DNA of 64,000 bases from Egicoccus halophilus (GTDB taxonomy: Bacteria; Actinomycetota; Nitriliruptoria; Nitriliruptorales; Nitriliruptoraceae): NCBI RefSeq assembly GCF_004300825.1, contig NZ_CP036250.1:1240001-1304000 (forward strand). Reading direction: 5' to 3'. Below are positions 1 to 64,000 of this stretch, one piece after another. The notes beneath the pieces were generated by a model. The model ran no database searches and had not been told where the DNA came from. It saw only the letters and a list, made by a program, of their open reading frames with translations. Within the stretch, counting starts at the first letter, position 1; the number at the start of each line of letters is the position of its first letter. The translations under genes were made by a program, and so were the position numbers.

Positions 1-2664
1 GTCCCCGTGCTCGGCATCACGGGTACGGGTGGGGCGGGCAAGTCCTCGCTCACCGACGAGCTGGTGCGACGTTTCCGCCGCGACCAGCAGGACAAGCTGC
101 GGATCGCGGTGCTCGCCATCGACCCGTCCCGTCGCCGGGGTGGCGGCGCGCTGCTGGGCGACCGCATCCGCATGAACGCGATCACGCCGGGCCGGGTGTT
201 CTTCCGCTCGATCGCGACCCGCAGTCACGACTCGGAGATCCCGGGGCACCTCGAGGACACCATCGCGGCCTGCAAGGCGGCCGGTTTCGACCTGGTCATC
301 GTCGAGACGCCCGGCATCGGGCAGGGCGACGCCGGCATCGTGCCGTTCGTGGACACGTCGCTGTACGTCATGACCCCGGAGTTCGGTGCGGCGTCGCAGC
401 TCGAGAAGATCGACATGCTCGACTTCGCCGACGCCGTCGCCGTCAACAAGTTCGAGCGCCGCGGAGCCGACGACGCCCGCCGGGACGTGGCCCGGCAGCT
501 GGTGCGCAACCGGGAGGCCTTCGGGACCCGGTGGGAGCAGATGCCGGTCTTCGGGACCTCCGCCGCCCGTTTCGACGACGACGGGGTCACCGCGCTGTAC
601 CAGGAGCTGACACGGGTGCTCCGTCCGCACGGGCTGATCGGGGACGACGGCGTGCTGCCGCAGGTGGACACCCGCGTCTCGACCGGACTCTCCGGTGTCC
701 TGCCCACCGGTCGGGAGCGCTACCTGTCCGAGATCGCCGACGCCGTGCGCGACTACCACGCCACGACCGCCCGGCAGGCCGAGCTCGTGCGGCGTCGTCA
801 GCACCTGCGCGGTGCACTGGCCGAACTCGACGACGCCGCAGGCGAGATCCGTGACGTCCTGCAGCAGCGCCTGGACGCACTCGCCTCGGGGATCGCGCCG
901 GAGGTCGACCGGCTGCTGGAGGACTGGCCCGCGACCGTGGAGGCCTACTCGGGTGACGAGTTCGCCTACACCGTGCGCGACCGTGAGTTCCGGGTGCCGT
1001 TGACCCGCGAGACGCTGTCGGGATCGAAGGTGCCGCGCGTGGCGCTGCCGCGCCTGCACGACGACGGTGACCTGTTGCACTTCCTGCGTGGCGAGAACCT
1101 GCCGGGGCGCTTCCCGTACACCGGCGGGGTGTTCCCCTTCAAGCGCGACGGTGAGGCCCCGGCGCGGATGTTCGCCGGTGAGGGCGATCCCTTCCGCACC
1201 AACCGGCGGTTCCACTACCTCGCCAAGGGCAATCCGGCGACGCGGCTGTCGACGGCGTTCGACTCGGTCACCCTCTACGGCCGCGACCCCGCCGAGCGTC
1301 CCGACGTCTACGGCAAGGTCGGCACGTCGGGCGTCTCGATCGCCACACTCGACGACATGAAGGCCCTCTACGACGGCTTCGACCTGTGCTCGCCGACGAC
1401 CTCGGTGTCGATGACGATCAACGGGCCGGCGCCGACGATCCTGGCGATGTTCCTCAACACCGCGATCGACCAGCAGCTCGAGGCGTTCTGCGAGGAGCAC
1501 GGCCGCGAACCCGACGCCGCGGAGGCCGACCAGGTCCGGGCGCGGGCGCTGCGCGAGGTGCGCGGCACCGTGCAGGCCGACATCCTCAAGGAAGACCAGG
1601 GCCAGAACACCTGCATCTTCTCGACCGAGTTCGCCCTGCGGTGCATGGCGGACGTGCAGGAATGGTTCATCGATCACCAGGTCCGCAACTTCTACTCGGT
1701 GTCGATCTCCGGCTACCACATCGCCGAGGCGGGAGCGAACCCGATCTCGCAGCTCGCGTTCACGCTGGCCAACGGGTTCACCTACGTGGAGGCCTACCTC
1801 GCCCGCGGCATGGACGTCGACGACTTCGCGCCCAACTTCTCGTTCTTCTTCTCCAACGGCATGGACGCCGAGTACACCGTGATGGGGCGCGTCGCCCGCC
1901 GCATCTGGGCCATCGCGATGCGCGACCGCTACGGCGCCGACGACCGCGCACAGAGGCTCAAGTACCACGTCCAGACCTCGGGGCGGTCCCTGCACGCCCA
2001 GGAGATGGACTTCAACGACATCCGCACCACCCTGCAGGCGCTGTGCGCGATCTACGACAACACCAACTCGCTGCACACCAACGCCTACGACGAGGCGGTC
2101 ACCACGCCGACCGAGTCGTCGGTCCGCCGGGCGCTCGCGATCCAGATGATCATCGACCAGGAGTGGGGGCTGTCGAAGAACGAGAACCCGCTGCAGGGCG
2201 CCGCGATCGTCGACGAGCTGACCGACCTGGTGGAGCAGGCCGTGCTCGCCGAGTTCGACCGCATCGCCAACCGTGGCGGCGTGCTCGGCGCGATGGAGAC
2301 CGGCTACCAGCGCGGCAGGATCCAGGACGAGTCGCTGCTCTACGAGCACCGCAAGCACGACGGCAGCCTGCCGATCGTCGGCGTCAACACGTTCCTGCGC
2401 GAGGACGCCGACGGCGAACCGGAGGCCGAGGTGGAGCTGATGCGCGCCACCGAGGACGAGAAGCGCTCCCAGCTCGAGCGGGTGCAGTCGTTCCGGGACC
2501 GGCACGCCGACGAGGGAGCCCGGCAGCTGGCCAGGCTGCAGGACGCGGCGACCTCCGGCGGCAACGTCTTCGACGTGCTGATGGACGCCGTGCGTTCCTG
2601 CAGCCTCGGCCAGATCACCGACGCGCTGTTCGAGGTCGGCGGCCAGTACCGACGCAACGTCTGA
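1..2664 (+). CDS. icmF: Fused isobutyryl-CoA mutase IcmF, 3' part (5' end outside window)
   Basis: The frame is already open at base 1, so the gene is truncated by the window edge; about 887 codons are visible of a family usually near 1,090. The visible part starts in the MeaB/ArgK-like G-protein chaperone domain, with P-loop GTGGAGKSS near residue 12 and the VETPGIGQ switch region near residue 100. A linker follows, then the large adenosylcobalamin-dependent mutase domain (about residues 330-885), with the substrate-binding TSVSMTINGPAPT stretch near residue 465 and YHIAEAGANP near 570. The missing N-terminus should hold the B12-binding domain. In the family the mutase interconverts isobutyryl-CoA and n-butyryl-CoA while the GTPase part protects and reloads the cofactor. 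The G-domain fused ahead of the mutase separates it from ordinary MutB/MeaB pairs. It is followed by a CoA-transferase gene, which fits acyl-CoA metabolism. Confidence 0.93.
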   Translation, partial: VPVLGITGTGGAGKSSLTDELVRRFRRDQQDKLRIAVLAIDPSRRRGGGALLGDRIRMNAITPGRVFFRSIATRSHDSEIPGHLEDTIAACKAAGFDLVIVETPGIGQGDAGIVPFVDTSLYVMTPEFGAASQLEKIDMLDFADAVAVNKFERRGADDARRDVARQLVRNREAFGTRWEQMPVFGTSAARFDDDGVTALYQELTRVLRPHGLIGDDGVLPQVDTRVSTGLSGVLPTGRERYLSEIADAVRDYHATTARQAELVRRRQHLRGALAELDDAAGEIRDVLQQRLDALASGIAPEVDRLLEDWPATVEAYSGDEFAYTVRDREFRVPLTRETLSGSKVPRVALPRLHDDGDLLHFLRGENLPGRFPYTGGVFPFKRDGEAPARMFAGEGDPFRTNRRFHYLAKGNPATRLSTAFDSVTLYGRDPAERPDVYGKVGTSGVSIATLDDMKALYDGFDLCSPTTSVSMTINGPAPTILAMFLNTAIDQQLEAFCEEHGREPDAAEADQVRARALREVRGTVQADILKEDQGQNTCIFSTEFALRCMADVQEWFIDHQVRNFYSVSISGYHIAEAGANPISQLAFTLANGFTYVEAYLARGMDVDDFAPNFSFFFSNGMDAEYTVMGRVARRIWAIAMRDRYGADDRAQRLKYHVQTSGRSLHAQEMDFNDIRTTLQALCAIYDNTNSLHTNAYDEAVTTPTESSVRRALAIQMIIDQEWGLSKNENPLQGAAIVDELTDLVEQAVLAEFDRIANRGGVLGAMETGYQRGRIQDESLLYEHRKHDGSLPIVGVNTFLREDADGEPEAEVELMRATEDEKRSQLERVQSFRDRHADEGARQLARLQDAATSGGNVFDVLMDAVRSCSLGQITDALFEVGGQYRRNV

Positions 2665-2832
2665 GCCGCCGACGCGGGATCTCGCGCCACGTCGCCGGCT
2701 GATCGGCCGACGGCGCCGTGGGGTGCTGGGGTCGTGGGGCCGTCGGTTCGTCGGGTCGTTGGGGTGTGGCGATTTGGTGGCCGTGCGCGCGACCGTCGAG
2801 GATGCGACCGATCCGTTCCGAGGGAGCGACGC

Positions 2833-3930
2833 ATGAGCGGACCGTTGCAGGGCGTACGGGTCGTGGAGCTCGGCGGGATCGGGCCGGGCCCCCACGCGGC
2901 GATGGTGCTGGCCGATCTCGGCGCCGACGTGGTGCGCGTCGAGCGCCCCGGTGGCGGGTTGGCCGTGCTGACCGATCCCTCGCGTGACCCGGTGCTGCGC
3001 GGCCGTCGGTCGGTCGCGGCGGACCTGCGCGACGCCGACGACCTCGACGCCGTCCTGGCCCTGCTCGACCGTGCCGACGTGCTCGTCGACGGGTTCCGGC
3101 CGGGGGTCACCGACCGGCTCGGCATCGGCCCCGACGTGCTCACGGCCCGCAACCCGCGACTCGTGTACGCCCGCATGACCGGCTGGGGTGCCGACGGGCC
3201 GTGGGCCCAGCGCGCCGGTCATGACCTCAACTACCTGTCGGTGACCGGCGTGCTGCACGCGATCGGGCCGCAGGACGGGCCGCCGGCGGTGCCGCTCAAC
3301 CTGGTCGGCGACTACGGCGGCGGCTCGCTCTACCTGCTGGTCGGCGTCCTGGCGGCGCTGTTCGAGCGGGAGCGCTCGGGCCGGGGGCAGGTCGTCGACG
3401 CGGCCATCGTCGACGGGGTCGTCAACCTCGCGCAGCTGGTGTGGGGACTGCGCGGGCAGGGCGCCTGGCAGGACCGGCCCGGATCGAACCTGCTCGACGG
3501 CGGCGCGCCGTTCTACACCACCTACCGCTGTGCCGACGACCGCCACGTCGCCGTCGGTGCCCTCGAGCCGGCCTTCTACGCCCAGCTGCTGGCCGGGCTC
3601 GAGCTGGATCCCGACGGCCTGCCGGCGCAGTACGACCCGGCGGGTTGGCCGCAGCTGCGCGACACCTTCACGGCCGTCTTCGCCACCCGCGCCCGGGACG
3701 ACTGGGCGGCGCTGTTCGATGGCACCGACGCGTGCGTGACCCCGGTGCTGACCTTCGCCGAGGCACCCGGCCACCCGCAGCTGGCCGCGCGCGGCAGCCT
3801 CGTCGAACGCGACGGGCAGGTGCAGGCCGCCGCGGCGCCACGCCTCTCGCGGACCGCCACCGGCGGGACGGCGCCCGCGCCCCGTCCCGGCAGCACCCCG
3901 ATCGACGAGGTGGCGCGCGACTGGTCGTGA
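2833..3930 (+). CDS. CoA-transferase family III (CaiB/BaiF), alpha-methylacyl-CoA racemase-like
   Basis: This 365-residue protein is of the class III CoA-transferase fold. The N-terminus LQGVRVVELGGIGPGPHAAM carries the family's nucleotide/CoA-binding start, followed by LADLGADVVRVERPGG and the conserved DVLVDGFRPGVTDRLGIGP region with the catalytic-site neighbourhood near residue 95. RMTGWGADGPWAQRAGHDLNYL (about 115-137) is typical of alpha-methylacyl-CoA racemase (Amacr) members rather than formyl-CoA transferases. The internal ATG at 2833 is chosen because a purine-rich GAGGGAG lies 6-7 bases upstream and the family N-terminus starts there; an upstream in-frame start at 2734 would add unrelated residues. 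It lies 168 bases after icmF on the same strand, so a shared role in branched-chain acyl-CoA epimerisation or transfer is plausible, but the substrate is not shown. Confidence 0.88.
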   Translation: MSGPLQGVRVVELGGIGPGPHAAMVLADLGADVVRVERPGGGLAVLTDPSRDPVLRGRRSVAADLRDADDLDAVLALLDRADVLVDGFRPGVTDRLGIGPDVLTARNPRLVYARMTGWGADGPWAQRAGHDLNYLSVTGVLHAIGPQDGPPAVPLNLVGDYGGGSLYLLVGVLAALFERERSGRGQVVDAAIVDGVVNLAQLVWGLRGQGAWQDRPGSNLLDGGAPFYTTYRCADDRHVAVGALEPAFYAQLLAGLELDPDGLPAQYDPAGWPQLRDTFTAVFATRARDDWAALFDGTDACVTPVLTFAEAPGHPQLAARGSLVERDGQVQAAAAPRLSRTATGGTAPAPRPGSTPIDEVARDWS

Positions 3931-4036
3931 GGGCGGCCGGCCGTCACCGTCGGCCGCGGTGGTGGTCACCCGTTCGGGTCACGTACCCTCCGCCATCCGG
4001 CCCGAACGGGCCAGGGAAGAACCCAGGGAGGGGACC

Positions 4037-6547
4037 ATGTGGCGTGACCCGCCGTCCGACGACGTCGGCTCCACGCCCGCACCGTCGTCGGTCGTCGCCG
4101 ACAGCCCGCTGGCACTGGCGGCCAGCGGGGCGTCGCTGACCGCCGTGCTGACGGCGGTCGTCACCCGCATCGAGACCGAGCTGCCCGGCGCGTGCGGCTC
4201 GGTGCTGCTGCTCGAGCCCGACGGTCGCCTGTCCCTGGCGTGCGCCCCGTCACTCCCCGCTGCCTGGCACGACGCCATGACCGACGGGTCCGCGACCGCA
4301 GCCGACGGAACGCCGCTGGCGCGTGCCGCCGCCACGGGAGCAGTGGCGGTGAGTCGCGACCTCGCCGCCGACCCGTGCCGGTCCGAGGTCATCGACGTCG
4401 CCGTCACGTCCGGCTTGCGGGCCTGTTGGTCGGCGCCGCTCGTCGGCCCGCGTGGGCCGCTCGGCGTCGTCGGGGTCCATCATCGGCAGGCCCGGGCGCC
4501 GACGGACGACGAGCGTGAGCGCCTGGTCGCCCACGCCCACATGGCCGCGGTCGCCGTGCTGTTGGCGCACTCGTCGCAAGCGCTCGACACCGCCCGGTCG
4601 CTGGACCCGGTCACCGGTCTGCCCGTCAACGACCGGCTGCCGGCGGTGCTCGAGGAGGTCCGGGAGACCGTCGTGGGGCTCCCCGCGGTCGCGGCGGTCG
4701 AGGTCGGCCGCCTCCGGGACTGCAACGACGCCTTCGGGTTCGAGGCCGGTGACCAACTGCTGCGCGACGCCGCCGCACGGCTCGCGGACCGGGCGGGTGG
4801 GGACCGACGGCTCCTGCGTGGTGTCGGCAACGTCTTCCTCGTGGTCCTCGACGGCCCCGACGAGGCGGCGCTGCGTGAGGCCGCCACGGGGTTCGCCGAG
4901 GCGTTGCGGGCCCCGTTCGTGATCGCCGGACGCGACTTCCACGTCGCGTCGGCGGTGGGGCTGGTCCTGGCGGAGAGCCCGGACCGGGACCCGGCGGAGC
5001 TGGCGCGGCTCGCGATCGACGCGATGGAGCGCGGCCGGAGCGAGCGTGGCACGGTGGTGGTCGCCGGGGGAGCACCGCGCCCGGCCACCACCGACCGTCT
5101 CGAGCTCGAGCAGGACCTGCGCCGGGCACTGGACGTCGGCGAGGTGACGGTCCACTACCAGCCGCAGTACGACCTGCACACCGGGATGCTCGTCGGCGCC
5201 GAGGCGCTGGTGCGCTGGCGGCATCCCGACCGTGGCGTGCTCCTCCCGGGCCGGTTCCTGCCGGTCCTCGAGGCCGCCGGTCTGGAGCGTGAGCTCAGCC
5301 AACTCGTGATCGACCGGGTCTGTCGCGACCTCGCCGACTGGCGCATGACCCGGCCGGGGTTGCTGCTGCCGGTGTCGTTCAACGTCTCCGCCGCCCAGCT
5401 GCAGGACGCCCAGCTCTACGACCGGGTGGCCGACGCGCTGGCGGCGACCGGGCTGCCCGGGTCGGCGCTGGTGGTGGAGGTGACCGAGCAGGCGGCGTTC
5501 GTCGACGAGGCCGGTGCCGCGGCGACGCTGCGACGGCTGACGTCGCTGGGCGTGCGCATCGCCATCGACGACTTCGGTACCGGGTACTCCTCGCTCAGCC
5601 ACGCCCGACGGCTGCCGACCAGCACGCTCAAGATCGATCGCAGCTTCGTGACCCACATCGCCAGCCAGCCCCCCGACGCGGCGGTCGTCGCGGCCATCTG
5701 CGGGCTGGCGGACGGGCTCGGTCTGACGGTCGTCGCCGAGGGCATCGAGGACCCCGAGCAGTTGCGGGTCGTGCGCGAGCTCGGCTGCCACGTCGGGCAG
5801 GGCTTCCACTGGAGCCGCGCGCTGCCGCCCGAGGAGTTCCGCGACCTGCTGCCGGAGATCGGCCCGGGACCGGACGCGAAGGCCGGCCCGGACGGTGGCT
5901 GGCGGATCGACGTCGACCGGGTCGTGGCCGATCTCGCCCACCAGACCCGCACCCCGCTGACGATCGTGTCGATGTACGCCGACCTGCTCGCGGCCGCGGA
6001 CGCCGACCCGGAGGTCGTCGCGGGCCTGCGCCGCCAGGTGACCCGCCTGACGGGGGTGCTCTCGCAGACCGCCGACGCCGCCGCGCTCGACCGGGGCGGC
6101 CTGCTGCTCGCCCGACAGCCGGTCGCGCTGCATGCGGTCCTCCACGAGCTCGTGACCGAGGGCCCGCCGGAGCTGCGCGAACGCATCGATCTGCGCCACA
6201 CCGACGCCGACGTCGTCGGGGACCCGGACCGTTTGCGTCAGCTGCTCGGACACCTGCTCGACAACGTGCGCGTGCACGCGCCGGCGTCCGGCCCGGTCAG
6301 GGTCGCGGTCACCCGACACGACACGCGGGTGTGCGTCACGGTCGAGGACCGCGGTCCGGGGATCCCGATGAGCAAGGCCGAGCACGTGTTCCGGAAGTAC
6401 ACCCGCCTCGATCCGGGCGCGGTCGGGCTCGGTCTCGGGCTGTTCATCGCCCGGCAGCTCGCCCGCCACCACGGCGGCGAGCTCAGCTACCGGCCGGCGA
6501 CGCCCACCGGGGCGTGCTTCGTCCTCGAACTGCCTGCCGCCGACTGA
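4037..6547 (+). CDS. GAF-GGDEF(degenerate)-EAL-histidine kinase fusion protein
   Basis: This 836-residue soluble multidomain protein starts at ATG 4037 behind AGGGAGGGG. Order: GAF-like sensor (about 22-178), a GGDEF fold (about 185-341) whose signature reads GVGNVF, so cyclase activity is unlikely, and an EAL domain (about 352-608). The EAL phosphodiesterase residues look intact: EALVRWRHP with Glu389, FNVSAAQL, EVTEQ, DDFGTGYSS, LKIDRSFV, VVAEGIE and QGFHWS. A HisKA segment follows with LAHQTRTPL (His635; the usual following Glu/Asp is Gln), then a HATPase_c domain with N-box LLDNVRVHAP, G1 DRGPGIP and G2 GLGLGLF. No membrane segment or signal peptide is visible. Predicted role is c-di-GMP hydrolysis linked to phosphotransfer. 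A paralogue with the same GAF-GGDEF-EAL front but another C-terminus lies at 30365-33190. The joint activity is inference. Confidence 0.9.
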   Translation: MWRDPPSDDVGSTPAPSSVVADSPLALAASGASLTAVLTAVVTRIETELPGACGSVLLLEPDGRLSLACAPSLPAAWHDAMTDGSATAADGTPLARAAATGAVAVSRDLAADPCRSEVIDVAVTSGLRACWSAPLVGPRGPLGVVGVHHRQARAPTDDERERLVAHAHMAAVAVLLAHSSQALDTARSLDPVTGLPVNDRLPAVLEEVRETVVGLPAVAAVEVGRLRDCNDAFGFEAGDQLLRDAAARLADRAGGDRRLLRGVGNVFLVVLDGPDEAALREAATGFAEALRAPFVIAGRDFHVASAVGLVLAESPDRDPAELARLAIDAMERGRSERGTVVVAGGAPRPATTDRLELEQDLRRALDVGEVTVHYQPQYDLHTGMLVGAEALVRWRHPDRGVLLPGRFLPVLEAAGLERELSQLVIDRVCRDLADWRMTRPGLLLPVSFNVSAAQLQDAQLYDRVADALAATGLPGSALVVEVTEQAAFVDEAGAAATLRRLTSLGVRIAIDDFGTGYSSLSHARRLPTSTLKIDRSFVTHIASQPPDAAVVAAICGLADGLGLTVVAEGIEDPEQLRVVRELGCHVGQGFHWSRALPPEEFRDLLPEIGPGPDAKAGPDGGWRIDVDRVVADLAHQTRTPLTIVSMYADLLAAADADPEVVAGLRRQVTRLTGVLSQTADAAALDRGGLLLARQPVALHAVLHELVTEGPPELRERIDLRHTDADVVGDPDRLRQLLGHLLDNVRVHAPASGPVRVAVTRHDTRVCVTVEDRGPGIPMSKAEHVFRKYTRLDPGAVGLGLGLFIARQLARHHGGELSYRPATPTGACFVLELPAAD

Positions 6548-6596
6548 ACGCGCTCGCTGGTCGGCTCCCGGTCGGCCCCGGGGGACGCGGTCGACG

Positions 6597-8030
6597 TCAG
6601 CCGACGCGGGCGCGCACGCGCGCGTCGAGGTCGTCGAGGTCGGTGCGGCGTCCGCCGAGCACGGACACGCCGAGCGCCGCGAGCCCACTGCCGAGCACCG
6701 CCCCGAGGAACGGTGGCAGGGTCGGCACCGCGTCGGGGAACGTCACGGCCGCGGCGGCACCGGCCAACGAGCCGGTCGCGAGCCAGGCAGCGCCCAGCGC
6801 GCCGACCACCCCGCCGAGCACGCCGGCGCGCAATCCGGCCGTGGTCGCCCGCGGCCACAGCCCCAGCAGGGCCGGGAGGAGCAGCACGGCCGCCAGCAGG
6901 TCGGCGACGAGGAACAGCTGCAGGACCGAGGTGGCGACCAGCCCGACGATCGCGGCGGGCAGCACCACCACGACGGTGAGCAGGCGGGCCTGGTCGAGCC
7001 GCAGGCCGGGCCGTTCGGCGACCAGCAGGGCCGCCAGCCCGTTCTCCAGCGTGTCGACCGAGGAGGCGACCAGCGCCACGCCCAGCACCAGCACGAGGGC
7101 GACGACCACGTCGGGGAGACGGCCGACGAGCGCGAACACCGACAGGGCGGGTACCTCGACCACGCCGGCGGCCGCCGCCAGCACCCCGAGCCCGCCGGCG
7201 AGCAGCATCAAGGGCACGGTCACCGCCGCGCCGAGCAGCGCGCCGTGCCGCAGTGCCCGGTCGTCGCGGGCGGACCACACGCGCTGCCAGTAGCCGTGGT
7301 GGAACAGGTTGGCGGCGGTGACCGCGAGCACGAGCGTGAACGCGCTCTCGAGCCCCGGACGGGCGACCTCGAGCAGGCCGAGCTGGCGAGCGGCGGGGAC
7401 GGGCGCGTCGACCCACCGCAGCGCGACGGTGCCCGCCACCAGCAGTAGGGCCAGCACCAGCCACGCCTGCCAGCGGTCGGTCCGCAGGGAGGCCCGCAGG
7501 CCCCCGGTGGCCGTGTAGGCCAGGGTGGCGACCACCACGGCCGGCACGGTCACCTCGCGGGGCACGCCGCCGAGCAGCTCGACCATGCCGCCGATGGCGA
7601 CCAGCTCCGCGGCGACGAACACGCCCATGTAGAGCAGCGACACGCCGGCGACCAGGCGTCCACCCGTCGGCCCGAACCGGACACGCACGAACTCGGCCAG
7701 GCCCTGGCCCGATGGCACGATCCGACGCAGGCGGGGGCCGACGGCCGCCAGGACGAGGAAGGGACCCGCCGCCGCCAGCGCGTAGCCGACCACCGGGACG
7801 ATGCCGAGCACCGCACCGAGCTCCGGTGGGGCGAACAGGATCCACGCCCCGAGGCCGGAGGCCACGAACGACAACCCGAGCACACCTGGGCCCTGCGTGC
7901 CCCGGGCGACGGTGAAGTCCGCCACCGGATCGGTCCCCGGCTCGGCGGGGGAGCGGCCCCGCAGACCGATGCCGACGAACGCCGCGAGCGTGATCGCGAG
8001 CAGGGCAAGACTGACGGACGTGGCCAGCAT
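6597..8030 (-). CDS. Sodium:solute symporter (SSS family) under TPP riboswitch, ThiV-like candidate
   Basis: This 477-residue integral membrane protein has roughly 12-13 hydrophobic segments. Its N-terminus has the SSS-type DFTVARGTQGPGVLGLSFVASG stretch (about 38-60), and SGQGLAEFVRVRFGP near 105 and LFHHGYWQRVWSARDDRAL near 250 are also typical of solute:sodium symporters. The ATG at 8030 has GGAGGAAG six bases upstream. That ribosome-binding site is the 3' end of a thiamine pyrophosphate riboswitch, so translation should fall when TPP is abundant. Known TPP-controlled SSS transporters (ThiV type) are predicted to import a thiamine precursor or related compound, so this may be one. Substrate assignment rests on the riboswitch, not on the protein sequence. 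The next gene upstream on the same strand ends at 8213, so this is a separate unit. Confidence 0.85.
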   Translation of the reverse strand: MLATSVSLALLAITLAAFVGIGLRGRSPAEPGTDPVADFTVARGTQGPGVLGLSFVASGLGAWILFAPPELGAVLGIVPVVGYALAAAGPFLVLAAVGPRLRRIVPSGQGLAEFVRVRFGPTGGRLVAGVSLLYMGVFVAAELVAIGGMVELLGGVPREVTVPAVVVATLAYTATGGLRASLRTDRWQAWLVLALLLVAGTVALRWVDAPVPAARQLGLLEVARPGLESAFTLVLAVTAANLFHHGYWQRVWSARDDRALRHGALLGAAVTVPLMLLAGGLGVLAAAAGVVEVPALSVFALVGRLPDVVVALVLVLGVALVASSVDTLENGLAALLVAERPGLRLDQARLLTVVVVLPAAIVGLVATSVLQLFLVADLLAAVLLLPALLGLWPRATTAGLRAGVLGGVVGALGAAWLATGSLAGAAAAVTFPDAVPTLPPFLGAVLGSGLAALGVSVLGGRRTDLDDLDARVRARVG

Positions 8031-8032
8031 GA

Positions 8033-8130
8033 CGCGCTTCCTCCGCCGGTGTGAACCGGATCAGGTTCCGAGGTACCGCGCCCGCCTGGCGCACTCTCAG
8101 CCCCCGGTGCGGGGGACTCCCTCGGCGTCG
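8033..8130 (-). promoter_or_regulatory. TPP (THI-element) riboswitch
   Basis: On the minus strand the leader of the symporter gene contains the conserved THI core: CTGAGAG (8094-8100), then ACCTGATCCGG (8056-8066) followed by TTCACACCGGCGGAGGAAG, equivalent to the family's CTGAGA...ACCTGATCTGGTTAATACCAGCG...GGGAA. The stem CCCCCGCACCGGGGG immediately precedes CTGAGAG. The terminal GGAGGAAG (8037-8044) is both the 3' side of the closing helix region and the ribosome-binding site of the ATG at 8030, which implies translational control. Exact 5' boundary is approximate. Confidence 0.93.
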
Positions 8131-8212
8131 ATGCGCGGGACGTTAGCCGCCGGAGGACGGCGCATGCCACCACGGCGGTGACCGTCACAGCCCCGGCGCG
8201 TCGTGAGCCGGT

Positions 8213-9646
8213 TCACGTCGGCACGCCGGCGGCGGGATGGGCAAGGTCGCTCCCGGGTCGGGCCCGCTCGATCGTGAGGCGCTGCACGACCTCGTCGGCG
8301 GCCCGCTCCCCGGCCTCCACCGCGCCGTCGAGATAGCCGAACCAACGCTCGGCGGTCTCCGTGCCGGCCCAGTGGATCCGTCCGACCGGCGTGCGTAGGA
8401 CGTGGCCGACCTGCGACCACATGCCCGGCCCCGGCACTCCGAAGTATCCGCCACGGGTCCACGGGTCACCGGTCCAGTCGTGTTCGACGTAGTCGCGCGG
8501 CCGCCGGGCCGCCGGACCGGCCGCCCGGGCGAAGCTGCCGAGGGCCGCTGCCCGACGGTGCGCCGGGTCGAGCGTGAGGAAGCGCAGCGCCGGGCGGCCG
8601 GTGACGAAGCCCATCAGCACGCCGGGTCCGCTCCCCGGGGGCGTGTTGTCGAACACCGCGCTGCACGGCCCGATGTCACTCAACAGCTGGCCCGAGCGAC
8701 CGTCGGCGCGCCAGAACGGCGTCGGATACGTCGCCTGCACCTTCACCGCCTGCCCCATCGGCAGGCGTTGCAGCAGTTGCTGGCGGGCCGACGGGAGTGC
8801 CGGGGTGACGTCGAGACGTGCGGCCAGCGCCGGGGGGACGGCGACGATCACCGCATCGGCGCTGCAGGTGCCGTGCCCGGTCGTGAGCACCACCCGGTCA
8901 GCCGTCTGCTCGAGGCGTCGGACGGGCTCACCGAGCCGGATGTGACCCTCGAGTCCGTCGGCCAGCCGCTGGGGCAGCCGACCGGAACCGCCAACGAAGC
9001 GGCGCTCGTGCGCACCTCCCTCACCGGCCACCAGCGGCACGACCCCGTCGGCGAACCGGACGAAGAACAGCACGTGCAGCAGCGACACCTGCTCCGGCTC
9101 TGCGGAGAACACCACTCGGCAACCGGCACGGAACACCCCACGCGGAACCCGGCCGTGCAGGTGTCGGTCGATCCAGGTCGCGAACGTCTCGCCGTCCAGG
9201 AGCCGGGCGTCGGGACCGTCCCACGGTCGCCCGCCGGGCAGCCGCTGCGCGGTGCGCACCAGCCAGCGGGCCGCCAGCACCACCTCCGTGGCGGCCAGTG
9301 GTCCGAGCGGTGGCAGAGGGCCGCGCATGTGTGCGGTGCGGCCGCCGACCTCGAGGACCGGATCGCCGCGGTCGTACGCCGGGTAGGTGTCGACGCCCAG
9401 CTCCTCGGCGAGTCGCGCGACGCGATCCTGTCCGGGGCCGACGAATTGCGCGCCCGCCTCGAGGGTGATGCCGTCGACCTCGACGTTGCTGATGCGACCG
9501 CCCACCCGGTCGCGGGCTTCGAACACCACCACGTCGCGTCCGGTGCTGGCCAGCCGACGGGCGGCGACCAACCCGGAGAGCCCGGCACCGACGACGGCGA
9601 CCTCGACGTGGTCCGTGTTGGACGGGGCTGTGGATGGCGGGGTCAT
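8213..9646 (-). CDS. FAD-dependent amine oxidase (flavin monoamine oxidase family)
   Basis: This 477-residue flavoprotein has the N-terminal dinucleotide-binding motif VAVVGAGLSGLVAARRLAS followed by VVVFEARDRVGGRI (residues about 12-52), the hallmark of the amine oxidase/phytoene desaturase superfamily. Near the C-terminus, HWAGTETAERWFGYLDGAVEAGERAADEV is the conserved FAD-covering segment. It presumably oxidises an amine or amino acid in the cytosol; the substrate is not evident. Start ATG 9646 overlaps the TGA of the DUF1028 gene upstream (TGATG), so the two genes are translationally coupled. A longer in-frame extension upstream would run through the neighbouring gene and is rejected. No covalent-FAD cysteine motif was recognised. 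Confidence 0.88.
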   Translation of the reverse strand: MTPPSTAPSNTDHVEVAVVGAGLSGLVAARRLASTGRDVVVFEARDRVGGRISNVEVDGITLEAGAQFVGPGQDRVARLAEELGVDTYPAYDRGDPVLEVGGRTAHMRGPLPPLGPLAATEVVLAARWLVRTAQRLPGGRPWDGPDARLLDGETFATWIDRHLHGRVPRGVFRAGCRVVFSAEPEQVSLLHVLFFVRFADGVVPLVAGEGGAHERRFVGGSGRLPQRLADGLEGHIRLGEPVRRLEQTADRVVLTTGHGTCSADAVIVAVPPALAARLDVTPALPSARQQLLQRLPMGQAVKVQATYPTPFWRADGRSGQLLSDIGPCSAVFDNTPPGSGPGVLMGFVTGRPALRFLTLDPAHRRAAALGSFARAAGPAARRPRDYVEHDWTGDPWTRGGYFGVPGPGMWSQVGHVLRTPVGRIHWAGTETAERWFGYLDGAVEAGERAADEVVQRLTIERARPGSDLAHPAAGVPT

Positions 9647-10332
9647 CAGACGGCGCCGGCGCTGCCCTGGTAGTCGAAGCCGCCGAGGGGGTCGATCCGT
9701 GTCGGCAGCATCTCCACCTCCGGTATCAGCTCCTCGGCGAAGGTCTCCTTCTGCTGCCGAAGCAGCGTGAGGGGGTCGTCGGTGTCGTCGATGCGCAGGT
9801 CCCACAGCGGATAGAGCTCGGTCCCCATGATCACGACGGTCGCCGACCGGTGCCCCTTGGTGTCACCGCCCTGCTCCTCGCCGGCGGCCAGCGCGGCGAG
9901 CAGCCGGTCGATCAGCTCCTCGCCATCGTGCGCGGAGTAGGCCTCGACGGCGGCGTCGAGCACCTCCGGGCCGGCGAGGCGGTTGCCCTGGCAGGCGTAG
10001 TGCGGGCCGGTGCGGTGCCCCTTGAAGTCCTCGGGCAGCGAACCGGTGTGGCTGGCCGAGCGTCCCTGGAAGTCGACCAGGCCGAACTGGCGTCCCTCGC
10101 GGCCGGGATCCTGCGCGACGAGGTAGTCGAGCGCCTGGTCAGCGGGGATGCCCTGGCCGACCAGCGCGAGACCGTCGAAGGCGAGGTAGGGGTTCATCAT
10201 CGCCTGGGACGCGGCGGCGCCGGAGCGGGCCCGGGCATGGGCGACGAGCTTGCCCACGCCGGGCATGGCGGTCATGGCGGCCACACCGACGTGGCCGGTG
10301 GTCGGGTCGGTGACGACGAGCGAGAACGTCAT
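9646..10332 (-). CDS. DUF1028 family protein (Ntn-hydrolase-like fold)
   Basis: This 228-residue protein begins MTFSLVVTDPTTGHVGVAAMT, the typical start of DUF1028 proteins, followed by the family's Q-rich AASQAMMNPYLAFDGLALVGQG region (about 50-71) and QGNRLAGPEVLDAAVEAY (about 115-132). Members adopt an N-terminal-nucleophile-hydrolase-like fold and often lie near peptidase or amino-acid catabolism genes, but their reaction is not established. The ATG at 10332 follows GAAGGA by six bases. It is co-translated with the downstream amine oxidase through a TGATG overlap, which suggests both act on the same nitrogenous substrate (inference). Confidence 0.88.
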   Translation of the reverse strand: MTFSLVVTDPTTGHVGVAAMTAMPGVGKLVAHARARSGAAASQAMMNPYLAFDGLALVGQGIPADQALDYLVAQDPGREGRQFGLVDFQGRSASHTGSLPEDFKGHRTGPHYACQGNRLAGPEVLDAAVEAYSAHDGEELIDRLLAALAAGEEQGGDTKGHRSATVVIMGTELYPLWDLRIDDTDDPLTLLRQQKETFAEELIPEVEMLPTRIDPLGGFDYQGSAGAV

Positions 10333-10461
10333 GCGGGGTCCTTCGGGCTTCGAAACATGGCTTCGGACGTTCTGCGGGAGGCTGGATCGGGGTCGGGTCC
10401 GCGCTCGTGTTCACCTTGCGGGCACCGTCGCCGGACGGGCCGTTGGCGTCGGGCCGAGCGC

Positions 10462-10986
10462 TCAACGTCGGACCGGCTCCCGGTCCGGTGTGGTGAGCGC
10501 GAGACGGTCGGCGACCAGGCCGGTCACGACGCTGTAGACGACCTTGTGGAGCACGTCGACGACCTGCTCGTCGCGCGGCCAGGTCCAGGGCGGTGCCCCG
10601 ACGCCGGTCGCGTTCTCAAGCACCTGGTCGGTGGTCAACCGCACCGGCAGGTGATGCAGCAGCGAGCCGCGGATGCCGTCCAGCCCTGCGCGGGCCATCA
10701 CCCCGCGAAACGCGCCGACGACAGCGCCGGTGCCCCAGTGCATCGCGTGGTTGAGCACGACCCGCTCCCGGTCGGGCCGCTCCTCGAGCGTCAACAGTCG
10801 TTCGAGGGCGTGCGCCGGGACGAACGAGTCCGGCCGGCCGGTCAGCCGTTGCTCGAGTTTCTCGCCGGCGGTCATCACCGCAGTGCCGACCAGTCCGGCG
10901 ACCACGCCGGTGATGGCGGCCGCTACCCAGCCGTCCGTTCCCGCGCCTCGGCTGTTCCGGCTCTGCGTCGGTCCAGATGTCCGCAA
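10462..10986 (-). CDS. Uncharacterised small membrane protein (DUF1440-like)
   Basis: A 174-residue protein with a probable TTG start at 10986; GGGGAGG lies six bases upstream, which supports this unusual start. Residues about 20-42 (WVAAAITGVVAGLVGTAVMT) form a glycine-rich membrane helix, with weaker hydrophobic segments around the HAMHWGTGAVVGAFRG stretch and near the C-terminus (VVYSVVTGLVADRL). The pattern of one strong helix, a polar middle with HAMHWGTG, and C-terminal helices resembles the YagU/DUF1440 inner-membrane group, but I am not certain of the family. It stands alone on the minus strand between the DUF1028 and DUF389 genes. Confidence 0.6.
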   Translation of the reverse strand: MRTSGPTQSRNSRGAGTDGWVAAAITGVVAGLVGTAVMTAGEKLEQRLTGRPDSFVPAHALERLLTLEERPDRERVVLNHAMHWGTGAVVGAFRGVMARAGLDGIRGSLLHHLPVRLTTDQVLENATGVGAPPWTWPRDEQVVDVLHKVVYSVVTGLVADRLALTTPDREPVRR

Positions 10987-11129
10987 CCACAGCCTCCCCG
11001 CTCGTCGTAGGCAACGTACGGAGTCGACAGACCCGTCCCGGTGCCGTGTCGGTACGGACGACGGCCGTCCTCGCCGGCTGGACCGACCGGTGAGCCGTCG
11101 GGCGAGCCGGCGTAACGGTGGTCAGCGCG

Positions 11130-12395
11130 TCAACTGCCCCGCTCGACGCTCACGACGACGGTCGGGTTCGTGGAGGGGAACTCCTCGCGCAGCCGTTCGT
11201 CGAGCGCGGCGGTCAACTCGTCGCCGCTCGCGGCATCGGCGGAGAGCGCCACGGCCTGGGCCCGCAGGGCGAACACCTCGATCGGGAGGTTGTCGGCCAG
11301 GGGGAAGCGGGCGACCGCGTCCGTGGCGACGATGCCGGGTTGCTCGTCGAGGAACGACAGGGTGATCGCCTCGGCCCGGGTCATCACCGTCTCGCGGGTG
11401 AGGTCGGGCGCGGTCTGCCACTGCAGCACGAGCAGGCCCACCAACGCCACGGCGGTCGCCGCCGCCGCGCCGAGGGACGCCACCAGGCTGCCGTCCCGCA
11501 CCCGTGGCACCTGCCGACGGACGCCGAGCAGGTGGAACACCAGGCTCGCGGCCACGTTGATCCCGACCAGCTGCAGGGTCGCCACGAAGGCGGCCGAGCC
11601 CACGATGCGCGCCTCGCCGAGCGCGAGACCGATGCCGAGCAGCCCCGCCTGGGGCGCCAGCGCCAGGGCGACGAGCATCCCGATGCCGGCGCCGGACACG
11701 ATGCCGGTCCGATCGGCACGGCTGAAGCCCAGCGCGCCGGCGACGCCGGCCGCCATCGGCAGCAGCACCGACATCGCGGAGACGTCGGCGACCTGGAGCA
11801 TCAACTCCGTGGGTGCCGACTCGCCGGTGACGAGGGTGAGCAGTGCGGCCGTGACGGCCGTGGTGGCGACCGCTGCCAGGTAGCGGCCGACGCTGCGCCG
11901 CAGGAGCAGCCCGTCGCCGCGCGCGGTCGCCAGCGCCGTCGTCATGGCCGGTGCCGCGTAGGGGGCGATCAGCATGGCCGCGGTCAACAGGAACACCGTC
12001 TCGGAGACGAGCCCGGCCCACACCACCGCACCGGCGGTCGCGGAGTAGACCAGGAACGGCGGCCAGGCCCCCAGGCTCTGGAGGCCTTCGACGAGCATCT
12101 CGAGCGGTCCGCGGGAGGTGACGTCGCTGACCTGGTCGGGCAACTCCTCCGCCGGCGGGGACAGGGCGACCACGCTGTCGCGCTGGAACGTCAGCCGCAG
12201 GTCGTCGACGTCCTCGAGCACCTCCAGCACGTCGTCGAAGCGGTCGTTGGGCAGGTACAGCAGCAGGAGCTCCTGCGGCGTGTCGTCGGCGTCGCGACCG
12301 TCGAGACGGACGCCGTCGGTGGCGCCCGCCGCGGCGGCGCGGGCGAGGACCTCGGCACCCGAACCGGTCGGGACGTAGCACTGCAACCTGCGCAC
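11130..12395 (-). CDS. DUF389 / TIGR00341 family membrane protein
   Basis: This 421-residue protein starts MRRLQCYVPTGSGAEV and has a soluble alpha/beta N-terminal domain (about 1-105) containing LLLLYLPNDRFDDVLEVLEDV. It is followed by a block of about six hydrophobic helices (about 130-345), including the conserved LTAAMLIAPYAAPAMT and GAGIGMLVALALAPQAGLLGIGLA segments that mark DUF389. The C-terminus (about 345-421) is a soluble region ending in VVVSVERGS. The function of DUF389 proteins is unknown. It lies just downstream of tRNA-Leu on the same strand, with no partner gene close by. Confidence 0.85.
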   Translation of the reverse strand: MRRLQCYVPTGSGAEVLARAAAAGATDGVRLDGRDADDTPQELLLLYLPNDRFDDVLEVLEDVDDLRLTFQRDSVVALSPPAEELPDQVSDVTSRGPLEMLVEGLQSLGAWPPFLVYSATAGAVVWAGLVSETVFLLTAAMLIAPYAAPAMTTALATARGDGLLLRRSVGRYLAAVATTAVTAALLTLVTGESAPTELMLQVADVSAMSVLLPMAAGVAGALGFSRADRTGIVSGAGIGMLVALALAPQAGLLGIGLALGEARIVGSAAFVATLQLVGINVAASLVFHLLGVRRQVPRVRDGSLVASLGAAAATAVALVGLLVLQWQTAPDLTRETVMTRAEAITLSFLDEQPGIVATDAVARFPLADNLPIEVFALRAQAVALSADAASGDELTAALDERLREEFPSTNPTVVVSVERGS

Positions 12396-12580
12396 GGCGG
12401 CCTCCTGTGACTCGCCGAGTCAAGCCGCTGGACCGCCCGGTCCGGACCGCATGGGGGTGTCCGACCGACGCCTGTGTGCGAGCCCGGTGTGCCGTCCCGC
12501 AGGCGCATCGATCGCGCGCAGCGTGGTCCGGGCAGCCGTCGTCCCGGGCGGGCGAGCCACGACACCAGCGGGGGACGGGT

Positions 12581-12665
12581 GCGAGCGGGGGGACTCGAAC
12601 CCCCACAGGCTGGTGAGCCCACTGGGACCTAAACCCAGCGCGTCTGCCGGTTCCGCCACGCTCGC
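12581..12665 (-). tRNA. tRNA-Leu (anticodon TAG)
   Basis: Read on the minus strand, an 85-base cloverleaf has acceptor strands GCGAGCG/CGCTCGC. The anticodon loop TTTAGGT, closed by CTGGG/CCCAG, has anticodon TAG, so it reads CUN leucine codons. There is a long variable arm of the type II (Leu/Ser) class and the T-arm GTGGGGGTTCGAGTCCCCC. CCA is not encoded. Confidence 0.95.
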
Positions 12666-12705
12666 CGTACGGGCAGCGTACGACGGCCGATGCCGCCCCG
12701 TGGCC

Positions 12706-12897
12706 TCAACGGGTGGCGATCACGAGGAAGATCCCGGCGATCACCAGTGAGATCAGCAGGCCGACGATCCCCGCGATCCAGGTGCCGATCACGGTCAGAC
12801 CGATCGCCACGCCGAACACCCAGCTCCGGCGGGCGAACCAGGAGTCGCCGGTGCGCTCGGCACCGGGCCGCTGCGGTTGCGGGGACGGTTCGGACAT
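12706..12897 (-). CDS. Small membrane protein with two adjacent hydrophobic segments
   Basis: A 63-residue protein starts at ATG 12897 with GAGGAG eight bases upstream. The first 25 residues are polar and proline-rich (MSEPSPQPQRPGAERTGDSW). After a basic FARRSW stretch two closely spaced hydrophobic stretches follow (about 28-45 and 44-62), VFGVAIGLTVIGTWIAG and IVGLLISLVIAGIFLVIATR. The short glycine hinge suggests a membrane hairpin. No family was recognised. It is convergent with nothing and precedes tRNA-Leu on the same strand. Confidence 0.7.
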   Translation of the reverse strand: MSEPSPQPQRPGAERTGDSWFARRSWVFGVAIGLTVIGTWIAGIVGLLISLVIAGIFLVIATR

Positions 12898-13004
12898 CGG
12901 TCGCACTCCTCGACGGCTCGCCCCCGACCGTAGGGGGCATCGCGGCGCAGCAGACCACCCCCGGCAGGGCCGCCCGAGGGGCGACCCTGCCGGGTCGGGC
13001 ACGG

Positions 13005-14396
13005 TCAGGTCTCGGTCGCCGTGTTCATCCCGGGCATTCCGTCAGCCGTCGACTCGCCCGCCAGGTCCTCGTCCGGTGCGTCGTCGTCCACCGTCCCGTC
13101 GTCGTCCGCCGCCGCGTTCTCGCGATCGGTGGACACGCCCACGAGACGGCCGACGTAGAGGACCTGCGCGGTGAGCGCGACGAAGCCGGCGACCGCCAGG
13201 TAGAAGCCGGTCGGCAACGGGATCGCGGTCGGGATCACGGCGCCGACCACCCAGGCGATCGCGAACATGGTCTCCGAGCGGGTGAAGGCGACACCGCGGC
13301 GTTCGGCCTCCACGCTGCCCTGCAACAGTCCGTCGAAGGCGAGCTTCGCGGTTCCCCAGGCGAACCCCGCCGCGAGCGCGAGCACCGCACCGGTGAGCAG
13401 GCCGAACGCCTGCCCGGCGAGGAACGCGGCCGCCGCCTCGACCGCCAGCGCGGCGACCACCATCGGCTCCTCGCGCAGCCGACGCTCCAGCACCGGAGCG
13501 GTCAGCGAGGCCAGCGCGAAGCCGGCCCCGCCGGCGGCCAGCAACGCGCCGAAGTCCAGCCAGGCGTCCTGCTGCTGGTGGAAGGCGAACGCCAGCAGCA
13601 GCAGCAGGAATCCGTTGAGGCCGCGGACGACCGCCGTGGACAGCTGCGCGGCCCGCACCGACGGGGGCAGGTGGCGCTTGTGGCGGGGGACCTCACCCGC
13701 CTCCGGTGGGAGCGCCACGAGGTCGGGCTCGGGATCCGGTAGACGACGTCCGAGCCAGGCGGCGACGAACGCCGCGAGCGACGCCAGCCCGAGCGCCGCC
13801 CACGCGCCGGCCAGCCACAGCACCAGCGCCCCGAGCGCCCCGGCCACCCCGCCCGCGAGCGTGCCGATCCAGGCCAGCCGCCCGTTGGCGGCGACCAGGG
13901 CGTGCCGCGAGTCGAGCGCGATCGGCAGCAGGGCGTGACGGGTGATCGCGTGCACGCGGGAGAGCAGCAGCAGGCCGAACGCGGCCGGGAACAACCACCA
14001 GCCGGTCGGATCGAGGGCCACCAGCGCGGCCAGCACCCCTCGGCCGGCGGCCGCGACGACCAGTGCGGTGCGCACCGCCAGCGGGCTGCGGCGCAGGGTC
14101 CGGCCGAGCACCGGCCCGATGACCGCGAACGGTGCCACGGTCAACAGCAGGTACAGCGCCACGTTGGTGCGTGCCTCGGTCGAGGGCACACCGAAGAAGA
14201 GCGTGCCCGCGAGGCCCACCGCGACCAGGGTGTCGTGCATGGTGCTGGCGACCTGCACGAAGGCGAGGTCGCGGAACCCCTCGCCGCCGGTCTCGAACAG
14301 CCGGCGGACACGGCGGGTCACGGGTCCGGGGGCACTGCTTCGTCCGCCACGGTGCACCGTGACCGGTCGGGTCGGATCGTCGCTGGAGGGTCCCAC
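13005..14396 (-). CDS. Major facilitator superfamily transporter
   Basis: About 463 residues with 10-12 hydrophobic helices. The N-terminal FRDLAFVQVASTMHDTLVAVGLAGTLFF, an arginine-rich loop LGRTLRRSPLAVRTALVVAAAGRG after helix 3, and a charged central loop (RRLPDPEPDLVALPPEAG...) separating two six-helix halves match MFS architecture. The C-terminus is an acidic tail (DDDGTVDDDAPDED). Start uncertain: a GTG at 14429 is also in frame, and neither has a convincing ribosome-binding site; 14396 was taken because the extra residues look like leader sequence. It diverges from the patatin/PlsC operon. Substrate unknown; the family includes drug and metabolite exporters. Confidence 0.75.
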   Translation of the reverse strand: MGPSSDDPTRPVTVHRGGRSSAPGPVTRRVRRLFETGGEGFRDLAFVQVASTMHDTLVAVGLAGTLFFGVPSTEARTNVALYLLLTVAPFAVIGPVLGRTLRRSPLAVRTALVVAAAGRGVLAALVALDPTGWWLFPAAFGLLLLSRVHAITRHALLPIALDSRHALVAANGRLAWIGTLAGGVAGALGALVLWLAGAWAALGLASLAAFVAAWLGRRLPDPEPDLVALPPEAGEVPRHKRHLPPSVRAAQLSTAVVRGLNGFLLLLLAFAFHQQQDAWLDFGALLAAGGAGFALASLTAPVLERRLREEPMVVAALAVEAAAAFLAGQAFGLLTGAVLALAAGFAWGTAKLAFDGLLQGSVEAERRGVAFTRSETMFAIAWVVGAVIPTAIPLPTGFYLAVAGFVALTAQVLYVGRLVGVSTDRENAAADDDGTVDDDAPDEDLAGESTADGMPGMNTATET

Positions 14397-14554
14397 GGCC
14401 CGAACGCTAGCGACCGGGTGCGGCCGCACCCCGCCCGACCGGCCGCGTCGCCGGGCGACGGCCCGTGCCCGGCGACGACCGTTCCCCTCCTGGAGGATCG
14501 TCCCCTGCTGGGCGGTCGGTAGGGTGCCGGCGCCCGACGAGCGACGAGGTGGCG

Positions 14555-15421
14555 GTGACGCCAGCGCAGGACGCGCCCCGACCCGAGGTGGCCGTCGTCC
14601 TCGGTGGCGGCGGCATCCACGGGGCGGTGCAGATCGGGATGCTGCAGGCGCTGCAGGAGCACGGCGTCCGACCGGACCTCGTCGTGGGCACCTCCGTCGG
14701 CGCCATCAACGGCGCCATGCTGGCCGCCCGCCCCGACGACGCGGTCGAGCGTCTGCGCAGCCTGTGGACCAATCTCGCCGAGTACAGCCCGTTCGAGGCG
14801 TCGCTGCTGGAGCGGGCGACCACCTTCACGCGCAGCCGGATCCACCTGCACGGCAACCACCGCCTGCGCCGGCTGCTGCTCTCGCACCTGCCGGCGCGCA
14901 CGTTCGGTGCCCTCGAACTGCCGTTCCAGTGCGTGGCCGCCAGCATCGAGCGTGCCGCGGCCCAGTGGTTCGACGACGGACCGTTGATCGAGGCCCTGCT
15001 GGCCACCACGGCGGTCCCCGGGCTGCTGCCGCCGGTGGTCATCGGCAGCGACCACTACCTCGACGGCGGACTCGTGGACTCGATCCCGGTCGGGCGGGCG
15101 CTCGAGCTCGGAGCGCGGCGCATCTACGTCCTGCAGGTCGGCCGGGTCGAGCAGCCGTTGACCGTGCCGACGCGCGCCTGGGAGGTCGGCCTGGTCGCCT
15201 TCGAGATCGCCCGCCGCCACCGGTTCGTCGAGGCGATGTCGCGGGTCCCCGACGACGTCGAGGTCCACGTGCTGCCGACCGGGATCACCGAGGGCATGGA
15301 CTACAACGACCCGGCGCAGTTCCGCTACCGCGACACCACCCGGGCGGCCGAGCGGCTGCAGAGCGCCTACCTCGCGTCGTCGGTCTACCTCACCGACCTC
15401 GTCGGCGCCCCGGAGGGCTGA
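14555..15421 (+). CDS. Patatin-like phospholipase
   Basis: This 288-residue protein carries all patatin signatures: oxyanion-hole glycines in VLGGGGIHGAVQIGML (residues 15-30), nucleophile elbow GTSVGAING with Ser47, and the catalytic aspartate in YLDGGLVDSIPV near residue 171. These define a Ser-Asp dyad lipid acyl hydrolase. The GTG at 14555, preceded by GAGG, is the most likely start; a GTG two codons upstream is possible. No signal peptide is present, so it acts in the cytosol or at the inner membrane face. Three bases after its TGA begins an acyltransferase-like gene, suggesting a two-gene lipid-remodelling operon: one product removes acyl chains, the other may add them (inference). Confidence 0.9.
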   Translation: MTPAQDAPRPEVAVVLGGGGIHGAVQIGMLQALQEHGVRPDLVVGTSVGAINGAMLAARPDDAVERLRSLWTNLAEYSPFEASLLERATTFTRSRIHLHGNHRLRRLLLSHLPARTFGALELPFQCVAASIERAAAQWFDDGPLIEALLATTAVPGLLPPVVIGSDHYLDGGLVDSIPVGRALELGARRIYVLQVGRVEQPLTVPTRAWEVGLVAFEIARRHRFVEAMSRVPDDVEVHVLPTGITEGMDYNDPAQFRYRDTTRAAERLQSAYLASSVYLTDLVGAPEG

Positions 15422-15423
15422 AC

Positions 15424-16566
15424 GTGCTGCCGCCCCGCTGGGTCCGCCGGCTCGTGCTCGCGCCGGCCGTACCGCTGCTGACGCTGCTGCTGATCACGTC
15501 CCTGCCGTTGACCCTGCTGGTCGCCGCCTTCGCGTCGCCGGTGCTGCCCGGTCGTCTGCGGCCGCTGCGGATCCTGCTGTTCCTCGTCGTGTTCCTGCTC
15601 GCCGAGTCCGTGGCGCTGCTGGCACTGCTGGTGCTGTGGCTCGCGAGCGGGTTCGGGCGCCACCTCGGACGCGAACGCTGGCAGGCGGCCCACTACGCCG
15701 TCATGCGGACCTACCTGGCGGCGCTGTTCGTCACGGCCCGTCGCACCTTCCGGCTCGCGGTGTCACTCGACGACGAGCAGGCCCTGCCGGTCGAGCCCGG
15801 CGAGCTCGACGGGCTCGACGGGCCCGACCCGGACGGCGGCCGGCCCGGCCCGGTCGTCGTGCTCAGCCGTCACGCCGGCCCGGGGGACTCCTTCCTGCTC
15901 GTCCACGGGCTGCTGCAGCGGCGGCTGCGACCGCGCATCGTGCTGCGTGAGGACCTGCAGTGGGCGCCGGCCCTCGACGTCGGCCTGAACCGGATCCCCA
16001 CGTACTTCGTGGCCTCGGGCGCGCCGTCGGGGACCGGCACGGCGGCCGTCGCCGCACTCGCTGCAGGTCTGGGACCGCTGGACGCGCTGGTGCTGTTCCC
16101 CGAGGGGCGCAACTTCACCCCGGCACGCCGGCTGCACTCGATCGCCAGGCTCGAGGAACTCGACCGGCACGCGGACGCCGAACGCGCCCGCGAGATGCGC
16201 CACGTGCTCGCCCCCCGGACCGGCGGAGCGCTGGCGGCGTTGTCCGCCGCCCCGCACGCGGACGTGGTGTTCGTCGCGCACACGGGTCTCGAGGATCTCT
16301 CGAGCGCGGTCGACCTGTGGCGTGGCCTGCCGATGGACAGCCAGGTCGAGGTCCAGGCCTGGCGGGTACCGGCCGCCGAGGTCCCCGGCGACCGGGTCGG
16401 CGCCGAGTCGTGGCTGTTCGGTTGGTGGCGACGCATCGACGCCTGGCTCCTCGACCGGCACGGCCCCGGCGCCATCCCCGACGCCGTGGTCGACGCCGTG
16501 GTCGAGACCGGCGGCGTGGAGCCGGGCGACGAGCCGCCCGCGGACGGCCCTTCCGCGGACTCCTGA
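15424..16566 (+). CDS. PlsC-like lysophospholipid acyltransferase, membrane-associated
   Basis: A 380-residue protein starting at GTG 15424, only two bases after the patatin stop. Residues about 8-75 form two or three hydrophobic helices. Behind them, SRHAGPGDSF (about 145-154) gives the HX4D catalytic motif and LFPEGRNF (about 225) matches the FPEG motif III of glycerophosphate acyltransferases. The C-terminal part has WRGLPMDSQVEVQAWRVPA and ends with an acidic tail. Length is greater than typical PlsC (about 240) because of the N-terminal membrane extension and an extended C-terminus. The motifs predict acyl transfer to a lysophospholipid or related glycolipid; pairing with the patatin suggests phospholipid turnover. 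Confidence 0.82.
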   Translation: MLPPRWVRRLVLAPAVPLLTLLLITSLPLTLLVAAFASPVLPGRLRPLRILLFLVVFLLAESVALLALLVLWLASGFGRHLGRERWQAAHYAVMRTYLAALFVTARRTFRLAVSLDDEQALPVEPGELDGLDGPDPDGGRPGPVVVLSRHAGPGDSFLLVHGLLQRRLRPRIVLREDLQWAPALDVGLNRIPTYFVASGAPSGTGTAAVAALAAGLGPLDALVLFPEGRNFTPARRLHSIARLEELDRHADAERAREMRHVLAPRTGGALAALSAAPHADVVFVAHTGLEDLSSAVDLWRGLPMDSQVEVQAWRVPAAEVPGDRVGAESWLFGWWRRIDAWLLDRHGPGAIPDAVVDAVVETGGVEPGDEPPADGPSADS

Positions 16567-16603
16567 CCACGGGCGGCCGGACCGGGCCGGTGACCCGGAC
16601 TCG

Positions 16604-17872
16604 TCAGCCGCCGTCCTCCGCCACCAGCCGCACGATCGGCACCTCGGCCTCGTCGAGGGCGAGGTACAGCGCCCCGTCGTGCGGTCCCGCCTCGACGTCG
16701 CGGATGCGCCAGCCCTCGTCGCCCAGCAGCCGCTCGACCTCCTCGGCGGTGTCGCCGTCGACGGCGAAGCGGGCCAGCTCCTGTGTGGCCAGGCCCGCGA
16801 CGAACAGGTCGCCCTGCCAGGCCGGGAACTGGTCGCCGTCGTAGAACGTCATGCCACCCGGGGCGAACCCACCGGTGCCGCACTCCCAGTACCGCACCGG
16901 TGGCACCGTGTCGTCGCGCTCGTCGGGATGCTCGCCGACCGGGACGTCGGTGCCGTACTCGCAGGCGGTCGTGGCGACGGGCCAACCGTAGTTGCCGCCG
17001 GCCCGGAGGACGTTGAGCTCGTCACCGTCCTCCTCGCCGTGCTCGCTCTGCCACAGCTTGCCGGTGTCGGGATGCACCGCCATGCCCTGGACGTTGCGGT
17101 GGCCGAAGGTGAAGATCTCGTCGCGGACGTCGGGGTCGTCGACGAAGGGGTTGTCCTGGGGGACCGATCCGTCGGGCGCGAGCCGGATCGTGGTGCCGAG
17201 ATGGTTGGACGGGTCCTGCGACGGGTGGTCGTCGAAGTCCTTGGAGCCGCGATCGCCGACCGTGACGTACAGGTGCTCGTCGGGACCGACGACGACGCGC
17301 GAGCCGAAGTGGACCGGTGGCTCGGGCAGGAACGGGTCCACCGCGAACAGCACCTCGACGTCGTCGAGCCGGGCCGCGTCGAGGTCGAGCCGGGCACGTG
17401 ACAGGTGGGTGCTCGTCGCCCCGTCGTCGGCGGAGACGTGGGTGAGGTAGATCCAGTCGTCGTCCGGGTCGACGGCGACGTCGAGCAGTCCGCCCTGTCC
17501 CTCGACGACGACCTCCGGGACGCCGGCGAGGTCGGTGACCTCGCCCGTGTCGGTGTCGACGACCGACAGGGTCCCGGGCAGCTGGGTGACCAGCAGCAGC
17601 GGTCCACCGTCGAGGAAGGCCAGCCCCCAGGGCTGGTCGAGGCCCTCGGTCACCGCCTCGATGATCGGCTGCGGCTCCTCGTCCGCCTCCTGCGGGGCCG
17701 CGGCACCCGTGTCCTCGGCATCCGCATCCTCCGCGTCCGGCGCGCCGGCGGTCCCGTCGGCATCGGTGCCGGTCGTCGACGACGCGGTGTCATCGGGCGT
17801 GTCGTCGCACCCCGTCAGCGCGAGCGCGAGGATCGCGGTTCCACCGAGCATCGTTCGTAGCCGGGACGCCAT
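16604..17872 (-). CDS. PQQ-type glucose/sorbosone dehydrogenase family lipoprotein
   Basis: A 422-residue exported protein. The N-terminus MASRLRTMLGGTAILALALTGC ends in a lipobox (LTGC, Cys22), followed by an acidic Asp/Thr-rich linker to about residue 68. The rest is a six-bladed propeller of the glucose/sorbosone dehydrogenase family: QPWGLAFLDGGPLLLVTQLPG, GGLLDVAVDPDD, WIYLTHVS, FGSRVVVGPDEHLYVTVGDRG, TFGHRNVQGMAVHPDTGKLWQSEHG and GGNYGWPV, which include the conserved active-site His (GHRN) and Glu-His (SEHG) positions. Family members oxidise aldose sugars using PQQ, but many homologues have unproven substrates. ATG 17872 has GGGGGA just upstream. It is divergent from ohr. Confidence 0.88.
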   Translation of the reverse strand: MASRLRTMLGGTAILALALTGCDDTPDDTASSTTGTDADGTAGAPDAEDADAEDTGAAAPQEADEEPQPIIEAVTEGLDQPWGLAFLDGGPLLLVTQLPGTLSVVDTDTGEVTDLAGVPEVVVEGQGGLLDVAVDPDDDWIYLTHVSADDGATSTHLSRARLDLDAARLDDVEVLFAVDPFLPEPPVHFGSRVVVGPDEHLYVTVGDRGSKDFDDHPSQDPSNHLGTTIRLAPDGSVPQDNPFVDDPDVRDEIFTFGHRNVQGMAVHPDTGKLWQSEHGEEDGDELNVLRAGGNYGWPVATTACEYGTDVPVGEHPDERDDTVPPVRYWECGTGGFAPGGMTFYDGDQFPAWQGDLFVAGLATQELARFAVDGDTAEEVERLLGDEGWRIRDVEAGPHDGALYLALDEAEVPIVRLVAEDGG

Positions 17873-18240
17873 CGATTCCCCCGTCGCGTCGGTCGTTCCG
17901 GGCGACCGTACGAGGCGTCGGCCTGGGGGAGCGTGCGTCGGACTCGGCCCTTCGGACCTCCTGACGGCCGGACTCCGCGACCCGTGCCGTCCCGCGCCGC
18001 CGCAGGGCGCTGGGGTCCCCTGGCCCGACCCGGCGCCCGGGACACCTGCTCGCCGGCGTCAGCCGATGCCGGTGAGCAGCTCGTCGAGGCCGGCCACCAG
18101 CGTCGCGCTGGTCTTCCGCGAGATAGCACGTTCGTTCTGCTCCACTGTGCCGGACCTCGCCCTCGCCCTCGAACTCGAAACTCGACATCGACGGTCCGGC
18201 GACGCGACGCTCGGACGACGAGTGAGAACGGAATCCACCC
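17873..18240. other. Intergenic region between divergent lipoprotein and ohr genes
   Basis: These 368 bases hold no gene I can support. A minus-strand frame ending at 18059 closes with about 27 protein-like codons (reading GTGGAGCAGAACGAACG...) from a GTG near 18142; it could be a short peptide or a remnant but lacks a clear ribosome-binding site. The only locally AT-richer patch is around 18118-18155. No OhrR-type operator was recognised. Confidence 0.4.
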
Positions 18241-18663
18241 ATGGACGCGCTCTACACCGCGCAGGCAACCTCGACCGGCGGTGGCCGCGACGGTCACGTG
18301 CGCTCCACCGACGGCTTCGTCGACCTCGACGTGGCCACACCGAAGGAACTCGGGGGCGCCGGGGGCGCCACCAATCCCGAGCAGCTGTTCGCGGCCGGCT
18401 ACGCGGCCTGCTTCCACTCGGCGTTGCAGTCCGTGGCCCGCCGCGAGGGGACCGAGATCGCCGGTTCGTCGGTACGGGCCGAGGTCGGGATCGGCCCCGA
18501 CGGTGACGGGGGCTTCGGCCTGACCGTCGCGTTGCACGTCGAGCTCGAGCGCGTCGACCGGGCGGTGGCCGACGCGCTCGTCGCCGGCGCCCACCAGGTG
18601 TGCCCCTACTCGAACGCGACGCGCGGCAACCTCGACGTCGACATCACCTCCAGCGTGCGCTGA
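18241..18663 (+). CDS. ohr: Organic hydroperoxide resistance protein (Ohr/OsmC family)
   Basis: This 140-residue protein is full length for Ohr. It begins MDALYTAQATSTGGGRDGHV with the typical Ohr N-terminal strand, and has the two catalytic cysteines: Cys57 in YAACFHSAL and Cys121 in QVCPYSNATRGN. NPEQLFAAGYAACFHSA is the Ohr rather than the OsmC variant. The enzyme reduces organic and fatty-acid hydroperoxides in the cytosol using lipoyl-type dithiols. No MarR-like OhrR of the usual type is adjacent, although a winged-helix regulator gene follows shortly downstream. Confidence 0.95.
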   Translation: MDALYTAQATSTGGGRDGHVRSTDGFVDLDVATPKELGGAGGATNPEQLFAAGYAACFHSALQSVARREGTEIAGSSVRAEVGIGPDGDGGFGLTVALHVELERVDRAVADALVAGAHQVCPYSNATRGNLDVDITSSVR

Positions 18664-18675
18664 CGGCGGTGCCCG

Positions 18676-18789
18676 ATGCCGGCGGGTCCCCGACTCGTCG
18701 GCCCGGCGGCGGCCCTGGCCGGCGTCGTCAACGCGCGCTGGTTCCGGCGTGCGGCGGAGACGATGGCACGCGAGCAAGGGCTCGAGTGA
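18676..18789 (+). CDS. Possible 37-residue peptide coupled to downstream regulator
   Basis: A short frame from ATG 18676 encodes MPAGPRLVGPAAALAGVVNA... and ends with EQGLE. The middle (about 6-19) is hydrophobic and the end is an amphipathic, charged helix. Its TGA overlaps the ATG of the winged-helix regulator (ATGA-type overlap, 18787-18791), which argues for translational coupling. The upstream ribosome-binding site is weak, so it could be a leader peptide or chance. No family recognised. Confidence 0.4.
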   Translation: MPAGPRLVGPAAALAGVVNARWFRRAAETMAREQGLE

Positions 18790-19229
18790 TGCCCGAGCTC
18801 GATCTCGTCATCCACGCGCCGAAACGGTTGCGGATCATGGCCGTCCTGGGCGCCTTCGAGTCCGTCACCTTCGCCGTGCTGCAGCAGCGGCTGGGGCTCA
18901 CGGCGCCGGACCTCTCCAAGCAGCTCAGGGCGCTGCAGGACGCGGGGTACGTCAAGAGCCGCAAGACCGGGCGGGGACCCGGCAGTGAGACGTGGGTGGC
19001 CATGACCCGGGCGGGCACCAAGGCCTACGACGCCCACGTCGCCGCGCTGCGGGCGCTGCTCGACGGCGGCGACACGGCGCCCTCCGGCTGCGTGTCGCGG
19101 TTCCTCGGGTGGGTGCCGCCGCGCGGGTACGTCACCAAGCACGTCGCCGGTCGCGGCGCCGGACGACGTCGTCCCGCGCGCACGGCCTTGACACCGGCGC
19201 ACGCACCGTCTGTGGTGCCACGTGGGTGA
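18789..19229 (+). CDS. Winged-helix DNA-binding transcriptional regulator (HTH_34/MarR-like)
   Basis: A 146-residue protein. The first ~90 residues, LDLVIHAPKRLRIMAVLGAF, ESVTFAVLQQRLGLTAPDLS and KQLRALQDAGYVKSRKTGRG, form the winged-helix fold of the PF13601-type 'winged helix DNA-binding' family, with the recognition helix at TAPDLSKQLRALQDAGYV and a basic wing (KSRKTGRGPG). The last ~45 residues are arginine-rich and of low complexity, beyond the family core. Start ATG 18789 is set by the overlap with a preceding short frame. Targets are unknown; it follows ohr by 125 bases, so regulation of ohr or of the downstream secreted peptidase is possible but unproven. Confidence 0.82.
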   Translation: MPELDLVIHAPKRLRIMAVLGAFESVTFAVLQQRLGLTAPDLSKQLRALQDAGYVKSRKTGRGPGSETWVAMTRAGTKAYDAHVAALRALLDGGDTAPSGCVSRFLGWVPPRGYVTKHVAGRGAGRRRPARTALTPAHAPSVVPRG

Positions 19230-19325
19230 GGGTGGTGTGAGCGCAGTGGGGCGCTCGCACCGGCCGGGAGCCGACTCACCCGTTCGGACCGGTGAGCGCC
19301 GGTCCTCAGACAGAGAGGGATGCCG

Positions 19326-22300
19326 GTGACAACCGCCGGACATCTGCGAAGGTGGCGCGCCACATCTGCGCTGCTTTCCGCAGTACTTGCCATCGGGCTG
19401 ACGACCGCCGTGACCGGCGGTGCGGAAGCCGACCCGACCGCACCGGACGACGAGGAACTCGTCTTCCCCGGGCTGCCGACGACCAAGCTCGCCCTCATCG
19501 AGGTCGAGAGCTACACGGCACTGTCGAACCTGGAGACCTTCCACCAGATCGACCTCGCGCACTGGCACGACCAGGTCGACGACGGCCGGGTGCGCTCGGC
19601 CGCCTTCGTCACCGACGAGGAGATCGAGATCCTCGAGGGACTCGGCGTCCACATCGAGGACGTCAGCGACCTGCCGACACCGGAGGAGGCCGAGGACGAG
19701 TTCCTCGGGTCCATCGAGCAGACGGAGATCGAGGACCTGATCTCGCGCCAGCAGGCCGAGCAGCGTGAACTCGAACTGAAGATGCAGGCGCTGCAGACGA
19801 CGTCGGCGACCTCCTACTCGACGGCGTTCCTGCGCTCGGCGGCCGCTGCCGACCTCGAGCTCGCCGCGGTTCCGCCGCCGGTGGACGACACCGAGTTCCT
19901 GCGCGTGCTGCGGGCCGACACGTTCACGAACTACTCGGGCAACTTCCTGTCGATCGAGGTGCGCTCGCTGTTCGACGACACGACCAGCGCGAACGCCCGC
20001 GACGACCGCATGGAGATCTCCTACGAGGAGGACGGGGAGACCACCACCCGGACGCTCAACGTGTTCTCGGACGCCGGGCAGTACATCTACCACCGGGTGA
20101 GCCGCCCGGTGCTCGTCCGGGGCGGGACCCTGCCCGACACGGTCGAGGTGCGGCTCTTCGAGCGTCTGCGCGACGCCGAGGGCGAGCTGACCGGTGAGGA
20201 GGAGCTGCTCGAGGAACTCGTCGTCCCGACCAGCACCTGGGCGCCCTACGACGAGATCGGCTACCCGGAGGGCTTCCAGTACGGCTTCGTGCCCGGCTAC
20301 CTGGACTCGGTCGACTCGACCAACGCCATCACGCTGCTGCACGAGCAGTACCCGGAGCTGACCGACCTGGTCGAGCTGCCCAACCAGACCAACGGCTACC
20401 AGCGCAAGGCGATGCTGGCGTACGTGGCGACCAACGGCACCCCCGGCGAATCGACCGTCAACGTCGAGTCGCTGGACTGGGGCCACGAGGGCGGCAACCA
20501 GATCACGTTCGAGATCCTGGACACCGGCGTCGCCGGCCAGGACCTGGGCGTCGTCCGCGACACGGCCGGCAGCGGCAACAACCAGCGGCAGATCGTGCGG
20601 GTCACCCCGGCGACCGACGGTGACGGCGTCGTGACGTCGACCGCCGCCGAGGTCATCGCGGCCATCAACGCCTCGGACGAGGTCAACGACCTCGTGCGGG
20701 CCTTCACCTACCGGGGCAGCGAGGGCGGCGGTGTCGTGCCGACGCTCGGCCAGCAGAACCTGTCCGACCACCTCAACGCGCCGACCCACAAGATCGACCG
20801 TGGGCCGCGTGACGTGTACATGCTGCGCATCGGCGCGCACCGCGACGGGTCGAAGACCGGTGTCTTCGCCTACTCGCAGGAGCACGCCCGTGAGTGGGTC
20901 ACCCCCGTCGTCGCCGTCGAGACCGCGACCCGGCTGCTGCGCAACTACGGCACCGACCCGCTGACGACCGAGCTGGTCGACAACCTCGACATCTTCATCA
21001 TCCCGACCGTCAACCGCGACGGCACCGACTACTCGCGCTACGACAACACCACGCAGCGGCGCAACCTGACGCGCTACTGCGACGAGCTCTACTCCGACGT
21101 CAACGCCCGCAACGCCTGGGGCGTGGACCTCAACCGCAACTTCGCGCGGTACAGCCTGTTCGACGGCTACTCGGGTGCGAGCACGTCGTGTGTCAGCGAC
21201 GTCTTCGCCGGGCCGAACGAGCTGTCCGAGCCGGAGGCGCAGAACTCGGTCTGGGTCGTCGAGCAGAACCCGAACATCCGGTTCTCGATGAACATCCACA
21301 CGCACGGTGGCTACTTCATGTGGGCGCCGGGCACCTACCGGACCCCGGGCCGCATCCCGGCCCCGCGTCCCGACCTCGGCGTCGAGGAGTTTTTCTTCGA
21401 GGCGTCGGAGACCATCCTGGGTCGCATCGCCGAGCACCGTGGCACGGTCATCGAGCCGGGTCGTACCGGCCCGATCATCGACGTGCTGTACTCGGCGGCC
21501 GGCAACTCGGCCGACCACTTCTGGTACGACGGGCTCGAAGAGGGTCGTCCCGTGTTCGGCTGGAGCTTCGAGGCCGGCGCGAACGTCTACACCGGCCAGG
21601 GCAACACCGGCTGGGTGTCGCCGGGTGGCTTCTTCCCCACGTTCATGGACGAGGGGTGGAACCAGTCGATGGAGTTCGCCAACGGCATCTACGGGATGCT
21701 CGAGGTGGCCCTGGAGTTCGAGCAGGACGACCAGGCGCCGACCACGCGTCCCAACGTCCGCGGTGACGTGAACTACGACGGTGCGGCCGACGTGTTCTTC
21801 GCCTCGGATGAGCCGGCGACCGTCCACTACACCACGGACGGGACCACGCCGACCACCGACTCGCCGACCGTGCAGCGTTGGGGTCACGACACGCACCCGA
21901 CGGGCGGCGCCCGTGACAGTGCGGAGCCGATCTCGCTGGACGAGACGACCACGCTGAAGTGGTTCGGTGTCGACGTTGCCGGCAACGAGGAGGCCGTGCG
22001 CGAGCTGACGGTCTACATCGACGAGGAGCCGCCGTTCGTGGCGGACGCCTGCACCGACGTGGCGCCGCTGCAGTTCCCGGACGTGACCGGAGGCCGTCAC
22101 GCGGACAACATCCGCTGCATCGGTGGTCTGGGGATCTCGCAGGGCAACACCGACGGTGAGTACATGCCGGGCAGCGACGTCCGTCGTGACCAGATGGCGA
22201 CCTTCATCGCCAACATGCTCCGCGTCGCAGGTGTGCAGCTGCCGGCCTCGCCGGACGACGCCTTCGGCGACGACGGTGGCCACCACGAGCTGGCGATCAA

Positions 22301-22640
22301 CCAGTTGGCGGAGCTCGGCATCGTGCAGGGTCGTTCCGAGGGCGTGTACGCGCCGGGTCGGGCGGTCACGCGCGAGCAGATGACCTCCTTCCTGGTGAAC
22401 TCGCTCGAGTACATCCTGGACGAGGAGCTGGCGGCGGAGGCGAGCGCCTTCACCGACATCGCTGCGAGCCGTCACTTCGAGAACATCGAGATCGCGGCGC
22501 ACCTGGGCATCACCCAGGGCACCACACCGACCACGTTCGGCCCCGGCCAGAACGTGCGTCGTGACCAGATGGGCTCGTTCATCAAGCGGTCGCTCGACGT
22601 CCTGGCGGCGGACGGTTACGTCCTGACCCCGGTGCGTTGA
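19326..22640 (+). CDS. Secreted M14 zinc carboxypeptidase with chitobiase-like and SLH-like repeats
   Basis: About 1,104 residues. GTG 19326 is preferred because GAGAGGGA ends five bases before it; an ATG at 19320 is too close. A basic start and hydrophobic stretch (ATSALLSAVLAIGLTTAVTGGAEA) form a Sec signal. After a ~130-residue propeptide-like region comes an M14 peptidase domain: zinc ligands His520 and Glu523 in EHAREW and His658 in NIHTHGG, substrate-site WGVDLNRNFARY, and likely catalytic Glu749 in GWSFEAGA. About 115 residues are inserted before the HxxE motif. VHYTTDGTTPTTDSPTV (about 835) is a chitobiase C-terminal-like segment. Three SLH-like repeats (from about 910) such as FPDVTGGRHADNIRCIGGLG and VRRDQMATFIANML end the protein and may anchor it to the cell wall. 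It probably degrades extracellular peptides. Confidence 0.88.
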   Translation: MTTAGHLRRWRATSALLSAVLAIGLTTAVTGGAEADPTAPDDEELVFPGLPTTKLALIEVESYTALSNLETFHQIDLAHWHDQVDDGRVRSAAFVTDEEIEILEGLGVHIEDVSDLPTPEEAEDEFLGSIEQTEIEDLISRQQAEQRELELKMQALQTTSATSYSTAFLRSAAAADLELAAVPPPVDDTEFLRVLRADTFTNYSGNFLSIEVRSLFDDTTSANARDDRMEISYEEDGETTTRTLNVFSDAGQYIYHRVSRPVLVRGGTLPDTVEVRLFERLRDAEGELTGEEELLEELVVPTSTWAPYDEIGYPEGFQYGFVPGYLDSVDSTNAITLLHEQYPELTDLVELPNQTNGYQRKAMLAYVATNGTPGESTVNVESLDWGHEGGNQITFEILDTGVAGQDLGVVRDTAGSGNNQRQIVRVTPATDGDGVVTSTAAEVIAAINASDEVNDLVRAFTYRGSEGGGVVPTLGQQNLSDHLNAPTHKIDRGPRDVYMLRIGAHRDGSKTGVFAYSQEHAREWVTPVVAVETATRLLRNYGTDPLTTELVDNLDIFIIPTVNRDGTDYSRYDNTTQRRNLTRYCDELYSDVNARNAWGVDLNRNFARYSLFDGYSGASTSCVSDVFAGPNELSEPEAQNSVWVVEQNPNIRFSMNIHTHGGYFMWAPGTYRTPGRIPAPRPDLGVEEFFFEASETILGRIAEHRGTVIEPGRTGPIIDVLYSAAGNSADHFWYDGLEEGRPVFGWSFEAGANVYTGQGNTGWVSPGGFFPTFMDEGWNQSMEFANGIYGMLEVALEFEQDDQAPTTRPNVRGDVNYDGAADVFFASDEPATVHYTTDGTTPTTDSPTVQRWGHDTHPTGGARDSAEPISLDETTTLKWFGVDVAGNEEAVRELTVYIDEEPPFVADACTDVAPLQFPDVTGGRHADNIRCIGGLGISQGNTDGEYMPGSDVRRDQMATFIANMLRVAGVQLPASPDDAFGDDGGHHELAINQLAELGIVQGRSEGVYAPGRAVTREQMTSFLVNSLEYILDEELAAEASAFTDIAASRHFENIEIAAHLGITQGTTPTTFGPGQNVRRDQMGSFIKRSLDVLAADGYVLTPVR

Positions 22641-22658
22641 TCCGCTGAACCGGTAGCA

Positions 22659-22694
22659 CGACGGAGCCCGGGCCTTGCGGCCCGGGCTCCGTCG
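22659..22694 (+). terminator. Strong stem-loop terminator after M14 peptidase gene
   Basis: A perfect 16-bp stem, CGACGGAGCCCGGGCC with its exact complement, closes a TTGC tetraloop 19 bases after the stop codon. No T-run follows, as is common in GC-rich actinobacteria. Confidence 0.85.
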
Positions 22695-22779
22695 GTTCCT
22701 GAGCACGTGCGACCGTGGGAAAGCGTGCCGGGGACGGGTAATGCAGATCGTCGGCAAAAGTCGGCACGATGTGATCGGT

Positions 22780-22791
22780 AACTTCGAAGTT
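22780..22791. promoter_or_regulatory. Perfect 12-bp palindrome AACTTCGAAGTT upstream of secreted-protein gene
   Basis: AACTTCGAAGTT lies in the only AT-rich patch (about 22740-22800) between the terminator and the next gene, 89 bases before its ATG. A TTGCTT element (22792-22797) abuts it and could be a -35 box, so the palindrome is a candidate operator. Binding protein unknown. Confidence 0.35.
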
Positions 22792-22879
22792 TTGCTTGTT
22801 CTCCGTCGGAAGTCCGTCTAGCGTTCGCCGCCGCGGGAGAAAGGCCGGGTGCGGGACCCGGCCGCCCGGGAGTGTGCGT

Positions 22880-25800
22880 ATGTTCACGTCGACGGCTCGA
22901 ACCGCAGCCGTACCAACCACGCCCGACCGCAGCCGGAGCCGCATCGTCGGCCTGCTGCTGGTCCTCGCCATGGTCGCGACGGGCTTCGGCGCGACGCCGC
23001 CGGTGCTCGCCCAGGAGCAGGCGCCGTGCGGACTCGACGTCCGCTGCGAGGCGGAGTCGGCCGTGCTCTCCGGCGGTGCGGGTGTCGCCAGCAACCACCC
23101 CGGTCACACCGGCAGTGGCTTCGTCGACAGCATGGGCGCCGGGGCCGGGATCCGCTTCGACGTGGACGCGCCCGCGGCGGGCGACTACGTCGTCACGATC
23201 CGCTACGCGAACGGCGAGGGCGCGATCGGGCTCGACTTCCGTACCGCGACGCTTCGTGCCGGTGAGACCGACACCCGGGTGCGCTTCCCGGTCAGCGGGG
23301 AGTGGTCGTCCTGGCAGCAGGTGTCGGTTCCCGTCACGCTGCCGGCCGGTTCCTCCTCGCTCGACCTCCTCGTCGGCGACGGTGACGACGGCAACATCAA
23401 CGTCGACCACGTCGTACTGCGCGATCGGCCTGCCGGCTCCGCCGAGGGGACCGACGAGCAGGGCGTCACGCTGCGGGTGTACGACGTCGGCATCGGCCTG
23501 CAGCAGATCTGCACGTTGCGGACCGGACAGACCCCGAACGTCGACGTGCTGCGTCCGGAGATCAACTGGCTGACGCCTGCCGACTTCGGTGGCCACGACG
23601 TCAACTACGTCGCCCAGGTCGTCGCCGACCTCGAGGTCCCCGAGACCGGCTCCTACGACTTCCGCCTGGTGAGCGACGACGGCTCGCGACTGTCGATCGA
23701 CGGCACCGAGGTCATCGACCACGACGGGCTGCACGGCGCCACCCCGAAGGACGGCTCGATCGAGCTGACCGCCGGTACCCACGCCGTGGAGATCGACTAC
23801 TTCCAGGCCGGTGGTGGTGCCGCCCTCGCGCTGCTGTGGCGCGCGCCGGGTCAGGACACCTTCGAGGTCGTGCCCAACTGGGTGCTCAGCACCGAGGGTG
23901 GCGGCGCCCGCGTCGTCAGCCCCGGCATCAAGTACTGCGAGGGTGTCGACGAGAGCCCCGGCGACGGCGCACCGCTCGCCGGCGTGCACCCGAGCTTCGA
24001 CCTGACCGACCTGCGGCCGAACGACGATTTCCAGCCCGACGTGTCCGGCATGGCCTGGTTCGACGACGGCAGCCTCGCCCTGCTGACCTGGGGCGCCTCC
24101 CAGAGCTCGTCCAACGGCAAGCTCTACCGCGTCACCGACGTGCAGGGCGAGGTCGACCTCGACGAGGTGACCGTCACCGAGATCGCCTCCGGCCTCGAGG
24201 AGCCCCAGGGCGTCGCGGTCGTCGAGGGGATGGTGTACGTCGCCGACAAGACCGGTCTCGACCGGCTGGTGGACGGCAACGGCGACGGCTTCTACGAGGG
24301 GCGCGACCGCCTCGCGAGCTGGCCGCACGGCGGCAACTTCCACGAGTTCGCCTTCGGTCTGCCCTACCGCGACGGCAGCTTCTACGTCGCTCTCTCCGTC
24401 GCGCTGGAGCGCAGCGGTGACAGCACCGTCCCGCAGCCGGCCGCCGACCGGGGGACGGTCGTGAGGATCGACCGCGAGACCGGCGAGCTCGAGTACATCG
24501 CCGGCGGTCTGCGCACGCCCAACGGCATCCAGTTCGGTCCCGACGGTGCACTGCTGATCACCGACAACCAGGGCGGATGGGTCCCGTCGAGCAAGCTCGT
24601 CCGCATCGAGGAGGGTGGCTTCTACAACCACTACACCACCTTCGTGGACCCCGACACCGGCGAGACCGTCAGCGGCCGCTTCGACGACCAGCCGGTGACC
24701 CCGCCGGTCGTGTGGATGCCGCACAACGAGATCTCCAACTCGCCCTCGACCCCGGTCGTGATCGAGGAGGGGATGTTCGCCGGCCAGCTCGCCATCGGTG
24801 ACGTGACCTACGGTGGCCTGCAGCGGGTCTCCCTCGACGAGGTGGAGGGCCAGCAGCAGGGCGCGCTGTACCGCATGACCCAGGGGCTCGAGGCCGGGGT
24901 CAACCAGGTCGACGTCGGACCCGACGGTGACATCTACATCGGTGGCATCGGTTACGACGGCAACTGGGCCCAGCCGGGCAAGCTGCGCTACGGGCTGCAG
25001 AAGCTGACCGCGAACGACACGGTCACGATGGACGTCCTGTCCACCGAGATCACCGAGACCGGCTTCGAGCTCACCTACACCAAGCCGCTGTCGTCGGAGA
25101 CCCGCGAGGAACTCGCCTCCCGCTACCGCGTGTCGCAGTGGCGCTACAACGCCTCGGCGGCGTACGGCGGCCCGAAGATCGGCGAGGAGCAGCTGGCGGT
25201 GACCGCTGCCACCGTCGGTGAGGACGGCCGCACCGTCTCGCTGGAGATCCCGGGCATCCGTCCCGGCCACGTGGTGCACCTGCACTCGCCGCGTCCCTTC
25301 ACCGCCGAGGACGGCGAGGAGCTGTGGAGCACGGAGGTCTGGTACACGGCCAACGTCGTGCCCGGCTACGTCGGCCCGGCCGACCTCGGGTACTACGAGG
25401 CCGAGGAAGCCGCGCTGACCGGCGGTGCGGGCGTCACCACCGAGCACAACGGCTTCTCCGGCTCCGGGTTCGTCGACGGCTTCAACAACCAGGGCGCCGG
25501 CGTGACCTTCACCGTGCAGGCCGACGAGGCCGGCAGCCAGCCCGTCCACCTGCGCTACGCCAACGGTCCGCACCCGGCGCCGGGCACCAAGACGGTGTCG
25601 CTGCACGTCAACGGCGAACGGGTCGGCCCCTGGGCGCTGCCGAGCACCGGCGACTGGCAGACGTGGGCGTTCGCCACCCGCGAGCTCGACCTGCGCGCCG
25701 GCGAGAACACCATCACCCTGCGCTACGAGGCGGGCGACGACGGCAACGTCAACCTCGACCTGCTGACGTTGCGCGACGACCGCGACCTGTGCGCGCCCTT

Positions 25801-27169
25801 CGAGCCGGAAGCCGGGTACACCAGCCTGTTCGACGGCACGCTCGAGAGCCTGACCGCCTGGCGGCTCGCCGGTGCCGGAGCGTTCGGTCGCGTCGCCGAC
25901 TGCTCGCTGCGCACCCACGGTGGCATGGGGCTGCTGTGGTACACGGCCGAGGACTTCGGCGACTACTCGCTGAAGCTGGACTGGAAGATCCCCGGTGACC
26001 ACAACGGCGGGGTGTTCCTCGGGTTCCCGAACCCGGGCGACGACCCGTGGGTGGCCGTCGACCACGGCTACGAGATCCAGATCGACCCGACCGATGCCCC
26101 CGATCGCACGACCGGTGCGATCTACACCTTCCAGGGGGCCGACCCCGACGCGGTCGCCGCGTCGATCAACCCGCCGGGCGCCTGGAACGAGTACGAGCTC
26201 GAGGTCACCGACGACCGGATCCGGGTCTTCCTCAACGGCACGTTGGTGAACGACTTCGTCAGCACCGACCCGGCACGCGACCTCTCGCAGGGCTTCATCG
26301 GGGTGCAGAACCACGGTGGCGGTGACACGGTCTTCTACCGCAACCTGCGACTGGCGCCGCTGGAGGAGCCGGACGTCACCCCGCCGGTCACCACCGTCGC
26401 GACGGCGCCGGGCGAGCCCGACGGCGACGACGGCTGGTTCACCTCGCCCGTGACGGTGACCCTCGAGGCGCAGGACGAGCAGAGCCCGGTCGCCTCGACC
26501 GAGTACCGGCTCGGCGACGGGGACTGGACCGCCTACGACGAGCCCATCGTCCTCGCCAGCGACGGCGTGCACGAGCTCGCGTACCGCTCGACCGACGCAG
26601 CGGGCAACGAGGAGGCGATCCGCACCATGACCGTGCGGATCGACACCACGGCGCCGACGAGCACGGTGGCGCTGGAGGGTCCGGTGGACCGGGGCGTGTA
26701 CACCGGGACCGTCACGGTCACGCTGTCCGCGACCGACGCCACGTCCGGGATCGACCGGATCGAGTACCGCCGCGTCGGGGAGGACCGCCGCCACGTCCAC
26801 GACGGTCCGTTCCGCCTCGAGGACGACGGCGACCACGTGGTCGAGTACCGCGCGATCGACGTCGCCGGCAACGTCGAGGCCTGGAACCGCGTCGACGTGC
26901 GCATCGACACCGGCCCGTGCCCGCACCCCGACCCGCGTGCGAACGTGGTCGTCGGCGGCGTGGACAGCGGCGTCGCCAACCACGCGGCCGCCGACGGTTG
27001 CACCGTCAACGACCTCGTCGACGACGAGGGCAGCTGGACCAACCACGGCGCCTTCGTCCGGCACGTCGACGAGGTGATCCGGGGTCTGCGGGCGGACGGC
27101 GTGCTGACGGCACGTGAAGCGGCCCAGATCCGCAACGCGGCCGCGCGCAGCGACGTCGGCAGGCCCTGA
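22880..27169 (+). CDS. Giant secreted CBM-PA14-propeller-CBM-DUF1080 protein
   Basis: A 1,429-residue exported protein starting at ATG 22880 (GGGAG seven bases upstream). A basic region then IVGLLLVLAMVATGFGATPP ending at VLAQ forms the signal peptide (to about 48). Domains in order: CBM6/35-like module (50-185; EAESAVLSGGAGVASNHPG), PA14 (195-332; FRLVSDDGSRLSIDG), glucose-dehydrogenase-like beta-propeller (375-710; LEEPQGVAVVEGMVYVADK, NGIQFGPDGALLITDNQGG), a second CBM (837-967; YYEAEEAALTGGAGVTTEHN), a DUF1080/concanavalin-like domain (976-1158; GVFLGFPNPGDDPWVAVDHG), and two OmpL47-type Ig-like repeats (1165-1344; VEYRAIDVAGNVEAW). A ~75-residue helical C-terminus follows. The ensemble suggests extracellular carbohydrate binding with oxidation or 3-keto-glycoside processing. 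No clear anchor is seen, so it is probably released. Confidence 0.88.
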   Translation: MFTSTARTAAVPTTPDRSRSRIVGLLLVLAMVATGFGATPPVLAQEQAPCGLDVRCEAESAVLSGGAGVASNHPGHTGSGFVDSMGAGAGIRFDVDAPAAGDYVVTIRYANGEGAIGLDFRTATLRAGETDTRVRFPVSGEWSSWQQVSVPVTLPAGSSSLDLLVGDGDDGNINVDHVVLRDRPAGSAEGTDEQGVTLRVYDVGIGLQQICTLRTGQTPNVDVLRPEINWLTPADFGGHDVNYVAQVVADLEVPETGSYDFRLVSDDGSRLSIDGTEVIDHDGLHGATPKDGSIELTAGTHAVEIDYFQAGGGAALALLWRAPGQDTFEVVPNWVLSTEGGGARVVSPGIKYCEGVDESPGDGAPLAGVHPSFDLTDLRPNDDFQPDVSGMAWFDDGSLALLTWGASQSSSNGKLYRVTDVQGEVDLDEVTVTEIASGLEEPQGVAVVEGMVYVADKTGLDRLVDGNGDGFYEGRDRLASWPHGGNFHEFAFGLPYRDGSFYVALSVALERSGDSTVPQPAADRGTVVRIDRETGELEYIAGGLRTPNGIQFGPDGALLITDNQGGWVPSSKLVRIEEGGFYNHYTTFVDPDTGETVSGRFDDQPVTPPVVWMPHNEISNSPSTPVVIEEGMFAGQLAIGDVTYGGLQRVSLDEVEGQQQGALYRMTQGLEAGVNQVDVGPDGDIYIGGIGYDGNWAQPGKLRYGLQKLTANDTVTMDVLSTEITETGFELTYTKPLSSETREELASRYRVSQWRYNASAAYGGPKIGEEQLAVTAATVGEDGRTVSLEIPGIRPGHVVHLHSPRPFTAEDGEELWSTEVWYTANVVPGYVGPADLGYYEAEEAALTGGAGVTTEHNGFSGSGFVDGFNNQGAGVTFTVQADEAGSQPVHLRYANGPHPAPGTKTVSLHVNGERVGPWALPSTGDWQTWAFATRELDLRAGENTITLRYEAGDDGNVNLDLLTLRDDRDLCAPFEPEAGYTSLFDGTLESLTAWRLAGAGAFGRVADCSLRTHGGMGLLWYTAEDFGDYSLKLDWKIPGDHNGGVFLGFPNPGDDPWVAVDHGYEIQIDPTDAPDRTTGAIYTFQGADPDAVAASINPPGAWNEYELEVTDDRIRVFLNGTLVNDFVSTDPARDLSQGFIGVQNHGGGDTVFYRNLRLAPLEEPDVTPPVTTVATAPGEPDGDDGWFTSPVTVTLEAQDEQSPVASTEYRLGDGDWTAYDEPIVLASDGVHELAYRSTDAAGNEEAIRTMTVRIDTTAPTSTVALEGPVDRGVYTGTVTVTLSATDATSGIDRIEYRRVGEDRRHVHDGPFRLEDDGDHVVEYRAIDVAGNVEAWNRVDVRIDTGPCPHPDPRANVVVGGVDSGVANHAAADGCTVNDLVDDEGSWTNHGAFVRHVDEVIRGLRADGVLTAREAAQIRNAAARSDVGRP

Positions 27170-27216
27170 CCCGGAAGGCGTCGCACGGGGGACCGCGCAC
27201 CTCGTGCGGCGGCAAC

Positions 27217-27258
27217 GGACGAACGGCTCGCCAGCACCGCCTGGCGGGCCGTTCGTCC
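27217..27258 (+). terminator. Terminator after the giant secreted-protein gene
   Basis: Stem GGACGAACGGC/GCCGTTCGTCC (11 bp) continues through a mismatch into CGCCAG/CTGGCG around a CACCGC loop, 47 bases after the stop codon. Confidence 0.85.
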
Positions 27259-27374
27259 GTGCGTGGCCGTCGCGCCGGACACCACCCGGAGGCGGTCGGA
27301 CGGCCGCCGCGGCAGGCTGCTTCGGCGGCCCGTCGTGTCCCCACGGTGCGGCAGCGGGGAAGCCCCCGAAACGC

Positions 27375-27404
27375 CGAGAACCGGCCACGACGGGCCGGTT
27401 CTCG
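27375..27404 (-). terminator. Terminator for tRNA-Lys transcript
   Basis: A perfect 12-bp stem CGAGAACCGGCC/GGCCGGTTCTCG with loop ACGACG lies five bases beyond the 3' end of tRNA-Lys on the minus strand. Confidence 0.8.
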
Positions 27405-27408
27405 ATGG

Positions 27409-27481
27409 TGCGCCGCCAGGGACTCGAACCCCGAACCTGCCGGTTAAGAGCCGGATGCTCTACCAATTGAGCTAGCGGCGC
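27409..27481 (-). tRNA. tRNA-Lys (anticodon CTT)
   Basis: A 73-base cloverleaf on the minus strand: acceptor GCGCCGC paired with GCGGCGC, D-arm AGCTCAATTGGTAGAGC, anticodon stem CCGGC with loop CTCTTAA giving anticodon CTT, and T-arm with GTTCGAGTCC. CCA is not encoded. Confidence 0.95.
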
Positions 27482-27529
27482 GTGCGCGGTGCGGAACGGT
27501 ACCCCATCCCGACGAACCGCAGCACACAG

Positions 27530-27604
27530 GGTGGATGAGGGGACTTGAACCCCCGGCCTCTTGGATCACAACCAAGCGCTCTAACCAAGCTGAGCTACAC
27601 CCAC
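27530..27604 (-). tRNA. tRNA-His (anticodon GTG)
   Basis: On the minus strand, acceptor GTGGGTG pairs with CATCCAC and a cytosine follows as discriminator, with a G at position -1 (27605), the tRNA-His identity pair. D-arm AGCTCAGCTTGGTTAGAGC; anticodon loop TTGTGAT gives GTG. It is 48 bases upstream of tRNA-Lys and may share its transcript. Confidence 0.95.
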
Positions 27605-27683
27605 CAAGGCGTGCCGGTCGCCCGGCACGGCTGCGAAGCGTACGGCACGGGTCCGTGATCGGCAAAGCCGCCGCCGCCCCGTG

Positions 27684-28838
27684 TCAGCCCTCCGCCGCCC
27701 CCGTCCGACGCACGACCCGGTCGAGCTCCGCGAGGTCGAACGGCTTGGCCAGCGTCGGACGTCCCTCCAGCATCCCGTCCCGGGGCGGGTCGCCGGTCAG
27801 GTACACGACCGTCTCGAGCAGCCCCGGACGCAGCCGGTCGAGCCGCGCAGCGACCTCGGGACCCAACTCCCGTTCGAGGTGCACGTCGAGCAGCACCAGC
27901 TCGACCGGCTGGGCGGCGACGACGCGTTCGGCCTGCTCACCGTCGGCGGCGACGTGGACCCGCCAGCCGGTCCGCTCGAGAACCATGGCCAGCAGCGTGC
28001 ACAGCGTCTCGTCGTCGTCGACGACCAACGCCCGGCGCCCGGTGGCCCCGGCCCCGTCGGCGGCCGTCTCCTCGGCCTCCCCAGCGGCTGCCGTGGACGC
28101 TCCCGCGCCGGTCACCACCTCCGGGATCCGCACGGTGAGCACGGTCTCACCCGCGTCGGTGTGTCGCAGGTCCACGGCGCCGCCGACGGCGACCAGGTGG
28201 GCGCGTGCGGCGGCGACGGCGAGACCCACGCCACGGCCGTGTTCGTCACCGTCGGGCCCGACCGGTACGAACGGCCGTCGCTGGACCGCCTCGGCCGGTG
28301 CCTCGCCGTCGTCGTGCAGGCGCACCAGCAGCGCGTCGTCGACGACGTCGAACGCGAGCGTGACCGGTCGCGAGCGGCCCGGCGCGTCGTGTGCGTCCGC
28401 AGCCAACGCGACCAGTGCCGCCGGGAGCAGCGCCGCGTCCATCCGGACGCCCACGGCAGCGGGCTCCCCGACACCCGGCCCGTTCCCGGCCGGGGCGGGC
28501 AGCGACACCGCCACCTCGAGCCCACGGTCGTCGCACCGACGCTGCACCTCGGTGGCCAGCGCGTGCAGCGTCCCGGCGGTCGCGGCCGCGTCCGTCGGGG
28601 CGTAGCGCAGTGCCGCGTCGTGGGCGACCGCACCGGCCCGCAGCGCCGCCTGCTCGGTGAGGTCGAGCAGTTCGCTGCGCTGCACCGGGTCGTCGATGGT
28701 GCGCAGGGCGGCGATGGCCATCGTGACGCTCGCCAAGGGGTTGTTGAGGTCGTGGACGATCCCGCGCAGGACCGCGTACGCCAGGGTCCGTCGCGCGCGC
28801 TCGTCGTCGTCCGGGATGTCGGGAATCGGCGCCTCCAT
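27684..28838 (-). CDS. Soluble hybrid histidine kinase-like protein with C-terminal receiver
   Basis: A 384-residue cytosolic protein with ATG 28838 and GAGG seven bases upstream. H-box IVHDLNNPLASV places the phospho-accepting His at 29. The region expected to be the N-box reads ALVALAADAHDAP, without the usual asparagine, while a G2-like GRGVGLAVAAARAHL is kept, so ATP binding or kinase activity may be weak. A variable Ala-rich linker (about 235-260) leads to a receiver domain: ALVVDDDETL, phosphorylation aspartate in VLLDVHLE and the lysine in LAKPF. It has no sensor domain, so it may work as a phosphotransfer module or with a separate sensor. It precedes tRNA-His on the same strand with no clear partner. 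Confidence 0.82.
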   Translation of the reverse strand: MEAPIPDIPDDDERARRTLAYAVLRGIVHDLNNPLASVTMAIAALRTIDDPVQRSELLDLTEQAALRAGAVAHDAALRYAPTDAAATAGTLHALATEVQRRCDDRGLEVAVSLPAPAGNGPGVGEPAAVGVRMDAALLPAALVALAADAHDAPGRSRPVTLAFDVVDDALLVRLHDDGEAPAEAVQRRPFVPVGPDGDEHGRGVGLAVAAARAHLVAVGGAVDLRHTDAGETVLTVRIPEVVTGAGASTAAAGEAEETAADGAGATGRRALVVDDDETLCTLLAMVLERTGWRVHVAADGEQAERVVAAQPVELVLLDVHLERELGPEVAARLDRLRPGLLETVVYLTGDPPRDGMLEGRPTLAKPFDLAELDRVVRRTGAAEG

Positions 28839-28885
28839 GGTCCGGCCTCGGGGTGGCGGGGTGGGCTGACACCTCGACGGTCGGG

Positions 28886-29062
28886 TCAGGCATCCGCCTC
28901 GTCGGGGTCGACGCCGGGCGCGGTGTCGTCGGCACGGAAGTTGTCCGTGCCCGTCACGTTGTCCTCGCTCGCGCCCTCGCTGCGCTCGCGCAGCTCGGCC
29001 TGCTCGTCGGGATGGCGGGGCTCGTTGCTGGCCGGGTCGTCACCGAACGGCTGGTCGGACAT
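28886..29062 (-). CDS. Small acidic hydrophilic protein, 58 residues
   Basis: ATG 29062 to TGA 28886, with GAGGGAG about six bases upstream. The product (MSDQPFGDDPASNEPRHPDE...) has no hydrophobic segment and is rich in Asp, Glu, Pro, Asn and Ala; it looks intrinsically disordered, ending GVDPDEADA. No family was recognised. Coding is supported by the good ribosome-binding site and third-position GC bias. It lies between the hybrid kinase and DUF2254 genes, all on the minus strand, and may share a transcript with them. Confidence 0.65.
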   Translation of the reverse strand: MSDQPFGDDPASNEPRHPDEQAELRERSEGASEDNVTGTDNFRADDTAPGVDPDEADA

Positions 29063-29092
29063 CGTGCGCTCCCTCGTCGTGGATCCGTCACG

Positions 29093-30328
29093 TTACGACG
29101 CGGCGCCGCCGTCCGGTCCCGGTGCCGGGGTCGGAGGGGCATCGGCCGTCGGTATCCGTTCCTGGTGTTCGACGAGGACGTCCACGCTCGCCTGGTCGCC
29201 GACCTCACGGGCGGTCGCCTCGAGCAGTCCCAGGGTGCGCACCACGGCGCGTCGGGACACCGGGTCGGTGCTGGCACCCGCGTTCAGTCGGTCGAAGACC
29301 GACCGCAGGTGGTCGGCGGGTGCCCAGGCGGTGGGGGAGACGACCGTGCGCCCGTCCTCGCCGCGCAGGCAGCCCGAGGCGGTGCCGCGGCGCAGCAGCA
29401 GGTGCAGGACCGCGCGGAGATGGACCAGCGCCTCGTGCGCCGAGGACGTGTCCGCCGAATGTGGCGCCATGGCGTGCTGCGCGACGTCCACCAACTGCTG
29501 GACGGCGTAGGCCAGGTCTCGGCGGTTGGAACGGGTCCGCTCGAGACGGAAGGCCGCCAGCACCGCGTCGACGACCGGCGGCTCCACGTCGACGTCGAGA
29601 TGTCCGATCGTCTCGCCCTCGGCGACGAACTCCCCGACGTCGGCGTGGAGCACCAGCGTCGCGCCGGCCGGCAGGGCGTCGATCAGCGCCCGATGATCGA
29701 TCCGCTGGACCCAGCCGAGGTCGCGGCTGGTCACGGTGGTGCCCGGCGCGTCCGGATCGGGTACCTCCGCCGTTCCGGCCTCGTTCGGCCAGGGCGGGTC
29801 CGCGAGCAGCTCGAGCACCTGGTCGGTCAACGTGCGCACGACGCTGGGGACCGAGAGGCTGCCGACCGCGTGCCGCATGGCCAACAGCACCCCGATCAGC
29901 GCCGCGACCACGACCGCCGCACTGAGCGAGGACAGCAGCAGCGGCACGCCCTCGCCCGTGTCGGGGTAGACGACCACCGTCGCCACCAGATAGGCGAGCA
30001 TGCCCACCATCACGCCGAGGACCTGCCGTTGGAAGCGGTCGTCGAGATAGGCGGCCAGCACCCGCGAGGAGACCTGGCTCGAGGCGAGCCCGACCACCAC
30101 GGTGCGCATCCACAGGGCGAACACCGCGATCGTCAGGACGCCCCCGACGAAGGAGGCGAGCACGCCCTGCGCCGTCTCGGGTGCCACCGGGATCCGGACG
30201 CCGACGAGCCGGTCGAGCCAGGCGACGCCCAGCGCCACCAGTACCCCGGCCGTCATGCCGGCGAGGCTGCGCAGGCTCAGCAGCAGGGCGAACGTACGCA
30301 GTCGCCCGTCGTCGCGTACCAACTGCAC
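29093..30328 (-). CDS. DUF2254 family membrane protein
   Basis: About 411 residues. The GTG at 30328 is chosen because GAGGAG lies eight bases upstream; a GTG at 30337 sits directly on that site. Four hydrophobic helices fill the first ~150 residues (LAGMTAGVLVALGVAWLDRL, GVLTIAVFALWMRTVVVGLA, VMVGMLAYLVATVVVY, AAVVVAALIGVLLAMRH). The rest is soluble and carries DUF2254 landmarks: HLDVDVEPPVVDAVLAAF and the RTRSNRRDLAYAVQQLVDVAQHAMAPHSAD segment near residue 270. Family function is unknown. It lies 30 bases upstream of the 58-residue acidic protein gene and downstream of the GGDEF-EAL gene, all on the same strand. Confidence 0.85.
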   Translation of the reverse strand: MQLVRDDGRLRTFALLLSLRSLAGMTAGVLVALGVAWLDRLVGVRIPVAPETAQGVLASFVGGVLTIAVFALWMRTVVVGLASSQVSSRVLAAYLDDRFQRQVLGVMVGMLAYLVATVVVYPDTGEGVPLLLSSLSAAVVVAALIGVLLAMRHAVGSLSVPSVVRTLTDQVLELLADPPWPNEAGTAEVPDPDAPGTTVTSRDLGWVQRIDHRALIDALPAGATLVLHADVGEFVAEGETIGHLDVDVEPPVVDAVLAAFRLERTRSNRRDLAYAVQQLVDVAQHAMAPHSADTSSAHEALVHLRAVLHLLLRRGTASGCLRGEDGRTVVSPTAWAPADHLRSVFDRLNAGASTDPVSRRAVVRTLGLLEATAREVGDQASVDVLVEHQERIPTADAPPTPAPGPDGGAAS

Positions 30329-30364
30329 GGCCGTCACTCCTCGTCGCCGGCCGCACCCAACCAG

Positions 30365-33190
30365 TCAGCCCGCCCGGCGTCGTGTCCGGTGCTCGTCCGT
30401 GCGGGCATCGGCGGCCCGCAGGGCGTCGGCGACGGAACCGCCGATCTCGACCGGCGCGTGCCCGACGGCGGCGCGCACGCCGGCGACGTGCAGGGCGTCG
30501 GCCACGGCGTCGGCCACCGCCGCGGTCGCCCGCGGTGGGCGGCGCAGCAGGACGGCGAAGCGCCTCCCGTCCAGTGCGGCGACCACCTCGGCCGCCGTGC
30601 GGTGTTCGGCCAGCACCCGCGCCACGGCCCGACGCTGGCCGTCGTGCTGGTCGGCAGCGGTCGACCCGAGGTGGACGACCAGGACGCTCGCGGGGTCACC
30701 GAGGACCGAGAACCGTTCCTCGAGCGCCGTCGTCCGCTGCTGCCAGCCCTCCGGGCCCTCGGGTACCGACGCCGGGGCGAGCTCGCGGCCCGTCTGCCGC
30801 TGCTGCCGGGTCGGCAGGTGGGTCGACGTCGCCGCCGTGGTCCGTTCCTCGCCGGCCAGCACGGACGAGAGCAGCTCACCGAGCAGTTCGAGCAGCGGCT
30901 GGTGGTCGTGCAGGCGTTCGGACTGCCGATCCGGGTCCACGCCGCAGAGGCTGCCGAACAGCTCGCCGTCGGCGTGCCAGAGTGGGACGCCGGCGTAGGC
31001 ACCGATCTTCACCTGCCGGTTGATCCCGGCCGCCGCGTAACGGGGGACCGCCGCCGCGTCCGGGGCGATCGGCGGTGCTTCACCGGCGACCATGGCGGTG
31101 CAGTAGGCGTCTTCCCAGGCGTGGGCACCGCCACGCTGCAGGCCGTAGGCGCGATCGGCCACGTACAGGTAGCGCTGTCGTTCCCCGTCGTAGCGGGTGA
31201 CGGCCCACAGACCGAACGGGACGTGGTCGGCGAGGTAGTGCACTACGGCCTCGGCGGCGGCCGCGAACGGCGGCGCGCCCATCGACGCGATCGCCGGCGC
31301 GATCGGGGGCGCGATCGAGGGCGCGCCCACCGACCTGATCGGGGGCGTGATCGGGGGCGGAGCCGTGGCGACCACCCGCGGGGGCGTCGACGTGGGAGCC
31401 GGGCGTGCGGTGAGCAGGCCGTGGAACTGCTCGGGTGGCACGGCGGGGCTCCACAGGAAGCCCTGTCCGAGGTCACAGCCGAGGCGGCGGACGGCCTCGA
31501 GCTGCGCCTCGGTCTCGACGCCCTCGGCGACGACGTCGACGCCGAGCCCCTCGGCCAGGCCCACGACCGAGGCGATCACGGAGGCGTCGTGGGGATCCTC
31601 GACGCAGCCGCGCACGAAGCTGCGGTCGATCTTGAGGGCGTCGACCGGCAGTTGCCGGGCGTGGTGCAGCGACGAGTACCCGGTGCCGAAGTCGTCGATG
31701 GACACCCGCACGTCGAGCGCCCGTAGCCCTTCGATCGTCCGACGCAGGCTGCTGAGGTCGGCGAAGACCACCTGTTCGGTGATCTCCACCTGCAACGCGG
31801 TGCCCGGCACCCCGTGGCGTCGCAACAGGGTCCGCACGCGGTCCACGAGGTCCGGATCGGTCAACTCGTCGGCAGAGACGTTGACGGCCACCGAGACCCC
31901 GTGCGTGTCGGCACCCCACGTCGCCAGGTCGCGGCAGGCCTGCTCGAGGACGACCTCGGTCAAGGCGCGTCGGAGGTGGCCCGTGGCGAGGACGTGGAGG
32001 AAGGCGCCGGGCAGCAGCAGCCCTTCCTCGGGGTGCTCCCAACGCACCAGTGCCTCGGCGGCCACGAGCGTGCCGGAGGTCAGGTCGTACTGGGGCTGGT
32101 AGTGCAGGACCACCTCGCCGGCGGCCAGGCCGTCGCGCAGCCGGTTCTCCCGTCCGATGTGGTCGGCGAGCCGGCCGTCGCGCGTCGTCGGCTCCGCGTG
32201 GACCTCGAGGTCGGTGCCGCTGCGGACGGCGGTGCGCAACGCCGCTCGTGCCCCGGCGAGCAGGCCCTCGGTGTCCGGCGTGCCGGGTCGTTCCTGGCTG
32301 ACGAGGCCGACCCGGGGCGCGGCGGTGAAGCCGGTGCCGGCGACGGCGTACGGCGCCCGCAGCGCCTGCAGCGTGCGTTCCGCCGTCAACCGGCCGGTGG
32401 CAGCGTCGACCCCGGGCAGGACGAGCGCGAACTCGTCGCCGAAGAGGCGGAACGTGCGCGCGGCCGAGTTCAGGTTGCACAACCGCTGGGCAGCCTGCCG
32501 CAGCAGTTCGTCCCCGGCTGCCGGGCCGAACGCGGCGTTGCACTCGCGCAGGCGCCCGACCTCGACCATGAGCACGGTGACGAGGTCGCCGTCGGCGACC
32601 GCGTCGGTCACGAGTCGCTCCAGGGCGTTCGCGTCCCGCAGGCCGGTGAGCGGATCGGCGCCGTCCCGGCCGGTGTTCCGGGCGTCGGCGACGGCGTTCT
32701 GCACCGCCACCGCGGCGATCTGGGCGTAGCCGGCCAGTTGCTGCAGCTGCTGGCCGACGGGTCGGCGTGGGGTGGGGAAGTAGACCCCGAACGAACCGAG
32801 CGCGCCCTGCAGTCCGATGATCGGTGTCGACCAGCACGCCCGCAGGCCACTGGCGACGGCGTCGGCGGCGAAGTCGCGCCATGCCGGGTCGGTCGGGATG
32901 TTCGCACTCACCACCGGCTGCAGCAGGGCGGCCGCCCGACCGCACGAGCCGACCCGGGGGTCCGGTGGGACTCCCTCGGCGAGGCGCTCGATCCAGGCGG
33001 CGGGCAGGGACGGAGCGGCGGCCACCCGCAGTCGGTCGTCGTCCCCGAGCAGCATCACGGACCCGAGGCTGCCCGGCAGGTCGGCCTCGATCATCTCGAC
33101 GATCGTCTGCAACACGGTGCCCAGCGGCGCACCGGTGGAGGTCATCGCGAGACAGGCGGCGTATCCCGCGGGCAGCGTGGGGTGACCCAT
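30365..33190 (-). CDS. GAF-GGDEF-EAL-GAF protein with C-terminal cyclase-like remnant
   Basis: About 941 residues from ATG 33190; a longer start at 33241 is possible, and the ribosome-binding site is weak either way. The first ~600 residues parallel the protein at 4037-6547: GAF (about 20-180; PSLPAAWIERLAEG matches PSLPAAWHDAMTDG), a GGDEF domain with signature LFGDEF, and an EAL domain with EALVRWEHP (Glu379), EITEQVVF, DDFGTGYSS, LKIDRSFV, VVAEGVE and QGFLWSP, so phosphodiesterase activity is likely. The C-terminus differs: instead of a kinase, a second GAF-like domain (about 640-770; FGLWAVTRYDGERQRYLYVA) and a final GGDEF-like fold without its signature (about 800-925; ASVLVVHLG, RRFAVLLRRPP). 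A proline/alanine linker with repeated 'APPIAP' motifs joins the halves. Cytosolic c-di-GMP signalling role inferred. Confidence 0.87.
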   Translation of the reverse strand: MGHPTLPAGYAACLAMTSTGAPLGTVLQTIVEMIEADLPGSLGSVMLLGDDDRLRVAAAPSLPAAWIERLAEGVPPDPRVGSCGRAAALLQPVVSANIPTDPAWRDFAADAVASGLRACWSTPIIGLQGALGSFGVYFPTPRRPVGQQLQQLAGYAQIAAVAVQNAVADARNTGRDGADPLTGLRDANALERLVTDAVADGDLVTVLMVEVGRLRECNAAFGPAAGDELLRQAAQRLCNLNSAARTFRLFGDEFALVLPGVDAATGRLTAERTLQALRAPYAVAGTGFTAAPRVGLVSQERPGTPDTEGLLAGARAALRTAVRSGTDLEVHAEPTTRDGRLADHIGRENRLRDGLAAGEVVLHYQPQYDLTSGTLVAAEALVRWEHPEEGLLLPGAFLHVLATGHLRRALTEVVLEQACRDLATWGADTHGVSVAVNVSADELTDPDLVDRVRTLLRRHGVPGTALQVEITEQVVFADLSSLRRTIEGLRALDVRVSIDDFGTGYSSLHHARQLPVDALKIDRSFVRGCVEDPHDASVIASVVGLAEGLGVDVVAEGVETEAQLEAVRRLGCDLGQGFLWSPAVPPEQFHGLLTARPAPTSTPPRVVATAPPPITPPIRSVGAPSIAPPIAPAIASMGAPPFAAAAEAVVHYLADHVPFGLWAVTRYDGERQRYLYVADRAYGLQRGGAHAWEDAYCTAMVAGEAPPIAPDAAAVPRYAAAGINRQVKIGAYAGVPLWHADGELFGSLCGVDPDRQSERLHDHQPLLELLGELLSSVLAGEERTTAATSTHLPTRQQRQTGRELAPASVPEGPEGWQQRTTALEERFSVLGDPASVLVVHLGSTAADQHDGQRRAVARVLAEHRTAAEVVAALDGRRFAVLLRRPPRATAAVADAVADALHVAGVRAAVGHAPVEIGGSVADALRAADARTDEHRTRRRAG

Positions 33191-33317
33191 GCCAGGAGGA
33201 CCTTTCTCGAGTCGGCGACAGCGGACGGGAACCCTCCCCATCGGCCGGAGGCAGCACGGGGCAAGGACCAGGGACGGCGCGACGGGGCGCGACCCGCCGG
33301 GGGCGGGCGAGTTCGAG

Positions 33318-33391
33318 CGCGCCCGGCAGGATTCGAACCTGCGACCGTCGGATTAGAAGTCCGGTGCTCTGTCCAGCTGAGCTACGGGCGC
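33318..33391 (-). tRNA. tRNA-Arg (anticodon TCT)
   Basis: A 74-base minus-strand cloverleaf: acceptor GCGCCCG/CGGGCGC, D-arm AGCTCAGCTGGACAGAGC, anticodon loop CTTCTAA giving TCT, T-arm GCAGGTTCGAATCCTGC. CCA is not encoded. Confidence 0.95.
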
Positions 33392-33473
33392 CCGTGCGCC
33401 GCGGAGGGTAGCGGTGGCCCGGGCGGGCCCGTCCGCTGCCGGCCGTCTGCACCTGCCCGTCGGCGCGGTGCGG

Positions 33474-35468
33474 TCACTGGTCGAGGATCGCCGCCATGTA
33501 GTCGGCCCAGATGGGAGCCGGGACCGCACCGCCGGTCACCCGCTCGTGATAGGTCCCGCCGATGGTGAGGTCCGTCAGCGGTTGCGGCTGCTCGAAGCCG
33601 ACCCACGCCGCGGTCGAGTAGGGGCCGGCGAAGCCGACGAACCACGCGTCGGCGAAGTTCTGCGTCGTCCCGGTCTTGCCGTACGCCTCGCCGACGGTCC
33701 GGCCGACCACCGGCGCGGTCCCGCCGGACCCGGTCGGTTGCGCGAGCAGGCTGCGCATCTCGCCGGCACGGTGCGAGGCGAGCACCCGCTCACAGCGCGG
33801 CTCGTGCTGATAGACGACCTCGCCCCAACGGTTCTCGATCCGCTCGATCAGGTACGGCGCGCAGTAGACGCCGTCGTTGGCCCACACCCCGTAGGCGGCA
33901 GCCACCTCGAGCGGGAACATCTCGGCCGTACCCAGCGCGATGGAGCACGACCGGGTGCCGAAGCCGTCGAGGCTGGGGGCGTTGCGGATGCCGTGTTCGC
34001 GCGCCGACTCGACGACCCGGTCGATGCCGAGGTCGCGGGCGAGCTTGACGAAGTAGACGTTGTTCGACGTGCGCATGGCTTCGACGAGATCCATCTCGCC
34101 GGTGTCGGCGCCGTCGAAGTTGCGGGGCTCGTAGTCCTCGCCGGGGTCACCGCAGCCCTCGACCGGTTCGCCCGACGGCGTGTCGTACTCGTCCTCGAAC
34201 TGCACGCCGTCCTGCAGGGCGGCCGCCGCGACGATCGGCTTGAAGGCGGAGCCCGGCTGCCGACCGGAACCGCCGGCGTCCGGCATGGCCGGGTTGACCT
34301 GGGTGGTCACGCACGGCTCGTCGTCGTCGGCGTCCTCGGGGCAGGCCCCGAACTGGCGCGGGCCCAGCGCGAGCGCGCGCAGGGCACCGGACTCGTGTTC
34401 GATGGTGATCAGGGAGCCGAGCGGGTCCTCGACCGGGTCGTCGAGGTAGCTGGACAGGGTCTCGCTCGCCTGGGCGTGCATGGCGGGGTCGAGGGTGGTG
34501 TAGATCCGCAGGCCGCCCTCGAACAGCGCGTCGATGCGCTCGTCCCGGGTGGCCCCGACGGCCTCCTGCAGGCCGGGCTGCAGGGTCACGTTCTGGTCGT
34601 AGACCAGGCGCTTGACGTAGTCGATCCAGAACGGCTCGGCGACCTCACGGCTGCGGATGTCGAGCTCGATGCCCTCCGTGCGGGCCTGTTCGACCTGTTC
34701 GGCGTCGATCATGCCCTGGAACTGCATCCGCGACAGGACCACGTTGCGTCGACGTTCGGCGGCCTCGGCGTTGCTGACCGGGTTCGTCACCGACGGAGCC
34801 TGGATGGTGCCGGCCAGCGTCGCCGCCTCGGCCAGTGTCAGGTCCTCGACCGGCTTGTTGAAGTAGTGCTCGGCCGCGGTGCCGACGCCGTACACGCCCT
34901 GCCCCAGGTAGACCGCGTTGAGGTAGCGCTCGAGGATCTCGTCCTTGCTCAGGCGCTGCTCGAGCTCGACCGCCCACACCACCTCGTGCATCTTGCGGTC
35001 CAGCGTCTGCTGCGGATCGAGCAGCGTCATCTTGACGTACTGCTGGGTGATGGTCGAGGCACCCTCCTCGATCCCGCCGGCGGCGACGTTGCGTGCCAGG
35101 GCCCGCAGGACCGACTGGTGGTTGACGCCGTTGTGCTCGTAGAACTCGTCGTCCTCGATGGCCAGCACGGCGTCGATCATCACCTGGGGGATCTGCTCGA
35201 GCGCGACCACCTCGCGCCGCTCGACCCCCGACAGGTCGGCGATGCGCTCGCCACCCGCCTCGTGGACGGTGGAGATCTCGGCCGCGACCGGCAACTGCTC
35301 GGGCAACGGGGGACGGTCCACGACCTGGTCACGGGTCGCGTCGACCGTGTCGGCCGCCGCGATCACGAACGGCATGACCGGTGCGAGCGCCAGCAGGCCG
35401 AGGACGAAGACCACCACCAGGACCCCGGTGAGGCTGCGCAGACCGCGCCCGAACGTTTGGAAGGACAT
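33474..35468 (-). CDS. Class A penicillin-binding protein (PBP1A/1B-type glycosyltransferase-transpeptidase)
   Basis: A 664-residue bifunctional murein synthase anchored by one N-terminal helix (LTGVLVVVFVLGLLALAPVMPFVIAA). The glycosyltransferase domain has EDDEFYEHNGVN with its catalytic Glu, GASTITQQYVK and LNAVYLGQGVYGVG. The transpeptidase domain has the SXXK serine in GSAFKPIVAAA, SNN in TSNNVYF and KTGTTQNFADAWFVGF. It polymerises lipid II and crosslinks peptides outside the membrane. Length is at the short end of class A PBPs, with no PASTA or long C-terminal tail. It is followed after 82 bases by tRNA-Arg on the same strand and preceded by an oppositely placed methyltransferase region; no division or sporulation genes are nearby. 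Confidence 0.95.
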   Translation of the reverse strand: MSFQTFGRGLRSLTGVLVVVFVLGLLALAPVMPFVIAAADTVDATRDQVVDRPPLPEQLPVAAEISTVHEAGGERIADLSGVERREVVALEQIPQVMIDAVLAIEDDEFYEHNGVNHQSVLRALARNVAAGGIEEGASTITQQYVKMTLLDPQQTLDRKMHEVVWAVELEQRLSKDEILERYLNAVYLGQGVYGVGTAAEHYFNKPVEDLTLAEAATLAGTIQAPSVTNPVSNAEAAERRRNVVLSRMQFQGMIDAEQVEQARTEGIELDIRSREVAEPFWIDYVKRLVYDQNVTLQPGLQEAVGATRDERIDALFEGGLRIYTTLDPAMHAQASETLSSYLDDPVEDPLGSLITIEHESGALRALALGPRQFGACPEDADDDEPCVTTQVNPAMPDAGGSGRQPGSAFKPIVAAAALQDGVQFEDEYDTPSGEPVEGCGDPGEDYEPRNFDGADTGEMDLVEAMRTSNNVYFVKLARDLGIDRVVESAREHGIRNAPSLDGFGTRSCSIALGTAEMFPLEVAAAYGVWANDGVYCAPYLIERIENRWGEVVYQHEPRCERVLASHRAGEMRSLLAQPTGSGGTAPVVGRTVGEAYGKTGTTQNFADAWFVGFAGPYSTAAWVGFEQPQPLTDLTIGGTYHERVTGGAVPAPIWADYMAAILDQ

Positions 35469-35533
35469 GGGACCAGTTTGGCGCGTCTGCGCCGGTCTCC
35501 CCGCCTGCGTCCCCGACCGGACGGTCGGGAAGT

Positions 35534-35908
35534 TCAGCCGATGCCGGCCTCGCGCTGCACCTCGCGCACCCAGGCCACGACGTCGTCGACGTCGTCGCGG
35601 TCGAGCCCGCCGATCGGCGGCATGTCGCCGGAGTTCCAGTGGTGGGCCGGCACACCCTCCTGCACCGCCCGGTGGAACGCCTCGTCGGGATGGTGGCCCG
35701 GCTCGTAGATTTCGTGGACCAGCGGCGGCCCGGCGGTCGTGCCCTGACCCTCCGGGCCGTGACAGGCGGCGCAGTTGGCGGCGAACAGCTGCTCGCCGCG
35801 GGCGAGGTCCACGTCCCCCGAGGCGCCCGCGTCCTCACCGCCGCCACCACCGCAGGCGGCGGCCAACGCGACGGCGACCAGCAGGTGGCGGGTACGGAAC
35901 ACGAACAT
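35534..35908 (-). CDS. Cytochrome c family lipoprotein
   Basis: A 124-residue exported monoheme cytochrome c. The N-terminus MFVFRTRHLLVAVALAAAC ends in a lipobox with Cys19, then a Gly/Asp linker. The heme site CAACH is at 46-50, within LARGEQLFAANCAACHGPEG, and the likely axial methionine is in GDMPPIGGL near residue 98. This is the CXXCH class I type found in electron transfer from dehydrogenases to terminal oxidases. ATG 35908 is preceded by GAGG. It lies upstream of the PBP gene on the same strand; its redox partner is not in the window, unless it is the PQQ-type lipoprotein at 16604-17872. Confidence 0.9.
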   Translation of the reverse strand: MFVFRTRHLLVAVALAAACGGGGGEDAGASGDVDLARGEQLFAANCAACHGPEGQGTTAGPPLVHEIYEPGHHPDEAFHRAVQEGVPAHHWNSGDMPPIGGLDRDDVDDVVAWVREVQREAGIG

Positions 35909-36068
35909 CGCAGGAACCTCGACGACGACGGCGCGGACGGTACCGACCCACCGCCGTCCGCACGGCGGGCGAGAGGCCCGACCTGCCGGGCCCTCGGACC
36001 TCCCTCGCCGGGTCCGACCTCGTAGAGTCCGGGCCTCCTGCGTTGCCCTGAACCCACGAGGAGCCGAC

Positions 36069-36842
36069 GTGGCCGGCCCTGCCCGCGACGACCGTTCCGA
36101 CGACGGCCGCCCCAGTCCGCTCGAACGTGCCGTCGACCGGATCCCGTTCCTGGAGAAGGAGCTGTTCCTGCTGCGCCGGTTGGTGCGCCCCGGACAGGTG
36201 TGCCTCGACGTCGGCGCCGCCGGTGGTGCCCACCTGCTCGTGATGGCCGCCGGTGTGGGGCCCACGGGCCGGGTGCTCGGGTTCGAACCGCGGCCCGGTT
36301 CGCTGTCGATGCTGCGCCGCCTGGTCCGCATGACCCGTCTCGACGACCGGGTGCGCCTGTACCAGGTCGCCCTGTCGGACGCGGCCGGCACCCTGCCGCT
36401 GCGCATCCCGGTCGTACCGACACGCGCACACTTCCACGGCTCGGCGCCGGACCGGTCGGCGACCGCCGCCTTCGCCCGCCTGCCCCACCGGGAGATCGTG
36501 GTCCCCACCCGGCGGCTCGACGACGTCGTCACCGACGAGGGCCTCGAACGGGTCGACCTGCTCAAGTGCGACGTCGAAGGGGCGGAGCTCAAGGTGCTGG
36601 CGGGTGCCGCGCAGGTGCTCCAGGACCACCGTCCGCTGGTCGTGCTCGAGGCCGACGACCTGCACCAGGCGCGGGAGAACGCCACCGGCGCCGACGTGCT
36701 GGCGGCGGTCGCCGCCCACGGCTACCGCGTCTACCGCTATCGCCGCGGCGCGCTCGAGACGGTCGACGGTCCGGTGCCCGGCGAGGACGACTACCTGTTC
36801 GTGCCCGAGGAGCGTCCGGCACCGGTCGCCGTCCGGCGGTAG
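36069..36842 (+). CDS. FkbM-family SAM-dependent methyltransferase
   Basis: A 257-residue protein starting at GTG 36069, five bases after GAGGAG. VRPGQVCLDVGAAGGAHLLVMAAGVGPTG (about 38-66) contains the SAM-binding motif I (DVGAAGG), VLGFEPRPGSLSMLRRLV is motif II, and VDLLKCDVEGAELKVLAGAAQVL (about 162-184) is the FkbM hallmark (KxDVEGxE). Such enzymes usually O-methylate sugars or polyketides. No glycosyltransferase cluster is next to it, though flagellin and surface glycoproteins are plausible acceptors in a motile actinobacterium (inference). It stands alone between the divergent cytochrome gene and cheA. Confidence 0.88.
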   Translation: MAGPARDDRSDDGRPSPLERAVDRIPFLEKELFLLRRLVRPGQVCLDVGAAGGAHLLVMAAGVGPTGRVLGFEPRPGSLSMLRRLVRMTRLDDRVRLYQVALSDAAGTLPLRIPVVPTRAHFHGSAPDRSATAAFARLPHREIVVPTRRLDDVVTDEGLERVDLLKCDVEGAELKVLAGAAQVLQDHRPLVVLEADDLHQARENATGADVLAAVAAHGYRVYRYRRGALETVDGPVPGEDDYLFVPEERPAPVAVRR

Positions 36843-36937
36843 GCGCCGACCGGCTCGCGCCGCCCCCTCGTCACGGTGCCGAGCGGGCGCCGTGGACGTG
36901 CACGCGCGCCGCCGGATCGCTCGAGCGGCCGGATCGC

Positions 36938-36964
36938 TTGACCGGACGGGTGGCGCGCCGACGG
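36938..36964 (+). promoter_or_regulatory. Candidate sigma28 promoter for cheA
   Basis: TTGA, 15 bases, then GCCGACGG, ending 49 bases before the cheA GTG. It fits the TAAA-N15-GCCGATAA sigma28 pattern in a GC-rich form and matches eight similar sites in this locus. Confidence 0.55.
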
Positions 36965-37013
36965 GGCGCTCACGAGGCCGCCGACCGGGCGGCCGCAGCA
37001 ACGAGGCCTGTCC

Positions 37014-39353
37014 GTGAGCGAGATCGACGAGATCGTCGGGGAGTTCCTGGTCGAGAGCTACGAGAACCTCGACCGCTACGACGAGGACCTGCTCGCACTC
37101 GAGCGCGCCCCGTCCGACGGCGAGGTGCTCGGCAGCATCTTCCGCACCATCCACACCATCAAGGGCACCTGCGGATTCTTCGGTTTCGAGCGGCTCGAGT
37201 CCGTCTCGCACGTCGCCGAGAACCTGCTCGGCAAGCTCCGCGACGGCGAGCTGGTGGTCACCAACGAGATCGCCAGCGCCCTGCTGGCCACCGGCGATGC
37301 CCTGCGCGGCATGCTCGGGGACATCGAGGCCACCGGTCAGGAGGGCGAGGCCGACCACGCCGAACTCGTCGCCACCCTCGAGCGGCTGCACGCGGGCGAG
37401 TCCGCCGTCGTCGCGCCGCCGGCCGCGGCCCCCCTCGCCGACGTGACGCCCGTCGGGACCGGCACGACCGCTGACCCGGTCGGGGACACCGAGCCGCCCA
37501 AGCGGCTCGGTGACCTGCTCGTGGAGCAGGGCGTGGCCAGCGCCGACGACGTCGCGCTCGCGCTGCACGCGCAGGAGCTCGGGGACAGCCGCCCGCTGGG
37601 CGAGATCCTGATGGAGCAGGCGAAGGTCCCGGTGGGGGAGGTCGACCAGACCCTCGCCAGCCAGGCATCCGCGCGGGGCCTGGCCGACAGCTCGATCCGG
37701 GTCGACGTCGGGCTGCTCGACGAGCTGATGAACCTCGTCGGTGAACTGGTGCTCGCCCGCAACCAGATCGTGCAGTTGGTCACCGAGGACCAGGACAGCT
37801 CCTTCGCCAGCGCCTCCCAGCGGCTGAACCTGATCACGACCGAGCTGCAGGAAGGCGTCATGAAGACGCGCATGCAGCCGATCGGCAACGTGTGGAACAA
37901 GCTGCCGCGCGTCGTCCGTGACCTGTCCCTCTCGGTCGGCAAGCAGGTCGACCTCGTCATGGAGGGCCAGGACACCGAGCTCGACAAGACCATCATCGAG
38001 GCCATCAAGGACCCGCTGACGCACCTCGTGCGCAACGCCGTCGACCACGGTATCGAGACGTCCGAGCAGCGCGTCGCGGCGGGCAAGTCCGCCACCGGTC
38101 ACCTGGTGCTGCGCGCCTACCACGAAGGTGGGCAGGTCAACATCGAGATCGCCGACGACGGTGCCGGCATCGACGCCACCAAGCTCAAGGCCAAGGCGCT
38201 CGAGAAGGGACTGATCAGCGCCCAGCAGGCCGGGGCGATGAGTGAGCGCGAGGCGTTGCAGCTGATCTTCGGCGCCGGGTTCTCCACCGCGGCCAAGGTC
38301 ACCAACGTCTCCGGCCGTGGCGTCGGTATGGACGTCGTGCGCACCAACATCGAGCGCATCGGCGGCACCGTCGACGTCAACACCGAGCTCGGGCAGGGCA
38401 CCACCTTCAAGGTCAAGATCCCGCTGACCCTGGCCATCATCCCGGCCCTGGTCGTCAGCTCGCAGGGCGACCGCTACGCCATCCCGCAGCTCAACCTGCT
38501 CGAGCTGGTCCGGCTCGAGGGCGAGCAGGCCCGTACCGGCATCGAACTGCTGCACGGTGCGCCGGTCTACCGCCTGCGGGGCCGCCTGCTGCCGATCGTC
38601 CGCCTCGACGACGAACTCGGACACACCCGTCGGGACGACGCCCGCGACGTGATCAACATCGTCGTGCTGCAGGCCGACGGGCACCAGTTCGGCCTGGTCG
38701 TCGACGACATCACCGACACCCAGGAGATCGTCGTCAAGCCGCTCGGTGGGCACCTCAAGGACGCCACGCTGTTCGCCGGCGCGACGATCATGGGGGATGG
38801 GCGCATCGCGCTGATCCTCGACGTGCTCGGCATCGCCCAGCGCGCCCGGGTCGTGTCCGAGGCCCGTGAGCGGTCCGCGAGCCTGACCGACCGGGACGAG
38901 GCGGTCGCGGCCAACGACGCCCGCCGGACGCTGCTGCTCGTCGGCGTCGCCGACCGCCGCGCGGCCGTGGCGCTCTCGGAGGTCTCGCGCCTGGAGACCT
39001 TCGACCCGGCCACCGTGGAGTGGGCGTCGGGCAAGGAGGTCGTGCAGTACCGCGACGAGATCCTGCCGCTGGTCCGCCTCGGGGACGCGATCGGCGTCTA
39101 CGGCGGCGGCAACGGCGAGGGGCCGCTCGAGGTGGTCGTGCACGAGGTCGCCGGCCGTGCCGTCGGCATCGTGGTCGACGCCATCCTCGACATCGTCGAG
39201 CAGGAGCTGCACCTCGACCAGGGCGACGGCCGTCCGGGGCTGCTCGGCTCGGCGGTCATCCAGGAGCGGGTCACCGACGTCCTCGACGTCGCGGCGATCG
39301 TCGCGACCGTCGATCCCGCCCGCTTCGCGTCCGACACCTTCCTGGGAGCGTGA
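37014..39353 (+). CDS. cheA: Chemotaxis histidine kinase CheA
   Basis: 779 residues from GTG 37014. Domains: Hpt/P1 with FRTIHTIKGTCGFFGF (phospho-accepting His47); a linker without a recognisable P2 domain; an inserted ~60-residue segment (about 160-225) reading RLGDLLVEQGVASADDV...LGEILMEQAKVPVGEVDQTL, which looks like an MshEN/GspE-N-type repeat; dimerisation P3 (ELMNLVGELVLARNQIVQL); P4 ATPase with HLVRNAVDHGIE, DDGAGID and GRGVGMDVV; and two CheW-like P5 domains at the C-terminus (from about 475 and 635). The duplicated P5 makes it longer than the usual ~650 residues. It takes signals from the neighbouring MCPs and phosphorylates CheY/CheB. A cheW gene follows after five bases. Confidence 0.96.
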   Translation: MSEIDEIVGEFLVESYENLDRYDEDLLALERAPSDGEVLGSIFRTIHTIKGTCGFFGFERLESVSHVAENLLGKLRDGELVVTNEIASALLATGDALRGMLGDIEATGQEGEADHAELVATLERLHAGESAVVAPPAAAPLADVTPVGTGTTADPVGDTEPPKRLGDLLVEQGVASADDVALALHAQELGDSRPLGEILMEQAKVPVGEVDQTLASQASARGLADSSIRVDVGLLDELMNLVGELVLARNQIVQLVTEDQDSSFASASQRLNLITTELQEGVMKTRMQPIGNVWNKLPRVVRDLSLSVGKQVDLVMEGQDTELDKTIIEAIKDPLTHLVRNAVDHGIETSEQRVAAGKSATGHLVLRAYHEGGQVNIEIADDGAGIDATKLKAKALEKGLISAQQAGAMSEREALQLIFGAGFSTAAKVTNVSGRGVGMDVVRTNIERIGGTVDVNTELGQGTTFKVKIPLTLAIIPALVVSSQGDRYAIPQLNLLELVRLEGEQARTGIELLHGAPVYRLRGRLLPIVRLDDELGHTRRDDARDVINIVVLQADGHQFGLVVDDITDTQEIVVKPLGGHLKDATLFAGATIMGDGRIALILDVLGIAQRARVVSEARERSASLTDRDEAVAANDARRTLLLVGVADRRAAVALSEVSRLETFDPATVEWASGKEVVQYRDEILPLVRLGDAIGVYGGGNGEGPLEVVVHEVAGRAVGIVVDAILDIVEQELHLDQGDGRPGLLGSAVIQERVTDVLDVAAIVATVDPARFASDTFLGA

Positions 39354-39358
39354 CCGAC

Positions 39359-39796
39359 ATGACGACCGACAACGAGTTCTGCACCTTCCGTCTCGACCAC
39401 CTCACCTTCGGCATCGAGGTGCACCAGGTCCAGGAGGTCATCCGGCCCCAGGCGCTGACCGCGGTGCCGCGGTCGAACCCGGTGGTCCAGGGACTGATCA
39501 ACCTCCGCGGGCAGATCGTCACCGCGATCGACCTGCGACGCCGCCTCGAGCTGCCCGAGCGTCCCGAGGGCCAGGAGGCCATGAACGTGGTCGTCCGCAC
39601 ACCGGAGGGCGAGGTGAGCTTCCTCGTCGACGAGATCGGTGACGTCGTCCACGTCGACGAGCACAGCTTCGAGACGCCGCCGGACACGGTCGAGGGCGTC
39701 GCCCGGGAACTCATCACCGGGGCCTACAAGCTCGACGACCGACTTCTGCTCATCCTCGACGTCCAGCGCACGGTGCAGCTGCCGACCGCGGCCTGA
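39359..39796 (+). CDS. cheW: Chemotaxis coupling protein CheW
   Basis: 145 residues, a single CheW fold: [21 protein letters not shown], then [28 protein letters not shown] (about 37-64; the conserved NLRG motif) and [16 protein letters not shown]. It bridges chemoreceptors and CheA. ATG 39359 lies five bases after the cheA stop, so both are co-transcribed. A strong hairpin follows its stop, separating it from the MCP genes. Confidence 0.96.
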
Positions 39797-39830
39797 CGTC
39801 ACCCCACGTGCGCACCCCCACGGCGCACCG

Positions 39831-39862
39831 CGAGGGGCCCCGCCAACCGGCGGGGCCCCTCG
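39831..39862 (+). terminator. Terminator after cheA-cheW
   Basis: A perfect 14-bp stem CGAGGGGCCCCGCC/GGCGGGGCCCCTCG closes an AACC tetraloop 34 bases after the cheW stop. Confidence 0.88.
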
Positions 39863-39908
39863 TCGTCGTGGCCGGACGGACGCAGGGCATCGATACCCGT
39901 CGGAATCG

Positions 39909-39936
39909 TGCAGGTCTCGGGGAATGCAGCCGACAC
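39909..39936 (+). promoter_or_regulatory. Weak candidate sigma28 promoter for first MCP gene
   Basis: TGCA, 16 bases, GCCGACAC, 68 bases before the ATG. This is the poorest of the nine matches because the last two -10 bases and the spacing deviate. Confidence 0.35.
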
Positions 39937-40004
39937 GGACGTCACTCGTTCCCGCAGACGCCCTTCCCCGCCGGAGACGGTGGCCGGCGACAGGAGATCA
40001 CGAC

Positions 40005-41630
40005 ATGTTCCAGCGCATCGGCATCCAGGCTCGACTCCTCACCCTGAGCGGCGTCCTGCTCGTGGCCGCGACCGCGACGGCCGCCGTCGGCATCGTCTCG
40101 ACGAGCGGCATGGCCGCACGCACCGACGACTTCGTCCGGCACGACGTCAACGCGTCGGAGCAGCTGCTCAACATCGACCGTGACGCCTACCAGGCCCAGA
40201 AGGCGCTCGGCGAGGTGCTGTTCGCCCAGCGTCCCGAGGACGGGCAGGCGGCCATGGTGACCTATCAGGAGAACCTGCAGCAGACCATCGACCGCTTCGC
40301 CGAGTACCAGGCCCTCAGCAACGGCTACCCCGGTGAGCAGGAGATCTGGGACCGCTACGCCCAGGACCACGCCGCCTGGGAGCGCGAGGGTGCGCGCCTG
40401 GTCGCGTTGGCCTCGAGCGGGGCCGACACCGCCGAGATCCTCGCCACCTACAGCGGCCTCAACGCGGCGTTCGACACCTTCCGTGCGAACATCGACACGC
40501 TCAGCAGCGACATCTACGAGCCACTGCTCGAGGCCTACCCGGCCGAACTGGCCGAGACCAGCCAGAAGGTCGCCTGGGGCATGTATCTCGCCATCGCGCT
40601 GGCACTGCTCGTCGGTGGCGGCCTGTCGTGGTACGTCTCGCGTCAGGTCGCCCGCCAGGTGGCGCAGACGGCGGGTCGCCTCGGTGCCTCGTCCGACGAA
40701 CTCGCCGCGGTGTCCGGACAGGTCGCGGCGGCGTCGAGGGAGACCGCGGCGCAGTCGAACGTGGTGGCGGCCGCTGGTGAGCAGGTGAGCTCCAACGTGC
40801 AGACGGTGGCGACGGCGGTGGAGGAGATGTCGGCCAGCGTGCGGGAGATCGCGTCGTCGTCGGCGGAGGCGAGTCGGGTGGCGTCGGAGGCGGTGCGTTC
40901 GGCGGAGTTGTCCAACGAGAAGGTCGCGGCGTTGGGGGTGTCGAGTGCGGAGATCGGCAAGGTCATCGAGGTGATCACCTCGATCGCGGAGCAGACCAAC
41001 CTGTTGGCCCTCAACGCCACCATCGAGGCGGCGCGTGCGGGTGAGGCGGGCAAGGGCTTCGCGGTGGTCGCCGGTGAGGTCAAGGAGCTCGCGAACCAGA
41101 CCGCGAAGGCGACGGGGGAGATCTCGTCGCGGATCGCGGCCATCCAGAGCGACTCCGACGAGGCGGTCGTCGCGATCGGGCAGATCACCGAGGTCATCGC
41201 ACGGATCGCGGACATGCAGAACACGATCGCGAGCGCGGTGGAGGAGCAGACCGCGACGACCAACGAGATCTCGCGCAGCGTCAACGAGGCGGCGCGAGGG
41301 TCCTCGGAGATCGCGGAGAACATCGTGTCGGTGGCGCAGGCGGCCGGTGACACGTCCCAGGGTGCGTCGCGCACCCAGCAGGCCGCGGCGGAGCTGCGGG
41401 AGGTGGCCGACGGGTTGCAGGCGCTGGTCGACGGTGCCGGCAAGGCCTCGACGTCGGACGCGACGACCCGTGGTGGCGACGGGGCGTCGGCCACGCTGTC
41501 GGCCGGGTCGCTGGCGCCGTTCGAGGTACCGGTGCCGCCGGTGACCAACGGCAACGGCAGCGGCAACGGCAACGGACACGGCGGCAACGGACACGGCGGC
41601 AACGGGTCGGCCGGGAGCTACCTCGGCTGA
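40005..41630 (+). CDS. Methyl-accepting chemotaxis protein 1
   Basis: 541 residues, ATG 40005 with AGGAG eight bases upstream. Topology: short cytoplasmic start, TM1 ([20 protein letters not shown], about 11-30), an external helical sensor of ~155 residues resembling four-helix-bundle MCP sensors, TM2 ([20 protein letters not shown], about 188-207). The coiled-coil signalling domain starts directly after it, with no recognisable HAMP domain. The hairpin tip [30 protein letters not shown] is canonical. The C-terminus has a Gly/Asn/His-rich linker ([18 protein letters not shown]) ending GSYLG. The signalling part is almost identical in DNA to those of the next two genes, while the sensor is different. 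Ligand unknown. Confidence 0.95.
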
Positions 41631-41654
41631 CGCACGCCCGACCTCGCGGTGCAT

Positions 41655-41682
41655 CCGGGCCGGCCGTTCCAGGCCGGCCCGG
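41655..41682 (+). terminator. Terminator after first MCP gene
   Basis: Perfect 11-bp stem CCGGGCCGGCC/GGCCGGCCCGG with loop GTTCCA, 25 bases after the stop. Confidence 0.8.
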
Positions 41683-41756
41683 TGGCATGTCCGCGACCAG
41701 CCGAGCACCCGAGTCCCGCATCCGAGGGACGAAGGTCCCGAATCCACGCACATCCG

Positions 41757-41783
41757 TGGAGTGCGCCGGTACCTGGCCGACGG
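41757..41783 (+). promoter_or_regulatory. Candidate sigma28 promoter for second MCP gene
   Basis: TGGA, 15 bases, GCCGACGG, ending 72 bases before the GTG start at 41856. Confidence 0.5.
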
Positions 41784-41855
41784 GTGCGGTGATCGGGAGT
41801 GAAGACGTCGCTCCCCAGCGGGCCCGGGCCCGCCTTCTCGGGAAAGGTCCTGCTC

Positions 41856-43418
41856 GTGCTCGCGCGCGTCTCGTTGCACAAGAAGATGTTGCTGCCGTCG
41901 GTCACCACGGTGGTGCTGTTCGGCCTGCTCACGGTCTGGTTGCTGGTCGGGCTCGGGCGTACCGCCGAGGACCTCAAGCAGCTCTACTACCGCGAGTACC
42001 TGCTGACGGAGGCGGCGCTCAGTGCCTCGGTCGTGCTCGGTGACCTCGATGGTGGGTTCTCGCGCGCGATCTACAGTGACGATCCCAACGTCCGGCGTGC
42101 CGCGGCGGAGGGCTTCGCCGGTGCGACGACGCAGATGCACGACGAGCTGCAGCGGCTCGACGACGGTGATCTGGACCCTGCGGAGCGGGCGCTGTTCGAC
42201 CGCTTCGTCGCCGACTACACCGAAGCCGAGCAGGTCTGGGGCACCGGACTCGAGCTCGCGGCCGCAGGCGACCTCGCCGCTGCGCGCGACCAGGACGCCG
42301 CCGCGGTCGCGGCCTGGGAGCAGACGGCCGCCGTGGTCGGGGAACTGGTCGAGGAACTGGTCGCGGACGGCCAGGCGACCTATCGGGCGGCCGAGGCGAA
42401 CTACGCCGAGCTGCGTTCGGCCGCCATCGCCGTGGCCGCCCTGACCGCGCTGTTGGCCCTGGGAACCGCACTCGTCGTCGCCCGATCGACCGTTCGCGGC
42501 GTGAGTGCGTCGTCGGGGAAGGTGGGAGCGTCGGCGGAGGAGTTGGCGGCGGTGTCGGCGCAGGTTGCGGCGGCGAGTGAGGAGACGGCGGCGCAGTCGA
42601 ACGTGGTGGCGGCTGCTGGTGAGCAGGTGAGCTCCAACGTGCAGACGGTGGCGACGGCGGTGGAGGAGATGTCGGCGTCGGTGCGCGAGATCGCGTCGTC
42701 GTCGGCGGAGGCGAGTCGGGTGGCCGGCGAGGCGGTCCGCAGCGTCGAGCTGTCCAACGAGAAGGTCGCGGCGTTGGGGGTGTCGAGTGCGGAGATCGGC
42801 AAGGTCATCGAGGTGATCACCTCGATTGCGGAGCAGACCAACCTGTTGGCGCTGAATGCCACGATCGAGGCGGCGCGTGCCGGTGAGGCGGGCAAGGGCT
42901 TCGCGGTGGTCGCCAACGAGGTCAAGGAACTCGCCAAGGAGACCGCGAAGGCCACCGAGGAGATCGCGAGCCGCGTGCAGTCGATCCAGACCGACTCGGA
43001 GCTGGCGGTCGACACCATCGGACAGATCTCGGAGGTGATCGGGCGGATCGCGGACATGCAGAACACGATCGCGTCGGCGGTGGAGGAGCAGACGGCGACG
43101 ACCAACGAGATCTCGCGCAACGTCAACGAGGCGGCGCGGGGGTCGTCGGAGATCGCGGAGAACATCGTGTCGGTGGCGCAGGCGGCGGGGGACACCTCGC
43201 AGGGTGCGGCGCGTACGCAGCAGGCCGCGGCGGAGCTCCGTGAGGTGGCCGAGGGACTGCAGGCGCTGGTCGAGGGTGCCAGGGCGTCGGCGGTGGGAAG
43301 CCGTCCGGTGTCGCGTGGTGGGGACGGTGCCTCCGCACCGGTCGCACCGGTCGCCCCGGCCGTGCCGGCCGCGCCGGTCTACGACCACCAGCCGGTCGGC
43401 AGCAGCTACCTCGGCTGA
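41856..43418 (+). CDS. Methyl-accepting chemotaxis protein 2
   Basis: 520 residues from GTG 41856, set by GGAAAGG eight bases upstream, the same arrangement as MCP3 and cheY; a GTG at 41799 would add 19 residues. TM1 is [23 protein letters not shown]; the external sensor (~130 residues) contains [20 protein letters not shown] and [23 protein letters not shown]2 is [21 protein letters not shown]. As in MCP1, the signalling coiled coil ([18 protein letters not shown]...) follows TM2 with no HAMP. The conserved tip [20 protein letters not shown] is present and the C-terminus ends GSSYLG. The DNA of the module uses many TTG, GCG and AGT codons, unlike the sensor part. Confidence 0.95.
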
Positions 43419-43541
43419 CCGATCACCGCTCGAGACGACGACGCCCGCCGGCCTTCCGGCGGGCGTCGACGCGTTGTGAAGAAGTCGTGTGAGGGGGCCT
43501 CGACGGCCTCCCGGAACCCTGTAGCCGGTCTCAGCGGTGCC
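43381..43541 (+). repeat. Direct repeat, copy A (end of MCP2 plus flank)
   Basis: About 160 bases, from the last codons of MCP2 (ACCACCAGCCGGTCGGCAGC) through the terminator to GGTGCCGA, are repeated at 45141-45301. The two copies differ only at TC versus CT in the stretch examined by eye near 43530. The repeat carries both a terminator and the candidate sigma28 promoter of the following gene. Confidence 0.9.
43440..43467 (+). terminator. Terminator after second MCP gene
   Basis: Perfect 12-bp stem GACGCCCGCCGG/CCGGCGGGCGTC around CCTT, inside direct repeat copy A. Confidence 0.85.
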
Positions 43542-43546
43542 GACGG
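43520..43546 (+). promoter_or_regulatory. Candidate sigma28 promoter for third MCP gene
   Basis: TGTA, 15 bases, GCCGACGG; 72 bases from the end of the element to the GTG at 43619. Confidence 0.5.
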
Positions 43547-43618
43547 GCGGACGCGAAGGTGCGCCACCGGAAACACCGGGGCGTCCAAACGTCCCTCGTG
43601 TTCGGAAAGGAACTCGCC

Positions 43619-45178
43619 GTGATCGCTGCCCTGTCCCTGCAGCGCAAGCTGGTTGCCAGCTTCGCGCTCGTCATCGTCCTGTTCGGAGTGCTCAGCTTCT
43701 TCACCATCTCCCGCGTGACCTACATCTACGAAGCCGGCGTGGCAAAGGCGCAGGTCCAGACCGACACCCGCGAGGCGGTCGGGGTGCGCCGGCAGATCGT
43801 CCAGGCCAATCGCGACACCCTGCGCGGCGTTGTGGCCGCTGAGCGGAGCGAGGTTGATGAGGCTCGGCGCAACCAGCAGATGATGCGCGAAGGCCTCGCC
43901 GCAGTGGCCGAACGCCTCGAAGAGCTCAAGGCGAACTCGACCGACGCGCAGGTCGCGCAGATCGACGCGACCATTGCCCTGGCCCAGACCATCGAGCCCG
44001 TATGGACTCAGCAGATCGACACGGTGCTCGCCGATGACGAGGCGGGCTTCCAACAGCTGCGCAGCCAAGCGGCGCAACTCGGCGACGAGCTCGTCACCAG
44101 CATCGAAGACCTTGTCGCCCTGCAGGACGAACAGCTGTGGGTGGTCGCCGCCGACACGGCCGCGGAGTACCGCGAGACCAAGCTCGCCGTGTACGTCGCC
44201 ATGGCGGTTGTCGCCGCGGTCGCGCTGGCGCTCGCGCTGTTTGTCGGTCGGAGCATCGCCATGGGGGTCCGTACGAGTTCGGAGCAGGTGGGGGCGTCGG
44301 CGGAGGAGTTGGCGGCGGTGTCGGCGCAGGTTGCGGCGGCGAGTGAGGAGACGGCGGCGCAGTCGAACGTGGTGGCGGCTGCTGGTGAGCAGGTCAGCTC
44401 CAACGTGCAGACGGTGGCGACGGCGGTGGAGGAGATGTCGGCCAGCGTGCGGGAGATCGCGTCGTCGTCGGCCGAGGCGAGTCGGGTGGCGTCGGAGGCG
44501 GTGCGTTCGGCGGAGTTGTCCAACGAGAAGGTGTCGGCGTTGGGGACCTCGTCGGCGGAGATCGGCAAGGTCATCGAGGTGATCACCTCGATCGCGGAGC
44601 AGACGAACCTGTTGGCGCTCAACGCCACGATCGAGGCGGCGCGTGCGGGTGAGGCGGGCAAGGGGTTCGCGGTGGTGGCTGGTGAGGTCAAGGAGCTCGC
44701 GAACCAGACCGCGAAGGCGACCGAGGAGATCGCGAGTCGGGTGCAGTCGATCCAGAGTGACACCGGGGAGGCGGTGGACGCGATCGGGCAGATCAGTGAG
44801 GTGATCGCGCGGATCGCGGACATGCAGAACACGATCGCGTCGGCGGTGGAGGAGCAGACGGCGACGACCAACGAGATCTCGCGCAACGTCAACGAGGCGG
44901 CGCGGGGGTCGTCGGAGATCGCGGAGAACATCGTGTCGGTGGCGCGGGCGGCGGGGGACACGTCCGAGGGTGCGGCGCGTACGCAGCAGTCGGCGGCGGA
45001 ACTCCGCGAGGTGGCCGATGGACTGCAGGCGCTGGTCGAGGGTGCCAGGGCGTCGGCGGCGGGAAGCCGTCCGGTGTCGCGTGGTGGGGACGGTGCGTCG
45101 TCGCCGGCCACCGTCCCGGCTGCTCCGGCCGTCCCGGTCCACGACCACCAGCCGGTCGGCAGCAGCTACCTCGGCTGA
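43619..45178 (+). CDS. Methyl-accepting chemotaxis protein 3
   Basis: 519 residues from GTG 43619, eight bases after GGAAAGG. TM1 is [21 protein letters not shown]. The external region (~155 residues) is helical, with [40 protein letters not shown] and [10 protein letters not shown]-like segments typical of 4HB sensors. TM2 is [21 protein letters not shown]. The HAMP-less signalling domain is nearly identical to MCP2, including the tip [20 protein letters not shown] and the terminal GSSYLG. The sensor differs from both other MCPs and its DNA is less GC-biased (more GTT, GAA and CAG codons). Likely a recently duplicated output module joined to a different sensor. Confidence 0.95.
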
Positions 45179-45301
45179 CCGATCACCGCTCGAGACGACG
45201 ACGCCCGCCGGCCTTCCGGCGGGCGTCGACGCGTTGTGAAGAAGTCGTGTGAGGGGGCCTCGACGGCCTCCCGGAACCCTGTAGCCGGCTTCAGCGGTGC
45301 C
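45141..45301 (+). repeat. Direct repeat, copy B (end of MCP3 plus flank)
   Basis: Second copy of the element at 43381-43541, here between MCP3 and cheY. Together with the near-identical signalling modules it marks a duplication or gene conversion of roughly 1 kb units. Confidence 0.9.
45200..45227 (+). terminator. Terminator after third MCP gene
   Basis: Same 12-bp stem and CCTT loop as the hairpin at 43440-43467, inside repeat copy B. Confidence 0.85.
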
Positions 45302-45306
45302 GATGA
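45280..45306 (+). promoter_or_regulatory. Candidate sigma28 promoter for cheY-cheB-cheR operon
   Basis: TGTA, 15 bases, GCCGATGA, the closest of the set to the enteric GCCGATAA -10; it ends 71 bases before the GTG at 45378. Confidence 0.5.
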
Positions 45307-45377
45307 GATCGCCAGACACGGGCCGGCCGAGACCGGTGGCCCTGTCGGCGACCGTCGTCCACGGAAAGGCATCCACG

Positions 45378-45773
45378 GTGCGCGCTCTCGTCATCGACGA
45401 CTCCCGGGCCACCCGCGCCATCCTGTCGCGCATCCTCCAGTCGCTCGGGTTCTCCACCGCCGACGCCGCCGACGGCCAGCTCGCGCTGACGTGGCTGGCC
45501 GACCACGGTCCCGTGGACCTCGCGCTGGTCGACTGGAACATGCCGGTCCTCGACGGGCTGAGTTTCCTCAAGATCGTGCGAGCCAACCCGGCCTACGCGT
45601 CGATGAAGCTGCTCATGGTCACCACCGAGTCCGACCTGGACCGGATGATCGCCGCCCTCGAGGCCGGGGCGGACGAGTACGCCATGAAGCCGTTCACGGC
45701 CGGGGTGATCCGCGAGAAGCTCGAGCTGCTCGGCATGGAGATGCCCGGTGCGCTCACCGGGGGTGTCGCGTGA
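45378..45773 (+). CDS. cheY: CheY-like response regulator
   Basis: 131 residues, a lone receiver domain. The acidic pair is at 7-8 (VIDDSRATRAIL), the phosphorylation site is Asp52 (LVDWNMPVLDG), the switch Thr is in VTTES and the Lys is in AMKPF. No output domain, so it should bind the flagellar motor or act in the chemotaxis phosphorelay. GTG 45378 is eight bases after GGAAAGG, in which ACGGA also matches a CsrA core. Its stop overlaps the cheB start (GTGA). Confidence 0.93.
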   Translation: MRALVIDDSRATRAILSRILQSLGFSTADAADGQLALTWLADHGPVDLALVDWNMPVLDGLSFLKIVRANPAYASMKLLMVTTESDLDRMIAALEAGADEYAMKPFTAGVIREKLELLGMEMPGALTGGVA

Positions 45774-46921
45774 CCCGTGTCCGCGTGCTCGTCGTCGACG
45801 ACGCGGTGGTGGTCCGCAAGATCGTGACCGACGCGCTCGCCGAGGATCCCACCATCGAGGTCGTCGGCACCGCGCCCAACGGTCGGATCGCGCTGGCCAA
45901 GATCCCCCAGGTCAACCCCGACGTGGTGACCCTCGACGTCGAGATGCCCGAGATGGACGGGCTCGCCACGCTGTCGGCCATTCGCGCCCAGTACCCGCGC
46001 CTGCCGGTCATCATGTTCTCGACGCTCACCGAGCGCGGTGCGGCGACGACCATGGAGGCGCTGCTGCGCGGCGCCAACGACTACGTCACCAAGCCCGCCA
46101 ACGTCGGCTCCGTGGCCGAGGCCCAGCAGCGGGTCAAGGCGGAACTGTTGCCCCGGGTGCACGCGCTGTCCGGCAAGCGACCGGTCGTCATCCCGCCCCC
46201 CGCCGCGGCACCCCGGGCACGGCTCTCGCCCGCGCTGCGCGCGACCGGACGGACCACCACCCCGACGCGGGTCGACGCCGTGGTCGTCGGCGTGTCGACC
46301 GGGGGACCCAACGCGTTGGCAGCGCTGCTCCCGCAGCTGCCCGCCGACCTGCCGGTTCCCGTCCTCATCGTCCAGCACATGCCGCCGATGTTCACCCGTC
46401 TGCTCGCCGACCGGCTCGACGCCACCTGTGCCCTGCGGGTGCGCGAGGCCGGCGACCGCCAGCCCGTGATCCCCGGCCAGGTGCTCATCGCGCCGGGAAA
46501 CCGTCACCTGACCGTCCAGCGGGTCGGCACCGAGGTACGCACGGCCCTCAACGAGGGCCCCCCCGAGAACTCCTGCCGCCCCGCGGTGGACGTGCTGTTC
46601 CGCACGGCCGCCGGGGTGTACGGCCCCAACACCCTCGGGCTCGTGCTGACCGGCATGGGGGCCGACGGCCGCAACGGCAGCGAGCACATCGTCGCCGCGG
46701 GCGGTCGTGTCCTGGCCCAGGACGAGGCGAGCAGTGTCGTCTGGGGCATGCCCGGAGCGGTGGCGGCGGCCGGCGTCGCCGACGAGATCCTGCCCCTGCA
46801 GGAGCTGGCCGGGGCCATCCGCCGACGCACCGCGGTCGGCCGTTGCGCACCCGAGGCCGGTCGCGTCGCGACCGACCGGCGACCGCCCACCCCGCTGGCT
46901 GCGTTCGGAGGACGGCGATGA
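45770..46921 (+). CDS. cheB: Protein-glutamate methylesterase CheB
   Basis: 383 residues: receiver domain (VLVVDDAVVVRKIV, Asp near 56 in VTLDVEMPEMDG, TKPA lysine) linked by a proline-rich hinge (VIPPPAAAPRARL) to the methylesterase domain. That domain has the catalytic serine in VVGVSTGGPNAL, histidine in IVQHMPPMFT and aspartate in LTGMGADGRNG. It removes methyl groups from, or deamidates, chemoreceptor glutamates when phosphorylated by CheA. GTG 45770 overlaps the cheY stop and its TGA overlaps the cheR ATG, so the three are co-translated. Confidence 0.96.
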   Translation: MTRVRVLVVDDAVVVRKIVTDALAEDPTIEVVGTAPNGRIALAKIPQVNPDVVTLDVEMPEMDGLATLSAIRAQYPRLPVIMFSTLTERGAATTMEALLRGANDYVTKPANVGSVAEAQQRVKAELLPRVHALSGKRPVVIPPPAAAPRARLSPALRATGRTTTPTRVDAVVVGVSTGGPNALAALLPQLPADLPVPVLIVQHMPPMFTRLLADRLDATCALRVREAGDRQPVIPGQVLIAPGNRHLTVQRVGTEVRTALNEGPPENSCRPAVDVLFRTAAGVYGPNTLGLVLTGMGADGRNGSEHIVAAGGRVLAQDEASSVVWGMPGAVAAAGVADEILPLQELAGAIRRRTAVGRCAPEAGRVATDRRPPTPLAAFGGRR

Positions 46922-47757
46922 CCACCACCGACACCACGACCCTGACGGCATCGGACCTGACCTACCTGCGGGAGTTGGTCCGACAGCGTTCGGCGATCGT
47001 CATCGACGAGTCGAAGAGCTACCTGCTCGAGTCCCGGCTCGCGCCGGTGGCCCGTCGCAACGGCCTCGGTTCGCTGACCGAGCTGGTCGCCCGACTGCGG
47101 ACCCAGCGCAGCGGTCCACTGCACGACCTGGTCGTCGACGCCATGACCACCAACGAGACCAGCTTCTTCCGGGACCTGCACCCGTGGACGGCGCTGGAGA
47201 AGGTGTGGATCCCCGAGCTGGTCCAGAAGCGGGCCGCCCAACGGACGCTGACGTTCTGGAACGCGGCCTGCTCCAGCGGACAGGAGCCGTACTCGCTGGC
47301 GATGATGCTGCGCGACCGGTTCCCGCACATCGTCGACAGCTGGAACATCCGCATCATCGCCACGGACCTGTCCGCGGAGATGCTGGGGCGCTCGGCCGCC
47401 GGTCGCTACACCCAGCTCGAGGTCAACCGGGGGTTGCCGGCGCCGCTGCTGGTCAAGCACTTCCGACGCGACGGGCAGTACTGGCAGATCCGCGAGCAGC
47501 TGCGCGGCATGGTCGAGTTCCGATCGCTCAACCTGGTGTCGACGTGGCCGTTCGTGCCGCAGGTGGACGTCATCTTCCTGCGCAACGTCCTCATCTACTT
47601 CGACCTGCCGACCAAGCAGCAGATCCTCGGCAAGGTCCGAGAGGTCCTGCGGCCGGACGGCCTGCTCATGCTCGGCACCGCCGAGACGACCCTCAACGTC
47701 GATGACCGCTTCGAGCGGATCACCGTCGATCGCGCCACCGCCTACCGCCCCCGCTGA
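46918..47757 (+). CDS. cheR: Chemoreceptor methyltransferase CheR
   Basis: 279 residues. The N-terminal helical domain (LRELVRQRSAIVIDESKSYL) and catalytic domain show MTTNETSFFRDLHPW, FWNAACSSGQEPYSLAM (SAM-binding), RIIATDLSAEML and DVIFLRNVLIYFD, all standard for CheR. It methylates glutamates of the MCP signalling domains. ATG 46918 overlaps the cheB stop (ATGA). The C-terminus has no TPR extension. The MCPs here end in SYLG rather than the enteric NWETF CheR-docking pentapeptide. Confidence 0.96.
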   Translation: MTTTDTTTLTASDLTYLRELVRQRSAIVIDESKSYLLESRLAPVARRNGLGSLTELVARLRTQRSGPLHDLVVDAMTTNETSFFRDLHPWTALEKVWIPELVQKRAAQRTLTFWNAACSSGQEPYSLAMMLRDRFPHIVDSWNIRIIATDLSAEMLGRSAAGRYTQLEVNRGLPAPLLVKHFRRDGQYWQIREQLRGMVEFRSLNLVSTWPFVPQVDVIFLRNVLIYFDLPTKQQILGKVREVLRPDGLLMLGTAETTLNVDDRFERITVDRATAYRPR

Positions 47758-47793
47758 CCCGGGTCGCCCGGCCCCCGAAAGGACCCTTCCGAG

Positions 47794-48246
47794 ATGGACA
47801 CCGCAACAATCGACCTGCAACAGATCGGCGCCGACATCTGGGCCGCGATCCTCGGCCTGGACCTCAAGCCGTCGCACACGCGCGACCAGCACGATCCCGC
47901 CGAGCGGGTCGTCACCGGCTGCGTGCAGATCACCGGCGACTGGTCGGGCGCGGTCACCGTGCAGTGCGCGGAGTCGCTCGCCCGGCAGGCCACCGCGCTG
48001 ATGTTCGGCTCGGAACCGGACGAGGTCACCGAGGACGAGATCTCCGACACCGTCGGCGAGCTCGCCAACATGACCGGGGGCAACGTCAAGTCCCTGCTCG
48101 CCGGGAACTGTCAGCTCTCGCTCCCGGCCGTCACCACCGGCCAGAACTACTCGGTGCACATCCCCAGCGCCCAGGTCGTCGACCGCGTCACCGCCGACTG
48201 CGACGGAGAGCTGGTCGTCATGACGATGCTCGAGCGCCGCGCCTGA
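47794..48246 (+). CDS. cheX: CheX-type CheY-P phosphatase
   Basis: 150 residues of the CheC/CheX/FliY fold. TEDEISDTVGELANMTGGNV (about 76-95) carries the ExxN phosphatase motif (Glu-Leu-Ala-Asn), and there is one such motif, as in CheX. GCVQITGDWSGAVTVQCAESLARQAT forms the central strand-helix unit. It probably dephosphorylates CheY-P, there being no CheZ in the window. ATG 47794 follows GAAAGGA; the gene lies 36 bases after cheR and before a second cheY. Confidence 0.88.
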   Translation: MDTATIDLQQIGADIWAAILGLDLKPSHTRDQHDPAERVVTGCVQITGDWSGAVTVQCAESLARQATALMFGSEPDEVTEDEISDTVGELANMTGGNVKSLLAGNCQLSLPAVTTGQNYSVHIPSAQVVDRVTADCDGELVVMTMLERRA

Positions 48247-48325
48247 TCCTGCGTCACCCGCACGATCCCAGCAGCTTCCGCCACACCCGCCGTCCCATCC
48301 CTCCCGGACAGGAAAGATCCGACCC

Positions 48326-48688
48326 GTGAAGATCCTCGTAGTCGACGACAGCAAGGCCATGCGCGCCATCGTCAAGCGCGCCCTCTCCAACCTCGACCGC
48401 GTCGCCGGGGCCACGATCATCGAGGCCGCCGACGGCAAGGAAGGATTCGACACCGTTCAGGCCGAGAAGCCCGACCTCGTGCTCTCGGACTGGAACATGC
48501 CCGAGATGACCGGCATCGAGTTCCTGCAGGCGCTCAACGACGCCGGCGTGGCGGTCACCTTCGGGTTCGTGACCTCCGAGTCGACCCCGGAGATGCACGA
48601 GCTCGCCAAGTCCAACGGCGCCAAGTTCCTCGTGAGCAAGCCGTTCACGCCGGAGTCGATCGACCAGGCGCTCGCCGGGGTGATCTGA
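48326..48688 (+). CDS. cheY: CheY-like response regulator 2
   Basis: 120 residues from GTG 48326 with GGAAAG nine bases upstream. Receiver hallmarks: Asp7-Asp8 (ILVVDDSKAMRAIV), Asp55 (LVLSDWNMPEMTG), Ser/Thr in VTSEST and Lys in LVSKPF. It is the shorter and more classical of the two CheY proteins in this operon. One may drive the motor and the other act as a phosphate sink or adaptation regulator. It follows cheX closely and precedes an uncharacterised CheX-like gene by one base. Confidence 0.93.
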   Translation: MKILVVDDSKAMRAIVKRALSNLDRVAGATIIEAADGKEGFDTVQAEKPDLVLSDWNMPEMTGIEFLQALNDAGVAVTFGFVTSESTPEMHELAKSNGAKFLVSKPFTPESIDQALAGVI

Positions 48689-48689
48689 C

Positions 48690-49169
48690 ATGCGGTGTCC
48701 GATGCCGGCCCGGGCCTCCTACCGTGATCTGCTGCGCGACCTGCTCGGTCGCTCGGTGACGGTGCGGGGGGCAGGGGCGCAGGAACTGCGTCCCGAACGG
48801 CCCTCGTATCTCGCGGGCTACCGCTTCGACGACGGCAAGGCCGCCGCGGTCGCCGTCGCCGATCTCGACCTGGCGGCGGCCATGGCGGCGTCGATCGCGA
48901 TGCTGCCACCGATGGAGACCCGTACCCAGGTGCAGGAGGCCGGCGAACTCGACGAGGAACTGCTGGAGTTCCTCCACGAGGTCGTCAACGTGGCGGCCAA
49001 GCTGATGAACAGTCCGACCACCCCCCACGTCGTGTTCCGCGAGCTGGTGCCCGTGCCCGGCGAGGTCGCCGAGGACCTCGTGTCGATCGCCCGCGAACCC
49101 AGCCGGCGCCAGGACTGGCACGTGACCGTCGACGGCTACGGCGAGGGCCTGCTCACCCTGCTCGGTTGA
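48690..49169 (+). CDS. Divergent CheX/CheC-like protein
   Basis: 159 residues, ATG 48690 one base after the second cheY stop, so co-translated. A region near 88-107, ELDEELLEFLHEVVNVAAKL, has an Glu-x-x-Asn arrangement (EVVN) on a helix as in CheC/CheX phosphatases, followed by MNSPTTPHVVFRELVPVP. The N-terminal half has ASYRDLLRDLLGRSVTVRGA and a strand-rich FDDGKAAAVAVADLDLAAAMAAS. I do not recognise the family with certainty; position at the end of the che operon supports a CheY-P related role (inference). Confidence 0.6.
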   Translation: MRCPMPARASYRDLLRDLLGRSVTVRGAGAQELRPERPSYLAGYRFDDGKAAAVAVADLDLAAAMAASIAMLPPMETRTQVQEAGELDEELLEFLHEVVNVAAKLMNSPTTPHVVFRELVPVPGEVAEDLVSIAREPSRRQDWHVTVDGYGEGLLTLLG

Positions 49170-49201
49170 CGTCGGGTGCCGCGCGTGCGGTACCCGACGT
49201 C
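49168..49201. terminator. Bidirectional terminator between convergent che and GGDEF-EAL genes
   Basis: Stem GACGTCGGGT/ACCCGACGTC continues through a G-T pair into CCGC/GCGG around GCGT. It begins on the last bases of the upstream TGA and lies 11 bases from the minus-strand gene's stop. Confidence 0.85.
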
Positions 49202-49211
49202 GATCGGCGGG

Positions 49212-51580
49212 TCACCCCGACCCGGCCCGTTCGCCCGGGCATCCGCCGTGTCCGTGGCGGCCGGCCCGCAGCCAGGACGCGATCACCTCGGCGGTGTCGG
49301 GGCGGTGGATCGCGAAGCCCTGGGCGACGTCGCAACCGAGCTCGGTGAGCCGGTCGCGGATGGCCGCGGACTCGACCCCCTCGGCCACCACCCGCTGGCC
49401 GAGCGCGTGGGCGAGCGCGATCGTCGACGCCACGATCGCCTCGGCGTCCCGGTCACCGAGCAGGTCGAAGGTGAAGGAGCGGTCGAGCTTCAGCTCGTCG
49501 ACCTTCAGCCGGCGCAGGTAGCCGATCGAGGCGTATCCGCTGCCGAAGTCGTCGATGGCCAGCTGCACGCCGAGCCGTCGCAGCCGCCGCAGGACGGCGT
49601 CGAGGTCGTCGCTCTCCTCGGCGAAGACGGTCTCGGTCACCTCCAGGGTCACCGACGCCGGCGGGATCGCGCAGTCCTCGATCGTCGCACGGACGAGCGC
49701 GACGAACCCGGGATCGATCAGCACCGACGGGGAGACGTTCACCGCCACCCCGACGTCGAGCCCCTCGTCACGCCAGCGCGCGATCTGCCGGCAGGCCTCG
49801 TCGAGCACCCGGCTCGTGAGCGCGTTCTGCAGGCCGTACTGCTCGGCCAGCGGGACGAACTCCACCGGGGAGACCTCCTGGCCGTCGCGGTCGCGCCAGC
49901 GGGCCAGGCCCTCGACGGCGGACACTCCACCGGTGCGCAGGTCGAGCTTGGGTTGGTAGACGAGCGTCGGTCCGTGCTCGCCCTGCAGCGCCTCGCGCAA
50001 CTGGGCGACGAGCTGGAGGCGGCGGGCCGCGCGGACCTCGTCGCTGGGCCGGTAGGTGTGCCAGGTCCCGCTTTGGGCCTTGGCCCGGTACATGGCCGCG
50101 TCGGCCCGTCGCAGCAGCGTCTCCGGGTCGACACCGTGCTCGGGGGTCCGGGAGACGCCGACACTGCCTCCGATGCTGAGCTCGAGGTCGCCGAGACGGA
50201 AGGGGGGCTCGAGGGCGGTGAGCAGCTCGCCGGCCACCTGCTCGCCGCTGTCGCCCGGTACGACCGCCGCGAACTCGTCGCCGCCGAGCCGGACCACCAG
50301 TACCCCGTCGGGCAGCGTCCGTCGCAGCCGGTCGGCGACCTCGACCAGGACGTCGTCGCCGACCGAGTGCCCGAACGTGTCGTTGACGTCCTTGAAGCCG
50401 TCGAGATCGAGCAGGAGCAGGCTCGCCGGCCGTCGGGCCGCGGTCGTCTCGGCCAGCCGCTCGCGCAGTACCGCACGGTTGTGCAGTCCGGTGAGCCCGT
50501 CGTGCTGGGCCCGGTAGCGCAGCTGGTCCTCGGCCGCATGGCGAGCGGTCACGTCCCGGACGACCCCGATGGCCCGGTCCTCGTCGACCACGCGGGCCTG
50601 CGCCTCGAGCCACCGGATCGAGCCGTCGTCGAGCACCACCCGGTACTCGTAGGTGACACCGCCGCGTCGCGCGAGCCAGGCGCGCGCACCGTCCCGGTCG
50701 TCGGGATGCAGGCAGGCCAGCGCCGTCGACAGCCGGCCGTCGAACGCGCCGGGAGCGAGACCGTGCAGCTCCTGCATGCGCGGAGACCAGGTGGCCGACC
50801 CGGCGGCTGGTGTCGGACTCGAAGGTGCCCATGCCCGCGGCCGCGAGTGCCAGCCGGTGCAGGCGTTCGCTGGCGGCGAGCTCCGCGTCCGCCGCAGCGG
50901 CCCGACGACGGTCCTCGGCTGCGCGTGCCCGGGCGTACGACGCCCGCCGCGAGCGGACGATCTCGAGCGCGATGAGCGGCGGCGCCAGCCAGTAGCCGGT
51001 CAGCAGTTCGGCGACCGGTTCGTCCTCGACCAGGAAGGACACCAGCAGCACGGCGAACCCGGCGAGCACACCGCCGGCGGTGAGCAGGGTCTCGGCCCGG
51101 TCACCGCTCCAGGTCGCGGTCACCCAGACCAGGTAGCCGGCGACCCCGCCGATGAGCGGGACGGCGCTGGCGAACACCCAGGGGCCGTACACGGGATAAC
51201 CACTGGCGTCGAGCTGGTGGGCGAAGACGAGGTCGGTGCCGATCCACAGCCCGAGCCGCAGCACGGCGGCCGCGACGAGCACCGCCAGCAGCCGCCGGGG
51301 GATCGGCCGGCCGCGAGCGCCGCCAACGCCGGCACGGCACAGATCGCCGCCGTCGCGAGCAGCGCGGCCCGGATGGTGATGGCGGCCGGGACGAGGGCGG
51401 TCGGCAGCTCGAAGGTGATCGCGTTGACGGCCAACGCGAGCGCGAGCACCCCGGCCCACCAGCCCATCCACCGTGTTCGACGTCGCGCTCACGGCCGAGG
51501 CGGGTGTAGCCGATGGCCAACTTCGCCGCCATGCCGGCCAACAGCAGCTGGCCGGCGAAGAGCGGACGCACCAGGTCCAT
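49212..51580 (-). pseudogene. Membrane-sensor PAS-GGDEF-EAL protein interrupted by three frame changes
   Basis: Read through, the gene from ATG 51580 (MDLVRPLFAGQLLLAGMAAK) encodes ~790 residues: an N-terminal multi-helix membrane region (MGWWAGVLALALAVNAITF, LLAVLVAAAVLRLGLWIG, GGVAGYLVWVTATW, GVLAGFAVLLVSFLV), a PAS domain (WSPRMQELHGLAPGAF, YEYRVVLDDGSIRWLEAQAR), GGDEF (RLGGDEFAAVV, intact) and EAL. The last has Glu in AVEGLARWRDRDG (EAL replaced by EGL), TLEVTETVF, DDFGSGYAS and LKLDRSF. Continuous homology moves between frames near 51468-51472 and 51297-51301 (each missing one base; the latter a C5 run) and near 50799-50801 (one extra base in a G3 run). From 50777 on the frame is intact for 521 residues. 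Either a recent pseudogene or base-calling errors in homopolymers. Confidence 0.75.
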
Positions 51581-51627
51581 GGACCCCCGGGTCGGCAGGG
51601 ACGGGCAGTATGGCCCGCCGGCCGGGG

Positions 51628-53103
51628 TCAGCCCAGTCGCGCGTGCAGCAGTGCGGTCAGGTTGTCCAGCGCGGTGTCCACCAGTTCGGGGTCCAGCTCG
51701 GTACCGCTGCGCTCGGCCAGCCGTGAGGCCAGCGTCGCGCTGCTGGCGCCCTCGGCGGTGATCTCGTCGATGGCGTGGGCGACCGCCAGCAGACGGGCCG
51801 CATCGGGGATGTCGGTGCTGCGGATGCCTTCGGGGAAGCCGTTGCCGTCCCAGCGCTCGCGCTGCGACTGCACGGCGGCGGCCACGGCGGCGCCGGCCGT
51901 CAGGCGCAACATGCTGGCCGAGCGGGTCGGGAAGGTCCGCCAGGCCTCGAGCAGTTCACCGGTGAGTTCACCGGGGCCGCCGACGGCAGCGGTGGGCAGT
52001 CCGGCGCGACCGACGTCGTGGAGGTGCCCGGCCAGCCGAGCCCGGGCGACGGCGCCCGGGGACCAGCCACGTAGGCGGGCCAGTTCGGCGGAGACGCGAC
52101 CGACACGCTCACCGTGGCCGCGCCCCTCGGGCAACAGCGGCTCGACCTGGTCGAGCATGCGGACGACGACCTCGAGCTCCGTGGTCGTGGACACGCCCAG
52201 GGAGAGATCCTCGGCCCCGAGCACGCCGGTGCTGCCGTCGGCGACGGCGACCTCGACGGCGCGGCGGGCGAGCTCGAGCAGCTGTTCGGGGTCGGTGGTC
52301 GACTCCGGTCCGGCGTGGCCGATCACCGCGCGCAGGGGCAGCCCGCGATCGCGGAAGGTGCTCACGATCTCGCCAATCTGGCGCCCGAGCCGCTGCATGT
52401 CGTGGGGGCTCAGCGTCGGGCCGACGAGTCCGAACTCGCCGTGGCTGGTGGCGTAGAGCTCGCTGCGCGTGGTCGTGACCAGGTGCGAGAGTGCCGTGGC
52501 CAGCCGTCGCCGCTGCACGGCGACGACCGGGTCGGCCTCCGGGGTGCTCCAGCGGTCGGAGAGGATCTTCACGAACGCGACCCGCGGTTCGTCGTCGGCG
52601 TCACCGAGGGTGGCGATGCGGCGTTCGAACGTGCCGCGGTCGAGCAGCCCGGTGGCCGGGTCGAGTCCTCGGCTGCTCGCACTGTCGGAGCCGAAGCGTC
52701 GCTCGTACGAGGTCAGCAGGGTGTTGGGGGAGCGGTCGGGGTTGACCAGACCGAGCAGGGCCTCCTCGTTGCCCTCGCCGACGATCGCGTCGGCGCCGGC
52801 CTCGACCAGCTGCACCGCGAGCCGTTCGGCGCCGGTGTGGGCCAGCACGATCGTGGGCCGGCCCACCTCGGCGAGCTGTCGTTCGGCGGCGGCGAGCTCG
52901 TCGGGTGCGAGACGCGTCGAGAGCACGATCGCATCGACGGCGGCGTCGTCGTCCTCGACCAGCACGGTCCCCACGGAGGTGAGCCGTCCCCTGGCGCTGT
53001 CGGGGACCCCGAGGCAGCGCAGGCGCAGTTCGGTGGTGGGGGGCGCGGGATGTCCCAGCTCGTCGAGCCGGACGAGCGGGACGTCGATCTCGACGGCCGG
53101 CAT
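51628..53103 (-). CDS. Pseudo-receiver, degenerate GGDEF and HD-GYP-like protein
   Basis: 491 residues, ATG 53103 overlapping the fliA stop (TGATG). The first ~120 residues look like a receiver-type fold (VDAIVLSTRLAPDELAAAERQ, PTIVLAHTGAERLAVQLVEAG) without a clear phosphorylation aspartate. A GGDEF-like fold follows (LDPATGLLDRGTFERRIATL) whose signature is SHGEFGL. The C-terminal ~170 residues match HD-GYP phosphodiesterases: HLHDVGRAGLP keeps the HD pair, ERWDGNGFPEGI matches the DGxGYP loop (Phe for Tyr), and LLAVAHAIDEIT follows. The HHE metal ligands read QRE, so activity may be reduced. It likely senses or degrades c-di-GMP and, being co-translated with FliA, may affect flagellar gene control. 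Confidence 0.8.
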   Translation of the reverse strand: MPAVEIDVPLVRLDELGHPAPPTTELRLRCLGVPDSARGRLTSVGTVLVEDDDAAVDAIVLSTRLAPDELAAAERQLAEVGRPTIVLAHTGAERLAVQLVEAGADAIVGEGNEEALLGLVNPDRSPNTLLTSYERRFGSDSASSRGLDPATGLLDRGTFERRIATLGDADDEPRVAFVKILSDRWSTPEADPVVAVQRRRLATALSHLVTTTRSELYATSHGEFGLVGPTLSPHDMQRLGRQIGEIVSTFRDRGLPLRAVIGHAGPESTTDPEQLLELARRAVEVAVADGSTGVLGAEDLSLGVSTTTELEVVVRMLDQVEPLLPEGRGHGERVGRVSAELARLRGWSPGAVARARLAGHLHDVGRAGLPTAAVGGPGELTGELLEAWRTFPTRSASMLRLTAGAAVAAAVQSQRERWDGNGFPEGIRSTDIPDAARLLAVAHAIDEITAEGASSATLASRLAERSGTELDPELVDTALDNLTALLHARLG

Positions 53104-53990
53104 CAGGCGAAGGACGTGGTGAGGTCGGCGGCGTCGTCGCCGGTGAGGCGGGTGCGCCAGGTGGTGTTGGTCGAGACCTGGGCGACGTAGGCGGCACGGC
53201 GGCGCTTGCCCGGGGCGTCGGCGGGCACGGTGGGCACGTTGTCGTAGGCGGTCCCGAAGTAGGCCTGCAGCGCGTGCAGGGCCTCGTGACGCAGCTGCGA
53301 CGCGCGGGCCTCGGTCACCCCGAGGTCGTCGGCGATGTCGCGCAGCAACCGGCCCTCGAAGTGGTGCTCGACCAGGACCTTGCGGGGCAGCTCGGGCAGG
53401 TGCGCGATCGCGGTGCGCAGCGTGCCGACGAGCTCGTTGTGCTCCAGCGCGGCCTCGGGCAGCCACGCGGTGTCCTGCTCGACCAGCCGGTCACCGAGCA
53501 CCCCGCCCGACTCGTCCTCACGCACCGGACGGTCCAGCGTCAGCAGCGTGGAGGTCACCGCGGCCGCCCGTCGCGAGCGGACCGCGGACTCGTCGGTGCC
53601 CATCGCCTCGGCGATCTCGGCGTCGTCGGGACGGCGCTGCAGCTTCTCCTCGAGCTCGGCCTGGGTCGACTCGATCGTGCGCAGGTCACGACGCAGCCGC
53701 CGGGTCGCCCAGTCACGCGAGCGGGTCGCGTCGAGCACCGCACCACGGATGCGGATCGCGGCGTAGCGGCCGAAGGGCACCCCGGTGGAGGGGTCGTAGC
53801 GGTGGGCGGCGTCGACCAGACCGGCCGCGCCGGCGCCACGCAGCTCGTCGCGGTCGACGTGGCGCGGGAAGCGGGCCGAGAGCTGGTTGACCACGTGGCC
53901 GACCAGGTAGAGGTGCTCCTCGACCAGCGCGTTGACGTCGACGGCGGTGGACACGCCCGTGGCGGTCGCGGTGGCGGTGGCGGTGGTCAT
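53103..53990 (-). CDS. fliA: Flagellar-type sigma factor FliA/WhiG
   Basis: 295 residues. After a Thr/Ala-rich start, region 2 reads VEEHLYLVGHVVNQLSARFP, DELRGAGAAGLVDAAHRYDP and FGRYAAIRIRGAVLDATRSRDWATRRLRR (about 20-105), typical of FliA/WhiG. Region 3 has LEEKLQRRPDDAEIAEAMG and region 4 LPELPRKVLVEHHFEGRLLRDIADDLGVTEARASQLRHEALHAL (about 200-245). A ~50-residue tail follows, longer than enteric FliA. It should direct RNA polymerase to GCCGAY-type promoters such as the nine described here. ATG 53990 was chosen; AGGAG is 12 bases upstream. Its stop overlaps the start of the HD-GYP-like gene. No flgM was seen in the window. Confidence 0.93.
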   Translation of the reverse strand: MTTATATATATGVSTAVDVNALVEEHLYLVGHVVNQLSARFPRHVDRDELRGAGAAGLVDAAHRYDPSTGVPFGRYAAIRIRGAVLDATRSRDWATRRLRRDLRTIESTQAELEEKLQRRPDDAEIAEAMGTDESAVRSRRAAAVTSTLLTLDRPVREDESGGVLGDRLVEQDTAWLPEAALEHNELVGTLRTAIAHLPELPRKVLVEHHFEGRLLRDIADDLGVTEARASQLRHEALHALQAYFGTAYDNVPTVPADAPGKRRRAAYVAQVSTNTTWRTRLTGDDAADLTTSFA

Positions 53991-54212
53991 CGGCTCTGCG
54001 GCTCCTGCGAAAAAGTGGCCCCGGTGGGTACGGGGACAGCTTCGGCCGTCGGAGCCAGCGACCGGAGTCGCCTTCACGCCGCCTTCACAGCCGCCGCCGG
54101 CAGCTTCCCGGCGACTTCACAACGTGGCAGTTTGACCACTATGCGTGACGAGTCGTCGGGTGTGTCGGTCGCGTTCCGTGGTCATCGGCCGTTCGGCCCC
54201 CGGGGATAGGGC

Positions 54213-54239
54213 TTCAGACCCTCGGTGCGTCGCCGACGG
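54213..54239 (+). promoter_or_regulatory. Candidate sigma28 promoter for FlgN-like gene
   Basis: TTCA, 15 bases, GCCGACGG, ending 44 bases before the GTG at 54284. Confidence 0.55.
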
Positions 54240-54283
54240 GAAGGGAGCGGAGTTCCACTCCATGGAAAGAAGGTCCTGTTCCC

Positions 54284-54688
54284 GTGTACGACCAGCTCGT
54301 CACCCTCCTGCACCGCCAGGCCACGGCCCTCGAGGCCGTCGAATCGCGGCTGCGTGCGCTCGAACTGCTCGTGGTCGCCGACGAGGAGCGATTCCTCGTC
54401 CAGGCGATGGAGGACCTCGAACAGGCTGCGGAACGCCTGGCCGCACTCGAACTCGGCCGTACGTTGGTCCTCGCGACCGCGGGACTTCCCGTGGACGCCT
54501 CGGCCACCGAGCTCGCGGGTGCCGTCGACCCCGACACCCACGCGCTGTTCACCGACGTCGTCGTGCGGCTGCGCACGGCCACGAACGGCGTCGCCGACGC
54601 CCGCGCGCGTGCCGCCGCCGTGTTGGGGGCAGCCGCCGAGGACGTGCGTCAGCGACTCGCCGCCGCCGAGGCCGCCGTCATCGTCTGA
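54284..54688 (+). CDS. FlgN-like flagellar export chaperone (short paralogue)
   Basis: 134 residues from GTG 54284. Almost entirely helical: YDQLVTLLHRQATALEAVESRL, LELLVVADEERFLVQAMEDLEQAAERL, and a last helix VADARARAAAVLGAAAEDVRQRL. The segment VVADEERFLVQAMEDLEQAAERLAALELGR aligns with LAADERRFVAQALAEVETAVDALRQDEYRR of the FlgN protein at 58039-58551, so the two appear homologous. It may chaperone a hook-associated or filament protein. GGAAAGAAGG upstream contains an ATGGA (ANGGA) CsrA-type core. It diverges from fliA and is followed by a strong terminator, so it is monocistronic. Confidence 0.6.
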   Translation: MYDQLVTLLHRQATALEAVESRLRALELLVVADEERFLVQAMEDLEQAAERLAALELGRTLVLATAGLPVDASATELAGAVDPDTHALFTDVVVRLRTATNGVADARARAAAVLGAAAEDVRQRLAAAEAAVIV

Positions 54689-54710
54689 GCGCTCGACCGC
54701 GACGACACAC

Positions 54711-54742
54711 GAACGCACCGGCCCGAGCGGGCCGGTGCGTTC
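54711..54742 (+). terminator. Terminator after FlgN-like gene
   Basis: Perfect 14-bp stem GAACGCACCGGCCC/GGGCCGGTGCGTTC around GAGC, 23 bases after the stop. Confidence 0.88.
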
Positions 54743-54868
54743 TGGTGCCGGGCCGCCTCACGGCCGCCTCGTGGCCGCCAGGCGCTCGGTCGACGTCAGC
54801 CGGGGGAGTCCGAGGCCCCGTTCCCGGGTGCGGCGCTCCGCGGCAGCGCGTCCGGCGGGCGCCCAATG

Positions 54869-54904
54869 CCTCGAGGACCCGTGCGAGCGCACGGGTCTTC
54901 GAGG
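54869..54904 (-). terminator. Terminator after csrA
   Basis: Stem CCTCGA(G)GACCCGTGCG paired with CGCACGGGTC(T)TCGAGG around AG, 17 bp with one G-T pair, 12 bases beyond the csrA stop; ends the flgN-flgK-flgL-fliW-csrA operon. Confidence 0.85.
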
Positions 54905-54916
54905 GCACGTCGGCGT

Positions 54917-55183
54917 CTAGCCCGGCGGCTTGGGCGGTCCGTCGTCGGGACGGCGGGCCGCCTGGGGCATGCGGGCGACGAGTCGGCGGGCGCGGTCGGC
55001 GGTGTCGGCAGCGCGTGCGTTCTCCTCCTGCAGCGCCTGCCACACCTCCTCGCGGTGCACCTGCACCTCACGCGGGGCGTCGACCCCGATGCGCACCTGG
55101 TCGCCACGCACCTCGAGCACGGTGATGGTGACCTGGTTGCCGATCACGATGGACTCGCCGATCCGGCGAGAGAGTACGAGCAC
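54917..55183 (-). CDS. csrA: Carbon storage/translational regulator CsrA
   Basis: 88 residues, [20 protein letters not shown] and [26 protein letters not shown] are the canonical CsrA beta-strands with RNA-binding Arg and Gly positions. It has a longer, charged C-terminal tail (about 60-88) than typical 60-75-residue proteins. CsrA binds A(N)GGA in mRNA leaders, often covering the ribosome-binding site. Start is four bases after the fliW stop. Joint location with fliW and the flagellin leader suggests the FliW-CsrA-flagellin control loop known in other bacteria. Confidence 0.95.
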
Positions 55184-55187
55184 CCGC

Positions 55188-55634
55188 TCAGCCTCCTGCT
55201 GTGACGGTGGCTCGCAACGGTAGCCCGGTGTCCTCCAACACGACTTGCCGTGCGGCCAGGGTGCGGGCGTTGAGGACGAAGGGGGCCCGCAGGTTGAGGT
55301 GCAGCGCCTCGGTCTCGTCGTCGGCGATGACGGTGCAGAACAGCACCGCCTCCTCCGGACGGTCGATGCCCAGCACGACCTGGTCGCCGACCGGCAGTTC
55401 GGGGGTGTAGTCGGGGAAGAACAACCACGGCGAGGCGACCACGAGCGCCAGCGACGGGTCCTCGACGTTGGTCAGCAGCTGGAAGGTGCCGTCGTCGGTG
55501 AGGTCGGACAGGACGAAACGGAGGGCGGTGGGGAAGCCCGGGATCCCGTCGCGGAAACGCAGGACCCGGGGCTCGTCCGGCACGCTCACGGGCACTCCTT
55601 CGGCACGGGCGGGGAGGGTGGCGGAGGCACTCAT
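55188..55634 (-). CDS. fliW: Flagellar assembly factor FliW
   Basis: 148 residues. [59 protein letters not shown] and [15 protein letters not shown] are standard FliW segments. FliW binds flagellin and antagonises CsrA. ATG 55634 overlaps the flgL stop (ATGA), giving a ~15-residue N-terminal extension; GTG at VSVPDEP is an alternative start. It is in one operon with flgK, flgL and csrA. Confidence 0.93.
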
Positions 55635-56566
55635 CGCAGGAACGCCACCAGCGACGGCGGCAGCGCCTTCGCCAATGCCTGCAGGGTTGCCTCGTAGGCG
55701 ACCTGTTGCACCTGAAGTTCCATGATTCCTTGGGCCATGTCGATGTTCTCCACCTGCGACAGCTCGCTGCGCAGGGTCAGTTGCAGGTCCAGTGCCCGGG
55801 CCCGGGCGGACTCGACCCGGTTGGTCGCGGCACCGATCTGCGCGAGGGTGTCCGTCACCTTGACGGTGGCGGTCTGGATGAGGGCGAGGGACTCGCCGAC
55901 CACGGCGGGGTCGTCGCCGGTCTCGAGTTCGGTGGCGAGTCGCTCGAGGAAGTTCAGCAGCTGCGGACCCTGGACCGGAGCGCCCTGGTCGTCGGTGCCG
56001 ACGACCTCGGTGCCCAGCCACTCGGCCGCGGTCACGTTGATGCGGACCTGCTCGCTGTCGCTGACCCGCCGCGTGATCTGGTCGGGCTCGCCGGCCTGAC
56101 GGGCGTCGGGGAACTGCCAGGCGCCGTCGACCCTGCGGACCTGCTCACCGGTCCCGAAACCGCCGAACAACGGACGGTCGAGGTGCGTGGTGCTGGCCAT
56201 GCCGGCCAGCTCCTCGGTGATCTGCCGGATCTCGGCCGCCAGCGCCCTGCGGACGTTGTCGTCCTGGTCGCTGGCACCCTGGGTCGCGAGGTCACGGACG
56301 CGGGCGAGCCGTGTGGTGACCGTCTGCAGATGGGTGTCGGCCGTGTCCAGCCAGCCGCGGGCGTCGGAGATGTTCGCCAACTCCTGCTCGCGGCCCTGCA
56401 GCGACGACTGCAACGACAGGGCGCGGCGGGTGCCGGCCGGGTCGTCGGAGGGCTGCAGGATCCGGCGGCCGGTGGCCAACTCGGTCTGGGAGCGCTCGTA
56501 GAGCGCCAGCCGCGACTGGAGCCGGTCGACCGACCGCAGCACCATCGCCTCGCTGGTGATTCGCAT
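55631..56566 (-). CDS. flgL: Flagellar hook-associated protein 3 FlgL
   Basis: 311 residues, flagellin-like. N-terminal RITSEAMVLRSVDRLQSRLALYERSQTELATGRRILQPSDDP and C-terminal LQLTLRSELSQVENIDMAQGIMELQVQQVAYEATLQAL are the paired coiled-coil regions of HAP3, forming the hook-filament junction. A variable middle (about 130-200) contains RVDGAWQFPDARQAGEP. Length fits the family. ATG 56566; its TGA overlaps the fliW ATG. It lies 14 bases after the flgK stop. Confidence 0.93.
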   Translation of the reverse strand: MRITSEAMVLRSVDRLQSRLALYERSQTELATGRRILQPSDDPAGTRRALSLQSSLQGREQELANISDARGWLDTADTHLQTVTTRLARVRDLATQGASDQDDNVRRALAAEIRQITEELAGMASTTHLDRPLFGGFGTGEQVRRVDGAWQFPDARQAGEPDQITRRVSDSEQVRINVTAAEWLGTEVVGTDDQGAPVQGPQLLNFLERLATELETGDDPAVVGESLALIQTATVKVTDTLAQIGAATNRVESARARALDLQLTLRSELSQVENIDMAQGIMELQVQQVAYEATLQALAKALPPSLVAFLR

Positions 56567-56580
56567 GACAGGGGTCCTCC

Positions 56581-58038
56581 TCAGCGACCGACGATGCCGG
56601 TGCGGTTGATCAACACGTCCAGGGCCTCGTCGACCGCGGTCATGACCCGGCTGGCCGCCTCCAGCGAACGCTGGTAGCGCACGAGCCCGACCATCTCCTC
56701 GTCGAGGCTGACCCCGTGCTCCTGCAGCCGGGCGAGCTCCGCCCCGACCGAGACGGCGCGGGCCCCGTCGGCCGCGCCCTTGGCGGCGCGGACGTCGGCG
56801 GCCAGTCCGACGACCAGGTCGGCGAGCCGGTTCTCGAGGCTGCTGCCACCGGCGGTCGGGTTGCCGTCCGCGTCGAGCCTGGCCGTGCGCAGATCCGCGA
56901 ACAGCCGCGCGTTGCGGCCGTCGTTGGGGGCCGGGGCCAGCGAGGGGTCGTGGACCCCGTCGGTGGTCGGCAGGGCGCCGGCGGCGAGGTGACCGACGCC
57001 GACCCCGTCGGCGAGCCGGACGCTGGCCGCGGCGTTGCCGGGCTCGAACGTCATCAGCACGTCGCCGGGCCGGGATCCGCCGTCACCGTCGGCGACGGCG
57101 CCGCCGGCGTTGACCCCGTTCACCGCGGCGACGAAGGCCTCGGTGAAGGCGTCGAGTTCCCGGCGCCACTGCGGCAGGTCGGCGCTGAGCACCTGGTGGA
57201 GTCCACCGATCTCGCCGCCGGCCGCCACCACGGGCGCGCCGTCGGCATCGGTCGCGTCGAGGGTGACCACGGCGATCGACCCGGCGTCGGCGTCGACGAA
57301 CAGCTTGGCGCGCTCGCCGGTGCGCAGCAGGTCGACGGGCTGGCCGTCGGCACCGGGCACGGTCACCAGCGCACGGCCCTCGGTGTCGATGCGCACCTCG
57401 CCGCCGGTCAGGCGCGCGACCTCGTCGAGCAGCAGGTCACGCTGGTCGTACAGGTCGGGTCCGACCCGTGTCGGGTCGGTGTCGGCGATGCGCTGGTCGA
57501 GAGCGGCGAGCGACTCGAGCGTCTTGTTCACCATCGCCACCTGGGTGTCGCGTCGGGAGGTGACGTCGGCCTCCAGCGCGTCCCAGGCGGCGGCGGTCGA
57601 GCGCAGCGTGTCGGACACCGAGGACAGCTCGCTGAGCACCTGACGGCGCGTCGCGGGGTCGGCCGGGTTGTTGGCCCACGACTCCGCCGCCTCCCACAGC
57701 CGGGTCAGGCGGGTCGAGACCCCCTGCTGGGGCTCACCGGTCAGCTGCTCGAGCCGACCGAGCAGGTCGCCGCGCACCGACGAGGCCGCGTGGTCGGCGA
57801 CCGCGGTGCGGAAGCGCGCGTCGAGGAACCCGTCGCGCAGCCGGCCGATCGTGGTGACGTCGACGCCCGTGCCGATGTTGGCCCCGGGCGCCTGGTAGGT
57901 CGGACGCGCGGCGAGCTCGACCCGCTGGCGCGTGTAGCCGGGCGTGGCGGCGTTGGCCACGTTGTGGCTCGTGATGTCGATGCCGACCTGGGCGGCGCGG
58001 ACGCCGCTGAGACCGGTGTAGAGGCCGACGAAGGACAC
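56581..58038 (-). CDS. flgK: Flagellar hook-associated protein 1 FlgK
   Basis: 485 residues. The N-terminus SFVGLYTGLSGVRAAQVGIDITSHNVANAATPGYTRQRVEL is the conserved flagellar rod/hook (FlgK) start, and the C-terminus VSLDEEMVGLVRYQRSLEAASRVMTAVDEALDVLINRTGIVGR is the matching terminal helix. The middle holds the FlgK-specific domain with DYD-like DLPQWRRELDAFTEAFVAAVNGVNAGG. It caps the hook and starts the filament junction. ATG 58038 adjoins the flgN stop directly (no gap), implying coupling. Confidence 0.93.
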   Translation of the reverse strand: MSFVGLYTGLSGVRAAQVGIDITSHNVANAATPGYTRQRVELAARPTYQAPGANIGTGVDVTTIGRLRDGFLDARFRTAVADHAASSVRGDLLGRLEQLTGEPQQGVSTRLTRLWEAAESWANNPADPATRRQVLSELSSVSDTLRSTAAAWDALEADVTSRRDTQVAMVNKTLESLAALDQRIADTDPTRVGPDLYDQRDLLLDEVARLTGGEVRIDTEGRALVTVPGADGQPVDLLRTGERAKLFVDADAGSIAVVTLDATDADGAPVVAAGGEIGGLHQVLSADLPQWRRELDAFTEAFVAAVNGVNAGGAVADGDGGSRPGDVLMTFEPGNAAASVRLADGVGVGHLAAGALPTTDGVHDPSLAPAPNDGRNARLFADLRTARLDADGNPTAGGSSLENRLADLVVGLAADVRAAKGAADGARAVSVGAELARLQEHGVSLDEEMVGLVRYQRSLEAASRVMTAVDEALDVLINRTGIVGR

Positions 58039-58551
58039 TTAGAACACCTCCCGCAGCCGGCGCCCGACGCCGGTGGTGGCGTCGAGTTGTCCGGATGCGT
58101 CGTAGGTCGATGCCACCGGGAGCTGGGGCCCGGTGAGGTGGTCGAGTTGGTCGGCGACCATCTGCAGGTCGCCCTGGGCGAGGACGCGGTTCTCCCGGGC
58201 GACGTGGTCGATCTCCGCCGCCAACGCCCGGAACGCGCCGGCGTGGTCGGCGAAGGTGTGGTCGAACGGTGGCGGGGCCAGCCGGGCCAGCTCCGCCAGC
58301 GTGAGCAGCAGCGGGTCGGTGCCCCACAGGCCGGCCAGCACCCGCAACGCCTCGTCGCGGCGGTACTCGTCCTGGCGCAGCGCGTCGACCGCCGTCTCGA
58401 CCTCGGCCAGGGCCTGGGCCACGAAGCGGCGTTCGTCCGCGGCGAGCAACAGCCGGGTCACCGTGAGCTTGAACAACAGGTGGGTGACCACCTGCCGCTC
58501 TTCCCAGAGGCAGTGGCTGAGGTCTTCGAGGGCACGTCGGTCTCGTCTCAT
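58039..58551 (-). CDS. flgN: Flagellar export chaperone FlgN
   Basis: 170 residues, all helical, starting MRRDRRALEDLSHCLWEERQ with LLFKLTVTRLLLAADERRFVAQALAEVETAV. The C-terminal 40 residues (GPQLPVASTYDASGQLDATTGVGRRLREVF) are less structured and may bind FlgK/FlgL, as in FlgN family proteins. Position immediately upstream of flgK-flgL supports the call. ATG 58551 lies only eight bases after a candidate sigma28 -10 element, so the transcript may be nearly leaderless. Confidence 0.85.
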   Translation of the reverse strand: MRRDRRALEDLSHCLWEERQVVTHLLFKLTVTRLLLAADERRFVAQALAEVETAVDALRQDEYRRDEALRVLAGLWGTDPLLLTLAELARLAPPPFDHTFADHAGAFRALAAEIDHVARENRVLAQGDLQMVADQLDHLTGPQLPVASTYDASGQLDATTGVGRRLREVF

Positions 58552-58559
58552 GCCGGCAG

Positions 58560-58586
58560 CCGTCGGCCGCCGGGGCGCCGGCTTGA
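58560..58586 (-). promoter_or_regulatory. Candidate sigma28 promoter for flgN-flgK-flgL-fliW-csrA
   Basis: On the minus strand: TCAA, 15 bases, GCCGACGG, ending eight bases before the flgN ATG. The start site would be at or next to the initiation codon. Confidence 0.5.
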
Positions 58587-58670
58587 GGACTTCGCCCTCG
58601 GTCGCCGTGCACGTGTCCCACCCGTCCGGGCGCCGGGCCGAGCGTCGTGCGCACGTCGGGCAGGGGTCGG

Positions 58671-58697
58671 TTGGGCCGTCGGGTTGCACGCCGACGG
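58671..58697 (+). promoter_or_regulatory. Candidate sigma28 promoter for NlpC/P60 gene
   Basis: TTGG, 15 bases, GCCGACGG, ending 23 bases before the GTG at 58721. It is divergent from, and close to, the flgN promoter. Confidence 0.5.
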
Positions 58698-58720
58698 GCA
58701 GGGGACGAGGAGGTCCACGC

Positions 58721-59431
58721 GTGCCCGTATCTGCACTCCAACCGTCCGTCGGTCCTGCACCGGCGGCTGCCCCCGGGACCAACGGCGTTCCCCCCGCGGG
58801 GTTCGCCGCGGCCCTGCAGGCGGCCACGTCCCGGTTCGACCCGACCCGGTTGCCGACCGTCTCGCTCGGAACCATGGTGTCCGCACTCGCCGACGCCGAC
58901 GCGGACCAGGTCGCGCAGACGATCGCGGCCGCCAGCGTCGTCGAGCTCCCTCCGGCCCCCATCGGCGCCGGTGCGTCGCCCGCCACCCCGGTCGGTGCGT
59001 CGCCCGCCACCCCGGCCGTCGGCGGCGTCGCGGCGGCCCGACCGGTCGGCAACGTCGCGGCTGCGGACGGATCGGCCGGCGCGCGGGTCCTGGCCGCGAG
59101 CGAGCGCTATCTCGGCGTCCCCTACCGTTGGGGCGGGACGAGCCCGAACGGACTCGACTGTTCCGGCTTCGTGCAGCGCACGTTCGGCGACCTCGGGGTG
59201 AAACTGCCCCGCGTCAGCGTGGACCAGTCGAAGGCCGGACGACCGATCGCCAGTCTCGCCGAGGCCCGACCCGGCGACCTGGTGTTCTGGTACGGCGAAG
59301 GCAACCGACCCAACCACATCGGCATCTACGCGGGTGGCAACAAGATGATCCACGCCCCACGCACCGGTGACGTGGTCAAGTACGCCGAGATGACCCGCGG
59401 CACACCGCACGCCATCCGCCGCGTGATCTGA
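58721..59431 (+). CDS. NlpC/P60 peptidoglycan hydrolase without Sec signal, flagellar context
   Basis: 236 residues, GTG 58721 with GAGGAGGT six bases upstream. The C-terminal ~115 residues are an NlpC/P60 domain: VLAASERYLGVPYRWGGTSP, catalytic Cys147 in LDCSGFVQRTF, His199 in PNHIGIYAGG and the third polar residue in IHAPRTG. The first ~115 residues are Ala/Pro-rich, with ADADADQVAQTIAAAS and two ASPATP repeats, and no hydrophobic signal sequence. In the Gram-negative FlgJ, a hydrolase is carried by the flagellar export route; this protein, divergent from flgN-flgK and with a flagellar-type promoter, could fill that role. It cleaves cell-wall peptides, e.g. D-Glu-linked bonds (family knowledge). 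Confidence 0.85.
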   Translation: MPVSALQPSVGPAPAAAPGTNGVPPAGFAAALQAATSRFDPTRLPTVSLGTMVSALADADADQVAQTIAAASVVELPPAPIGAGASPATPVGASPATPAVGGVAAARPVGNVAAADGSAGARVLAASERYLGVPYRWGGTSPNGLDCSGFVQRTFGDLGVKLPRVSVDQSKAGRPIASLAEARPGDLVFWYGEGNRPNHIGIYAGGNKMIHAPRTGDVVKYAEMTRGTPHAIRRVI

Positions 59432-59436
59432 TCTCC

Positions 59437-59494
59437 CGCCCCTGCCCCTGCCCCTGCCCCCGCCCCCGCCCCCGCCTCCGCCCCGCCCCGTGCC
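59437..59494 (+). repeat. Low-complexity pyrimidine tract CCCCTG/CCCCCG
   Basis: After the NlpC/P60 stop, short units CCCCTG (about four) then CCCCCG (about three) form an almost pure C/G tract with strong strand asymmetry. Prone to slippage; no gene in it. Confidence 0.8.
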
Positions 59495-59592
59495 GTGGCC
59501 CTGACCGCGCGCCGGCACCGCGGACCGTGCCCACGCGGAGTGCGCCCTCTACGCTGCGGCACGGTCTAGTTCCGGCGGCAGGGGCACGCGAC

Positions 59593-60291
59593 GTGGCGAA
59601 GGTTCTCGCGGTCGACGACGAACCGCAGATCCTGACCGCGTTGGGACGCGGCCTCACCCGTGCCGGTCACGACGTGATCGTGGCCCGCAACGGCGAGGAC
59701 GGCCTGGCGGCTGCGGCGGCCGCCTCACCCGACGTCGTGCTGCTCGACCTGCGGCTGCCCGACCTCGACGGGATCGAGGTCGTCAAACGTCTGCGGGCCT
59801 GGACCGCGGTCCCGATCGTGCTGTTGTCGGGTTCGGGCAGCGAGCGTGCCCGCGTCCTGGCGCTCGACGCCGGGGCGGACGACTTCATCGACAAGCCGTT
59901 CTCCATGGAGGAGCTGCGCGCGCGGCTCGGGGCGATCCTGCGTCGGTCCGGCACGGCCGCGGTCACCGCCATCGAGCAGCCGACGGTGCAGGTGGGCGAC
60001 CTCGCCGTCGACCTCTCCGCCCGGCGGGTTCGGGTCGCCGGCGAGGAGGTGCGCCTGACCCCGCTGCAGTGGAAGCTGCTCGAGGTGCTGGTCGCCAACC
60101 CGGGCAAACTGCTCACCTACCGCGACATCATCGCGGCGGTGTGGTCGGACAAGCACGGTGACGAGGCCCGCGACAGCCTGCGGGTCCACCTGCGCGCGCT
60201 GCGACAGAAGCTCGGCGACGACGCCAGCGCACCTCGCTACGTCGCGACCGAGGCCGGGGTCGGCTACCGGTGGTTGGGCTCGGACGAGTGA
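59593..60291 (+). CDS. OmpR/KdpE-family response regulator
   Basis: 232 residues. Receiver: VLAVDDEPQILTALGRGL, phospho-acceptor Asp52 in VLLDLRLPDLDG, Ser in LLSGSGS and Lys in IDKPF. C-terminal winged-helix DNA-binding domain (about 125-230): VRLTPLQWKLLEVLVANPGK, YRDIIAAVWSDKHGDEARDSLRVHLRALRQKLG and ATEAGVGYRWL, as in KdpE/OmpR regulators. GTG 59593 is nine bases after AGGGG. It overlaps the kinase gene downstream by GTGA (60288-60291), forming a two-component operon. Confidence 0.94.
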   Translation: MAKVLAVDDEPQILTALGRGLTRAGHDVIVARNGEDGLAAAAAASPDVVLLDLRLPDLDGIEVVKRLRAWTAVPIVLLSGSGSERARVLALDAGADDFIDKPFSMEELRARLGAILRRSGTAAVTAIEQPTVQVGDLAVDLSARRVRVAGEEVRLTPLQWKLLEVLVANPGKLLTYRDIIAAVWSDKHGDEARDSLRVHLRALRQKLGDDASAPRYVATEAGVGYRWLGSDE

Positions 60292-61529
60292 GCCCGACCG
60301 GCGCCGGCCAGCACGAGCCCATCGCCGGAACGTCGCGGTGGGACGACGAACGGACCGGGGTGGTGCAGGAGCGCGCCCGGCTGTCCGAGCAGCTGGCGCA
60401 GGCCCAGCGGCTCGATCTCGCCGGCAGGCTCGCCGGCGGCGTCGCGCACGACCTGAAGAACCTGATCACGGTGTTGAGCTCGTACCTGGACCTGGCGAGC
60501 GGATCGGTGCAGGACCTGGCGCCCCGGGTCGGCGACGGGCCGGTCGAGACGATCCTCGACGACCTCGACCAGATCCGGCAGGCCGTCGACCGGACCGAGG
60601 CGCTGGCGCGCAAGCTGATGGAGTTCGCCGGCGGTGACGGTGCCACCGAGCCGGTCGACCTGCACCGCGCCGTCGCGTCCGTGCACGCCCGGCTCGCTCC
60701 CGCACTGGCCGAGGGGGTGACGGTGGAGCTCGACCTGCCCGACGACCTTCCCGCCGTGCGGGTGGACACGGACGGTCTGGAGCAGGCGTTGGAGCAGCTC
60801 CTGCGCAACAGCAACGACGCGCTGCCCGAGGGCGGCACCATCGTCGTGCGGGCCCGGGTCACCGACACTGCGGCGCCGGGCGGGTTCACCTCCGGTCCGC
60901 GGCCGCCGCTGGACGCGGGTCGTCGTCACGTGCGTCTCGCGGTCCTCGACGACGGCACCGGCATGGAGGACGAGACGCTCACCCGCGCGTTCGAACCGCT
61001 GTTCTCGACCAAGCCCGGCGCCCGCGGTAGCGGACTGGGTCTGCCCACGGTGCTCAGCTTCGTGCAGCAGATCGACGGGATGATCGACGTCCACTCCGTG
61101 CCGGGCGAGGGGACGACCATCGCGCTCGCGTTGCCCGTCGCCACCGACGACGTCGACGTCGACGAGCGCCCCGTCGGGGACGGTGCCGGGCGGCTGGTGG
61201 TGCTCGTGGACCCCAACGAACGTGCCCGCCGCCTGGTCACCGAGATGCTGGCCACGGCCGGGCACCGGGTGCTGGCCTGCGCCGACGGCGAGACGGGCCT
61301 GCGGTTGCTGGAGCAGCAGGGCGGTGACGTGCTGGTCGCCGAGCTCGCCCTGCCCGGTCTGCCGGGGTGGCGTCTGGTGGAGCGGGCCCGCGCAAGCCGG
61401 CCCCGGTTGCCCGTGCTGCTGTTCACCTCCGGGCAGGCACCGACGCGCACCACCGCCGACGTGCGCATGCTCGTCAAACCCTTCAGCAGCGAACGGCTGC
61501 TCCAGACCCTCGACGAGCTCGCGCCCTGA
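60288..61529 (+). CDS. Soluble hybrid histidine kinase with pseudo-receiver
   Basis: 413 residues; no membrane segment. H-box GGVAHDLKNLITVLSSYL (His54), N-box LEQLLRNSNDALPEGG, G1 DDGTGMEDE, F-box and G2 GSGLGLPTV are complete, so kinase activity is expected. A C-terminal receiver-like domain (about 300-413) begins VVLVDPNERARRL and has AELALPGLPG in place of the phosphorylated Asp motif (Glu instead of Asp) with LVKPF kept; Glu may mimic phosphorylation. GTG 60288 overlaps the response regulator stop. It likely senses a cytosolic signal through the ~50-residue N-terminus and phosphorylates the partner regulator. Its closeness to flagellin suggests motility input (inference). Confidence 0.88.
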   Translation: MSPTGAGQHEPIAGTSRWDDERTGVVQERARLSEQLAQAQRLDLAGRLAGGVAHDLKNLITVLSSYLDLASGSVQDLAPRVGDGPVETILDDLDQIRQAVDRTEALARKLMEFAGGDGATEPVDLHRAVASVHARLAPALAEGVTVELDLPDDLPAVRVDTDGLEQALEQLLRNSNDALPEGGTIVVRARVTDTAAPGGFTSGPRPPLDAGRRHVRLAVLDDGTGMEDETLTRAFEPLFSTKPGARGSGLGLPTVLSFVQQIDGMIDVHSVPGEGTTIALALPVATDDVDVDERPVGDGAGRLVVLVDPNERARRLVTEMLATAGHRVLACADGETGLRLLEQQGGDVLVAELALPGLPGWRLVERARASRPRLPVLLFTSGQAPTRTTADVRMLVKPFSSERLLQTLDELAP

Positions 61530-61556
61530 GCCGCAGAACTTTTTTCGACCCGGTGC

Positions 61557-61584
61557 TTCAGGGGTCCGGGCGGTGAGCCGATGG
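61557..61584 (+). promoter_or_regulatory. Candidate sigma28 promoter for flagellin
   Basis: TTCA, 16 bases, GCCGATGG, with an untranslated leader of about 50-60 bases before the ATG at 61644. Confidence 0.55.
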
Positions 61585-61625
61585 AAGCAGCACGCCGGCA
61601 AGAGCCGGCAACCGAAGGGCCAAGA

Positions 61626-61637
61626 CACGGAGGTCGA
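61626..61637 (+). promoter_or_regulatory. Candidate CsrA-binding site overlapping flagellin ribosome-binding site
   Basis: ACACGGAGGT contains the ANGGA core (ACGGA) overlapping the GGAGGT ribosome-binding site nine bases before the flagellin ATG. Just upstream (about 61593-61610) GCCGGCAAGAGCCGGC can form a short hairpin. CsrA bound here would block translation. FliW and CsrA are encoded nearby. Confidence 0.45.
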
Positions 61638-61643
61638 GCCCAC

Positions 61644-62636
61644 ATGCGCATCAACCAGAACATCGCCGCGTTCAACGCGTACCGCAACCTGTCGGAGACG
61701 CAGGGTTCGCAGGCCAAGTCGCTGGAGAAGCTGTCCAGCGGGTTCCGCATCAACCGCGCCGCCGACGACGCGTCGGGTCTCGTCAACAGCGAGAACCTGC
61801 GCAGCCAGATCGGTGGCCTGAAGGTCGCCACGCGCAACGCCCAGGACGCGATCAGCCTCGTGCAGACCGCCGAGGGCGCGCAGACCGAGGTCCACTCGAT
61901 CCTGCAGCGCATGCGTGACCTGGTCGTCCAGTCCGCCAACACCGGTACCAACGACGAGACCTCGCTCCAGGCCAACCAGGGCGAGATCTCGGCGCTGCGC
62001 GAAGAGCTCGACCGGATCGCCGAGCAGACGCAGTTCGGGACCAAGAAGATCCTGAACGGCGGCAAGGAAGGCCAGGAGTTCAAGTTCCAGGTCGGTGCCA
62101 ACTCCGGCCAGAACACCTCGGTCACCATCAAGGGCGTGAGCTCGGAGGACCTGGGCCTCGACAAGTTCACCGTCGTCCCCGCGACCGCCACGACGCCGCC
62201 TGCCGGTGGCGCTGGTGCCGTCGAAGGGGGCGAGGGTGGCGAAGAGGTCGAGGGTGGCGAAGAGGTCGAGGGTGCCGAGACCGCAGACGGTGGCGAGGGC
62301 ACGGAGGGCGCTCCGGAGGCCGGTGGCGCTGCTGGCGCTGCTGCTCCGACGGCTGGCGACACCGACGCCTTCCTGGACGCGCTCGACGACGCCATCGTGA
62401 ACGTGTCGACCAACCGTGCGGAGCTGGGTGCCTTCCAGAACCGCATGGAGAGCACCATCCGCAACGTCTCGGTCGCCGTGGAGAACCTCTCCGCCGCCGA
62501 GTCCCGCATCCGCGACACCGACATGGCGCAGGAGATGGTGAGCTTCACCCGCTCGCAGATCCTGTCGCAGGCCGGCACCGCGATGCTGGCGCAGGCGAAC
62601 CAGGTGCCCCAGGGCGTCCTGTCCCTGCTCCGCTGA
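61644..62636 (+). CDS. fliC: Flagellin
   Basis: 330 residues. N-terminal RINQNIAAFNAYRNLSETQG, LEKLSSGFRINRAADDASGL and C-terminal SRIRDTDMAQEMVSFTRSQ, QAGTAMLAQANQVPQGVLSLLR are the D0/D1 coiled coils of flagellin. The variable middle (about 185-245) is a short, very acidic Gly/Glu segment (EGGEGGEEVEGGEEVEGAE) encoded partly by an 18-base tandem repeat, quite unlike a folded D2/D3 domain. ATG 61644 has GGAGGT nine bases upstream. It is exported through the flagellar type III system and forms the filament. A T6 run (61540-61546) in the upstream gap is unusual here. Confidence 0.97.
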   Translation: MRINQNIAAFNAYRNLSETQGSQAKSLEKLSSGFRINRAADDASGLVNSENLRSQIGGLKVATRNAQDAISLVQTAEGAQTEVHSILQRMRDLVVQSANTGTNDETSLQANQGEISALREELDRIAEQTQFGTKKILNGGKEGQEFKFQVGANSGQNTSVTIKGVSSEDLGLDKFTVVPATATTPPAGGAGAVEGGEGGEEVEGGEEVEGAETADGGEGTEGAPEAGGAAGAAAPTAGDTDAFLDALDDAIVNVSTNRAELGAFQNRMESTIRNVSVAVENLSAAESRIRDTDMAQEMVSFTRSQILSQAGTAMLAQANQVPQGVLSLLR

Positions 62637-62653
62637 TCCACCGCAACACCTCC

Positions 62654-62690
62654 AGGGGTGGCGCTCCCGAGCGATCGGGGCGCCACCCCT
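62654..62690 (+). terminator. Terminator between flagellin and fliD
   Basis: Stem AGGGGTGGCGC/GCGCCACCCCT extended by CCCGA/TCGGG with a GCGA tetraloop, 17 bases after the flagellin stop. Confidence 0.88.
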
Positions 62691-62724
62691 CGGCATACCC
62701 GCTCCAGGTACGGGAGGAGCTCGC

Positions 62725-64000
62725 ATGAGCAGTTCGGGCATGTTCTCGATCGGTGGCATCGCCTCCGGTCTCGACACCACCGGCATCATCAACCAGTTGA
62801 TGGCGCTCGAACGTCAGCCGGTGACGCGACTGCAGTCGACGCAGGCGCAGCTGCGCGGCGTCGACAACGCCTGGTCGCAGGTCAACACCAAGCTGTCGTC
62901 GTTGCGCACCGCGGTCGATGCGATCTCCCGCCCGGACCGCTTCTCCAGCCTGGTCACGGTGTCCTCGTCGAACACCGACGCGGTCGGGGTGGCACGCGCC
63001 GCGACCTCCGCCACCGGTTCGGTCAGCTTCTCGGTCGAGCAGCTCGCGCGCCCCCAGCAGGTGACGAGCGGGGTGTTCCGCTCGGCCACCGACCCGCTCG
63101 CGGCAACCGGTCGCCTCGACGTGCAGGTCGGCACCAAGGACCCGGTGTCGATCGACGTCGTGGCCGGCGACAGCCTGCAGACGATCGCGAACAAGCTGAA
63201 CCGTGCCAACGCCGGCGTCACCGCCTCCGTGGTCAAGACCGGCGACGACGAACACCGCCTGCTGATCTCCTCGAAGGACAGCGGTGCGGCCAACACCGTG
63301 CAGGTGTCAAGCACCACGGGCCTGGCCCAGCTCGCACCGGCGACCGCGGACCAACCCGACGGCATGCGGGTGCTGCAGAGTGCCCAGGACGCGGTGCTGC
63401 GGCTGGGCACCGGGGACGACGCCATCGTCGTACGTCGTTCGAGCAACACCGTGACCGACCTCGTCCCCGGCGCGACGCTCACGCTGCGCAAGGCCACCAA
63501 CGGCGACCCGGTCACCGTGACCTCCCAGCGTGACCCCGAGGCGGCCGTCACCGCGGTCAAGACCTACGTCGAGGCGCTCAACGGCGCGATCAAGACCCTC
63601 AACGACCTCACGCGCTACGACGCGACCGCGAAGACCGCCGGCGCCCTGCAGGGCGACCCGGCCGCCCGGCGGTTGCTCGACCAGCTCCGCACCGCCGTCA
63701 GCGCCCCACCGGGCGCCACCGACGGGCCGTTCTCCAGTGCCGCGCAGCTCGGGATCACGGTCGACCGCACCGGGACCGTGACGCTGGACGACGCGAAGCT
63801 GCGTACGGCGCTGCAAGAGGACTTCGACGCGGTCGGCCGCCTGTTCGGCCGCACCGCCACGCCCGACGACGCCCGGGCCACCGGCGTCATCGGCGGGGTC
63901 GCCACCCAGGCCGGCACGTACCAGGTTCGGATCCTCCAGCCGGCGAGCGCGACGCGCGCCACGGCGCCGGGCGGGTTCGAGGAGGCCAAGACGTTCCGCA
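62725..64000 (+). CDS. fliD: Flagellar filament cap FliD, 5' part (3' end outside window)
   Basis: The frame is open to the last base, giving 425 visible codons. The start MSSSGMFSIGGIASGLDTTG IINQLMALERQPVTRLQSTQ is the conserved FliD N-terminus, the domain VQVGTKDPVSIDVVAGDSLQTIANKLNRANAGVTASVVKT (about 130-170) is the FliD_N/C junction, and later AAVTAVKTYVEALNGAIKTLNDL and ALQGDPAARRLLDQL fit the C-terminal FliD domain. It forms the pentameric cap guiding flagellin folding. ATG 62725 follows GGGAGGAG by five to six bases. It lies 88 bases after the flagellin stop, beyond a strong terminator. Confidence 0.95.
   Translation, partial: MSSSGMFSIGGIASGLDTTGIINQLMALERQPVTRLQSTQAQLRGVDNAWSQVNTKLSSLRTAVDAISRPDRFSSLVTVSSSNTDAVGVARAATSATGSVSFSVEQLARPQQVTSGVFRSATDPLAATGRLDVQVGTKDPVSIDVVAGDSLQTIANKLNRANAGVTASVVKTGDDEHRLLISSKDSGAANTVQVSSTTGLAQLAPATADQPDGMRVLQSAQDAVLRLGTGDDAIVVRRSSNTVTDLVPGATLTLRKATNGDPVTVTSQRDPEAAVTAVKTYVEALNGAIKTLNDLTRYDATAKTAGALQGDPAARRLLDQLRTAVSAPPGATDGPFSSAAQLGITVDRTGTVTLDDAKLRTALQEDFDAVGRLFGRTATPDDARATGVIGGVATQAGTYQVRILQPASATRATAPGGFEEAKTFR

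What the first reader, a model, noticed from the sequence alone, without database searches (positions are those of the whole stretch)
4037..6547. GAF-GGDEF-EAL fused to a complete histidine kinase core
One protein joins a degenerate GGDEF, an apparently intact EAL phosphodiesterase and a HisKA-HATPase module with His, N, G1 and G2 boxes present. This would let c-di-GMP or GTP binding in the front half control phosphotransfer, or the reverse. The H-box has Gln where a catalytic acid is usual. No cognate response regulator is adjacent, so its target is open.
Basis: partly seen in the sequence, partly recalled or inferred. Interest (0 to 1): 0.65.

Follow-up and report, generated by a model that had tools for sequence, protein, structure and literature searches.

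The report
c-di-GMP phosphodiesterase fused to histidine kinase
[quoted passage not shown] both halves are of well-known kinds, but this joining is rare in the genomes searched, and whether the halves control each other is untested.

Summary
Window 4037-6547 (+) is one open frame of 836 aa with GAF, GGDEF, EAL, HisKA and HATPase_c domains, all above Pfam cut-offs. The EAL keeps all nine catalytic residues, so it is probably an active c-di-GMP phosphodiesterase. The GGDEF has lost both A-site (VGNVF) and I-site, so GTP or c-di-GMP sensing there is not supported. The C-terminus is a real DHp-CA kinase core, joined by a Gly/Pro-rich, apparently disordered linker, not a signalling helix. That argues against tight allosteric coupling and for a tethered orphan kinase. 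The Gln after the H-box His is less odd than claimed: three other kinases of this genome have it, each beside a response regulator.

There is no sign of an assembly artefact. A paralogue 24 kb away has the same GAF-GGDEF-EAL front (47% identity) but no kinase. No other of the 66 genomes held for the class has the fusion; one of 396 in the phylum has a second EAL-kinase protein, probably an independent fusion. EAL proteins with HisKA/HATPase domains are reported from alphaproteobacteria, and HK-GGDEF proteins (SgmT, GSU3350) are known. So this is a rare, lineage-specific variant of a known kind, of moderate interest.

The parts
4037..6547 (+). CDS, 836 aa, GAF-GGDEF(degenerate)-EAL-HisKA-HATPase_c
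4025..4033 (+). Shine-Dalgarno-like AGGGAGGGG before the ATG at 4037
   Evidence: read from sequence
4130..4558 (+). GAF domain (aa 32-174), putative sensor
   Evidence: Pfam GAF_2 E 5e-12
4505..4597 (+). continuous helix aa 157-187 joining GAF and GGDEF, a signalling-helix-like link
   Evidence: AlphaFold2 model
4601..5041 (+). GGDEF domain (aa 189-335), degenerate; A-site VGNVF at nt 4823-4837, I-site absent
   Evidence: Pfam E 3e-11; sequence
5111..5818 (+). EAL phosphodiesterase domain (aa 359-594) with all nine catalytic residues; Glu389 at nt 5201-5203
   Evidence: Pfam E 5e-74; alignment to MorA 4RNH; invariant columns
5858..5911 (+). Gly/Pro-rich, probably disordered linker aa 608-625 between EAL and DHp
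   Evidence: sequence and low pLDDT without helix
5915..6091 (+). HisKA/DHp (aa 627-685), H-box HQTRTPL, His635 at nt 5939-5941, Gln at H+1, Thr639 at H+4
   Evidence: Pfam E 2e-7; helices 626-653 and 658-685
6218..6541 (+). HATPase_c/CA domain (aa 728-835) with N, G1, F and G2 boxes
   Evidence: Pfam E 1e-23; Foldseek to HK853, YycG, CpxA
30365..33241 (-). paralogue, 958 aa: GAF-GGDEF(FGDEF)-EAL front 47% identical, different C-terminus (second GAF stretch and GGDEF_2-like), no kinase

Best explanation
This is a cytoplasmic, GAF-sensing c-di-GMP phosphodiesterase (catalytically dead GGDEF plus active EAL) to which a HisKA-type histidine-kinase core has been added at the C-terminus by domain shuffling in this lineage. 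Most likely the GAF, through its long helix and the pseudo-GGDEF, controls EAL dimer activity and so lowers c-di-GMP. The kinase core is joined by a flexible linker, dimerises through its DHp helices and signals to a response regulator encoded elsewhere, as an orphan kinase. The two outputs are then linked mainly by being on one dimeric molecule (shared dimerisation, place and abundance), not by a rigid allosteric path. Shown: the domains, the catalytic residues, the degenerate GGDEF, the linker sequence, the paralogue without kinase, no adjacent regulator. Inferred: enzyme activities, direction of signalling, independence of the two halves.
For: Domains over Pfam cut-offs. Nine of nine EAL catalytic residues, aligned to the EAL domain of MorA. 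A- and I-site of GGDEF lost (I-site positions as described for SgmT, PMC3509222). DHp-CA fold recovered by AlphaFold2 (mean pLDDT 74.7) with Foldseek matches to YycG, HK853 and CpxA at E about 1e-16 to 1e-15. Linker 608-625 low confidence and without a helix into DHp, while GAF-GGDEF is bridged by a helix 157-187. The EAL tree puts the query with the kinase-less window paralogue (SH-aLRT 98) and apart from the other EAL-kinase protein, so the kinase was gained here, or lost in the paralogue, after their split. Other H-Q kinases of the genome sit beside response-regulator hits.
Against: The H+1 acid is Gln; E-to-Q at this place made CrdS kinase-dead but phosphatase-competent, and NtrB E140Q behaved likewise (PMC3510030), so the core may be only a phosphatase or a dimerisation module. 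The HK domain sits on a long branch (1.3 against a median of 0.58), which could mean relaxed constraint. A disordered linker does not exclude coupling by domain docking. No orthologue was found to show that the fusion is conserved.
Confidence: 0.58

Rival explanations
1. True coupled dual-output switch: c-di-GMP occupancy or turnover at the EAL controls the kinase/phosphatase balance, or phosphorylation state controls hydrolysis, through domain docking or shared dimer geometry.
For: Both catalytic centres look intact apart from Gln636. c-di-GMP is known to switch CckA to phosphatase (cited in PMC10333796) and to bind SgmT (PMC3509222). A second EAL-kinase protein exists in the phylum.
Against: The linker is Gly/Pro-rich with no continuous helix into DHp. 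GGDEF has no A- or I-site. The paralogue has the same front without a kinase. No conservation of the pairing in the class.
Confidence: 0.17
2. Kinase-impaired core: because of Gln636 the DHp-CA module no longer autophosphorylates well and acts as a response-regulator phosphatase (Thr639 at H+4 kept) or only as an ATP-binding dimerisation and scaffold module for the EAL.
For: CrdS E372Q and NtrB E140Q are kinase-negative, phosphatase-positive (PMC3510030). Thr at the phosphatase position is kept. Long HK branch.
Against: Gln at H+1 recurs in three other kinases of the genome, all beside response-regulator hits, and HQLRTPL-coding matches occur in 21 of 119 phylum genomes, so it is a recurrent natural form here. 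All ATP-binding boxes are intact.
Confidence: 0.2
3. Assembly or frameshift artefact: two separate genes read as one.
For: No orthologue with the fusion in the class.
Against: One uninterrupted frame in a single-contig genome, even GC3 (0.90-0.98) through the linker, no stop, and a similar fusion in another genome of the phylum.
Confidence: 0.03

Closest known systems
GGDEF-EAL composite phosphodiesterases (e.g. MorA, MucR; PDB 4RNH, 5M3C)
   Same: GGDEF-EAL arrangement over about 190-603, all EAL catalytic residues aligned to MorA
   Different: GGDEF A-site here is VGNVF, and these structures have no kinase after the EAL
SgmT of Myxococcus xanthus (GAF, kinase, receiver, GGDEF)
   Same: orphan kinase with GAF and a degenerate GGDEF in one protein (PMC3509222)
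   Different: SgmT has the kinase before the GGDEF, a receiver domain, an intact I-site and no EAL; here the I-site is lost and an EAL is present
EAL proteins with HisKA, HATPase, Hpt and HAMP domains of Caulobacterales and Rhizobiales
   Same: EAL and histidine-kinase domains in one protein, reported as a recurring group (PMC9756655)
   Different: different phylum; that group also has Hpt and HAMP; sequences not compared here
L105 protein of genome G399, same phylum (898 aa open frame)
   Same: GGDEF-like, EAL, then HisKA-HATPase_c at the C-terminus; 33% identity over 664 columns
   Different: no Pfam GAF hit, EAL lacks the Glu of AEGxE (AVGVE), H-box HEIRTPL has the acid; EAL and HK trees do not pair it with the query
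Window paralogue 30365-33241
   Same: GAF-GGDEF-EAL front, 47% identity, EAL 55%
   Different: no kinase; C-terminus has a second GAF stretch and a GGDEF_2-like domain; A-site FGDEF less decayed

Membership tests
EAL c-di-GMP phosphodiesterase | metal- and substrate-binding residues E, N, E, E, D, D, K, E, Q | tested here: met
   E389 N449 E481 E484 D511 D512 K532 E568 Q588, invariant in A3, aligned to MorA
EAL c-di-GMP phosphodiesterase | hydrolysis of c-di-GMP | not testable with these tools
   needs enzyme assay
GGDEF diguanylate cyclase | GG(D/E)EF A-site | tested here: not met
   VGNVF at 263-267
I-site c-di-GMP receptor (PopA/SgmT-like GGDEF) | RxxD at A-site start -9 to -6 | tested here: not met
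   G254 and R257 (spacing from SgmT)
LapD-like degenerate EAL receptor | EAL with lost catalytic signature | tested here: not met
   signature intact
HisKA histidine kinase | HisKA plus HATPase_c with His and N, G1, F, G2 boxes | tested here: met
HisKA histidine kinase | acidic residue directly after the phospho-acceptor His | tested here: not met
   Gln636; same in L092, L093, L095 of this genome
HisKA histidine kinase | autophosphorylation and phosphotransfer | not testable with these tools
   needs biochemical assay
Two-component pair | adjacent response regulator gene | tested here: not met
   nearest REC hit at window 27789, in another hybrid kinase
SgmT-type c-di-GMP receptor kinase | kinase core followed by REC and GGDEF with intact I-site | tested here: not met
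   different order, no REC, no I-site
Caulobacterales/Rhizobiales EAL-HisKA-Hpt group | EAL with HisKA, HATPase, Hpt, HAMP | tested here: not met
   no Hpt or HAMP hit; sequences of that group not compared

The most novel reading that the evidence does not exclude
A one-molecule converter between c-di-GMP and phosphorelay signalling: occupancy or turnover at a catalytically active EAL sets the kinase/phosphatase state of the attached core, so that one protein both erases the second messenger and reports its level to a response regulator.
Probability: 0.14. Interest if true: 0.7.

Novelty: new variant of a known kind. Interest (0 to 1): 0.36.

Why it matters
If the EAL and the kinase influence each other, this would be a direct, single-protein link between the two main bacterial signalling currencies and easy to test in vitro. 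Even if they do not, it is a clean example of domain shuffling: two paralogues in one genome share the GAF-GGDEF-EAL front and carry unrelated C-termini.

Tried and rejected
Assembly artefact: rejected on frame, GC3 and single contig. Orthologues with the same fusion: none in all 66 genomes held of the class; hits with longer apparent coverage (G021, G031, G038) showed no kinase match to the query's HK domain at E 1e-5 in the same frame. Apparent spanning hits in G061, G356 and plasmid H1 were kinases without an EAL match or annotation. Pseudomonadota: no spanning hit in 398 genomes, but only five candidates per genome were scored, so this is weak. A mixed alignment of EAL and kinase rows was misaligned and not used. 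Literature searches for an EAL-HisKA protein by name found nothing, nor any paper printing HQLRTPL. Phage collection: no match covering 80% of the EAL-kinase query. Promoter and terminator scans were empty, so the operon structure is open.

Full report
What is there. Window 4037-6547 (+) encodes 836 aa. An in-frame GTG lies upstream at 3959, but AGGGAGGGG at 4025-4033 supports the ATG at 4037. Pfam finds, in order, GAF_2, GGDEF, EAL, HisKA and HATPase_c, each above its curated cut-off. phmmer against the PDB gives GGDEF-EAL structures (MorA, MucR, DosP) over residues 130-604 and histidine kinases over 627-834.

Front half. All nine EAL catalytic positions are kept: E389, N449, E481, E484, D511, D512, K532, E568, Q588. 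Their roles are taken from established knowledge of EAL enzymes such as RocR. The GGDEF is dead by motif: A-site VGNVF, and no RxxD at the I-site positions defined for SgmT. In the paralogue the same site reads FGDEF, so decay has gone further here. AlphaFold2 with 11 rows gives good confidence for most of GAF, GGDEF and EAL, a continuous helix 157-187 between GAF and GGDEF, and a helix 349-367 into the EAL. This fits a GAF that regulates the EAL.

Back half. The kinase core has the phospho-acceptor H635, N743, a DxGxG at 771 and GLGLGL at 797. A separate AlphaFold2 model (mean pLDDT 74.7) has DHp helices at 626-653 and 658-685 and a CA domain; Foldseek matches YycG, HK853 and CpxA. Between EAL and DHp, residues 608-625 are Gly/Pro-rich, without a helix and of low confidence in both models (in the full-length model the kinase half had no aligned relatives, so its low confidence there says little). 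DHp helix 1 starts nine residues before the His. Sensor kinases normally feed a continuous helix into DHp (general knowledge), so a rigid path from EAL to DHp is not evident.

The Gln. H+1 is Gln636. In CrdS, E372Q removed kinase but not phosphatase activity, and NtrB E140Q behaved alike (PMC3510030). However, three other kinases of this genome have H-Q (L092 AHQLRTPV, L093 AHQLRTPL, L095 SHQLRTPL), and receiver-domain hits lie beside each on the same strand. A pattern coding HQLRTPL, searched with a subset of the Leu and Arg codons, is found in 21 of 119 genomes of the phylum. So Gln alone does not mark a dead kinase in this group, but activity stays open.

Origin. The genome has 22 EAL hits and 26 HisKA hits, and by their positions this is the only frame that holds both. 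The nearest relative is a paralogue in the same window, 30365-33241 (-): 47% identity over GAF-GGDEF-EAL (GAF 43%, GGDEF 44%, EAL 55%), then a different C-terminus with a second GAF stretch and a GGDEF_2-like domain. An EAL tree joins the two with SH-aLRT 98. Among 60 relatives the listed hits do not exceed about 42% identity, and in all 66 genomes held of the class no other protein spans EAL and kinase. The C-terminal swap is therefore lineage-specific as far as sampled.

Elsewhere. In 396 genomes of the phylum one other spanning protein was found (G399, L105): GGDEF-like, EAL, HisKA, HATPase_c in an 898-aa frame. Its EAL lacks the Glu of AEGxE, and its H-box has the acid. Neither the EAL tree nor the HK tree pairs it with the query, so independent fusion is the simpler reading, not proven. 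In 398 Pseudomonadota genomes nothing spanned (limited sensitivity). The literature reports EAL proteins with HisKA, HATPase, Hpt and HAMP domains in Caulobacterales and Rhizobiales (PMC9756655), HK-GGDEF proteins (GSU3350 in PMC1183210) and SgmT (PMC3509222). The kind is therefore known; this order with GAF and an intact EAL appears rare.

Surroundings. Upstream on the same strand lie an IcmF-like MeaB-mutase (7-2664, cut by the window edge) and a CoA-transferase III (2734-3930), 106 bp before the ATG; downstream a convergent SSF-type transporter (6597-8030, -). No response regulator is near. Nothing in the neighbours points to the signal or target.

Verdict. Observation confirmed; interpretation partly supported. 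Most likely a GAF-regulated c-di-GMP phosphodiesterase with a flexibly tethered orphan kinase core. Coupled control remains possible but is not favoured by the linker.

Noticed in passing
window 30365-33241 (-): Paralogue of the finding with the same GAF-GGDEF-EAL front and a different C-terminus (second GAF stretch, GGDEF_2-like).
   Followed up: partly
L089 813-2024 (-) and 2404-3954 (-), genome C1:2953500-2957500: A GGDEF-EAL gene followed on the same strand by a separate HisKA-HATPase kinase gene: a split version of the EAL plus kinase pairing.
   Followed up: partly
L086, genome C1:2207500-2213500 (-): 1102-aa frame with two HisKA domains and a receiver domain between them; the best-scoring match to the query's kinase domain among the loci fetched (113.6 bits).
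   Followed up: no
window 27684-28838 (-): Small hybrid kinase with weak HisKA and HATPase_c hits (below cut-off) and a C-terminal receiver domain, near the paralogue and a DUF2254 membrane protein (29093-30337, -).
   Followed up: no
L092, L093, L095 (genome C1 near 1941700, 835800, 2744400): Three HisKA kinases with Gln after the phospho-acceptor His, each beside a response-regulator hit; H-Q kinases may merit a biochemical check in this phylum.
   Followed up: partly
window 7-2664 and 2734-3930 (+): IcmF-like fused MeaB/acyl-CoA mutase followed by a CaiB-type CoA-transferase, directly upstream of the finding on the same strand.
   Followed up: no
genome C1:1583478-1584187 (-): EAL domain split over two frames (profile 3-115 and 114-236), a probable frameshift or pseudogene.
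   Followed up: no
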